Part shown: in pieces, positions 1 through 36,318 of the stretch
Numbering within the stretch: the first letter of the stretch is position 1
Layout of the letters: every line of letters starts with the position of its first letter
NCBI GenBank assembly: GCA_902791165.1
Contig: CADAVB010000045.1
Span: 1 to 36,318 of the forward strand
DNA length: 36,318 nt
Direction of reading: 5' to 3'
DNA from: an uncultured Bacteroidia bacterium
GTDB lineage: Bacteria; Bacteroidota; Bacteroidia; Bacteroidales; F082
Program-made: the position numbers and the translations under genes
Notes under the pieces: model-generated
Database searches by the model: none
What the model was told of the DNA's origin: nothing
The model's input: the letters and a program-made list of their open reading frames with translations, nothing else

Positions 1-225
1 CATCGGGACGAGGTTCATCTTGTCGTCGAAGGCCACGAGACTGTTAAACACTTGGTTACAAGCCCAAATATGCGGCAAGTCCTTGGCATAAATCGGGTCA
101 AGGGTGAGGATGCCAGCGGATTCGTTGTATTTGAAAATGGCCAAATTCTCCTCGTCATCCTGTCGTTGGTTGCATCCTGCAACCAACAAAAACAAAGCCA
201 CCAAACCAAGCCACAACTTACGCAT
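1..225 (-). CDS. Family 5 ABC solute-binding lipoprotein, N-terminal part only
   Basis: Only the first 75 codons lie in the window; the gene runs off the left edge. The start is MRKLWLGLVALFLLVAGC, a lipoprotein signal with lipobox VAGC, so the protein should be secreted and lipid-anchored. The mature part contains NESAGILTLDPIYAKD followed by a CNQVFNSLV stretch. That pattern matches the start of extracellular solute-binding proteins of family 5 (peptide/oligopeptide type), where bound peptides or similar solutes are passed to an ABC permease. The ATG is 2 bases after the lon stop codon, so the two genes are probably on one transcript. I could not read this on the ORF level because the frame is open at the edge. 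The family is inferred from a short segment only; the ligand cannot be stated. Confidence 0.75.
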   Translation of the reverse strand, partial: MRKLWLGLVALFLLVAGCNQRQDDEENLAIFKYNESAGILTLDPIYAKDLPHIWACNQVFNSLVAFDDKMNLVPM

Positions 226-227
226 AA

Positions 228-2689
228 TCACTTGACTTTGAATCCAATAACTTCAGGATGCTGATTATTCAGATACTTGTTGTAGTCGAGGTCGTTCTTG
301 TCCTGTTCCTTCTCCAAAGCGAGGTTGAGCACCTGCATCATATTTTCCACATAGTGGAAGTTCAGTCCGCTGATGTAGTCCTCTTTGATGTCCTTTATAT
401 CGTGCTCATTATCAACGGAAAGGATGAGGTCGGTCACGCCATTGCGCTTGGCGGCCAAAATCTTTTCCTTCACGCCGCCCACGGGCAAAACCCTGCCTCG
501 CAGCGTGATTTCGCCCGTCATGGCCAACTGTCCTTTCACCTTGCGTTGGGTGAAGGCGGAGGTCAAGGCGGTGAGCATGCGCCTTCGGGGATGTGGACGT
601 GGACATTCCAAGCGTCGAAAGCGTCAGGGTTGATGTTGAGTTGTGAAGCGTGCGCCTTGATGAACTCGAAGGCGATGGTTGCGCTTTCCTTCATCACCTC
701 GCCGAGGTTGCCGGTCAGCGAGAGGTGTCCGCCGCCGCGACTCAAACTAACCTCGATGGAGAGGATTTCGCCGCCCACCTGCGTCCAAGCCAGACCTGTG
801 GCCACGCCGGGCATGGTGTGCTTGATTTCGTCCTCGTCGTGGTGCATGGGAACGCCCAACACCTTGCGCAGGTCTTCAACCATGATTTTTTTATCAAATT
901 CCTCACCCACAACGACTTGCTTGGCACGATAACGCATCAAGTCGCCGATGCGGCGCTCCAAATTACGCACACCAGCCTCGCGGGTGTAGTCCTCAATGAC
1001 GCGCATCACCATTTCCTTCGGAATCGTGATTTGCTTATTGTCGAGGCCGTGTTCCTTCATCTGCTTGGGAATGAGGTGGCGCTTGGCGATTTCGTATTTC
1101 TCCTCGCGCAGATAGCCGCTCAAGTCGATGATTTCCATACGGTCGCGCAAGGCGGGATGGATGGTTGCGAGGTTGTTGGCCGTGGCGATGAACATGATTT
1201 TCGAGAGGTCGTAGTCCAACTCGATGAAGTTGTCGTAGAAAGCGTTATTCTGCTCAGGGTCAAGGATTTCCAAAAGTGCAGCCTGCGGGTCGCCGCTGAT
1301 GTTGTTGCCGCTCACCTTGTCGATTTCGTCCAAGACGAAAACGGGATTTCCCGACTTCACCTTGCGTAAATTCTGGATGATGCGGCCAGGCATGGCACCA
1401 ATGTAAGTTTTTCTGTGACCGCGAAGCTCTGATTCGTCGCGCACGCCACCGAGTGACATTCTGACATATTTTCGGTTCAAAGCCCGCGCGATGGATTTGC
1501 CCAACGAGGTTTTGCCCACGCCAGGAGGCCCGACGAGGCAGAGAATTGGGGCTTTCATGTCTTGACGCAGTTTCAGCACGGCCAAATGCTCAATGATGCG
1601 GTCTTTCACCTTGTCGAGGCCGAAATGGTCCTCGTCAAGGACGCGCTGAGCGCGTTTCAGGTCGAAGTTATCCTTGGTGAAATCGCCCCACGGCAAATCG
1701 ACCAAATACTGCAGATAGTTGAGTTGTATGCCGTATTCCGACGACTGCGGATGGGTGCGCTCCAACTTTTTTAACTCTCTTTCAAAGACCTCCGCCACTT
1801 CCTTCGACCACTTTTTCTTCTCGGCCTTTTCCTTCAACTCCTTGACATCCTGCTCGTTAGGATTGCCACCCAACTCCTCCTGAATGGTACGAAGTTGCTG
1901 GTTGAGGAAATACTCGCGCTGCTGCTTGTCCATGTCGGTGCGCACCTTGCTTTGGATTTGCTGCTTCAGTTCTAGCATCTGCTTAGCCTCGGTCAGCACC
2001 GAGAGAAGCTCTTTGGCCATTTCGTTGAGGTTGCGCGCCTCCAAAATCCCTTGACGCACAGGAAGTTCGCCATCCACATTGCTGGCTACGAAGTTGAGCA
2101 AAAACACGGGATCTTCGATGCTCTTGATGGCGAATCCAGCCTCTTGCGACAAGTTGCGCGAGCGCGGGATGACCTGTATGGCCAAGTCCCTGACCGACTG
2201 CAACAAAGCCTCGAATTTGCGCGTGTTGGGCACGTCTTCCGACGCGGCGTAAGGCATCACAAAAGCCTTCATGTAGGGGTCGTTTTGGATGGGTTCCACC
2301 ACTTCGAAACGGCGTATGCCTTGTATGATGACCGTGACGCTGCCGTCGGGCATCTCAAAGCTCTTGAGAATCTGCGCCGACACGCCCACCTTGTACAAGT
2401 CCTCCAACCCCGGCTCATCGACATTCGATTCTTTTTGCGCAATCACGCCGATGGGCTTGCGTTTGCGGCCGTATTCCTTCACCAGCTGGATGGACTTTTC
2501 GCGTCCCACGGTGATGGGAATGACCGTGCCCGGATAGAGCACCGAGTTGCGCAAGGGCATGATGGGCAGTTCCTCTGGCATCTCGCCGCCTTGGTTAAGT
2601 TGTTCATTCTCAATCGTAAACACGGGGATAAACTCGGCATCCGTGTCAATCATATCTGAAAACAGTTCGGGTTCAACTTTGTAACTCAT
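228..2689 (-). pseudogene. lon: Lon ATP-dependent protease, frameshifted by a deletion at the catalytic serine
   Basis: This is a LonA-type protease: N-terminal substrate domain (about residues 40-240), coiled coil, AAA+ module with Walker A GPPGVGKT (387-394) and Walker B VFVLDEID (450-457), then the protease domain. The first frame runs from 2689 to a stop at 563 and ends in VHVHIPEGA followed by four unrelated residues. The homologous reading resumes at MLTALTSAFTQRKVKGQLA in another frame and ends at 228, with the catalytic-lysine motif GGVKEK intact. In Lon proteins the join EGA-x-PKDGPSAG-x-x-M carries the catalytic Ser. Here GC and ATG are directly joined between 578 and 579, so about 34 bases, including the DGPSAG codons, are missing. 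The product would be a 708-residue ATPase without a peptidase. Either lon is broken or the assembly lost a segment. The full-length ancestor would be about 830 residues, normal for the phylum. Confidence 0.9.
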
Positions 2690-2765
2690 AAAAAACAGTT
2701 TTGAAATGCAACGGACGACATTTTGTCAGTCAGCCGCCCGCCGACACCTTATTATATATGTGAGT

Positions 2766-2773
2766 GCAAGGTA
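2766..2773 (-). promoter_or_regulatory. Possible -7 box upstream of lon
   Basis: On the minus strand the sequence TACCTTGC lies 77 bases before the lon start and resembles the Bacteroidetes -7 box TAnnTTTG with one mismatch. A TTTG lies upstream but its spacing is not ideal. This is a weak call. Confidence 0.3.
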
Positions 2774-2794
2774 GGGCAATAATAGTGCCAAACA

Positions 2795-2825
2795 CAAAAA
2801 AAGCCCTCGCTTAATGGCAAGAGCT
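2795..2825 (-). terminator. Rho-independent terminator of rpmE2
   Basis: Reading the minus strand, AGCTCTTGC pairs with GCGAGGGCT (9 bp with two G-T wobbles) around a 6-base loop, followed by seven T. It starts 24 bases after the rpmE2 stop codon and separates rpmE2 from lon. Confidence 0.85.
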
Positions 2826-2848
2826 TCCTTTTTCTCGGTTGAATCGGC

Positions 2849-3118
2849 TTATTTGGCCTCTTTCTTCTCAAAGAACTTCTTGTACTTGCTGTTGAACTTA
2901 TCAACACGGCCGGCGGTATCGACGAGTTTCATCTTACCGGTGTAGAACGGGTGCGAAGCGCTGGAGATTTCGAGTTTCACGAGCGGGTATTCGTTGCCGT
3001 CTTCCCACTTGATGGTGTCCTTGGTGTTGATGGTCGAGCGCGACAGGAAGGTCACATCGTTTGACATATCTTTGAACACAACCAGACGATAGTTCTTGGG
3101 GTGAATGTCTTTTTTCAT
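2849..3118 (-). CDS. rpmE2: 50S ribosomal protein L31, type B
   Basis: The protein of 89 residues starts [19 protein letters not shown] and contains [10 protein letters not shown], the hallmark of type B L31 (the form without the zinc-binding cysteines). It binds the large ribosomal subunit and helps form the bridge to the small subunit. I chose the internal ATG at 3116-3118 because the family always begins MKxxIHP and because a perfect promoter lies just upstream; an in-frame extension to 3259 would have to be translated from sequence upstream of that promoter. AAAGGAAAG lies just before the start. The length and Lys-rich C-terminus are normal. The gene has its own promoter and terminator and so appears to be a single-gene unit. 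No zinc ligands are seen, consistent with the C-minus paralogue. Confidence 0.95.
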
Positions 3119-3146
3119 CGCTTTCTTTCCTTTAATTTTGAGTGCG

Positions 3147-3176
3147 CAAAAGTACAACAATTTATTGGAATGGCAA
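3147..3176 (-). promoter_or_regulatory. Promoter of rpmE2
   Basis: On the minus strand TTG (3174-3176) is followed after exactly 19 bases by TACTTTTG (3147-3154). This is a perfect match to the Bacteroidetes housekeeping promoter (-33 TTG, -7 TAnnTTTG). It lies 28 bases before the rpmE2 ATG. Confidence 0.8.
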
Positions 3177-3222
3177 TCGTTTTCGGGATTTTTTTTTACA
3201 CAATGAGACAACTTTCTATTTA

Positions 3223-3951
3223 TCAATGCTTTACATTTATCTTTCCATTTAAAGAGCACACCGCCCGGACAGGAAGACCAGAAGCCCTGCCGAAGTCATC
3301 GTACAGGTCGCAGTCGTCAAAGCTGATGATAAATTGGAAGCCCTTGGCACCGTCAGGAGCGCTCTTATGGAGCGTGCGCGACCAATAAGCGCCTACATCA
3401 CCAGCATTGCGGGATTCATCGTCATAGCGGCTGCTTGCAGCAGGCAAGAAGATACTGTTGCCATTGCGTCCGGTGAACAGACAACCGTTCACTCCGTTTC
3501 TTGTCGTCCAAGTATGGCTGCATTTCGACAGCAGTTCGACCCAGTTTTCGTAGGTCGGGGTACGCCAGCCCTCGCCCCAATGTGCTGTAGCAGCATCATC
3601 GTCCGGCAGCAAGGCATCCAAATTGTCGGTGAAGCCATTAAAGCCGAAATCAGATTGGGCACAATACTTCGTAAGTTGGTTGTAGTCGCCATTGCAGTAA
3701 CCATAGGTGCTCCAGTTGTAGGCGTCTTTGGATTGGGTTTCGCCCCAAGCAAAATAGTCGCCATATTCTTCGGGGGTTTCTGCTCCCACGTTACAAGTCG
3801 CCCACAACGTGCCGCTCGGCAGGCCCAGGTCGACGTAATCGTGGCCTTTGTATGCACCGTTGCCGCCATTGTGTTTTGTACAGCCTGCTGCTACAAAGCA
3901 CACCATTACTGCTAACATAATAGTCATTATGGACTTAGAGAATCTTTTCAT
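3223..3951 (-). CDS. FISUMP-type surface lipoprotein
   Basis: This 242-residue protein starts with a signal peptide and lipobox (AAGC, residues 21-24), so it is probably a lipid-anchored envelope protein. The mature part opens with [19 protein letters not shown] and continues with [23 protein letters not shown] and a C-terminal GLPVRAVC. These are the signatures of the Fibrobacter-succinogenes-major-paralogous-like domain that is common in Bacteroidales lipoproteins. The fold resembles C-type-lectin or formylglycine-generating-enzyme-like folds, but no biochemical role is established and none is claimed here. It lies between rpmE2 and the efflux operon on the same strand, with its own likely promoter at 3997-4004. 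Cysteine pairs in the body may form disulfides. Confidence 0.8.
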
Positions 3952-3996
3952 ATAGATTTAGGTTTTGTAGATTAAGATTTTGAGAATTTCAAGCTG

Positions 3997-4004
3997 CAAA
4001 AATA
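3997..4004 (-). promoter_or_regulatory. -7 box upstream of the FISUMP lipoprotein
   Basis: TATTTTTG on the minus strand, 45 bases before the start codon, is an exact TAnnTTTG match. No TTG is found at the expected -33 position. Confidence 0.45.
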
Positions 4005-4121
4005 AATAATTGTTTCTAATTATTCCGATATTGATTTGGGTTGACGTTAGAATTGTGGAGGCATCAGGTTTTTGGGGCACGTCGGGTGCGTCTCTACTTG
4101 TTTTCAGGTGATTGAAGTCAT

Positions 4122-5342
4122 TTACAAATACTCCGCCCAGCGTGCCTGGAGTTTCTCTTCGGCCACCTCGATGCTGTCTTTCAAGTGTTTGCCGTAGGAA
4201 CGGTAATACACCAGCCAAGCCGTGAAAGCATAGAATGCAGTCTGTATCCAAAGACCGATCAGTTCGGGACGCACATCGCGAAGCAAGGCACCCGTGTTGT
4301 TGATTTTCACGAAGCCGTTGATACCGAAGGTCGAGGGGAAAAGCCAGGAGACTACTTTCCAGAAATGTGGAATGGAGCACGAAGGCCACGAAATGCCAGA
4401 GATGAACAACAGTGGCACCGAGACGAAAACAAACATAATGATGAACACCTCGCGGTTGTGCGCGATACCCGAGAGCGTCAGGCTGAAGAAGATGCAAGCC
4501 AGCAGATACGGGAACAGGAAAGCCACCATATCTTGCCACTGCCCAATCTGAATCAGATGGAACAGGCGTGGCACAACGCAGAACACGTAGGCTGCCACCA
4601 CCAGATAGATGGCCAGATAGGCCGCACCCTTGCCCATCAGCATCTCCCAAGGCTTTTTACCGAGTACATGCGGCTCAAGGATGCCACGGCGTTTCTTCTC
4701 GCGCTCCTCGCCCGCCATCATGCCAACACCCAACACCATCGTCTGCTGAATCAGCAGCACCAAAACAGCGGGAATCAGGAAGGTGGCGAAGCCACTCTGC
4801 GTGTTGAACATCGGAACATACTCGTATTCAATGGGATGGTTGAAGGTCGAAGCCTGCTTGTCGGTCGCGCCCACCAACCTCTGCGTCTTGATGTCTTTGT
4901 TCATCGCCAAGGAAACCTCGGTGCACGACGACAGCAGTGCTTTATAATAGAGCAAACTTCCCATGTCGGAATATAACTCAACGACGGCCTGCTTGCCATC
5001 CATCAAGGCGTAGTCGAACTCAGCAGGGATATAAATCAGGCAATAAGCCTTGTGCTTGTGAATCAAGTCGACAGCTTCTTGCATATCGGCGCAATGCCCA
5101 ATGATGTTGACATCAGCAGTGGCATCCACCTTGCGCAGAAACTCGCGGCTGGTAGCGGAATTGGCATTGTCGACCGCCACCGTCGCCACTTCGCGAACCG
5201 TCTCATTGCTATACAGATAAGCGTAAAGCAAAGGATAAAGCAAGGGCACGATGAAGAAAAACACGACGACGCCTTCATCAAAAATCGAGTTGTGGAGTTC
5301 CTCGCGGAAAACCTCCAATATGTTATGCAACCATTTCATCAT
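4122..5342 (-). CDS. ABC-2 type permease, second of two
   Basis: A 406-residue membrane protein of the ABC2_membrane_3 (YhhJ/YbhR-like) class. One membrane helix lies near the N-terminus (VVVFFFIVPLLYPLLYAYLY), then comes a large extracytoplasmic loop of about 150 residues, then five hydrophobic segments in the second half. The start ATG at 5340-5342 overlaps the stop of the upstream permease (ATGA), which fits translational coupling; the longer reading would need a GTG at 5369. It probably pairs with the upstream permease as a heterodimer that moves a drug or lipid-like substrate into the HlyD-TolC conduit. No ATP-binding protein is encoded in the operon. The substrate is unknown. Confidence 0.85.
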   Translation of the reverse strand: MMKWLHNILEVFREELHNSIFDEGVVVFFFIVPLLYPLLYAYLYSNETVREVATVAVDNANSATSREFLRKVDATADVNIIGHCADMQEAVDLIHKHKAYCLIYIPAEFDYALMDGKQAVVELYSDMGSLLYYKALLSSCTEVSLAMNKDIKTQRLVGATDKQASTFNHPIEYEYVPMFNTQSGFATFLIPAVLVLLIQQTMVLGVGMMAGEEREKKRRGILEPHVLGKKPWEMLMGKGAAYLAIYLVVAAYVFCVVPRLFHLIQIGQWQDMVAFLFPYLLACIFFSLTLSGIAHNREVFIIMFVFVSVPLLFISGISWPSCSIPHFWKVVSWLFPSTFGINGFVKINNTGALLRDVRPELIGLWIQTAFYAFTAWLVYYRSYGKHLKDSIEVAEEKLQARWAEYL

Positions 5343-6514
5343 CTTGTATATTGATATTCCAACAAACACTTTTTCAATCGGTTAGGCAGCAACATCGGCA
5401 AGGCCAAGAAAGCCAGCAACGCCGCGAAGTTGGCCCATGAGTAACACAGCGGCAGGCCATTCAATGCCTGGTCCACATAGGTCAGGTAATAATACCTGAG
5501 CGGGTAAAGATACGAAAGCGCCCTCAACGGTGCCGGAAACGCAATCTGCGGGAAAGAGAAGCCCGAAATCGGGAAGGACAGCACGCCCCACAAGGTGGCG
5601 ATACTCAAGGCCCAACGCAACGACGGCAACAGTTCGCACAGGAACACACCGAAGGCTTGTGAGACCAAAATGAGCAGCAGGGCAGCCAAAGCCATTGGCC
5701 AAATTCCGCTCTTCAGTGGGAAGTCCCAATAGGCATAGAGAATGACCAGATACACAGCACCCATCACCATCCAGACAGCCAACTGGGGCAGCAACTTGCC
5801 GGCCAAAGCCTTGTAAATATTGCCGTCAACCAATTCCATCCAATGTTTTGAGACACCTTCCTTGACTTCGCTGAGGATGGAGTAGATAGTCACTTGAAAG
5901 ATGAGCAGCATCAGCATGGCGGGCAGCAGGATATTCGACAGATAAATCGAATAGTTCAGTCCCGGGTTGCCGATGGCGTGCATCTCCATCTTGATGGGTT
6001 GCAGGATGCCCATCACCTGCTCGTCGGTATAGCCTTCGGCATACAAAGTCTCACGTGCTATGGCACCTGAAGCCAGTTCCGCCATCATCTTCATGTCGCG
6101 GTATTCCAAGGAAGCCGCCACCAGATAGGACGGATTGGTATAGAACGACACTTTGGGCTGTTTGCTCGACAGGGCCTGTTCGGTAGTGCCTTTCGGGATG
6201 TAATAGAAGGCGTAAATCTTGCCCTGCTGCATCGCCTCGCGGGCCTCGCCGAAGCTGGCGTATTGCTCCACAATCTCCGACTGCTGGAAAGCGTCCAAGT
6301 TGCGCAGCACCTGTCTTGTGACGGCCGTATTGTCCTCATCGACCACCCCGACAGGAATGTCGGCAGGAAGTCCCTGCCCCATCAGCGTCGTGAAGAAGAT
6401 GTAGCCAATCAGCGGCGCGACGACCATGCAGAAGATGTAGACAGGTTGCGAAAGCATCCTGAGCACTTCACGTCGCATCACGCGCATCAGACCACTTTTG
6501 TTTTCATTGTTCAT
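5339..6514 (-). CDS. ABC-2 type permease, first of two
   Basis: A 391-residue protein of the same ABC-2 permease class as its downstream neighbour. The first helix is at about residues 24-46 (QPVYIFCMVVAPLIGYIFF), followed by a loop containing ADIPVGVVDEDNT and KIYAFYYIPKG, features typical of YbhS/YhhJ-type permeases. Five further helices fill residues about 195-380, including LRALSYLYPLRYYYLTYVDQ before the last helix. Its ATG overlaps the hlyD stop (ATGA) and its TGA overlaps the next permease start, so the genes form a tightly coupled unit. Together with the membrane fusion protein and TolC it should form an envelope-spanning exporter. The motor ATPase must come from elsewhere or be absent. 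Confidence 0.87.
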   Translation of the reverse strand: MNNENKSGLMRVMRREVLRMLSQPVYIFCMVVAPLIGYIFFTTLMGQGLPADIPVGVVDEDNTAVTRQVLRNLDAFQQSEIVEQYASFGEAREAMQQGKIYAFYYIPKGTTEQALSSKQPKVSFYTNPSYLVAASLEYRDMKMMAELASGAIARETLYAEGYTDEQVMGILQPIKMEMHAIGNPGLNYSIYLSNILLPAMLMLLIFQVTIYSILSEVKEGVSKHWMELVDGNIYKALAGKLLPQLAVWMVMGAVYLVILYAYWDFPLKSGIWPMALAALLLILVSQAFGVFLCELLPSLRWALSIATLWGVLSFPISGFSFPQIAFPAPLRALSYLYPLRYYYLTYVDQALNGLPLCYSWANFAALLAFLALPMLLPNRLKKCLLEYQYTR

Positions 6515-7515
6515 CTTCTATGCTCCTTCTTCACTACTACGCTCATTCCTGGACGCAAGTCACTTGACACCTGAAGCGGTGTGGCGCGTACTTCAAAGGT
6601 CTTGAGGTCGTATTGTCCCGTTTCCTTGGTGGCTTTCCAAGCTGCATAGTCGCCAAGGTCTTTCATGTAACTGACTTTCAGCCTGATGGTGCTGTCGATA
6701 GCAGGGACATACGCATCAAACTCTGTATCAACGGGATAGTCTTTCAAGCAGTCCTCACGCATGTTGAAAGTCACCCATAAGTCATCCATTTGGGCGATAT
6801 TCATGATCGGAGCACCTGTGCCCACCAATTCACCCACATGCGGAAAGATTTCACTCACCTCGCCATCGGCGTATGCAGTAAGCACCGTCTCATGGATGTA
6901 TGAGTTGACCTCAGCCAACGCGCCTCGCGCCTGCATCACTTGGGCAGCGGCCATTTGCTTGTCCTCAGATCGGGCACCTTCGAGAGCAAGGTCATACTGC
7001 GACTTGGCTGCTTTCTCGGTAGCCAATGCTGCGTCGTATTGAGCCTTCGCCTCATCATATTTCTGCTCGCTCACCACGCCGTCTGCGTAAAGGTTGCTGA
7101 CACGGTTGAACGACTTTTGGGCGATTTCAACGCCCACGATGGCTTTCTGCCACATTTCGTAAGCGCCTTCAATTTGGGCCTTCTGTGCACCATGCTGAGC
7201 TTTGGCACTTTGTGCTCTGGCCGCTCTTTCCACAGCCTCAGCCTGTGCTTTTTTGGCCTCTACTTCGGGTGCCTCAAGGATGGCAAGGGTGTCTCCCTTC
7301 CTCACCATCTGTCCCTCATGGACCTTGTACTCCAAGATACGTCCCGGCACCTTGCTCGAGACACGATACTCCGTTACTTCAGCCTGTCCTTGCAGGTATT
7401 CCGTTTCTTTGTGGAAGGTGAGAATGCCAATGATGCAAACCACCGCAATCACACACGCCAGCACTCCCAGCGCCAAGTACGTGTTTACTCTTTGTTCTTT
7501 TACTGTTGTTGACAT
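6511..7515 (-). CDS. HlyD-family membrane fusion protein (periplasmic adaptor)
   Basis: The 334-residue protein has one N-terminal membrane anchor (about 10-30), a first lipoyl half near VSSKVPGRILEYKVHEGQMV with KGDTLAILEAPE, a long Ala/Gln/Lys-rich coiled coil (about 85-200), and a second lipoyl half with ADGEVSEIFPHVGELV. The C-terminal barrel ends in LRPGMSVVVKKE. This is the HlyD/EmrA-like adaptor that links an inner-membrane exporter to TolC. The operon order tolC-hlyD-permease-permease supports this. The stop codon overlaps the start of the permease. The ATG follows a short AT-rich spacer with a tandem repeat. Confidence 0.92.
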   Translation of the reverse strand: MSTTVKEQRVNTYLALGVLACVIAVVCIIGILTFHKETEYLQGQAEVTEYRVSSKVPGRILEYKVHEGQMVRKGDTLAILEAPEVEAKKAQAEAVERAARAQSAKAQHGAQKAQIEGAYEMWQKAIVGVEIAQKSFNRVSNLYADGVVSEQKYDEAKAQYDAALATEKAAKSQYDLALEGARSEDKQMAAAQVMQARGALAEVNSYIHETVLTAYADGEVSEIFPHVGELVGTGAPIMNIAQMDDLWVTFNMREDCLKDYPVDTEFDAYVPAIDSTIRLKVSYMKDLGDYAAWKATKETGQYDLKTFEVRATPLQVSSDLRPGMSVVVKKEHRR

Positions 7516-7526
7516 GATATTTGGTT

Positions 7527-7554
7527 ATTTAAAATTCAAAATTTAAAATTCAAA
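7527..7554. repeat. Two perfect tandem copies of a 14-base AT-rich unit
   Basis: ATTTAAAATTCAAA occurs twice head to tail in the tolC-hlyD intergenic spacer. Such units are common between Bacteroidales genes. Any effect on hlyD expression is unproven. Confidence 0.9.
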
Positions 7555-7563
7555 GATTTAGGA

Positions 7564-9081
7564 TTATTGAAGGACACCTGCTGCTTTGCGCAAATTCACA
7601 TCCGCCATGATGCAATCAATTTTGGCATCAATATATTCGGAATGTGCCTGAAGCCATGCGGTTTGAGCCAAATTGAGCACCGACGATTCCACAACACCCT
7701 CGCGGAAACCTGCATTGGCCATACGAAGGTTCTCGTCAGCGTCGTTGAGTTTCTCTTGCGACTGTTTCAGACGGGAGTCGGCCTCGTTGAGGCGTGTCTC
7801 ACACTGGCGCACCTGAAGCATGATCATCTCCTTGGTGTCTTCATAGTTATATTGCTGTATCTTGGCTTCAGCTTTGGCCATACGGGTCTTGTTGTAGCCT
7901 TCACCCCAATGGAAAACCGGAATTTTGGCCATCACTCCGAAGCTCCATAATCCAGTGAACTCGTTTTGGAATCCGTTGAAGCACGAAGGATTACTGAGGG
8001 TATAGTTGCCGAAAGCCCCGATGGTGGGCAGGTAATCGGCTCGGGTGACCCACACCTTTTTGGCGTAGATGTCGTTGGCCAGGCTGAGGCATCTCAGTTC
8101 AGGACGGTTGGTCTCTATTTCGCTCTCCGAATAACAAGGCTTCTGATGGGTGAGCAGCACATCGTCGAGTTTCTCGTCGGCCAAGACGATATCCGAATCA
8201 AGCGGCAGACCGCAGATCTGGCATAGCAACATCTTTGAGAGCGCCAGTCCATTCTGCGCCTTCAGCAAGGCTGTCTCTGCTTCGTTCAGCTTGACCTTCA
8301 CTGCCAATTGTTCGGAGTTAGTGGACACGCCTTCCGCGACCATCTTCTCAACATCCGCGTTAAGGGTGCGTAGCGATTCGGCATAGCTCTCGGCCAGTTT
8401 CAGCTTGTTGGCGATACTGACAATCTGCCAATAGGCTTGGTCAGTAGTCACCACCACTTCCTGCTGCTGCAAATCCAACTTCGACTCGGCCAACCCCTTC
8501 AAGTCTTTGGTAATCTGGTTGTAAGCCACAATCTTGCCTCCTGCGAAAATCGGTTGCTGCACCGTAACGATGCCCGAGTAAATATTCTTCGTGTCGACAT
8601 TGAAGGCGTCCGTAACTTGCTCGCCGATTTGGTTCAAGGCGTCTTCAACGTTAAGGCTCATGAAATCGGCAACCAGCTTGCTGACGATAGGGTCATTCTG
8701 AAGCATCGCCAACGAAATCACAGCCGAAGGGTCGCTCATATAAATGGCCAGCAACTCTTGTCGGTAAGCATCAATCTGAGCCTGGGTCATAGTGCCGATG
8801 TTGTTGAGTGCGGCAATGTTCTCGTCACTCAGCAGTTGGACGCTCTTGTTGTTGTGCGTGTAAGTGGCGGTTGCCGACACCTTGGGAAGGTAATTGGCGT
8901 ATGAGGAGTACATCTCATAACGGGCCTTGTTCACCTCCTCCTCCGACACTTTCAGTTTCTTGTTGTTTTTCAGTGCCAACTGGTGGCATTCATCCAACGT
9001 CAGCACTCTTTGTGCACCAGCCGTCAGCGTCATGCAGCATAACGCCAGCAGCAACATCATGTTTTTCAATCTTTTAGTCAT
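7564..9081 (-). CDS. TolC-family outer membrane efflux protein
   Basis: A 505-residue protein with a signal peptide ending TAGAQ (cleavage about residue 23) and two repeated outer membrane efflux protein domains. The first starts with LTLDECHQLALKNNKKLKVSEEEVNKA, the second contains RPELRCLSLANDIYAKK and a long helix NEADSRLKQSQEKLNDADENL. The trimer forms the outer-membrane channel and periplasmic tunnel. It is the first gene of the efflux operon, which is unusual only in that no ATPase follows. The length is typical of the family (about 450-500). A divergent AraC-type regulator lies 156 bases upstream. No lipobox is seen, unlike RND-associated OprM-like factors. Confidence 0.93.
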   Translation of the reverse strand: MTKRLKNMMLLLALCCMTLTAGAQRVLTLDECHQLALKNNKKLKVSEEEVNKARYEMYSSYANYLPKVSATATYTHNNKSVQLLSDENIAALNNIGTMTQAQIDAYRQELLAIYMSDPSAVISLAMLQNDPIVSKLVADFMSLNVEDALNQIGEQVTDAFNVDTKNIYSGIVTVQQPIFAGGKIVAYNQITKDLKGLAESKLDLQQQEVVVTTDQAYWQIVSIANKLKLAESYAESLRTLNADVEKMVAEGVSTNSEQLAVKVKLNEAETALLKAQNGLALSKMLLCQICGLPLDSDIVLADEKLDDVLLTHQKPCYSESEIETNRPELRCLSLANDIYAKKVWVTRADYLPTIGAFGNYTLSNPSCFNGFQNEFTGLWSFGVMAKIPVFHWGEGYNKTRMAKAEAKIQQYNYEDTKEMIMLQVRQCETRLNEADSRLKQSQEKLNDADENLRMANAGFREGVVESSVLNLAQTAWLQAHSEYIDAKIDCIMADVNLRKAAGVLQ

Positions 9082-9107
9082 ATTGATTTCCTTTCTTGTT
9101 GATGTTG

Positions 9108-9115
9108 CAAAGAAA
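9108..9115 (-). promoter_or_regulatory. Possible -7 box of the efflux operon
   Basis: TTTCTTTG on the minus strand, 26 bases before the tolC start, matches TAnnTTTG with one mismatch. Two CTAAAAG motifs at about 9130 and 9164 in the same spacer could be part of an AraC-type operator, but this is speculation. Confidence 0.35.
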
Positions 9116-9213
9116 CGACATCATTTTCGACTAAAAGGCATCCTTTCGGAATCAAAAACTATCTAAAAGTAGAAATTCTCACGATTTTTTATACATAATT
9201 CAATAATATTATA

Positions 9214-9221
9214 TACTTTTG
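9214..9221 (+). promoter_or_regulatory. -7 box of the araC-type regulator
   Basis: TACTTTTG is an exact TAnnTTTG match 16 bases before the start codon of the regulator. The region upstream is AT-rich and lacks a clear TTG at -33. Confidence 0.55.
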
Positions 9222-9237
9222 CTGAAAATTTCAACAA

Positions 9238-10146
9238 ATGGAGACAACGACACTCAATAGTTTCAGCATCGCCAAGGTCAAAGAGTTGTTTTTGACGGAT
9301 GACATTATTAATATAGGAGAGGATTTCATCATGGCGCAGCGCACCAACGAGGCCAATTACAACCTGTTGCGTTATCCGTGCCGTATCGATGGCTATCTGG
9401 TCGCTTTCTGCAAGAAAGGCAGTTTCAAGGGCAGCGTCAACCTGAAAGAATACGAAATCCACGAGGGCATGATGGTGCTCAACCTGCCGCAAAACATCAT
9501 CCGCATCGAGCCCAGCAGCGCCGAAGAGGCCCCCGAGTTGACCATCATCGCGGTCACTTCACAGTTTCTCTCCCATTTCCGCTCCGACATCACGAAGATG
9601 CTGAACGAGGCCATGCAAATACTGGACAACCCTTGCATCACCTTGAAACCCGACGAACTCTCCATCGTGCAGCAACACATCCAACTCATCAACACGGCCA
9701 TCCACTCCGATTACGCCTACGCACGCGAGAGCATCAGCCATCTCATCTCCTCGGTGTTTTTCATCTTCGGGAGTTTCATCAACGAGCGTATGGCAAAACA
9801 AAGCGAGGTGGAGCATCCTGTCTCCACCCGTCACAAAATTGTATTTGAGAGATTCATCGACCTGGTCAGCAAGTACCACAACACGGAACGCAATGTGGGT
9901 TTTTATGCCGACAAGCTCTGCATCACGCCAAAATACCTTTCCAAAATCGTGAAAGACACCAGCGGTCAGTCGGCGCCCCAATGGATCGACCAATATGTCA
10001 TCCTCGAAGCCAAGCAGTTGCTGAAACACAGCGACCGCTGCATCAAGGAGATCTCAGACGAATTGAATTTTCCCAATCCCTCATTTTTCTTCAAATACTT
10101 CAAGAAACACACGGGATTGACACCGAATCAGTATAGGAATAGTTAA
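9238..10146 (+). CDS. AraC-family transcriptional regulator
   Basis: A 302-residue regulator with a cupin-like N-terminal sensor domain (about 30-130; GSVNLKEYEIHEGMMVLNLP) and a C-terminal double helix-turn-helix (about 205-300). Clear signs are LCITPKYLSKIVKDTSGQSA in the first HTH and SDELNFPNPSFFFKYFKKHTGLTPNQYR in the second, which is the usual AraC signature. It is divergent from the tolC-hlyD-permease operon, and such regulators commonly sense the exported compound and control the adjacent efflux genes. That control is inferred from position. It likely has its own promoter just upstream. Confidence 0.93.
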   Translation: METTTLNSFSIAKVKELFLTDDIINIGEDFIMAQRTNEANYNLLRYPCRIDGYLVAFCKKGSFKGSVNLKEYEIHEGMMVLNLPQNIIRIEPSSAEEAPELTIIAVTSQFLSHFRSDITKMLNEAMQILDNPCITLKPDELSIVQQHIQLINTAIHSDYAYARESISHLISSVFFIFGSFINERMAKQSEVEHPVSTRHKIVFERFIDLVSKYHNTERNVGFYADKLCITPKYLSKIVKDTSGQSAPQWIDQYVILEAKQLLKHSDRCIKEISDELNFPNPSFFFKYFKKHTGLTPNQYRNS

Positions 10147-10272
10147 AACATTGGCATATTAAAAAATTTAGGTGTTTCTTTTATTATTACATTTTGAGAC
10201 ATCAAAATGACCTATTTCCGATGCCCAAAAACCTACTTAATCCATAGAAAAACCTAAATATTTCAAAAAAGG

Positions 10273-10302
10273 TTCAACAGATAGTTTTATTTACTATCTT
10301 TG
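10273..10302 (+). promoter_or_regulatory. Promoter of the serC operon
   Basis: TATCTTTG (10295-10302) is an exact -7 box and TTC (10273-10275) lies 19 bases upstream in place of the consensus TTG. The transcript leader would be about 60 bases. Confidence 0.65.
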
Positions 10303-10368
10303 CCGCAAAATAAAGACATTAAACCTAATCAACAAATTATAAATCAAACGTTTAAATCAATAATTGAA

Positions 10369-11472
10369 ATGAAACAAGCTTTTAATTTCAACGCAGGTCC
10401 TTGCGTCCTGCCCAAGCAAGCCATCGAAAGCACCGTCAAGGCGCTGTATGATTTTGACAACACCGGCATCGGCATCGCCGAGATTTCGCACCGCACCCCG
10501 GGTTGGGAGCGTATCATGGAAGAAACCCGCCAGTTGTGGCGCGACCTCCTCAACATCCCCGCCGAGTACGAAGTCCTCTTCCTCGGTGGTGGCGCCAGCA
10601 CCCAGTTCTTCACCGTGCCCGCCAACCTCTTGAAGACCAAGGCCGCCTACCTCCAGACCGGCGTCTGGGCCAAGAAGGCCGCCAAGGAAGCCAAGCTGTT
10701 CGGTAAGGTCGATATCGTCGCCAGCAGCGAAGACAAGACCTACAGCTACGTCCCGAAAGGCTACACCATCCCCACGGATGCCGACTACTTCCACATCACG
10801 ACCAACAACACGATTTACGGCACCGAAATCAAGCATGACATGGACTGCCCCATCATGCTCGTCGCTGACATGTCGTCAGACATCATGAGCCGTCCCGTCG
10901 ATGTGAAGAAATACGGCCTCATCTACGGTGGCGCACAGAAGAACGTCGGCCCCGCTGGCGTGACCTTCGTCATCGTGAAGAAAGACATCCTCGGCAACAT
11001 CGGAGACCGCGCCTACATGAACCCGCTGCCGACGATGGTCGATTTCCGCACCCACGCCGCTGAAGAAGCCAAGAACATCTCGATGTTCAACACCCCGCCC
11101 GTACTGCCCATCTTCATGATGCACGAAACCCTCCTTTGGGTGAAAGACACCATCGGTGGCGTCGAGGCTATGAACAAAATCAACCTGAAGAAGTCGAACC
11201 TGCTCTACGAAGAAATCGACCGCAACAGCATGTTCGTTGGCACCGCCGAGAAGGAAGACCGTTCCATCATGAACCACTGCTGGGTGATGGCTCCCGGTTA
11301 CGAAGAGAAGCAAGACGCCTTCATGGCCTTCGCCAAGGAGCGCGGCATGGTCGGCATCAAGGGTCACCGCAGCGTCGGTGGTTTCCGCGCCAGCCTCTAC
11401 AACGCCTGTCCGATTGAGGCCGTTGAAGCTCTCGTTCAGTGCATGCAGGATTTCGAAAAAGCGAACAAATAA
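10369..11472 (+). CDS. serC: Phosphoserine aminotransferase
   Basis: A 367-residue class V aminotransferase that converts 3-phosphohydroxypyruvate and glutamate to phosphoserine and 2-oxoglutarate, and can act in pyridoxal phosphate synthesis. The start [15 protein letters not shown] is diagnostic; I therefore use the ATG at 10369 and not the upstream in-frame codon. Further markers are EISHRTPGW (38-46), [10 protein letters not shown] (71-80) and [12 protein letters not shown] (186-197), with K191 as the PLP-binding lysine, and the C-terminal [12 protein letters not shown]. It is the first gene of the serine operon; serA follows 14 bases after its stop. GC-rich codon use matches serA and DUF1015, which suggests high expression. 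Confidence 0.97.
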
Positions 11473-11486
11473 TAAGGAGAAACGAA

Positions 11487-12404
11487 ATGAAAGTATTAGT
11501 TGCAACTGAGAAGCCCTTTGCCAAGATCGCCGTTGACGGCATCCGCGAAGTCGTAGAGAAGAATGGCTACGAACTGGCTCTTTTGGAAAAATATACTGAT
11601 GTCAATGACCTCTACAAGGCTGTTGCTGATGCTGACGCTCTCATCGTGCGCAGCGACAAGGTGACTAAGGAAGTCATCGACCACGCCAACAACCTAAAGA
11701 TCGTCGTCCGCGCCGGCGCCGGTTTCGACAACCTCGACCTCGAGGCTTGCACCGCCAAAGGCATCGTGGCCATGAACACTCCCGGCCAAAACAGCAACGC
11801 CGTTGCCGAACTCGTCATGGGTATGCTGGTCTATGCCGTCCGTAATTTCTACAACGGCAAGAGCGGCAGCGAACTGATGGGCAAGAAGCTCGGTATCCTC
11901 GCCTTCGGCAACGTGGGTCGCAACGTGGCCCGCATCGCCAAGGGCTTCGGTATGGATGTCTATGCCTTCGACGAGTTTGTCCCTGCCGACAAGATTGAAG
12001 AGGCTGGCGTTCACGCCGTCGCCAACCGCGACGCCCTCTTCGAGACCTGCGACGTAGTCAGCCTGCACATCCCGGCTACTGCCGAAACCAAGCAGAGCAT
12101 CAACTACGCTGTGGTGAACAAGATGCACAAAGGCGGCATCCTCGTGAACACCGCCCGCAAGGAAGTCATCAACGAGCCTGAACTGCTCAAGCTGATGGCC
12201 GAGCGCACCGACCTCAAGTACATCACCGACATCATGCCCGATGCCGACGCCGAGTTCAAGGCTTTCGAAGGCCGCTACTTCGCCACGCCCAAGAAGATGG
12301 GTGCCCAAACCGAGGAAGCCAACATCAACGCCGGCCTCGCCGCCGCCGAACAGATTGCCGACTACTTCAAGACGGGCAACAAGCGTTTCCAAGTGAACAA
12401 GTAA
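11487..12404 (+). CDS. serA: D-3-phosphoglycerate dehydrogenase, short form without ACT domain
   Basis: A 305-residue NAD-dependent 2-hydroxyacid dehydrogenase that makes 3-phosphohydroxypyruvate, the substrate of SerC next door. The start MKVLVATEKPF follows an AAGGAG ribosome binding site; the in-frame start at 11439 lies inside serC and was not used. The nucleotide-binding domain has LGILAFGNVGRNVAR; VRAGAGFDN and LVNTARKEV (with the substrate Arg) are present. The usual catalytic histidine of TPHxG is a lysine here (TPKKMGAQTEEA, K269). Lysine forms of short PGDH are known in Bacteroidetes and Entamoeba, so this is a subtype rather than a defect. There is no C-terminal ACT domain, so feedback by serine through ACT is not expected. 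Confidence 0.94.
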   Translation: MKVLVATEKPFAKIAVDGIREVVEKNGYELALLEKYTDVNDLYKAVADADALIVRSDKVTKEVIDHANNLKIVVRAGAGFDNLDLEACTAKGIVAMNTPGQNSNAVAELVMGMLVYAVRNFYNGKSGSELMGKKLGILAFGNVGRNVARIAKGFGMDVYAFDEFVPADKIEEAGVHAVANRDALFETCDVVSLHIPATAETKQSINYAVVNKMHKGGILVNTARKEVINEPELLKLMAERTDLKYITDIMPDADAEFKAFEGRYFATPKKMGAQTEEANINAGLAAAEQIADYFKTGNKRFQVNK

Positions 12405-12417
12405 ATCAACAAATTCC

Positions 12418-12456
12418 GAAAGGCACTGTGGGGTTGTCATGCCTGCAGTGCCTTTC
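12418..12456 (+). promoter_or_regulatory. Intercistronic hairpin between serA and the S23-type gene
   Basis: GAAAGGCACTG pairs perfectly with CAGTGCCTTTC (11 bp) around a 17-base loop. It starts 13 bases after the serA stop and has no T-run, so it is not a standard terminator. It could protect the serCA part of the message from 3' decay, or mark the edge of an inserted segment. Confidence 0.7.
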
Positions 12457-12471
12457 CTTAAACGACTGATA

Positions 12472-12879
12472 ATGATTTCAGAAAGCAACAAGACATCTCC
12501 GTTTTTTAAATTTGAAAGCCTCCGCATCTATCACAAATCGGTGGATTTCAGCAACGCCATCGTCACACTTAGCAACCATTGCCAGACCGAAGCCCACCAT
12601 AGACTTGTTGGCATGTTCATCAACGAAGCGACTCAAATCACCTCCAATATCATCGAGGGTTCGTCGCTTCCGAAAAACGAGTTTGCCGATCAACTTCAAA
12701 AATCGAAGTCGTGCATCGGACGGTGTGTTGCCTTGTGCGCTTTGGCCCAAAAGCAACATCTCATCGACGAAACCCAAGAAACTGACATTCGAAACGAACT
12801 GATGGAACTGACCAAAATGATTGGTGCCTTGATCCTCTCTTTTCAGAAACACGAATCAGCCTCAAATTTTGACCTCTAA
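12472..12879 (+). CDS. Four-helix-bundle protein (23S rRNA-intervening-sequence / S23 family)
   Basis: A 135-residue protein, fully helical in character. The family pattern is FKFESLRIYHKSVDF at the start, then FINEATQITSNIIEGSS and FADQLQKSKSCIGRCVALCAL. This is the four helix bundle (S23/IVP) family, whose members are encoded in 23S rRNA intervening sequences, as stand-alone genes, or as the Avd partner of diversity-generating retroelements. Its molecular role here is unknown. I chose the ATG at 12472; the earlier in-frame ATG lies inside the hairpin. It interrupts the SerA-DUF1015 pair that is often adjacent in this phylum. Its codon use is more AT-rich than that of its neighbours, which suggests it was added later. 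No reverse transcriptase or 23S gene is near. Confidence 0.8.
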   Translation: MISESNKTSPFFKFESLRIYHKSVDFSNAIVTLSNHCQTEAHHRLVGMFINEATQITSNIIEGSSLPKNEFADQLQKSKSCIGRCVALCALAQKQHLIDETQETDIRNELMELTKMIGALILSFQKHESASNFDL

Positions 12880-12907
12880 TTAACGAATCATTTAACAAGC
12901 GAATACC

Positions 12908-14230
12908 ATGTCAATCATCAAACCGTTCAAAGGATGGCGTCCCGGCGTGGACATCGTCCAAAAGTTAGCCTCCCGTCCCTACGACGTGCTGAACACCGAA
13001 GAAGCCCGCAAGGAATGTGAAGGCAACCCCTACAGCCTGCTCCACGTGACCAAGGCCGAAATCGACCTGCCCGAAGGCCACAAGGACAGCGACCTCGAAA
13101 CCTATCTGAAAGTCGTTGAAAACTTCAACAGCTTCAAAGACTTCGGATGGATCAAGCAAGATGAAGAGGAAAAACTCTACATCTACGCTCAGAGCATGAA
13201 CCCCACCGAGCCTAACGCCCACTGGCAGTATGGCATCGTGGCCTGCGCCTACAGCGAGGACTATGTGAACAAAATCATCAAGAAGCACGAACTGACCCGC
13301 AAGGACAAGGAAGAGGACCGCATGAAGCACGTCCGCCTTACCAACGCCAATGTGGAGCCTGTGTTCTTTGCCTACCCTGCCGTCGCCGAAATCGACGCCA
13401 TCGTGAGCAAGATCACCGCTGAGAAACCCATCTATGACTTCATCGCCAAGGAAGACGGCTTCGGCCATCGCTTCTGGATCATCGACGACAAGGCCACCAT
13501 CGCCCGCCTCGTCGAGTTGTTCGACAAGCAGGTTCCGGCCATGTACATCGCTGACGGTCACCACCGTAGTGCCGCCGCAGCCCTCGTCGGACAAGAGAAG
13601 AAGGAAAAGAACCCTGCCCACACCGGCAAGGAGGAGTACAACTACTTCATGACCGTCATTTTCCCCGACAACCAGTTGAACGTCATCGACTACAACCGCG
13701 TCGTGAAAGACCTCAACGGCCTCAGCACCAAGGACTTCTTCAAGGCTCTGCAAGAGAACTTCGACATCGAGTGCAAGTGCGACTGCACCAAGGACGGCGG
13801 CAAGTGCAACTGCGAGTTCCCCTGCCACTGCGAGTGCGACACCGAGTACAAGCCCAACAAGCTCCACAACTTCTCGATGTATATCGAGGGCGTGTGGTAC
13901 AGCTTGACTGCCAAACCCGGCACCTACAACGACAGCGATCCTATCGGTGTGTTGGACGTCACCATCCTCAGCAATCTTGTCCTCGACAAGATCTTAGGTA
14001 TCAAGGACCTCCGCACCGACAAGCGCATCGACTTCGTTGGCGGTATCCGTGGCCTCGGCGAGCTGAAGCGTCGTGTGGACAGCGGTGAGATGAAGGTCGC
14101 CTTCGCGCTCTATCCGGTGAGCATGAAGCAAATCATCGACATCGCCGACACTGGCAACATCATGCCTCCCAAGACCACTTGGTTTGAGCCGAAACTGCGC
14201 TCGGGTCTTGTTATCCATACTTTGGATTAA
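12908..14230 (+). CDS. DUF1015 protein with eight-cysteine insert, serine-operon member
   Basis: A 440-residue cytosolic DUF1015-family protein. Family markers are IIKPFKGWRPGVD at the start, ASRPYDVLNTEEAR (22-35), VEPVFFAYP and ADGHHRSAAA (215-224). The G-x-H-R pattern resembles the phosphate-binding motif of the ParB/sulfiredoxin fold, which includes the free-serine kinases SerK and SbnI. With serC and serA upstream, a role in serine or phosphoserine metabolism is likely but unproven. Odd feature: residues 289-310 carry eight Cys in the spacing CxCxC-x6-CxC-x3-CxCxC plus one His, in a stretch linking two family segments. Such a cluster could bind metal. The terminator at 14261 ends the operon. 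The start ATG follows the previous gene by 28 bases. Confidence 0.88.
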   Translation: MSIIKPFKGWRPGVDIVQKLASRPYDVLNTEEARKECEGNPYSLLHVTKAEIDLPEGHKDSDLETYLKVVENFNSFKDFGWIKQDEEEKLYIYAQSMNPTEPNAHWQYGIVACAYSEDYVNKIIKKHELTRKDKEEDRMKHVRLTNANVEPVFFAYPAVAEIDAIVSKITAEKPIYDFIAKEDGFGHRFWIIDDKATIARLVELFDKQVPAMYIADGHHRSAAAALVGQEKKEKNPAHTGKEEYNYFMTVIFPDNQLNVIDYNRVVKDLNGLSTKDFFKALQENFDIECKCDCTKDGGKCNCEFPCHCECDTEYKPNKLHNFSMYIEGVWYSLTAKPGTYNDSDPIGVLDVTILSNLVLDKILGIKDLRTDKRIDFVGGIRGLGELKRRVDSGEMKVAFALYPVSMKQIIDIADTGNIMPPKTTWFEPKLRSGLVIHTLD

Positions 14231-14260
14231 TAAGGGCAGGATACGATATGATACGGGATA

Positions 14261-14302
14261 CGGGACACGAGACATTGAGCCTCGTGTCCCGATTTGTTTT
14301 TA
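14261..14302 (+). terminator. Rho-independent terminator of the serine operon
   Basis: CGGGACACGAG pairs perfectly with CTCGTGTCCCG (11 bp, 9-base loop), followed by ATTTGTTTTT. It starts 31 bases after the DUF1015 stop. The opposite strand lacks a T-run, so it is not an obvious terminator for the convergent nitroreductase. Confidence 0.92.
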
Positions 14303-14315
14303 TGCGTCAAACTAA

Positions 14316-14930
14316 TCAGAAAAACTCCACCACCTCTTCCAACGGCCTATGCTCAGGCTGGCGTGGCTCGCCCGACCTGTAGCCCAATGAGATGACCGCC
14401 ATGATGGCTTCGTTTTCAGGGATGTTGAACAGTGTGCGGAGGGCATCGGAATCGCGCATGCCCATGATGAGCGTGTCGAAGCCTTTGGCGCGGGCCTTCA
14501 GGATGAAATAGGCATTGCTGAGGCCGTTGTCGTAGGCACCCCAGCCGTCGCCCACCTCGTTGGTCTGCTCGCCACGGAAGAAGCCCGACTTGCCCACGGG
14601 CGCGCCGGCAATGTTCTGCTTGTTGCGCTCGCCCACCAGATTCGACACTGCCTCGACTTTCTCAGGACTCATGGCCACATAGTATTTCGAAGGCTGTTGG
14701 TTGGCCCACGATGGAGCTTCCTGCGTGGCGACAAGCAACTCTCTCACTTCGGCTTCGCTGATGGTCTTGGTGGCATCGTAGCTGCGGACACTTCTACGGG
14801 TGGCCAACACTTCATCGAAAGAAACCGCATTGGCAACGGCTGCTTCATTGTTGTTTTCGTTATTGTTCGAACAGCCCGTTAGCATCAGGAATGCCAAAAC
14901 TGCAGCAAAAAGTAAGTTCGATTTTTTCAT
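14316..14930 (-). CDS. Lipid-anchored nitroreductase-family protein
   Basis: A 204-residue protein. The N-terminus is a lipoprotein signal (LMLTGC, lipobox at about 17-20) followed by an Asn-rich linker. The rest is a nitroreductase fold: LATRRSVRSYD (FMN phosphate contact, 43-53), EAPSWANQQPSKYYV, DNGLSNAYFILKARAKGFDT and a C-terminal ISLGYRSGEP. Enzymes of this family use FMN and NAD(P)H to reduce nitro, quinone or related groups. Secreted lipoprotein versions are found in Bacteroidales, where the electron donor outside the cytoplasm is unclear. It is convergent with the serine operon and divergent from xerD. The substrate cannot be inferred. Confidence 0.87.
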   Translation of the reverse strand: MKKSNLLFAAVLAFLMLTGCSNNNENNNEAAVANAVSFDEVLATRRSVRSYDATKTISEAEVRELLVATQEAPSWANQQPSKYYVAMSPEKVEAVSNLVGERNKQNIAGAPVGKSGFFRGEQTNEVGDGWGAYDNGLSNAYFILKARAKGFDTLIMGMRDSDALRTLFNIPENEAIMAVISLGYRSGEPRQPEHRPLEEVVEFF

Positions 14931-14961
14931 GTTTTAATAGTTTAGGGGTTAGTTTTCGGGA

Positions 14962-14969
14962 CAAATGTA
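14962..14969 (-). promoter_or_regulatory. -7 box of the nitroreductase gene
   Basis: TACATTTG on the minus strand is an exact TAnnTTTG match 31 bases before the start codon. No TTG sits at the ideal -33 distance. Confidence 0.5.
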
Positions 14970-15001
14970 GGAAAAAAACATTACCACAGCGTCAAAAAAT
15001 G

Positions 15002-15009
15002 TACTTTTG
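15002..15009 (+). promoter_or_regulatory. -7 box of the xerD-type gene
   Basis: TACTTTTG is an exact -7 box only 12 bases before the ATG at 15022. The leader would be about 6 bases or less. Confidence 0.5.
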
Positions 15010-15021
15010 CAAAACAAAACC

Positions 15022-15945
15022 ATGGACAAGCAACCCGTCAATATCACCCAAAACCTCATCAAGCACTTCGCAAACTATTTGCGGTTAGAGCTTTCGCTGT
15101 CCGACAACAGCGTGGAGGCCTATTGTCACGATGTCCTGTTGTTTCTGCAATATCTTGAAAACCAAAGTTTTTCTACTGAAACCAACGCCATCAAGCAGGA
15201 CACCATTGAGAACTTCTTCGCTTATCTTTTCGACTTGAACATCGGTGCCACCTCGCAAGCGCGTATCCTCTCAGGGCTGAAGTCTTTTTGGCGCTATCTC
15301 ACCCAAGAGAATCTCGCCGAAACCGACCCAACCTTACTCATCTCCTCCCCCACTTTGGGCCGCCACCTGCCCGAAGTACTGACCTACGAGGAAATCCAAA
15401 AAATGATCGACAGCATCGACTTGAGCCAACCCAACGGCCACCGCAACAAGGCCATGATTGAGGTGATGTACGGCTGCGGTCTGCGTGTTTCGGAACTCAT
15501 CGGATTGCAAATCAGCGATATATACCGAAACGACGGCTTTCTCCGCATCTTCGGCAAGGGCAGCAAGGAAAGGCTGGTGCCCATAGGCGACAACAGCCTG
15601 AAAATCCTGTTCCACTACATTGAAGGCGCACGACTGCACATCACACCGAAACCCAAATTCACCGACACCGTTTTCCTCAACAGCCGTGGCACGGGATTGA
15701 CCCGACAAATGGTCTTCCTGATTGTCAAGGACTTGGCGGAGAAAAATGGTATTACCAAAACCATCAGCCCACACACGTTCAGGCATAGCTTTGCCACGCA
15801 TTTGCTTGAAGGTGGCGCCAACCTGCTCGCCGTCCAGCAGATGCTCGGCCACGCCAGCGTGAGCACTACGGAAATATACACACACATTTCCGATGAACTG
15901 TTGCGCGACACTTTGACATCGTATCATCCGCGATTCAGGAAATGA
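15022..15945 (+). CDS. xerD: Tyrosine recombinase XerD
   Basis: A 307-residue site-specific recombinase. It has an N-terminal SAM-like core-binding domain (about 10-100; HFANYLRLELSLSDNSVEAY) and a catalytic domain with all six active-site positions: R155 (GCGLRVSEL), K179 (FGKGSKER), H251 and R254 (HTFRHSFATH), H277 (LGHASVS) and the nucleophile Y286 (TEIYTH). The length and spacing match XerD/XerC, which resolve chromosome dimers at dif. The start is at MDKQPV; the TTG at 15007 lies inside the -7 box. It is not surrounded by integrative-element genes, so a housekeeping role is likelier than a mobile one. XerC cannot be fully excluded from sequence alone. Confidence 0.9.
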   Translation: MDKQPVNITQNLIKHFANYLRLELSLSDNSVEAYCHDVLLFLQYLENQSFSTETNAIKQDTIENFFAYLFDLNIGATSQARILSGLKSFWRYLTQENLAETDPTLLISSPTLGRHLPEVLTYEEIQKMIDSIDLSQPNGHRNKAMIEVMYGCGLRVSELIGLQISDIYRNDGFLRIFGKGSKERLVPIGDNSLKILFHYIEGARLHITPKPKFTDTVFLNSRGTGLTRQMVFLIVKDLAEKNGITKTISPHTFRHSFATHLLEGGANLLAVQQMLGHASVSTTEIYTHISDELLRDTLTSYHPRFRK

Positions 15946-15985
15946 TTCCATACGCAAGCCCGAAAAACCAGCAATCCATTTGTAG

Positions 15986-16861
15986 TCAATCTGGCAGATA
16001 TACCACCTCGGACGAAACCGTCGATGCCGTGAGGAACCAGCCTACCGCCTTTCCTTCAGGCTGGATGTTGGTCGGCACATTGCTTGGCGCGCCCATCATG
16101 GGATTGCTCCCGTTGGAAAAACGGATGGCGTATATGTAGGACATATAGTCCATCCCGATGCTCGACAGGCAGGCGCGATAACGGTCGCCGGCAATCATTT
16201 CGGCCTTGCGGAAATAGGCAATCGGGATGAGCATGTTGGTTTGCAGAAACTCTGGCCCGTTCACATAATAGCCCGCGTAACCAGCCATCGGGACGATGAG
16301 CTTCTCGCTGAGCGTGTCGGTCAATAGGGTGTCGTTGCGGAAAAGCTCGACCATATACACCACACTCTTGTCGTCAAGCGACTGAAAATAAGGATAGAAA
16401 CAGAGCATGGTGTCGGGCATGGGCATATCGAAAGGCTTGATGACCAATGAGTCCACCGTTTCAATGTTGTCGGGCAAAAAACTCTCTGCCTTATAATACT
16501 GAAAACCATCGGCTTCAGTTGCGTCGGGAACGGCGATATGCAAGGTGTAAAGCGTGTTTTTTCGTCCGGCAACGAGGTCGGTGAAATAGTGTCCGTTTTG
16601 TTCGGCATCCTCGTGATAGTAAACCGTATCAACCCCATCGGTGACGAACACCGTTGCGCCGCTCACCATCCTGATTTCGTCTTTGTTGTAGAAGTCGGCG
16701 GAATAGCTCAAAACGGCCTCATGTCGTTTCAGTTCATCGGTGAACGAAGCCTCCACGCCGAGCAGCGGTTCTCCTTCCTCCAAATCAATAACAATGTCCT
16801 CGGTGCAAGAAGCAAAAACCGACAACAAAATGACTATCAATATCTTATACCAATTATTCAT
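15986..16861 (-). CDS. DUF4249 lipoprotein, partner of the TonB-dependent receptor
   Basis: A 291-residue lipoprotein with signal and lipobox FASC (residues 16-19), then the DUF4249 start EDIVIDLEEGEPLLGVEASF. It contains SGATVFVTDG and YTLHIAVPD in an N-terminal beta-sandwich-like part, and SNVPTNIQPEGKAVGWFL near the C-terminus, a typical DUF4249 ending. DUF4249 proteins are almost always encoded right after a carboxypeptidase-like TonB-dependent receptor, as here (5 bases apart), and are thought to be surface partners of the receptor. The ligand is unknown. It is the last gene of its operon, convergent with xerD; no hairpin terminator is visible in the 40-base spacer. Confidence 0.87.
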   Translation of the reverse strand: MNNWYKILIVILLSVFASCTEDIVIDLEEGEPLLGVEASFTDELKRHEAVLSYSADFYNKDEIRMVSGATVFVTDGVDTVYYHEDAEQNGHYFTDLVAGRKNTLYTLHIAVPDATEADGFQYYKAESFLPDNIETVDSLVIKPFDMPMPDTMLCFYPYFQSLDDKSVVYMVELFRNDTLLTDTLSEKLIVPMAGYAGYYVNGPEFLQTNMLIPIAYFRKAEMIAGDRYRACLSSIGMDYMSYIYAIRFSNGSNPMMGAPSNVPTNIQPEGKAVGWFLTASTVSSEVVYLPD

Positions 16862-16866
16862 CGCGT

Positions 16867-19233
16867 TCAGAATTTGAAGTTATAGGAAATGGACGGCACG
16901 GCGGAGAAAAGATACATGTTTTCGGTGATCATGTTGCCATCGTCGTCATGGTTGAACGTAACGGCCCAAGTGTTGTGGCGGGCGTAGGCGTTATAAACTG
17001 AAACGTTGATTTCGTGCTGCCATTTCTTGTTGGCGAGGTTGCCGAGCTGGCAGGTGAGCGACAGGTCGAGGCGGTGGTAGTCGGGATAACGACTTTCGTT
17101 GCGGCTACCATTGTAGATGGCGTAGGTCATTCCGCCGATGCTGTATTGCCCATAGGGATAAGTAACTGGAATGCCCGTGTTGTAAATCCAGTTGGCCGCC
17201 ACGCTGATGCGCTTCGAGAGGTCATAGTTGGCCACGACAACGAAATTGTGCGGGCGGTCGTAGGGCGAGCGGTATTCCTTTCCGAAATTGATGCCCTCGA
17301 TGGTACGCAAAGAGCGAGAATAAGTGTAAGAAATCCAGCCTGTAAACTTGCCCACGTTTTTGCGGATGAGGAACTCTGCGCCAAACGAGCGTCCCTTCCC
17401 ACAACGCAACTCGCCGTCAATCAAAACATTGCCGTAAGTTGAAGCGTTGTCCTTAAAGTCGATGACATGGTTCAGGTTTTTGTAATACAACTCGACAGAG
17501 GTTTCGACGGCATCGTTGAGGAAATTGCGGAAATAGCCGACGGCGAACTGGTCGCTCGTTTGCGGCTTCACGTTGGGGCTGACGGGAAACCACACATCGA
17601 AGGGCAAGCCTCCAGTGGCTGCCGAAGCCACCTGCGCATACTGCACCGTGCGCGAATACGATGCCTTGACAGAAGAATGCTCGTCGATGCGAAACATGGC
17701 AGCCAAGCGCGGTTCGGGACGGATTTCGGTGTTGAAAACCTTGCCTTTGCCGTAATGAACCGTGTCAATCAACTGATAATCATCGCCAAAGCGATAAAGA
17801 TTCTCTTCACCGATGTTTTGGAAGCACGAAAGGCGCAGTCCGGCGCGGAACGAGAAGCGCGGATTGGGTTGGAAGTCGTGCGAGAAATAGGCGGCATGTT
17901 CCAAGCCCTTTCGGACAACCACTTTCGAGGCATCAACCTGCAAGTATTGCGACAGCGCGCCGCCACGGTCTTCAAGTTCACCTTGCTTGTAAGCCTGAAT
18001 GCCCGTCGTCAGGCCGAAACGCGAGGTGTGGCGTTCGTTCCAGAGCATAGTGAAGTCGTAATCGAGCTTGGCAGCATCGGTGCCTGCCTTGATGGTGAAG
18101 TCGTATGGCTCAAAGAAGATGTCGATGGCGTAGTTGTAGTGCGACCCGACCAGCGACAAGTTCGACGTCAGCCGATCGCTGAAAATGTGGCTCCAGCGGA
18201 GCGTCGCGCTTGAGTTGCCGTAGCCGAGGCCCATCATGTCGCGCATCGAGAACTTGTCGCGCCCATGATAAGCGGAAACGAACAGGCGGTTCTTGTCGTT
18301 GATGGCTTGCGTTATTTTGGCGTTGAGGTCGTAAAAATAGATGTCGGAGCCTTTTACCTGCTCGCCCATGAATGGGATGAGAAGTCCGGCATAAGTAGTT
18401 CGCCCTGCGAGCATTACGGAAGTTTTTTGCTCAAACAGCGGTGTTTCGAGCATCAGTCGGCTCGTCACCAGACCGATGCCGCCCTGACCAGTAAGTTTCT
18501 TCGGCACTTCATCCTTGATTTGCACATCGAGCACCGACGAAAGCCGTCCGCCGTAGTAAGCAGGGATGTCGCCTTTGTAGAGCGTGGCGTTTTTCACCGC
18601 GTCGTTGTTGAACACGGAGAAAAATCCGAGGAAATGCGAGGCGTTGTAGATGGGCGCGTTATCTAAAAGGATGAGGTTGTGGTCGGTGCCGCCGCCGCGC
18701 ACACTGAATCCCGACGAGCCTTCGGAGGCCGCCTGAACGCCTGGCAGCAGTTGTATCGACTTGATGACATCCACCTCGCCCATCAGCGCAGGAATCTTCT
18801 TGATGGTGATCATGTCCAAGGTTTGCACGCTCATCGCCATCTCGCTGACATTGCGGTCCTTGCGCTCGCTTGTTACTTCCACTTCCGACAGCATCTCCGA
18901 TTCAGGTTCCAGCTTATAATTGAGCGTTACAGGTTTGCCGCCGACCGAAACCTTTTTGTTTATCAGGGTATAACCAACATAAGAAACGCGCAAAACATGC
19001 TCACCTTGAGGCAATTGCAGTTCGTAACGCCCTTTTTCGTCGGTGGTAGTGCCTTTTTGCAGTTGCTCCGCGTAAATGGATACGCCGATGAGGGTCTCGT
19101 TGGTTTCGGCATCGCGGACGATGCCTGTGATTTGGCCTTGTTGTTGGGCAAATGCACTCAAAGAAAAAGCAGAAACGACCATTAACAAAGACAAGACCTT
19201 TCTCGCTGCCATTTTCATCATTTTTCCCTTCAT
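16867..19233 (-). CDS. TonB-dependent receptor with carboxypeptidase-like N-terminal domain
   Basis: A 788-residue outer-membrane receptor. The signal peptide ends at FAQQQG. A carboxypeptidase-regulatory-like beta-sandwich follows (about 34-115: GQITGIVRDAETNETLIGVS, YVGYTLINKKV), then the plug domain (about 120-235) with GEVDVIKSIQLLPGVQAASE, FSVRGGGTDHNLILLDNAPI and GGRLSSVLDV, then a beta-barrel ending in aromatic F (YNFKF). It imports or binds a substrate using TonB energy. The barrel is short compared with SusC (about 1,000), matching the class paired with DUF4249 rather than SusD. It lies 7 bases after an upstream secreted protein gene and 5 bases before DUF4249, so the three are one transcript. 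Substrate unknown. Confidence 0.92.
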   Translation of the reverse strand: MKGKMMKMAARKVLSLLMVVSAFSLSAFAQQQGQITGIVRDAETNETLIGVSIYAEQLQKGTTTDEKGRYELQLPQGEHVLRVSYVGYTLINKKVSVGGKPVTLNYKLEPESEMLSEVEVTSERKDRNVSEMAMSVQTLDMITIKKIPALMGEVDVIKSIQLLPGVQAASEGSSGFSVRGGGTDHNLILLDNAPIYNASHFLGFFSVFNNDAVKNATLYKGDIPAYYGGRLSSVLDVQIKDEVPKKLTGQGGIGLVTSRLMLETPLFEQKTSVMLAGRTTYAGLLIPFMGEQVKGSDIYFYDLNAKITQAINDKNRLFVSAYHGRDKFSMRDMMGLGYGNSSATLRWSHIFSDRLTSNLSLVGSHYNYAIDIFFEPYDFTIKAGTDAAKLDYDFTMLWNERHTSRFGLTTGIQAYKQGELEDRGGALSQYLQVDASKVVVRKGLEHAAYFSHDFQPNPRFSFRAGLRLSCFQNIGEENLYRFGDDYQLIDTVHYGKGKVFNTEIRPEPRLAAMFRIDEHSSVKASYSRTVQYAQVASAATGGLPFDVWFPVSPNVKPQTSDQFAVGYFRNFLNDAVETSVELYYKNLNHVIDFKDNASTYGNVLIDGELRCGKGRSFGAEFLIRKNVGKFTGWISYTYSRSLRTIEGINFGKEYRSPYDRPHNFVVVANYDLSKRISVAANWIYNTGIPVTYPYGQYSIGGMTYAIYNGSRNESRYPDYHRLDLSLTCQLGNLANKKWQHEINVSVYNAYARHNTWAVTFNHDDDGNMITENMYLFSAVPSISYNFKF

Positions 19234-19240
19234 ATCACTC

Positions 19241-20368
19241 TCATTCCTTATAATAGATGTATTTCTCTTTTCCTGCCGACCTGCATTGCCGTTTCACCGC
19301 GCTTTTCGATGACTCGCGATTCCAATCCATCAATGCCGCATTGCTATCGTTGTCCACAAAAGCTTTAATACCCAAGAGATAAGACAGCCACTCGCTCTTT
19401 TCTGTCTGTGCGGTTTTCTTAAAAACCCTATACATGGAATTTCTTCCAACCCTATTGTTGTGCAAGTCCATATAGGTATCGCATGGATGCAGATTGGGGT
19501 TTACGACTGTTTCGTGCCCGACATCCATAATCATGTACGACAAAGCCTCGTTCAAATAATACCTCAACAACATGCTTACAGCGACATGGCGGAACGCGTC
19601 GCCTTTCATGCCAGCACCTCTATTGAGATAATACAATTTGGTGGCCGCTTCTGCCCTATCCTTGCAAAGCATCATCCTATAGTACAAATGAGAGCAGTTC
19701 GCTGTTGAAACCACGCTAATGAAGCTCCAATACGGCAGTTCCATTCCCGAAAGATCTCCTTCCCCTTTGCCTGTCACCGACAAAATATCTTCCAACGTGG
19801 CAAATTCGGTTCCTCGTGCAAGACGATTGTAGTTTTCCAATCCATCAACTTCATCTTCAGTCATTTGCATAACACGAATTTCATTTTCTTCCGAAACAAA
19901 TCCCGTTTCGGTTTCAGGCTTGTCATCAGTGAGATGAGGCTGTTTTTCGCTGTCCAAAGTCAGTTGCAGGTCGGAGGCGCAATAGGAACTGTATGCCATG
20001 ATGACCGAGTCATAAAACTGCTTCGAATCCTCCACCATGCCATGATAAGTAGTTTTTGGATACAAATCGGAAAGGCGTTCCTCCACATACTCAAACTTGG
20101 AATATTCCTTGACCGACTTGCCTTTGTACCAATACTTTCGGCTCGTTCCGTCTTCCACCGTTTCGTACTCCTTGGTCACCACATACAACACCTCGAACGG
20201 GAACTTGGGCAGCTTTGTTTCAATGTAGGGAGGAAGGGAATCGCCCTCGGGGGTAAAGTCACTAGAAATACGTACAGACAAACATCTGTCATTACTGTTT
20301 GAAGCCTTTGCAACAGCCAAAAAACAGAAAACCAAGCTTGTCAAAAACAAAATCCCATAGCGTTTCAT
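19241..20368 (-). CDS. Secreted protein with DAFRH / MDLHNN motif, first gene of the TonB-receptor operon
   Basis: A 375-residue protein with an N-terminal signal (MKRYGILFLTSLVFCFLAVA). I chose this ATG because the longer frame reads into the upstream gene's terminator. The first two thirds match nothing I recognise; they are charged and Tyr-rich. The last third has GDAFRHVAVSML, DVGHETVVNPN and TYMDLHNNRVG. That order (DAFRH, H-E, MDLHNN-x-x-G) resembles the DUF6973 type domain, suspected to be a metal-dependent hydrolase or toxin-like fold because of its conserved His, Glu and Asp. The assignment is tentative. It lies 7 bases before the TonB receptor, so it could act on what that receptor takes up. 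No exact promoter match lies upstream. Confidence 0.6.
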   Translation of the reverse strand: MKRYGILFLTSLVFCFLAVAKASNSNDRCLSVRISSDFTPEGDSLPPYIETKLPKFPFEVLYVVTKEYETVEDGTSRKYWYKGKSVKEYSKFEYVEERLSDLYPKTTYHGMVEDSKQFYDSVIMAYSSYCASDLQLTLDSEKQPHLTDDKPETETGFVSEENEIRVMQMTEDEVDGLENYNRLARGTEFATLEDILSVTGKGEGDLSGMELPYWSFISVVSTANCSHLYYRMMLCKDRAEAATKLYYLNRGAGMKGDAFRHVAVSMLLRYYLNEALSYMIMDVGHETVVNPNLHPCDTYMDLHNNRVGRNSMYRVFKKTAQTEKSEWLSYLLGIKAFVDNDSNAALMDWNRESSKSAVKRQCRSAGKEKYIYYKE

Positions 20369-20413
20369 ATTTGAACAACGATACAAACCTTGGTTTAGTA
20401 TATTGAGGTCAGG

Positions 20414-20432
20414 TAAAAAGGCAAAGCCTTTA
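20414..20432 (-). terminator. Small hairpin overlapping the RNA ligase stop
   Basis: On the minus strand AAAGGC pairs with GCCTTT around a 3-base loop, followed by TTTA. The stem begins in the stop codon of the RNA ligase gene. It is a short but plausible Rho-independent terminator. Confidence 0.55.
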
Positions 20433-22034
20433 TTTGTTTGATCCTTCGCCAAGGTAGGCGTCCTGCATCTCAATATTGACCGTTCCCGCGTCGATTTCGC
20501 CTTGTTCCTTCTTTAGGAAGGCGAAAGTCTTCAGTTTGAAGCACTCGGCCACGGGGTCGTCGTCGATGCGGATGCAGAGGCCCTCGCGCGGTACCTTGTT
20601 TTTGCACAACGGCTCGTTTTTCTCCATGCCGAAACGCTCCGAGTCGTTTTGCAGGTGCTCAAGGAAAGCCATGCCAAAATCGTTGCCTTCGGGCAAGTCG
20701 GGATAAAGCTCGTTGATAGGACCGTGATAGAGTATCGGTATGGGTTTCAGGCGGTTGGCGATTTCGGGATGCTCGTCCATCAGCTTCACCGTCCAGTCGT
20801 GAACCTTTTGCACGTTCCACTCCTCTTTCTTGCCGTTTTCGGGCTTCACGGTGATGCGGTACGGCATGAGGAAGTTTTGGCCGTGGTCGCAGCGATAGTC
20901 GTATTGGCCTTGAATCCCGCTGTCTGACTGCGTAAGATAGCCGCAGATTTCGCCGTAGAGCGTCATACCCTTGTCCAAATACTTGAAAATCAGGTTGCCG
21001 TACTCAGTCCAAATGTCCTGACCGTAAAATCCTGCCGTATAGCCGCCATATTTCGAGTCGAACTGGTTTTTGATGACCGTTCTTGACGAAAATACTGGGC
21101 CATAGTCGATTTTAAAATCTTCTATCTTCTTGTCATTCAACAACTTGTTTTGCTCTTCCTGTTTCGCCTTGCCCCAATACGGATTCACCTTTTGCTTGCC
21201 AAGGTGTTTCATTTCCTTTTTCACTTTCTTGTTGAACCACTGCTCGGCGGCGGTCATCGGCTTGGGGATGCGCGTCAGCACATTGCCCACGATAACGCTG
21301 GTGCCGTGCAACTTAACGCTGACGGTGATTTTCGTCGAAGGCTCGAAACGCCAGAGGCTGCTTTGCAGCTGGGCGGTGTCGTAGTGCAGCAAGAACTCGC
21401 CCGGAATGATGCGCTTGAAACGCTTGATGCCACGGTCGCGGCGCTTCTCGCGCTTGGTAGGGTCTTTCGGGAATTGGATGGGCGGCACGTAGGCCTCGGC
21501 AAACAGTTCGCCCGAAATCGTGTCGAACGAAAACGGGTGCTCGATGCCGTTCTCGTCGGTGGTGAAGTAACTTTCGAGGTCCTCGTCGGCCAATTTTTTC
21601 TTCCATCGCACCAACGACTCCTTCTTAAATATGCAGCCATACGACGGACAGCCGCGCAGCTTGATGAGCTTGACGCGACCATGCTTGTTGAAGAAGCCGA
21701 CGAGTTTCTTGGCCTCGTCGATGTTGCCTTCCTCCTTCAGTTTGAGGACTTCGGCGGCATTGGCGTTCATCTCCGCAAGGCCTAGTTCAAACTGGTTGTT
21801 GGCGGCCAAAAACTCCTTGTTCAGCGCGGTTTCGTTCATGCAATAAATCACAGGCTCGCCCACCGTGAACTGGCCTTTTTGCACCACGATGCTGAAGCCG
21901 TCCACGAAGGTCTGTACGAGAAAATCCGAGCCTTCGATGGGTTTCATCTCGCCGATGCGAACGATTTTCGCGCAATATTCCTCTTTCATGTATTCGCCTG
22001 CCGTGAAGAGGCGTTTTTCTGATTTTTGTTCCAT
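20430..22034 (-). CDS. RNA ligase of the Rnl5-like type (OB domain plus nucleotidyltransferase)
   Basis: A 534-residue ATP-dependent RNA ligase. The C-terminal part has the covalent nucleotidyltransferase motifs in order: motif I KLHGTS (K241 the AMP-accepting lysine), SSRTV (316-320), TLYGEICGY (358-366), EGLCIRID (484-491) and KLKTF (500-504). The N-terminal 150 residues (AKIVRIGEMKPIEGSD, VGEPVIY, LRGCPSYG) look like the OB domain of the Deinococcus DraRnl type. That enzyme seals 3'-OH/5'-PO4 nicks in RNA held in duplex, which fits RNA repair. Compared with DraRnl the protein is longer, with a Lys-rich insert at about 265-310. It has its own promoter in the 3' end of the dnaE-type gene and a terminator, so it is its own unit next to DNA-repair genes. 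Confidence 0.85.
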   Translation of the reverse strand: MEQKSEKRLFTAGEYMKEEYCAKIVRIGEMKPIEGSDFLVQTFVDGFSIVVQKGQFTVGEPVIYCMNETALNKEFLAANNQFELGLAEMNANAAEVLKLKEEGNIDEAKKLVGFFNKHGRVKLIKLRGCPSYGCIFKKESLVRWKKKLADEDLESYFTTDENGIEHPFSFDTISGELFAEAYVPPIQFPKDPTKREKRRDRGIKRFKRIIPGEFLLHYDTAQLQSSLWRFEPSTKITVSVKLHGTSVIVGNVLTRIPKPMTAAEQWFNKKVKKEMKHLGKQKVNPYWGKAKQEEQNKLLNDKKIEDFKIDYGPVFSSRTVIKNQFDSKYGGYTAGFYGQDIWTEYGNLIFKYLDKGMTLYGEICGYLTQSDSGIQGQYDYRCDHGQNFLMPYRITVKPENGKKEEWNVQKVHDWTVKLMDEHPEIANRLKPIPILYHGPINELYPDLPEGNDFGMAFLEHLQNDSERFGMEKNEPLCKNKVPREGLCIRIDDDPVAECFKLKTFAFLKKEQGEIDAGTVNIEMQDAYLGEGSNK

Positions 22035-22054
22035 AATTTCTCCGTTTTATTGTG

Positions 22055-22085
22055 CAAAAGTACACATTATTTTCAATTATTGCAA
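22055..22085 (-). promoter_or_regulatory. Promoter of the RNA ligase gene
   Basis: TTG (22083-22085) is followed after 20 bases by TACTTTTG (22055-22062), an exact -7 box. It overlaps the last codons and stop of the upstream dnaE-type gene, and the ligase start lies 20 bases downstream after a GGAG. Confidence 0.7.
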
Positions 22086-24995
22086 TTCTTGGTATCCCAA
22101 TCGCGCCATTTTCTCAATTTCCAACGACGGCTGCCCAAACTCTTCCGTCACTTTGCCCAAAAGCAAATAAACGCCATCGCCTTGGAATGGCCAAGCCTTT
22201 AAGGTTTGCGGGAAATGTACCGTGTCAAAAGCCTCACCCGTGGCATCCACAAAGGTGGCGAGAGCCATCGTGTCGCCTTTGCAGGTTCGCACATATTTGA
22301 TGGTCACCAATTTACCCAACATTCGATAGCGACTGCCCACAAAATGCAGCATTTGAGAGGCCATCAGTTCGCCACGAAACTTGGTTTTCAGCAGGTCAAA
22401 CCAAGTCAGGGAGACGGGGAAGCCATAAAGTTCAATCTCGTCGAAAGCGTTTTGCAAGACGTTGGTCGTGAAATCGGGGAACTCAAAATGCTGGTTTTCA
22501 AGTTGGAAAAGCGTTTCGGGTTGTTCCTTTTTGCCGTCGCTTTTGTGGAGATGCGCCTGCCACAACAGTTCGGCTTTGGGCTTTTTCGTGAAACTGAACG
22601 CGCCGCCGCGAATAAGCAAAACGAGTTGCTCCAACGAAAACGGCACCCTCGAAACGAAGTCGTCCAAATCGGCGAATGGCCCGTGAGCCTTGCGCTCGGC
22701 GATGAAACGCTCAATGAATTGTTGTTCAATGCCTTGCAGATGAACAAAACCCATAAAAATCGTCCGACCGTTCAAAGTGGTCAAATACTCGCTGCGATTG
22801 ACGCAAGGCAGATGGATTTTCGCGCCCATACGCCGCGCCTCGTTGAAGTAAAACCAAGTCTGGTAAAATCCGCCGAAATTGTTGATCACAGCCACCTGAA
22901 ACTCAAGCGGATAGTGGCTTTTCAGGTAGAGGCTTTGGTAACTTTCAACGGCGTATGAAGCAGAATGTGCCTTCGAGAAGGAATATCCCGAAAACGACTC
23001 AATTTGCCGCCAAAGTTCGCTCACCAAGGCATCAGGATAGCCTTTGGCCTTGCAATTGCCGAAAAATCTGTTTTTAACTTCCTCAAATTCAGTCTTGTCG
23101 CGCATCTTGTGGCCCATCATTCGACGTAGCACATCGGCTTCGGCCAAATCCAAACCCGCAAAATAATGCCCGACTTTCAAAACATCCTCTTGGTAAATCA
23201 TCACGCCGTATGTCTCAGCCAAAAGTTCCTTCAAAACGGGATGCTTATAATCCACAGTATCAGGATGATGGAAGCGATTGATGTATTCGCGCATCATCCC
23301 CGACTTGGCCACGCCCGGACGAATGATGGAACTGGCCGCGACCAAGGTTTTGTAGTCGCTGCAACGCAACTTGCGCAACAGACCGCGCATCGCCGGACTT
23401 TCGATGTAAAAACAGCCGCAAGTCTCGGCCTTGAGCAGTTGGCGGCGAATCAGTTCGTCTTGTTTCAGCGCGTTAATCTGGTGAATGTCAATGCGCGAAC
23501 CGCGACTTTGCTCCACCATTTCCACTGCGTCACGGATATGGGCAATGCCCCGCTGGCTCAAAATGTCGATTTTCTCAAAGCCCAATTTCTCGGCAGAATA
23601 CATATCGTATTGCGTGGTCGGGAAGCCTTTGGGCGGCAGGTCGAGGGCGGCAAAATTGGTAATCGGCTCCTCCGTAATCAGCACGCCGCCCGCGTGGATG
23701 GAACGTTGGCGTGGGAAATCCTCTAAGCGCTCCGAAATGGCCAAAATCTGCCGCCCGATTTCGCTCTGTCGGGCGAAAGCCTCCGGATTGCGTTCCATCT
23801 GGTCAATCTCGCCCTTGGGCAGGCCGAACACCTTGCCCAACTCGCGACAAAGCGAATTGCTTTGGAAAGTGACCGTCGCGCCGAGCAAAGCCACGTGTTC
23901 CCGACCGTATTTCTCAAAGATGTGTTCGATGACCTTGTCGCGGTCGCGCCACGAGAAATCGAGGTCGAAGTCGGGCGGACTGCTCCGCTTGGGGTTGAGG
24001 AAACGCTCGAAGTACAAGTCCAACTCTATCGGGTCCACATCGGTGATTTTCAGGCAATAAGCCACCACGCTATTGGCTCCACTGCCTCGCCCGACGTGGT
24101 AAAATCCCTGCGACATTGCGAAGCGCACAATGTCCCAAGCGATGAGAAAATAGGCGCAAAATCCCATCCGCTCAATGATGTCCAACTCCTTCTCTATGCG
24201 GCGGTAGGCGGTTTTGTCGTGCAGGCCGTAGCGGTACGCCATCCCGTCGAAAGCCAGTTTGCGCAGCAGTTCGCGGTCGTCATAGACATTGCCCGTGTAG
24301 GTGCGCTTGTTTTTCACGCTGTTGTCCAAGTTGATTTCACATTCGTCCAAGATACACTCCGCATTTTCAATGAGTTGCGGATAGAGCGCAAAAGTGGTTT
24401 TCAGCCTTTCGGCGGGCAAGAGAATTTCGTCGTGAGCGGCACAAGCGGATGGTTCGAGGCGCGAAATCAGCACATTTTCGTCAATGGCGCGGAGGCTTTG
24501 ATGCAGTTGGAAATCGTCGGCCTCGGCGAAGGTGACAGGCTGCATCGCGACCAACTTCCCAAAGGATTCGCAGTTGTACAATTTGGTCAGTTGGGAGAAG
24601 CGCACACCGAGAAATTCGTTCTCTTTCAGTAAGTTTGGTTTCCTTTTTCCGAAGGGATAAATCACGAAAACCTGTTCCCAATCGGGCGCGGTTTCGGGAA
24701 AAGGTTGTTTTGTGAGGTTGTGTTGCGTCAGGAAACGGTTCAGTTCGGCGAAGCCCGCGTTGTTTTTGGCCAAGGCCACATACAGCAGTTCGTTGCCGTT
24801 GCGCACCTCCACGCCCACAACGGGCCGCACGCCCTTCCGCCGACATTCCACCACGAAATCGGCCACGCCCATTGTCGTGTTGATGTCGGTCAAAGGCAAG
24901 ACGGTATAGCCCATCGCGGCGGCCTTTCCGACCAAGTCCGCAATCGGCAACGTGCCGTAGCACAGGCTGTTATATGAGTAAACCGCAATCAACAC
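22077..24995 (-). CDS. dnaE2: Error-prone-type DNA polymerase III alpha subunit (DnaE2-like)
   Basis: A 972-residue C-family polymerase. PHP domain about 1-200, palm with GRGSGANSVVAY (302-313) and the catalytic Asps PDFDLDF (341-347), finger and a C-terminal OB domain (about 885-930). It lacks the tau-binding tail and the length (about 1,250) of the replicative DnaE, and the first PHP motif has YSYNS instead of the usual His-x-His, so the PHP is probably inactive. This is the profile of the second, mutagenic DnaE that works with a Y-family partner after DNA damage. A DinB gene and an S24 regulator 4-6 kb away fit that. The start is GTG at 24993-24995; no ATG is available near it. Confidence 0.85.
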   Translation of the reverse strand: MLIAVYSYNSLCYGTLPIADLVGKAAAMGYTVLPLTDINTTMGVADFVVECRRKGVRPVVGVEVRNGNELLYVALAKNNAGFAELNRFLTQHNLTKQPFPETAPDWEQVFVIYPFGKRKPNLLKENEFLGVRFSQLTKLYNCESFGKLVAMQPVTFAEADDFQLHQSLRAIDENVLISRLEPSACAAHDEILLPAERLKTTFALYPQLIENAECILDECEINLDNSVKNKRTYTGNVYDDRELLRKLAFDGMAYRYGLHDKTAYRRIEKELDIIERMGFCAYFLIAWDIVRFAMSQGFYHVGRGSGANSVVAYCLKITDVDPIELDLYFERFLNPKRSSPPDFDLDFSWRDRDKVIEHIFEKYGREHVALLGATVTFQSNSLCRELGKVFGLPKGEIDQMERNPEAFARQSEIGRQILAISERLEDFPRQRSIHAGGVLITEEPITNFAALDLPPKGFPTTQYDMYSAEKLGFEKIDILSQRGIAHIRDAVEMVEQSRGSRIDIHQINALKQDELIRRQLLKAETCGCFYIESPAMRGLLRKLRCSDYKTLVAASSIIRPGVAKSGMMREYINRFHHPDTVDYKHPVLKELLAETYGVMIYQEDVLKVGHYFAGLDLAEADVLRRMMGHKMRDKTEFEEVKNRFFGNCKAKGYPDALVSELWRQIESFSGYSFSKAHSASYAVESYQSLYLKSHYPLEFQVAVINNFGGFYQTWFYFNEARRMGAKIHLPCVNRSEYLTTLNGRTIFMGFVHLQGIEQQFIERFIAERKAHGPFADLDDFVSRVPFSLEQLVLLIRGGAFSFTKKPKAELLWQAHLHKSDGKKEQPETLFQLENQHFEFPDFTTNVLQNAFDEIELYGFPVSLTWFDLLKTKFRGELMASQMLHFVGSRYRMLGKLVTIKYVRTCKGDTMALATFVDATGEAFDTVHFPQTLKAWPFQGDGVYLLLGKVTEEFGQPSLEIEKMARLGYQELQ

Positions 24996-24997
24996 AA

Positions 24998-25058
24998 TAC
25001 TTTTGATTGGTTTTTCGTCAAAATTTTCGCCGTAAATTTAATCAAAGTTTTTGAGATG
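24998..25058 (+). repeat. Promoter-leader element, copy A (next to dnaE2)
   Basis: A 61-base segment that starts with the exact -7 box TACTTTTG (24998-25005) and ends with ATG (25056-25058). It aligns without gaps to 30106-30166 (copy C). Its last 39 bases are identical to copy B at 26922-26960. The core TTTCGCCGTAAATTTAATCA is shared by all three. The promoter points away from dnaE2; after its ATG an 8-codon frame (MNIDSGAK) stops. It begins 2 bases before the dnaE2 start codon on the other strand. Confidence 0.85.
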
Positions 25059-25096
25059 AATATCGATTCGGGTGCAAAATAAACCTTTTGTGACAT

Positions 25097-25233
25097 TAAG
25101 GGTTCTTTTGTGACATCTTTGGTGACATTTCAGGTATAGCCACCGAAGCACATTTTCCGATAATAAACTGAATTTCAATTAGTTCTTTGGTGACATCTTT
25201 AGTGACATCTTTGGTGACAATCAATAGGGAAAA
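25097..25233 (-). pseudogene. Relic tail of an AlbA_2-type protein (VTKD repeats)
   Basis: Read on the minus strand, this open stretch of 45 codons gives VTKDVTKDVTKELIEIQ followed by degenerate MSPKMSQKNP. Tails of VTK-D/E repeats followed by a winged helix are typical of AlbA_2/ATPase-like proteins, and the intact neighbour has an equivalent IKDF repeat. The stretch has no start and no following winged helix. I read it as the leftover end of a second or older copy of such a gene. The DNA contains GTGACATCTTT-like units five times. Chance low-complexity sequence is the alternative. Confidence 0.5.
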
Positions 25234-25243
25234 TTAGGCAAAA

Positions 25244-26773
25244 TCATTGCATAACTATCTCCCAGTGTCCTTCCTTACGGCCATCTTCACGGATGAGAAT
25301 GCCCAATGTTTGCAACACTTTCAAATCTTTCAACACTGTACGTTGCGACACCTTCGTCTTTTGTGAAATCTTTTGTGAAGTCAAAGTGTTATCATCGGCA
25401 ATCATCAACAGTATTTTCCCTTGTCTTTCAGACAATTGCGACGAATTTTCTTTTATGAAGTCTTTTATGAAGTCTTTTATGAAATCCTTGTTCAAAACGA
25501 CCCGCTCACTGATGAATTCCGGGTGGCACGGAATATCAATCAAAAAGTAAGTCCGTTCCTCATCCGTTTCAACAGTTGCTTGGGGAGAACCATTGGCTTG
25601 TAGTTCGTCTTGTATGGTTGGAATGCCCGTGGCTCGGCCTTCGGTAAGGTCAAGTTCCTTCAGAAATTCGCCCAAGCGACGGTTGCGGTAGCGGCGTGAG
25701 CGCAGCGACTTGCCCTTACGCACGGCTTCCATCGGAATAGTGTGGTCTGGCCCAGAGAAACTTAAAATGGAAATTCTATCTGGCTCAATCGTAATCTCCA
25801 CAGGCTCCCTGATGGTCCAGTCGCGGTGATAGAGGCTGTTCACCACCGCTTCCTCCAAGGCTTGGAAGGGATAGTTGAAGAACTTGTCGGAATGTTCGTC
25901 GTCTTTGGGCTTCAGAATCTGCTTCTTGACGACATTGGTGCGCAGGTAACTCAAAGTCTTCTCTATCATCATCGGCACACTTCCTTTAATGGGTTCAACC
26001 TCAATCAGGTTGTTCGGGTTCTTCTCACGTCCTTCGGGGAACAGCACAATGTCCACCTGCGCTTGCTTGAAGAAGCGGTCGGGACGTTCACAGAACATCA
26101 TCGCCGCCACATTCTTGATGCGCCAGCCTTCAGGCACAGGCTCCAACAAGTCCATCTGCTCCAGCACCGACTCCATATTGTCCGTTAACGGCATTTCTGC
26201 CAAGCTGCTCTTTACTTTCACCAAATAGTCGTGCAAAAGCAAAGGCGAGATGTCGTTCAGCGTAATCTGGTCGTTGCCTCGGTCGTCGAAGGGCGTGCGG
26301 TTGGCCAAGTCCAACAACTCACGTTCGTATTCAGCTTTTGGCACGATGCTGCTACTATTATAGCGGATATAGTAGTTGTAGGTCTTTTGCTTGGCTGTAA
26401 CGAAGTCTGGCACCTTGTAAGGCCGACGCTCGCCCGCCGAAACCTTGATGACAAGGATGGTCTTGCCGTCGGCTTCCTCAATATAGAGGCGCGGCTGGTA
26501 GTAAGGGCGCATCAGGTTGTTGTAGCCCACCATTTCCTTCTCGATAGGTTCAATTTTGTTGGTGTCGATGCCCACCACCGGGCGCAAAGCACGACCATTT
26601 TCTTCCTTCACGCCAATTACGATGTAGCCTCCGCCCGTCTCGTCAAAGTCGTTGGCGAAGGCACAGATAGTGCGATAAATGGCATCGGGATTCCAACCCG
26701 TCTTGTATTCTATCCGTTCGCCTTCCACGGCGCGACCGTTGAGAAGTTCATCTATGTTGATGGGTAATCTCAT
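25244..26773 (-). CDS. AlbA_2 / ATPase-like / winged-helix regulator-type protein
   Basis: A 509-residue protein with an N-terminal AlbA_2 (Schlafen-type) domain (about 10-130: GERIEYKTGWNPDAIYRTICAF as start, GGGYIVIGVKEENG), a central HATPase_c_4-like segment (EAVVNSLYHRDW, GRATGIPTIQDEL) and a C-terminal winged helix after three IKDF repeats (ISQKTKVSQRTVLKDLKVL). The family is widespread, variable and often found in defence or regulatory islands; no specific function is established. It lies between two 39-base direct repeats and is followed by a relic tail of another family member. A canonical -7 box lies 19 bases before its ATG. Its position between dnaE2 and dinB suggests insertion into an older repair cassette. 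Confidence 0.85.
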   Translation of the reverse strand: MRLPINIDELLNGRAVEGERIEYKTGWNPDAIYRTICAFANDFDETGGGYIVIGVKEENGRALRPVVGIDTNKIEPIEKEMVGYNNLMRPYYQPRLYIEEADGKTILVIKVSAGERRPYKVPDFVTAKQKTYNYYIRYNSSSIVPKAEYERELLDLANRTPFDDRGNDQITLNDISPLLLHDYLVKVKSSLAEMPLTDNMESVLEQMDLLEPVPEGWRIKNVAAMMFCERPDRFFKQAQVDIVLFPEGREKNPNNLIEVEPIKGSVPMMIEKTLSYLRTNVVKKQILKPKDDEHSDKFFNYPFQALEEAVVNSLYHRDWTIREPVEITIEPDRISILSFSGPDHTIPMEAVRKGKSLRSRRYRNRRLGEFLKELDLTEGRATGIPTIQDELQANGSPQATVETDEERTYFLIDIPCHPEFISERVVLNKDFIKDFIKDFIKENSSQLSERQGKILLMIADDNTLTSQKISQKTKVSQRTVLKDLKVLQTLGILIREDGRKEGHWEIVMQ

Positions 26774-26792
26774 TGCTTGAGTTTTTATGCTG

Positions 26793-26800
26793 CAAAGTTA
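26793..26800 (-). promoter_or_regulatory. -7 box of the AlbA_2 gene
   Basis: TAACTTTG is an exact TAnnTTTG match on the minus strand 19 bases before the start codon. No TTG is found at -33. Confidence 0.5.
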
Positions 26801-26921
26801 CTACTTTTTCCCAATTGGCTTATTGATTGCTTGACAAAATGGCACAGAGAATCCTCCAGTGTTGGAATAGCGGAGAAACGTAATGGTTTAAAGTTTTCGC
26901 CCCAATTTGTGGTACACAATG

Positions 26922-26960
26922 AAAATTTTCGCCGTAAATTTAATCAAAGTTTTTGAGATG
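26922..26960. repeat. Core of the promoter-leader element, copy B
   Basis: Thirty-nine bases identical to 25020-25058. The -7 box part of copy A is absent; a degenerate copy of the first 19 bases lies 32 bases upstream (26890-26908). A plus-strand frame of 20 codons starts at 26919 (MKIFAVNLIKVFE and seven more residues). The 300 bases between the AlbA_2 gene and the next gene hold only this, the degenerate copy and the AlbA_2 promoter. Confidence 0.9.
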
Positions 26961-27074
26961 GGAACCAGTTTGGGTGCATAATTCATGGCAATTACTTGAT
27001 TTTCTCTAATGTCAGAAAAGAAAAACAAGTAAAAATGATTGCGTAGCAGTTGACAGTCAGGTGATGAATCATCT

Positions 27075-27677
27075 TCAATAATCGAAATCAACCGTAAAAG
27101 GCTTATGGTTTTCCGCTTGAACTGCATACATCACAAGCCTCACAGTTTTGTCCGAAGGATTACCTTTGAACAATTGGCTCAAACCAATGCGAGCGACTTC
27201 CCTATCGTATGGTTGATAAAATACCAGGTCATCTTCAACTCGTTTAATATGTACTAAAGCTTGATGTCTCGAAGGAAATCCTAAAAAGACGGAACAAATT
27301 GGATAGGTTTTCCCGTTGACAACAAATCTGTACAATACCCAGGCATTGGCGGCACCTATCTTAAACATTACAGCATCTGCATGGTTTTCACCATCCGCCC
27401 ACACACAAACAGCCGCCTCATCCCCTTTTTTCATTTTATGCGGCGAAATCCGAATATTAATATCAAGTTCATTGAGATTCTGTTCAACAACGAAATGATT
27501 GGGGAAAAACACTGTGTCATCCTCCACCACAAAACCGCTCGTCAAAGATTGATGATGTTGGAAATCAAAGGTTGGTGTCTTTGAAGACGAAGCACATGAA
27601 TAAACCATCATTGCCATACCTAACAATGACAAAAAAAACAACACCTTACGGCACTTTAACATTTCTCGTTGATTCAT
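27075..27677 (-). CDS. Unknown lipoprotein
   Basis: A 200-residue protein with a lipoprotein signal: a hydrophobic stretch VLFFLSLLGMAMMVYSC with lipobox VYSC, followed by Ala-Ser-Ser-Ser. The mature part is beta-rich by appearance with few Cys; stretches such as GDEAAVCVWADGEN, MFKIGAANAWVLYRFVVNG and DREVARIGLSQLF match nothing I can name. I start it at the ATG at 27675-27677; a second ATG five codons later is equally possible and the longer 222-codon frame adds an unlikely pre-signal segment. It lies between the patatin gene and the AlbA_2 gene on the same strand. No function is proposed. Confidence 0.65.
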   Translation of the reverse strand: MNQREMLKCRKVLFFLSLLGMAMMVYSCASSSKTPTFDFQHHQSLTSGFVVEDDTVFFPNHFVVEQNLNELDINIRISPHKMKKGDEAAVCVWADGENHADAVMFKIGAANAWVLYRFVVNGKTYPICSVFLGFPSRHQALVHIKRVEDDLVFYQPYDREVARIGLSQLFKGNPSDKTVRLVMYAVQAENHKPFTVDFDY

Positions 27678-27821
27678 ACTATTGAAATTGTTTTCGAGCA
27701 CAATAATACACATTATTCCAATATGCTTGCATTTTGAGAGCATTTTTCTTTCTTCATTTCCAATTCTTTAACCGTGCGTTCTACATTGCCTTTCACAAAA
27801 GCATCCCCACAAAAGCCGGCA

Positions 27822-27858
27822 CCAAAAGGACATCGCCGTCTTTCCGACGGTCTTTTGG
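27822..27858. other. Nested hairpin downstream of the patatin gene
   Basis: Outer stem CCAAAAG / CTTTTGG (7 bp) encloses an inner stem CCGTC / GACGG (5 bp). It lies 11 bases after the patatin stop and has no T-run. It may end or stabilise the patatin message. Confidence 0.5.
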
Positions 27859-27869
27859 GTAAATCAGTA

Positions 27870-28691
27870 TCAGGGCTGCCGTCTTTTCTTCGCGAAAACG
27901 ATTGTTTCCTTTGGCAGAACACGGCTGTAGCCGTTTTCCTCAAGGGCTTTCAACGCACTTTCATAGCCCCTGAAAAACAGTTCTTCGAGCCGCGACATGT
28001 CGTAGGCCAAACACCCGTAAGTGTCCAACTCTATGAACAAATCCGCCAGTTCCGTGTCGATGGCTGTATTCGACACCATCATCATCATGAACGAGCGGTA
28101 GGCCACCGAGACGAGCGTGTCCTTGTATTTTTTTTCTTCCTCAAGATGGTTGAGGTTGAGCGCAATGACGGTCTCGCACTGTTCCCTGATGGCCGACACG
28201 GGCAGGTTTTGGAACGCGCCTCCATCAACATAGTGCAGGCCGTTGATGTTCATGGGACGGAAAATGACCGGGATGGAGCACGAAGCGACCACTCTCGGGG
28301 CAATCTCGCCTTTGTCAAACACCTTGGGTGCGCCGTGTTCCAAATCGGAAGCCACAACGAAAGTCGGGATGGGTAGCTCCTCCAGAAGCGTGTAAGGCAG
28401 GCTTTTTCGGAGCAATTTCACGAGAGGCCGCGAGTCGAACAAGCCCCCTTTGGGCACGGCAGGGGTAACGATGTCCTTGAAGAAATTCAGTCCCTGAAAA
28501 AGCTCTATCATCTGTTGGGGCGTGAAACCGGAAGAATAAAGCGTCGCAACCAAGGCTCCGGCACTGGTTCCTGAGACCACGTCGGGCTTGATGCCATATT
28601 CGTGGAAGGCCTGCAAGGCTCCGCAATGGGCTGCCGCCCTCGCACCGCCGCCACTGAAAGCGACACCCAATGGATATTTCTTTGTTTCCAT
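27870..28691 (-). CDS. Patatin-like phospholipase
   Basis: A 273-residue cytosolic-looking patatin-domain protein. The oxyanion motif GGGARAAAHCGAL (15-27), the nucleophile motif GTSAG (Ser at about residue 43) and the dyad Asp in YVDGGAFQNLPV are all present, so a Ser-Asp acyl hydrolase is expected, cleaving acyl chains from phospholipids or related lipids. It lacks the outer-membrane barrel of PlpD/RssA-like secreted forms and has no signal peptide; it resembles the RssA/YjjU class. Its ATG follows a small ORF by 8 bases and both seem driven by the promoter at 28832. Chromosome neighbours are repair genes, with no obvious link. Some patatins act in phage defence, but no cyclase or sensor partner is seen. 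Confidence 0.9.
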   Translation of the reverse strand: METKKYPLGVAFSGGGARAAAHCGALQAFHEYGIKPDVVSGTSAGALVATLYSSGFTPQQMIELFQGLNFFKDIVTPAVPKGGLFDSRPLVKLLRKSLPYTLLEELPIPTFVVASDLEHGAPKVFDKGEIAPRVVASCSIPVIFRPMNINGLHYVDGGAFQNLPVSAIREQCETVIALNLNHLEEEKKYKDTLVSVAYRSFMMMMVSNTAIDTELADLFIELDTYGCLAYDMSRLEELFFRGYESALKALEENGYSRVLPKETIVFAKKRRQP

Positions 28692-28699
28692 ATTGAAAA

Positions 28700-28813
28700 T
28701 CAGAGCAGTTGGAAGGTATGGTTTCTCGTTTCCGCCATGTTGATAGCCTCTATGATGATGCCGTTCTCGTCAAAACACTCGAAATGGAAGGCTTTCGTTC
28801 CTTTTTGCAACAT
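28700..28813 (-). CDS. Small protein (37 residues) upstream of patatin
   Basis: A short frame MLQKGTKAFHFECFDENG ending NHTFQLL lies 8 bases before the patatin start. An exact -7 box (TATCTTTG) lies 18 bases before its ATG, so the first gene on that transcript would be this one. It has no signal peptide and matches no family I recognise. It may be a small protein or a translated leader. The placement relative to the promoter is the main support. Confidence 0.45.
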   Translation of the reverse strand: MLQKGTKAFHFECFDENGIIIEAINMAETRNHTFQLL

Positions 28814-28831
28814 AGCTTTCAAGTTTGCGTG

Positions 28832-28839
28832 CAAAGATA
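28832..28839 (-). promoter_or_regulatory. -7 box of the small ORF - patatin unit
   Basis: TATCTTTG on the minus strand is an exact match. No TTG is found at -33. Confidence 0.5.
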
Positions 28840-28894
28840 AGGAGAAATATCGGGCTATGCACGAATCCCGGAAAAAATAACCCAACAGTTTCCA

Positions 28895-30031
28895 TCACCC
28901 CGCCGCCCGATGAATCATTTCCTCCCCGAACCGCATTTTGATTCTGTCCATCGCGGAATAGAGGTTCGTCAGTTCGGCGTTGTCGTCGAAGAGGGCGAGT
29001 TGCGGCGCACCGCTCACCAATTCGCTGAAGCGCACACCCACGAGCCGAATCATCATCCGGCGGTTGTAGAGGCGGTCGAAGATGCCGTTCACCGTTTCGC
29101 GCAAAACGTGGTCGAAGGCGGTGTAAGGGATGCGCTGCTGCATGTCGTGCGTGTCGAAGTTCGAGTAGCGGATTTTCACCGTTACGCAGCCGGTCAGTTT
29201 GTGTTGCGAGCGCAGGTCGAAGCCGAGGCTCTCCACCATGCGCGCCAGGCATTGCCGGATGGCAGCCACATCAATCGTGTCTTGCTCAAACGTCCTTTCC
29301 TTGCTGATGGACTTCCGCTCTTGGTAAGGGCACACGGGCGTGCTGTCTTGCCCGTTGGCTTTCTTCCAGATGTCGAGGCCGTGTTTGCCCATCGCGCGTT
29401 CCATCGCAAGGGGCGGCAGTCGGCGCAGGGTGCCGATTTTCTCCACGCCCATCGAGCGGAGCAAATGGTAGGTCTTTTCGCCCACCATCGGGATTTTCTG
29501 CACCGAGAGCGGGTCGAGGAACGTATTAATATAAGGTGTGGACACTTCGAGTTCGCCGTTGGGCTTGGCCTGTCCCGTCGCGATTTTCGCAACCGTCTTG
29601 TTTTCCGACAAGCCAAACGAAATCGGCAGGCCCGTTTCGTGGATGATTTTCTGGCGCAGTTCGTGCGACCACAGTTGGCAGTTGTGGAAGCGGTCCATAC
29701 CCGTCAGGTCGAGGTAATGCTCATCGATGGACATTTTCTCATAGACGGGTGCGTTGTCGGCGATGATGTCGGTCACGAGGCGGGAATAGCGGCTGTAGAG
29801 TTCCATATCGCCACGGATGAAAATGGCCTGCCCACACAGTTGCCGCGCCATCCGCATCGGCATGGCCGAATGTACGCCGAAACGCCGTGCCTCGTAACTG
29901 CAAGTGGAGACCACGCCACGATCCGACATACCGCCCACGATGACGGGTTTGCCCTCCAAACAAGGGTTCACCAACCGCTCCACCGACACGAAAAACGTGT
30001 CCAAATCCAAGTGCAAAATCGTCCTTTCCAT
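28895..30031 (-). CDS. dinB: Y-family DNA polymerase IV (DinB)
   Basis: A 378-residue translesion polymerase. Catalytic residues are in LHLDLDTFFVSVE (D9 and following) and SIDEHYLDL (D103, E104); the usual SIDEAYLD has His for Ala here. Palm, fingers and thumb are followed by a little-finger domain (about 240-340; ERKSISKERTF, RLVGVRFSEL). QLALF (344-348) is a beta-clamp binding motif near the C-terminus, with a short tail after it. It is divergent from the S24 regulator across 256 bases that contain copy C of the shared element and an 18-base palindrome. It probably works with the DnaE2-like polymerase. Damage-induced expression is inferred from the neighbour. Confidence 0.94.
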   Translation of the reverse strand: MERTILHLDLDTFFVSVERLVNPCLEGKPVIVGGMSDRGVVSTCSYEARRFGVHSAMPMRMARQLCGQAIFIRGDMELYSRYSRLVTDIIADNAPVYEKMSIDEHYLDLTGMDRFHNCQLWSHELRQKIIHETGLPISFGLSENKTVAKIATGQAKPNGELEVSTPYINTFLDPLSVQKIPMVGEKTYHLLRSMGVEKIGTLRRLPPLAMERAMGKHGLDIWKKANGQDSTPVCPYQERKSISKERTFEQDTIDVAAIRQCLARMVESLGFDLRSQHKLTGCVTVKIRYSNFDTHDMQQRIPYTAFDHVLRETVNGIFDRLYNRRMMIRLVGVRFSELVSGAPQLALFDDNAELTNLYSAMDRIKMRFGEEMIHRAAG

Positions 30032-30084
30032 ACTTCGATAAACTCAATAACCTTTATTTTTTCTTCTTTTTTTGCCCAAAATGC

Positions 30085-30166
30085 TTGCATGTTCCAAAAA
30101 AGTTGTACTTTTGACGAGTTTTTAATCAGAAATTTCGCCGTAAATTTAATCAATTATTTTAATATG
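30085..30166 (+). promoter_or_regulatory. Promoter and leader element, copy C, of the S24 regulator gene
   Basis: TTG (30085-30087) is followed after 18 bases by TACTTTTG (30106-30113). The 61 bases from there to ATG (30164-30166) align without gaps to copy A beside dnaE2. The shared 21-base core is at 30133-30153. The leader to the regulator start at 30288 is about 170 bases. Confidence 0.75.
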
Positions 30167-30259
30167 GTTCAAAAAAATAGAAAAATTTCTCCAAATGCCT
30201 CGAATTCGAGGCAAATGAGATTTGTAGAGAGATTCCCGAAAGGAAATCTCAACAATTAA
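30164..30259 (+). CDS. Possible 31-codon leader ORF upstream of the S24 regulator
   Basis: The ATG that ends element C opens a 31-codon frame (MVQKNRKISPN ... GNLNN) that stops 28 bases before the regulator start, in another frame. It contains the 18-base palindrome. Basic residues are common; no family is recognised. It could be a translated leader or just non-coding leader sequence. Confidence 0.3.
   Translation: MVQKNRKISPNASNSRQMRFVERFPKGNLNN
30196..30213. promoter_or_regulatory. Perfect 18-base palindrome, candidate operator
   Basis: TGCCTCGAATTCGAGGCA reads the same on both strands. It lies in the dinB-S24 regulator spacer, 90 bases downstream of the -7 box of the regulator. It is a good candidate binding site for the dimeric HTH-S24 protein. 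A second imperfect inverted repeat (GAGATT / AATCTC) follows at 30229-30250. Confidence 0.55.
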
Positions 30260-30287
30260 ACAGTTAAACAACCAACACTTCAACAAT

Positions 30288-31097
30288 ATGTACTTCAACA
30301 GCAACATAAAATTCCTCCGCAAGCACCGCCACCGCACACAAGACGACATTGCTTTTGCACTGAATATGAAGCGCTCCACGTTGAGCGGCTATGAAAACGG
30401 CGTGTCGGAGCCGAACCTTGAGGCCTTGGTCGCCTTCTCGAAATATTTCGGTATTGCCATCGATACTTTGGTGAAAGTCGATTTGAGCGGCATCAGCCCG
30501 AGCCAACTTTCGCAATTGGAGCGCGGCTACGACGTTCACCTGAAAGGCAGCAATTTGCGCGTATTAGCCACCACGGTCAATAACGACAACAACGAGAACA
30601 TCGAACTCGTGAGCGAAAAAGCCAAGGCGGGCTATGCCACGGGCTTCGCCGACCCCGAATATATCAAGGTGCTGCCGACGTTCACGATGCCCTTCCTCTC
30701 GCGCGACCGCAAATACCGCACCTTCCAAATCAGCGGCGACTCGATGCTGCCCATCCCCGATGGTTCCTTCGTCACGGGCGAGTACGTCCTCGACTGGACC
30801 TACATCCGCAGCGGCCAGCCGTACATCGTGCTCACGCAAGACGACGGCATCGTCTTCAAGATCGTGGACAACAAAATCGAGCACGAGAGCAAACTCACGC
30901 TCAGTTCGCTCAACCCTTTGTATCAGCCTTACGATTTGGCCGCCTCCGATATTAAAGAGGTGTGGAAATTTGTGCATTACATCAGCGCGGAAATGCCCGA
31001 GCAGCGCGAAAACCGCTTCCGCGAGGAACAACTTCTGCAAACCGTCCAAGAACTGAAACGGCAGGTGGAGGAGATACAGCTGAAATTGAATATTTAA
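30288..31097 (+). CDS. XRE-type regulator with S24 (LexA-like) autoproteolytic domain
   Basis: A 269-residue protein. The helix-turn-helix is at about residues 5-62 (QDDIAFALNMKRSTLSGYENG). A linker leads to an Ala-Gly pair in KAKAGYATGF (114-115), the type of bond cut in LexA and UmuD. The S24 domain has GDSMLP (S152) and VFKIVDN (K191), the Ser-Lys dyad. A C-terminal helix (about 235-269) could dimerise. LexA is missing from most Bacteroidetes, so such a protein next to dinB is a natural candidate for the damage sensor: self-cleavage aided by RecA would lift repression of dinB and perhaps dnaE2. That is inference. It is divergent from dinB. Confidence 0.9.
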   Translation: MYFNSNIKFLRKHRHRTQDDIAFALNMKRSTLSGYENGVSEPNLEALVAFSKYFGIAIDTLVKVDLSGISPSQLSQLERGYDVHLKGSNLRVLATTVNNDNNENIELVSEKAKAGYATGFADPEYIKVLPTFTMPFLSRDRKYRTFQISGDSMLPIPDGSFVTGEYVLDWTYIRSGQPYIVLTQDDGIVFKIVDNKIEHESKLTLSSLNPLYQPYDLAASDIKEVWKFVHYISAEMPEQRENRFREEQLLQTVQELKRQVEEIQLKLNI

Positions 31098-31109
31098 CCA
31101 AACCGACAC

Positions 31110-31117
31110 AATATTTG
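31110..31117 (+). promoter_or_regulatory. Possible -7 box of the downstream lipoprotein
   Basis: AATATTTG matches TAnnTTTG with one mismatch; TTG lies 21 bases upstream (31086-31088), inside the end of the regulator gene. Confidence 0.35.
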
Positions 31118-31164
31118 CACCACAACGTCGTTATGACAATAAACCATTTTTAACCATTATCATC

Positions 31165-32145
31165 ATGAAGAAAACTTTTTTTAGTTTGGTGCTCTTCTGC
31201 GGCCTCGCATTATTCGGCACCAGTTGCAAAGACAACAACAATGGCAATGTCACTCCCGAAGTGCAAAGCGGTGAGGTGGCCGTCGGCAACAACACGGCTA
31301 ACATTGTCACAGCCAAGGCTGTCAACTATGGCCAAAAGAACGCCATCGTCCTCGCTTCCAAGGAGATGACCGCCGCCGAAAACGAGGGCATCGCCATCGT
31401 CTTCAACGGCAACATTGTTCCTGGCACCTACACGTTGGGCGACAACTCGAAGGATCCCAGGCCCACCGTTGTCGGCTTCCACGAATTCAACCTCGGCGAA
31501 CTGCCCTTCATCATGGGCGCCGACACCTTGTTCTATGGCGACACCTATTTTTGGATGAACGGTGAATTGTCCGTTGTCCAAAACAGCGATGGTTCCTACC
31601 ATGTCGTTCTGTCGCAATGCATGGGTGTCAACGACGAAGGTCAAACCATCCAATTGGCACTTAACTTCACTGGTCCATTGAGTCCTTACACCTTCGATGC
31701 TGACAACAAGTTCAAAATCAAAGACATCGAAAGCCCTATCGGCTTGGCTGGCCTCACCCAGCTTAACGGCTTGAGTGCCTTAGGCCTCGACGTCAAGTCG
31801 ATGCTCTTCATGTCGGCCAACCGCAAGCGTTTCTACATCGTCAGCTACTTGGGCGGCCAAGTCGTCGATGGCGAGTACAGCCTCGGTTACATCGGCACTC
31901 CTTGGGTACCCAAATTCCCCTGCGTACACGTTGCCCTTGACGGCGATTTCTGGACCTTCCAACCCCAAACGGGTTACATCGCCAAAGAAGGCACTTTGAA
32001 GGTCGTCACCAACGAAGACGGCACCAAGACCGTCACGATGGAAAACCTCAAACTGAAGAACGTCGAGCACGACAGCGAATTCTTCTGGCCCCTCCTCGAC
32101 GGTTCACTGCAATACCAAGGCTACATGTATGAATTGAGCCTTTGA
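31165..32145 (+). CDS. Unknown lipoprotein
   Basis: A 326-residue protein with a lipoprotein signal (MKKTFFSLVLFCGLALFGTSC, lipobox GTSC) and an Asp/Asn-rich linker. The mature part is Gly- and aromatic-rich with likely beta structure (NIVPGTYTLGDNS, GDTYFWMNGELSVVQNSDG, NEDGTKTVTMENLKLKN), reminiscent of beta-barrel-like or calycin-like Bacteroidales lipoproteins, but no family can be named. Its codon use is GC-rich, suggesting good expression. It sits alone between the S24 regulator and the hexosaminidase gene and is closed by a terminator. Confidence 0.75.
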   Translation: MKKTFFSLVLFCGLALFGTSCKDNNNGNVTPEVQSGEVAVGNNTANIVTAKAVNYGQKNAIVLASKEMTAAENEGIAIVFNGNIVPGTYTLGDNSKDPRPTVVGFHEFNLGELPFIMGADTLFYGDTYFWMNGELSVVQNSDGSYHVVLSQCMGVNDEGQTIQLALNFTGPLSPYTFDADNKFKIKDIESPIGLAGLTQLNGLSALGLDVKSMLFMSANRKRFYIVSYLGGQVVDGEYSLGYIGTPWVPKFPCVHVALDGDFWTFQPQTGYIAKEGTLKVVTNEDGTKTVTMENLKLKNVEHDSEFFWPLLDGSLQYQGYMYELSL

Positions 32146-32166
32146 TTATCTATCGGTTTACAAATC

Positions 32167-32195
32167 AAGCCCGGATGCCATCATTCGGGCTTTTT
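32167..32195 (+). terminator. Rho-independent terminator of the lipoprotein gene
   Basis: AAGCCCGGAT pairs with ATTCGGGCTT (10 bp, one wobble) around a 6-base loop, followed by TTTC. It ends 4 bases before the next promoter box. Confidence 0.88.
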
Positions 32196-32198
32196 CTT

Positions 32199-32206
32199 TA
32201 TCTTTG
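32199..32206 (+). promoter_or_regulatory. -7 box of the hexosaminidase gene
   Basis: TATCTTTG is an exact match 16 bases before the ATG. The -33 region falls inside the preceding terminator hairpin. Confidence 0.5.
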
Positions 32207-32222
32207 CGAAAATTTTCCTCCC

Positions 32223-34778
32223 ATGAAAACGAAACTCATTCTCTTGCTTTGCTTCCTATGCTTCGTCGCCACGGCGCAAAACGTCCACATTCTGCCCACG
32301 CCGCAGCAAGTGAAAACCACTGAAGGCCAGTTTGTTTGGGACGAGAATGTCGTCCTCACCTACGATGCCTCCGATGCCGAAATCAACCAAATCATCACAA
32401 TGATCAAGGGCAAGCACTTCATCGAACTCATCAAGACCGACCACCTCGGCATCAGCGAAAACGAGGACCAAGCCTACCGCCTGACCATCAACCGCAACTT
32501 TGTGAGAATGGAAGCCACAACCAACACGGGGCTTTTCTACGCCACGCAAAGCCTCAAACAACTATACCGCTACGCCTTCCTGTGCAACAAAAACGAAATC
32601 GCCCTCCCCTGCGCGACCATCACCGACTGGCCCAACTTCAAGATTCGCGCATGGCAAGACGACATCAGCCGTGGCCCCATCGTCAGTATGGACTATTTGA
32701 AACGTCTCATCCCGCAAATGGCTGAGTGCAAGCTCAATGCGTTCTCACTCTACACCGAGCACACCTTCAAGACTAAATGCCACCCCGACATTGCCCCCAC
32801 CGATGCCTTCACCGCCGAGGAAATCAAGGAATTGGAGGAGTTTTGCAGGCCGTATCACATCCAAATCATTGGAAACCAGCAATGTTTTGGGCATTTTGAG
32901 GAGATTTTGTGCAACCCGTTCTACAGCCATTTGGCCGACACGAAATGGAACCTCAACCCCGCCAAGGAGGAAACCTACAAATTCCTTGAAGACCACTTGC
33001 GCGAGGTGGCAAATGCTTACAAGTCACCCTATTTCAACATCAACTGTGACGAAACCGAAAGCCTCGGTCAGGGCTATGCCAAAGCATACGTCGATTCCAT
33101 TGGAGCGGAAAAGGTTTATTACCAGCATATTAACCGCATCAATCGGATGCTACGCCCGTATCGCAAGCGCGTGATGATGTGGGGCGACATTGCCGACCAG
33201 CACCCTGAAATCCTTGACAATTTGGATGACGACATTTTCCTCATCGCGTGGAGTTATGTGGGCAAAGACAACTTCGACGACTTCCTGAAACCTTACATGG
33301 AATCGGGGCGGAGTTTTTTCGTCGCGCCCGGCGTGAGCCTTTCGGAACGGGTTTGGCCCAAGCATTACGAGTTCAGAAAAAACATCAGCAACCTTTGCCG
33401 CGACGGTTACAAAAACGGTGCTTGGGGCGTTATCAACACCTGCTGGGATGATTTTGGTGAATCACTGATTAACAGCGCGCTATATGGATTGGCTTGGGGC
33501 GCAGAGATGAGCTGGAATGCGGTTTCCACCGATGAACGCAACGCCGAAGCCAACTTCACGACCCAGCTTTTGGGCAACCTCTCTTCCGACCTTCTCCAGC
33601 ACCTTGACGACCTTTCCGAATGGTCGAAAATCGACGAAATCGGGAAGTTCAGCGCAATGACCAAGCCCATGGTGCCCTTCTACCCTGCCCTCGTCGGCGA
33701 TTCCGTTGAAGCCTTAAACCGAGAAGCAGCAGCGAGTTTGATAGATTTGGGCAAGACCTTGGAAAAAGACCAAAAACAGGTGAAGCGAAACGCTTCGGTT
33801 TTCGACAACGCCCTCTACGCCGCGCATCGCATGAAATGGTGTGCCGAGCGCAACCTCACGCGCTGCCAACTTTATCGCACCTACAACGACCCCACCGAAG
33901 CCAACATTGCAGAAAGCAAGAAGATGATTAACAGCCTGATATCCTCGTTGCACGACCTGAAAAACGAGTATGTCAAGGTGTGGAATTTCGAGAGTCGTCC
34001 GTATTGGTTGGAGGTCAATTTGAAAAAATACGACGACATCGCCCGCGAACTGCAACAACTTGAATATCTGCCGTTTATCGAACCCACAACCAACGAAAAC
34101 GGCCATGCGGCAATTGCCTTGAAAACTGTTTTCGGCGATAAGGAAATTCATTATACCCTTGACGGAAAGGAAGTTACGGCAAATGATTCCATCTACCTGA
34201 ATCCCATCGTTTTGGAACGGCCTTGCCTCGTGAAGGCGGCTTGCTTCAATGAGGTGGGCGAGCCGACATGCGCCGAGCGTTATTTCTGCTATCACAAGGC
34301 TATGGGACGGCTGAAACAGTTGAACAGTCCGGCAGGCAACTACCGTCCGGAATATTCCGGCGGCGGCGACAACGCCTTGCTCGACGGCACACTTGGCGGC
34401 AACGACTACAAGGACGGTCGTTGGCAAGGTTTCTACGGCACGGATGCCGACATTGAAATCGACTTGGGCACTTGGACAAAAGTTAATGCATTGAATATCG
34501 GTTTTTTGGTCAATGCCCACGACTGGATTCTGCGCCCCGACACGATACAAGTTTACACCTCAAGGGACGGAATCAACTATCATCTCGCCGAAACTTTCAG
34601 CCTCACAACCGAAGTCACGAAAAAAGGCAACTTCACTTCCCGCGAGCGTTTCATAGCCAACACACTTTCAACACGTTATCTGCGTATCGTGGTGAAAAAC
34701 CCAGGAAAGCTGCCCGAGGGTCTGCCCGGAAGCGGTTACGACTCGTGGATTTTCATGGACGAGATTATCGTGGAGTAA
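32223..34778 (+). CDS. GH20-like beta-N-acetylhexosaminidase with C-terminal discoidin-like domain
   Basis: An 851-residue secreted enzyme. Signal peptide MKTKLILLLCFLCFVATAQ; the GH20b-type N-domain follows (about 20-135; LPTPQQVK, LFYATQSLKQL), then a TIM-barrel (about 138-500) with WPNFKIRAWQDDISRGP and the Asp-Glu pair in NINCDETES (D276, E277), where GH20 enzymes use D-E for substrate-assisted catalysis. The usual HxGGDE sequence is not conserved, so this may be a divergent subgroup. The tail has a chitobiase-like C-domain (IHYTLDGKEV) and an F5/8 type C (discoidin) domain at about 700-851. It should release terminal GlcNAc/GalNAc-type sugars. I chose the ATG at 32223 because the longer frame precedes the promoter. 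Confidence 0.82.
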   Translation: MKTKLILLLCFLCFVATAQNVHILPTPQQVKTTEGQFVWDENVVLTYDASDAEINQIITMIKGKHFIELIKTDHLGISENEDQAYRLTINRNFVRMEATTNTGLFYATQSLKQLYRYAFLCNKNEIALPCATITDWPNFKIRAWQDDISRGPIVSMDYLKRLIPQMAECKLNAFSLYTEHTFKTKCHPDIAPTDAFTAEEIKELEEFCRPYHIQIIGNQQCFGHFEEILCNPFYSHLADTKWNLNPAKEETYKFLEDHLREVANAYKSPYFNINCDETESLGQGYAKAYVDSIGAEKVYYQHINRINRMLRPYRKRVMMWGDIADQHPEILDNLDDDIFLIAWSYVGKDNFDDFLKPYMESGRSFFVAPGVSLSERVWPKHYEFRKNISNLCRDGYKNGAWGVINTCWDDFGESLINSALYGLAWGAEMSWNAVSTDERNAEANFTTQLLGNLSSDLLQHLDDLSEWSKIDEIGKFSAMTKPMVPFYPALVGDSVEALNREAAASLIDLGKTLEKDQKQVKRNASVFDNALYAAHRMKWCAERNLTRCQLYRTYNDPTEANIAESKKMINSLISSLHDLKNEYVKVWNFESRPYWLEVNLKKYDDIARELQQLEYLPFIEPTTNENGHAAIALKTVFGDKEIHYTLDGKEVTANDSIYLNPIVLERPCLVKAACFNEVGEPTCAERYFCYHKAMGRLKQLNSPAGNYRPEYSGGGDNALLDGTLGGNDYKDGRWQGFYGTDADIEIDLGTWTKVNALNIGFLVNAHDWILRPDTIQVYTSRDGINYHLAETFSLTTEVTKKGNFTSRERFIANTLSTRYLRIVVKNPGKLPEGLPGSGYDSWIFMDEIIVE

Positions 34779-34781
34779 TCA

Positions 34782-35558
34782 TCAGGGAAACAGCGTCTTG
34801 GCCTCTTTCCAATAGGCTATCATCTCGTCGAGAGACAGGTTTTGCACACCTGTTCCTTTTTCACGGGCTTTTTGCTCAACATGACCAAACCTTTTGCGGA
34901 ATTTCATGTTGGTCTTCTCCAAGGCATCGTCAGGATTCACGCCGATATAGTTGCCGTAGGCCGCCAACGCAAACAGCAAGTCGCCATATTCTTCCTCGAT
35001 ATTCTTTTGGTTATCAGGTTTTTGTAGTTCAGAGAAAAGTTCAGTTTTCTCCTCCTCCACTTTCTGCCAAGCCTTGTCGGCAGAAGGCCAACGAAAGCCG
35101 ACTCCAGCGGTTTTTTGGTGCATCCGATACGCTTTGAGCAGTGAGGGAAGTCCGTCAGGAACGCCGCCCAAAACGCTGCGGTTGTGCTCGCGTTCCAGCT
35201 TGATGCGTTCCCAGTTTTGCTCCACCTGATCGGCGTTCTCTACTTTCTCGTTCCCGAAAATGTGTGGATGGCGGACTATCATCTTCTCGCAGATTCCGTT
35301 GAGCACATCAGCAATGTCGAAAGCACCCTTTTCCTGCCCGATTTTCGCATAGAAAACGAGGTGCAGCATGAGGTCGCCGAGTTCCTTTTTTACATCGTCA
35401 AGATCCTCATTCAGAATGGCTTGACTCAGCTCGTAGGTTTCCTCGATGGTGAGGTGGCGGAGGCTTTGAATGGTTTGCGCGCCGTCCCACGGGCAACCTG
35501 CCCGCACCTTGTCCATAATATCCAAAAGCCTTTGGAAGGCCAATAGTCTTTCGTCCAT
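34782..35558 (-). CDS. mazG: Nucleoside triphosphate pyrophosphohydrolase MazG
   Basis: A 258-residue all-helical NTP pyrophosphatase that splits dNTPs/NTPs to monophosphate and PPi and so clears abnormal nucleotides. The two tandem MazG domains are clear: the first with KVRAGCPWD (16-24) and EETYELSQAI ... KELGDLMLHLVFYA (metal-binding E-x-x-E and E-x-x-D), the second with EYGDLLFALAAYG. The HPHIFG motif and a C-terminal ARE-rich region are typical. I use MDERLLAF as start; the frame extends further but an exact promoter box lies 19 bases upstream of this ATG. It is convergent with the hexosaminidase gene and divergent from the PagL-like gene. Confidence 0.95.
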   Translation of the reverse strand: MDERLLAFQRLLDIMDKVRAGCPWDGAQTIQSLRHLTIEETYELSQAILNEDLDDVKKELGDLMLHLVFYAKIGQEKGAFDIADVLNGICEKMIVRHPHIFGNEKVENADQVEQNWERIKLEREHNRSVLGGVPDGLPSLLKAYRMHQKTAGVGFRWPSADKAWQKVEEEKTELFSELQKPDNQKNIEEEYGDLLFALAAYGNYIGVNPDDALEKTNMKFRKRFGHVEQKAREKGTGVQNLSLDEMIAYWKEAKTLFP

Positions 35559-35577
35559 GTTCGCTTGATTTAGGCCG

Positions 35578-35603
35578 CAAAAATAAGGAATTTTGTATTT
35601 TTG
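35578..35603. promoter_or_regulatory. Back-to-back promoters of mazG and the PagL-like gene
   Basis: CAAAAATA (35578-35585, minus-strand box TATTTTTG for mazG) and TATTTTTG (35596-35603, plus strand) form an inverted pair 10 bases apart. The -33 regions of each would overlap the other promoter, so polymerase can hardly bind both at once. Confidence 0.6.
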
Positions 35604-35611
35604 CAGGCGCA

Positions 35612-36318
35612 ATGAAGAAACAAACACGCCATATTGCACGTATCATACTGATTCTCACGATTTTGGTTTCAGCAAAGTCGGCAAAATCGCAACCAAGCCA
35701 GAAGAACTACGAAATCGAGGCGCGGGCGCATTTTGGCTATTTGTATTTTCAGAACGACCTGTATCATTCCGCGTTGAGTCGTTATAGCGGTCATGCGCCT
35801 GGATTTGAGTTTTCGCTGCACCGCAACACCTACGGCCAGCACCGTTGGGAAGTGTTGCACAACTACCCTTCCATCGGGATGACATTTTACTATTCGCCAC
35901 TCACATTCAGCAACGAGCACGTTTCCAACGAGTTAGGAAATGTTTTCGCACTATATCCGTTCATCAACTTTCCGTTCAACAAGAGCGAAACTTCACAACT
36001 GACCTTTAAATTAGGGGTGGGCGTATCGTATCTCACCCGCAAATTCCACCCAACGGAAAACTTCCACAACTACGCCATTGGGTCGCACGTGAACGCCGCT
36101 GTCAATCTCTCTTTTGAATACCGGCAGCGCCTTTTCGACCGGCTCACTTTGGTTACCTCGGCTGGCCTCACCCATTTCTCCAATGGTGCCACCCATGCGC
36201 CCAACATGGGCATCAATATTTTCAGTGCGGCAACGGGATTATCGTGGTATCTTAGGCCACCCAAGTCGCTCGCCGACAGAAGGTTGCGTCCCGTTCCTTA
36301 CATTTTCGAGTTTGACGG
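35612..36318 (+). CDS. PagL-like lipid A 3-O-deacylase / acyloxyacyl hydrolase, truncated at the window edge
   Basis: Open to the right edge (235 codons visible). The signal peptide is MKKQTRHIARIILILTILVS with Ala-rich cleavage region before QPSQ. The rest is an outer-membrane beta-barrel pattern of alternating residues. THFSNGATHAPNMGIN carries the catalytic His and Ser of the PagL family (H188, S190), so removal of the 3-O acyl chain of lipid A is likely. The barrel extends over strands such as LTFKLGVGVSYLTRKF. The leader is very short: the -7 box ends 8 bases before the ATG. A strong homologue match is likely for Bacteroidetes acyloxyacyl hydrolase, but the C-terminal end is not visible. 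Confidence 0.8.
   Translation, partial: MKKQTRHIARIILILTILVSAKSAKSQPSQKNYEIEARAHFGYLYFQNDLYHSALSRYSGHAPGFEFSLHRNTYGQHRWEVLHNYPSIGMTFYYSPLTFSNEHVSNELGNVFALYPFINFPFNKSETSQLTFKLGVGVSYLTRKFHPTENFHNYAIGSHVNAAVNLSFEYRQRLFDRLTLVTSAGLTHFSNGATHAPNMGINIFSAATGLSWYLRPPKSLADRRLRPVPYIFEFD

Follow-up and report, generated by a model that had tools for sequence, protein, structure and literature searches.

A repeated tandem dyad at dnaE2, dinB and an HTH-S24 gene in a Bacteroidales genome as a predicted operator of a LexA-like repressor

Introduction

The SOS response of Bacteroidetes has been described through "non-canonical LexA" proteins, whose operators are CTAA-N5-TTAG or GGA-N5-TCC (Sanchez-Osuna et al. 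2021, PMC8565304), the former confirmed by EMSA as a site of this repressor family. That study, which defined SOS control in the phylum, reports diverged motifs in family members and a recA site in the regulons of several species, and it reports that the Bacteroidales, which are common in animal guts, lack both ortholog groups. In Elizabethkingia anophelis, the SOS regulator is reported to use the site TTAC-AAATT-GTAA, and both the regulator and the opposed polymerase gene are induced by mitomycin C (PMC8565304). The same source names the imuA-imuB-dnaE2 mutagenesis cassette as being under SOS control.

Here, we analyse a 36,318-nucleotide window (positions 1 to 36,318 of contig CADAVB010000045.1) from an uncultured member of Bacteroidales. 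An earlier note on this DNA had described a 61-bp repeat beside dnaE2 and dinB, and offered a shared operator, a duplicated promoter of S24 genes or a rearrangement footprint as readings. Considering the sequence anatomy, the conservation, the linkage to dnaE2, dinB and S24, the catalytic residues and the homology to proteins carrying a known motif, we consider it highly probable that the neighbouring HTH-S24 protein binds this repeat and acts there as a LexA-like SOS repressor, of the non-canonical LexA kind known from Bacteroidetes.

Results

The exact core is confined to one locus

Copies A (24998-25058) and C (30106-30166) are identical at 49 of 61 positions without gaps, with a longest exact run of 21 bp, and copy B (26922-26960) matches 25020-25058 of copy A at 39/39 positions. 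The repeat is real; when 24600-30600 was shuffled 200 times with dinucleotide content approximately kept, the longest exact repeat reached only 11-16 bp. The 20-bp core showed no random scatter across the assembly (2.7 Mb, 98 contigs): its three exact matches all lie inside the window, with one further match at three mismatches (C20:40604), and the reversed control had none. On the minus strand each copy stands before a gene, as had been claimed, with 29 (A, dnaE2), 153 (B, AlbA_2) and 101 bases (C, dinB) between core and start. The locus is summarised in Table 1; the 222-aa inserted ORF had no family in Pfam or PADLOC.

Table 1. Genes and predicted regulatory features of the locus (window coordinates).
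Feature	Coordinates	Strand	Description
dnaE2-like DNA polymerase III alpha	22077..24995	-	Pfam; 5' allele with separated-type start (IAVYSYNS)
Copy A, O1 (predicted)	25004..25020	+	TGATTG-GTTTT-TCGTCA dyad upstream of dnaE2
Copy A, O2 (predicted)	25028..25044	+	CGCCGT-AAATT-TAATCA, inside the core of the earlier note
SLFN_AlbA_2 / HATPase_c_4 / HTH protein	25244..26773	-	Pfam; inserted gene behind copy B
Copy B, O2 only (predicted)	26930..26946	+	153 bp before the AlbA_2 start
Inserted ORF, 222 aa	27075..27743	-	Open reading frame
Inserted patatin-like phospholipase gene	27870..28691	-	Pfam PF01734
dinB, Y-family DNA polymerase IV	28895..30031	-	Pfam IMS and IMS_C
Predicted S24 promoter	30085..30113	+	TTG-N18-TACTTTTG; Bacteroidetes consensus
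Copy C, O1 (predicted)	30112..30128	+	TGACGA-GTTTT-TAATCA, overlaps the S24 -7 box
Copy C, O2 (predicted)	30136..30152	+	CGCCGT-AAATT-TAATCA, dinB/S24 spacer
HTH_3 + Peptidase_S24 protein, 269 aa	30288..31097	+	Pfam; proposed LexA-like repressor

The copies read as tandem operators

Our best reading of the repeat is a predicted tandem operator of two dyads, O1 and O2, with centres 24 bp apart. Copy B lacks O1 (the position reads TTTGTG-GTACA-CAATGA), and in one relative (L068) an AlbA_2 gene is arranged with a copy as at copy B. Conservation among relatives is maximal on O1 and O2, and shared conservation fades at their edges. In dnaE2-side copies, O1 (25 copies) has a mean of 1.82 bits per column and O2 has 1.89, against 0.41-1.04 in the flanks and 1.38 in the linker; O1 of the dinB-side copies (49 copies) reaches 1.92. 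O1 of the dnaE2-side copies in relatives is mostly TGATTA-GTTTT followed by TAATCA or TCGTCA, and the block common to the A-type and C-type consensus spans about 44 bp, from TTTTGA through the final TAATCA. The left half of the window-lineage O2, CGCCGT, is not a mirror of its right half, despite strong conservation. In four relatives (L064, L065, L066 and L108), some middle copies lack a convincing minus-strand gene directed away from them.

The two ends of the 61-bp element hold up less well. Its opening letters, TACTTTTG, are indeed present in both A and C, but they are conserved only in copy C and vary in the dnaE2-side copies of relatives. The closing ATG does not serve as a start codon common to the copies: relatives with the core 11 bp before S24 have the gene's own ATG there, whereas the frames that it opens in copies A and B are 8 and 7 codons long, respectively. 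A leader peptide starting from it was rejected, as it is not conserved between copies.

For copy C, the opening letters are instead a predicted -7 box of the S24 promoter, overlapped by O1, judging from the Bacteroidetes promoter consensus (TAnnTTTG, with TTTG at -33; PMC7366714). The 79 tandem sites of 80 loci include 62 in which O1 is overlapped by TAnnTTTGA, and 57 of these also carry TTG 17-20 bp before it. In copy A no TTG stands at the right distance, relatives vary there, and one S24 homolog was found in this genome; the proposal of a duplicated S24 promoter is therefore unsupported. It is also unlikely that the core works mainly as a promoter of the minus strand (TTG ... AAnnTTTG), duplicated in front of each gene without any repressor reading it. 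While most A-type and C-type copies carry TTGATTA...AAWWTTTGATTA on that strand, close to the Bacteroidetes -33/-7 layout (although, by our own count, the spacing falls about 2 bp short of that in the S24 promoter), the spacer of a promoter would not need such strict conservation, the dyads recur in distant kin without TTG before the minus-strand half-site (L131), and binding to dyad-N5-dyad sites is known for homologs of the regulator (PMC8565304).

The neighbouring regulator and its homologs

The S24 protein has an N-terminal CI-type HTH (PF01381, E 7.7e-18) and a C-terminal S24 peptidase domain (PF00717, E 6.9e-07), both over cut-off. By their motifs, we take A114-G115 to be its cleavage site and S152 and K191 its catalytic residues. 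In aligned S24 proteins, Ser152 and Lys191 are present in 41/41, and Ala114 and Gly115 each in 37/41. The winged HTH of canonical LexA (PF01726; PMC8565304) is absent from its Pfam matches, NCBIfam returned no family over cut-off, and a PDB sequence search matched HTH regions only (three chains).

This protein is best read, on its sequence, as a relative of the non-canonical LexA proteins. We fetched 40 homologs from the phylum (36-44% identical); 14 have exact CTAA-N5-TTAG upstream, compared to 0/40 for a scrambled-order control (AATC-N5-GATT). Eight of these homologs have two such sites, 22-23 bp apart in four of the eight. The homology to regulators carrying this operator runs via these 14 fetched proteins rather than via the accessions of the published study.

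Closer to the window, we considered 29 distant loci, namely 28 with S24 proteins 58-69% identical and one (L110) just under 80%. A perfect TGATTA-N5-TAATCA precedes S24 in 15 of them, and two right half-sites 23-24 bp apart, with small changes in the halves allowed, occur in 22. Dyads of this type sit where O2 sits in copy C. The genome of the window has no perfect TGATTA-N5-TAATCA palindrome, and its O2 appears to have drifted from that of distant kin, yet it is highly conserved.

In 15 genomes (our own and 14 others of the order, six of the 15 having been chosen since an earlier scan showed paired half-sites in them), the perfect palindrome occurs at 25 places versus 6 for the reversed control. 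Among 18 fetched places, 13 are at S24, dinB or dnaE2 promoters (one lies between S24 and an SRAP gene) and 5 are elsewhere. The earlier scan, for TAATCA-N17/18-TAATCA, matched 257 of 295 genomes across the order (one place in our own) with frequent matches to its reversed control as well; it is too loose to be evidence alone and served to choose the six genomes.

Wider regulon

Within the genome, YGMYKW-N5-TAATCA occurs at 17 places (4 of them the window sites), compared to 3 places in the reversed control. All 13 remaining places are in stop-to-stop open frames of at least 273 aa, but this crude measure also puts window sites A and C in long open frames (503 and 472) and so does not separate real sites from chance ones. 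TTGATTA-N5-TAATCAA with up to 2 mismatches gave 26 places versus 10 for the control, none in the window; 3 of the 6 fetched as loci are in open frames below 110 aa. Copies accompany S24, dinB and dnaE2 in the window and in relatives, and none was found at recA. There was no recA match in our own assembly, and 0/15 recA upstream regions had paired half-sites or a dyad above background, leaving recA control unsupported, with the limit that a single O2-like site there would be lost in the background (the window O2 scores 9/12, the commonest background value).

dnaE2 carries its own copy when separated from dinB

On the best reading of the sequence, copy C would serve dinB and S24 and copy A dnaE2, while copy B precedes the AlbA_2 gene. 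Of 43 loci, 25 have dnaE2 more than 500 bp from dinB, and the gene has its own copy in 25/25 of these against 0/18 of the others (Fisher p 1.6e-12). Of 14 independent tree contrasts, 11 agree with this rule, none oppose it, and three (L112, L123 and L135) have no difference by a preset test. It thus seems that dnaE2 carries its own operator copy whenever other genes split it from the shared operon. Because one relative has a fossil dnaE2 start adjoining dinB, the split form may have replaced a dinB-dnaE2 operon.

The suggested rearrangement footprint is partly borne out by that fossil start and by the copies at the borders of inserted genes. We nonetheless find it very unlikely that mobile cassettes left these copies behind as marks of recombination or insertion, with no regulatory role. 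Array content does vary between relatives, and in one (L273) truncated dnaE2 5' ends are found together with the element. However, 43/43 loci have a dinB-side copy at up to 5 mismatches, with or without inserted genes, shared conservation drops at the O1/O2 edges, and in two distant genomes (L197 and L210) 13-19 bp separate the dyad from the earliest possible dnaE2 start downstream of it. A structured RNA leader is scarcely credible: the copy C element does lie inside the predicted S24 leader, but 24600-30600 has 0 Rfam matches at gathering score, the element would be read for dnaE2, AlbA_2 and dinB from the strand opposite to that of S24, and dinB-side copies lie at widely differing distances from S24 (10 to 978 bp).

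Discussion

The shared-operator reading is well supported, as the tandem dyads are conserved, the homologous repressor family has dyad-N5-dyad sites, and the dnaE2 copy is present only when the gene is split from dinB. The earlier view that no standard feature type explains the repeat can be dropped, since it fits a SOS/LexA-type operator.

From this anatomy we infer binding, repression, RecA-dependent cleavage, minus-strand promoters and AlbA_2 control as follows. A dimer bound to O1 of copy C would mask the S24 -7 box, and O1 and O2 together would silence the divergent dinB promoter as well. The pair in copy A would control dnaE2, and the single O2 of copy B would probably control the AlbA_2 gene. 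Upon DNA damage, RecA filaments would trigger self-cleavage of the S24 protein between Ala114 and Gly115, releasing the error-prone polymerases. More tentatively, and with somewhat more doubt than confidence, the operator and the first few dnaE2 codons could form a swappable regulatory cap. Foreign genes would enter the dinB-dnaE2 operon with a cap, so that the displaced polymerase stays under SOS control and newcomers (AlbA_2, perhaps others) can join the damage regulon. The cap itself would pass from one species to another through recombination within the conserved 5' end of dnaE2.

If the repressor reading holds, a group of Bacteroidales has a predicted LexA-like regulator that uses an operator of its own and is linked to mutagenic polymerases, which makes damage-induced mutagenesis in these bacteria directly testable. 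The dnaE2 rule also offers a clean natural experiment on the way in which regulation of a gene is preserved after its operon breaks.

Compared to non-canonical LexA as described (PMC8565304), the locus shares a CI-type HTH_3 plus S24 domain with Ala-Gly and Ser-Lys residues, dyad-N5-dyad sites (at its own promoter the imperfect O1 dyad TGACGA-GTTTT-TAATCA, on the -7 box), several promoters with more than one site, and sites at the regulator itself, dinB and DNA polymerase III alpha, known here from sequence. It differs in its motif (TGATTA-N5-TAATCA in the window group, neither exact CTAA-N5-TTAG nor GGA-N5-TCC), in the decayed left half of the window-lineage O2, in its host order, Bacteroidales, and in having no recA site found at 15 recA genes. 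As diverged motifs are reported in family members, the absence of an exact published operator bars the subgroups rather than the family. Elizabethkingia anophelis differs from the window in its half-sites and in the several paralogs of its family, but similarly places a diverged N5-spaced palindrome before the regulator and an opposed error-prone polymerase gene. Finally, while the partner here is dinB-like, the locus resembles the imuA-imuB-dnaE2 cassette in linking a dnaE2-type polymerase III alpha to a Y-family polymerase gene.

Distribution of the repeat

The earlier note had described three copies of a promoter-leader element, and these were confirmed: A and C are identical at 49 of 61 ungapped positions, with a longest common exact run of 21 bp, and 39 bp of A recur exactly in B. 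Two hundred approximate dinucleotide shuffles of this 6-kb region produced no exact repeat longer than 16 bp. From sequence, we consider the repeat very probably to be an SOS-type operator read by a relative of the non-canonical LexA proteins.

A 20-bp core is matched exactly at three places in its own assembly (2.7 Mb), all in the window (reversed control, 0), and across the genus at least one match (≤2 mismatches) was found in 43 of 99 genomes, own included (reversed control, 1 match). Across the 80 named loci that surround S24 homologs, every match with ≤4 mismatches points the same way as S24. With the window included, 51 rows lie no more than 200 bp before dinB, 26 lie upstream of dnaE2 and 17 fall in neither class. 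Two of the dinB-side rows (L070, L083) are the first dyad, O1, read as a second hit, and the 17 include copies left unclassed by the script (dinB-side in L069, dnaE2-type at a contig end in L083, S24-side in L105). At L079:5450-5746, a minus-strand DUF3791 gene is preceded at 20 bp by an operator copy.

Features of the window around the repeat
Feature	Position	Strand	Remark
dnaE2	22077-24995	minus	
Copy A	24998-25058		before dnaE2
SLFN_AlbA_2/HATPase_c_4/HTH gene		minus	between dnaE2 and dinB
222-aa ORF without family		minus	between dnaE2 and dinB
Patatin gene		minus	between dnaE2 and dinB
Insertion hot spot	25244-28691		dinB-dnaE2 gap
Copy B	26922-26960		before AlbA_2 gene; O2 only
dinB		minus	
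Predicted S24 promoter	30085-30113		TTG-N18-TACTTTTG; -7 box overlapped by O1
Copy C	30106-30166		dinB/S24 spacer
Perfect 18-bp palindrome	30196-30213		TGCCTCGAATTCGAGGCA; in the leader between copy C and S24; partly discernible in several relatives that carry a similar insert
HTH_3-S24	from 30288	plus	

Anatomy of the proposed operator

Relatives whose S24 protein is 58-69% identical carry a promoter-like TAnnTTTG followed by two dyads of the TGATTA-N5-TAATCA type (O1 and O2) with centres 23 bp apart; in locus L131 both dyads are perfect. At least one perfect dyad precedes S24 in 15 of 29 distant loci (counting L110, just under 80% identical), and paired right halves, small changes allowed, in 22 of them. 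We take this tandem arrangement to be the older form. In the window, O1 reads TGACGA-GTTTT-TAATCA in copy C and TGATTG-GTTTT-TCGTCA in copy A, and O2 is CGCCGT-AAATT-TAATCA in all three copies. The earlier note's core is therefore O2, its left half having drifted.

Per-column conservation is highest over the two dyads, both in 49 dinB-side copies (1.92 and 1.75 bits) and in 25 dnaE2-side copies (1.82 and 1.89 bits). Stretches outside the dyads reach 0.62-1.14 bits on the dinB side, except for the S24 promoter (1.48), and 0.41-1.04 bits on the dnaE2 side, except for the linker (1.38). The S24 promoter was predicted with a consensus from PMC7366714, and TAnnTTTGA occupies the O1-overlapping position in 62 of 79 tandem sites (80 loci).

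Association with dnaE2

We compared 43 loci, window included, with an S24 protein ≥80% identical, a complete dnaE2 5' end and dinB, scoring a core (≤4 mismatches) within 130 bp before dnaE2. The core was found in 25/25 loci with dinB and dnaE2 separated by >500 bp vs 0/18 others (Fisher p 1.6e-12, kinship ignored). Allowing ≤3 mismatches gave 23/25 vs 0/18 (p 3e-10), and a 200- or 300-bp separation limit 25/26 vs 0/17 (p 4e-11), the one separated locus without a core then being L106 (418-bp gap). Among 14 independent separation contrasts on a FastTree tree (62 rows), the core agreed in 11, opposed in none and did not differ in three. In two of these three, dyads were seen post hoc and left uncounted: O1/O2-like dyads ~260 bp upstream in L112, and in L135 TGATCG-N5-TAATCA in front of a small ORF that lies in the gap. 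A post hoc look at the third (L123) found no dyad.

By position, copy C would serve dinB and S24; by position and the association with separated dnaE2, copy A would serve dnaE2. The assignment of copy B, which has only O2, to the AlbA_2 gene is weaker. In L064, L065, L066 and L108, the neighbour of a B-type copy is an antitoxin-like HTH gene oriented towards that copy, and some copies may therefore be relics.

Origin of the separated arrangement

Start alleles of dnaE2 were compared in 31 of 32 loci with S24 ≥91% identical (L099, lacking the anchor, was dropped). The protein begins LN[VT]HSYNS in 11/11 near loci (dinB and dnaE2 ≤500 bp apart) and I[AD]V[HY]SYNS in 20/20 separated loci. Over the 15 bp before the anchor the groups differ by 0.374, vs 0.15-0.16 within groups; the next 150 bp show no group split (0.150 between vs 0.131-0.138 within). 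The rule has exceptions beyond this inner clade: LAV in near L107, IDV in near L111, LTV in separated L100 and L103, and LAV in separated L143. In L069, the stretch directly after dinB (L069:8728-8817) still reads as a near-type dnaE2 start over ~30 codons (LLNVHSYNS), and the complete dnaE2 of this locus lies 4 kb away, behind its own operator, with a separated-type start. No comparable fragment was found in the other 24 separated test loci, the only exceptions being short matches between genes in L079 and L088. Locus L273 (G057:C237) has three operator copies, the second behind 27 dnaE2-start codons and the third behind a shorter remnant.

The start alleles, the L069 fossil and the truncated starts of L273 suggest that the operon form was displaced, on more than one occasion, by DNA that brought along inserted genes, the operator and the dnaE2 start. 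Recombination in the conserved dnaE2 5' end would provide the route. We infer the direction of change, and transfer, from these patterns. The history at dnaE2 is most likely unusual; horizontal spread, like control of the AlbA_2 gene, is less probable than the operator reading.

The dinB-dnaE2 gap is a gene-insertion hot spot in the window and in L064-L143, holding an AbiL-like pair, matches to PADLOC candidate families PDC-S01 and PDC-S02, an HTH antitoxin-like gene, AAA-ATPase/PD-(D/E)XK, PAD_porph and others. Four loci have a KilA-N gene between core and S24. One MAG, Tb.RUG.400, has dnaE2-dinB-operator-S24 loci on two contigs (L089 and L093); either the locus is present twice or the bin is mixed. 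L102 has dnaE2, operator and S24 without a dinB match between, as if dinB had been lost.

Motif scan and possible regulon

The perfect palindrome was sought in 15 genomes (own, eight with an S24 homolog and six picked for paired half-sites in an earlier scan) and found at 25 places, vs 6 for the reversed control. S24, dinB or dnaE2 promoters account for 13 of 18 places fetched, and the other five lie elsewhere. Two genomes have the palindrome 13 or 19 bp ahead of the earliest possible dnaE2 start, and in one genome it is flanked by S24 and an SRAP (SOS response associated peptidase) gene. By coordinates, G103:C162:51272, among the seven places not fetched, is 58 bp before S24. The perfect palindrome is absent from the own genome, where TTGATTA-N5-TAATCAA (≤2 mismatches) occurs at 26 places vs 10 for the reversed control. 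None of 15 recA genes has a paired site, a count that could miss a lone O2-like site. The regulon may be small; a small regulon is described in PMC8565304 for lineages near loss of the non-canonical LexA regulator.

The S24 protein and known LexA systems

The S24 protein combines an HTH_3 with a Peptidase_S24 domain and has Ala114-Gly115, Ser152 and Lys191; an alignment of 41 proteins keeps Ser and Lys in every row, and Ala and Gly in 37 rows each. Outside the genus, a homolog (E <1e-60) was found in 8 of 24 sampled genomes of the order, and across the phylum (E ≤1e-20) in 59 of 296. The named relatives are Bacteroidales, Bacteroidia or Bacteroidetes MAGs, one being Candidatus Limimorpha (NCBI placement, Bacteroidales).

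Upstream DNA was taken for 40 of the listed phylum homologs. Exact CTAA-N5-TTAG occurs within 260 bp upstream in 14/40 (control AATC-N5-GATT, 0/40), with two sites in eight, spaced 22, 23, 23, 23, 33, 66, 202 and 202 bp. According to PMC8565304, EMSA has proven CTAA-N5-TTAG as the site of a non-canonical LexA of Bacteroidetes; the dyads here are of the TGATTA-N5-TAATCA type. As far as our searches reach, the probable operator is new both in its motif and in its lineage.
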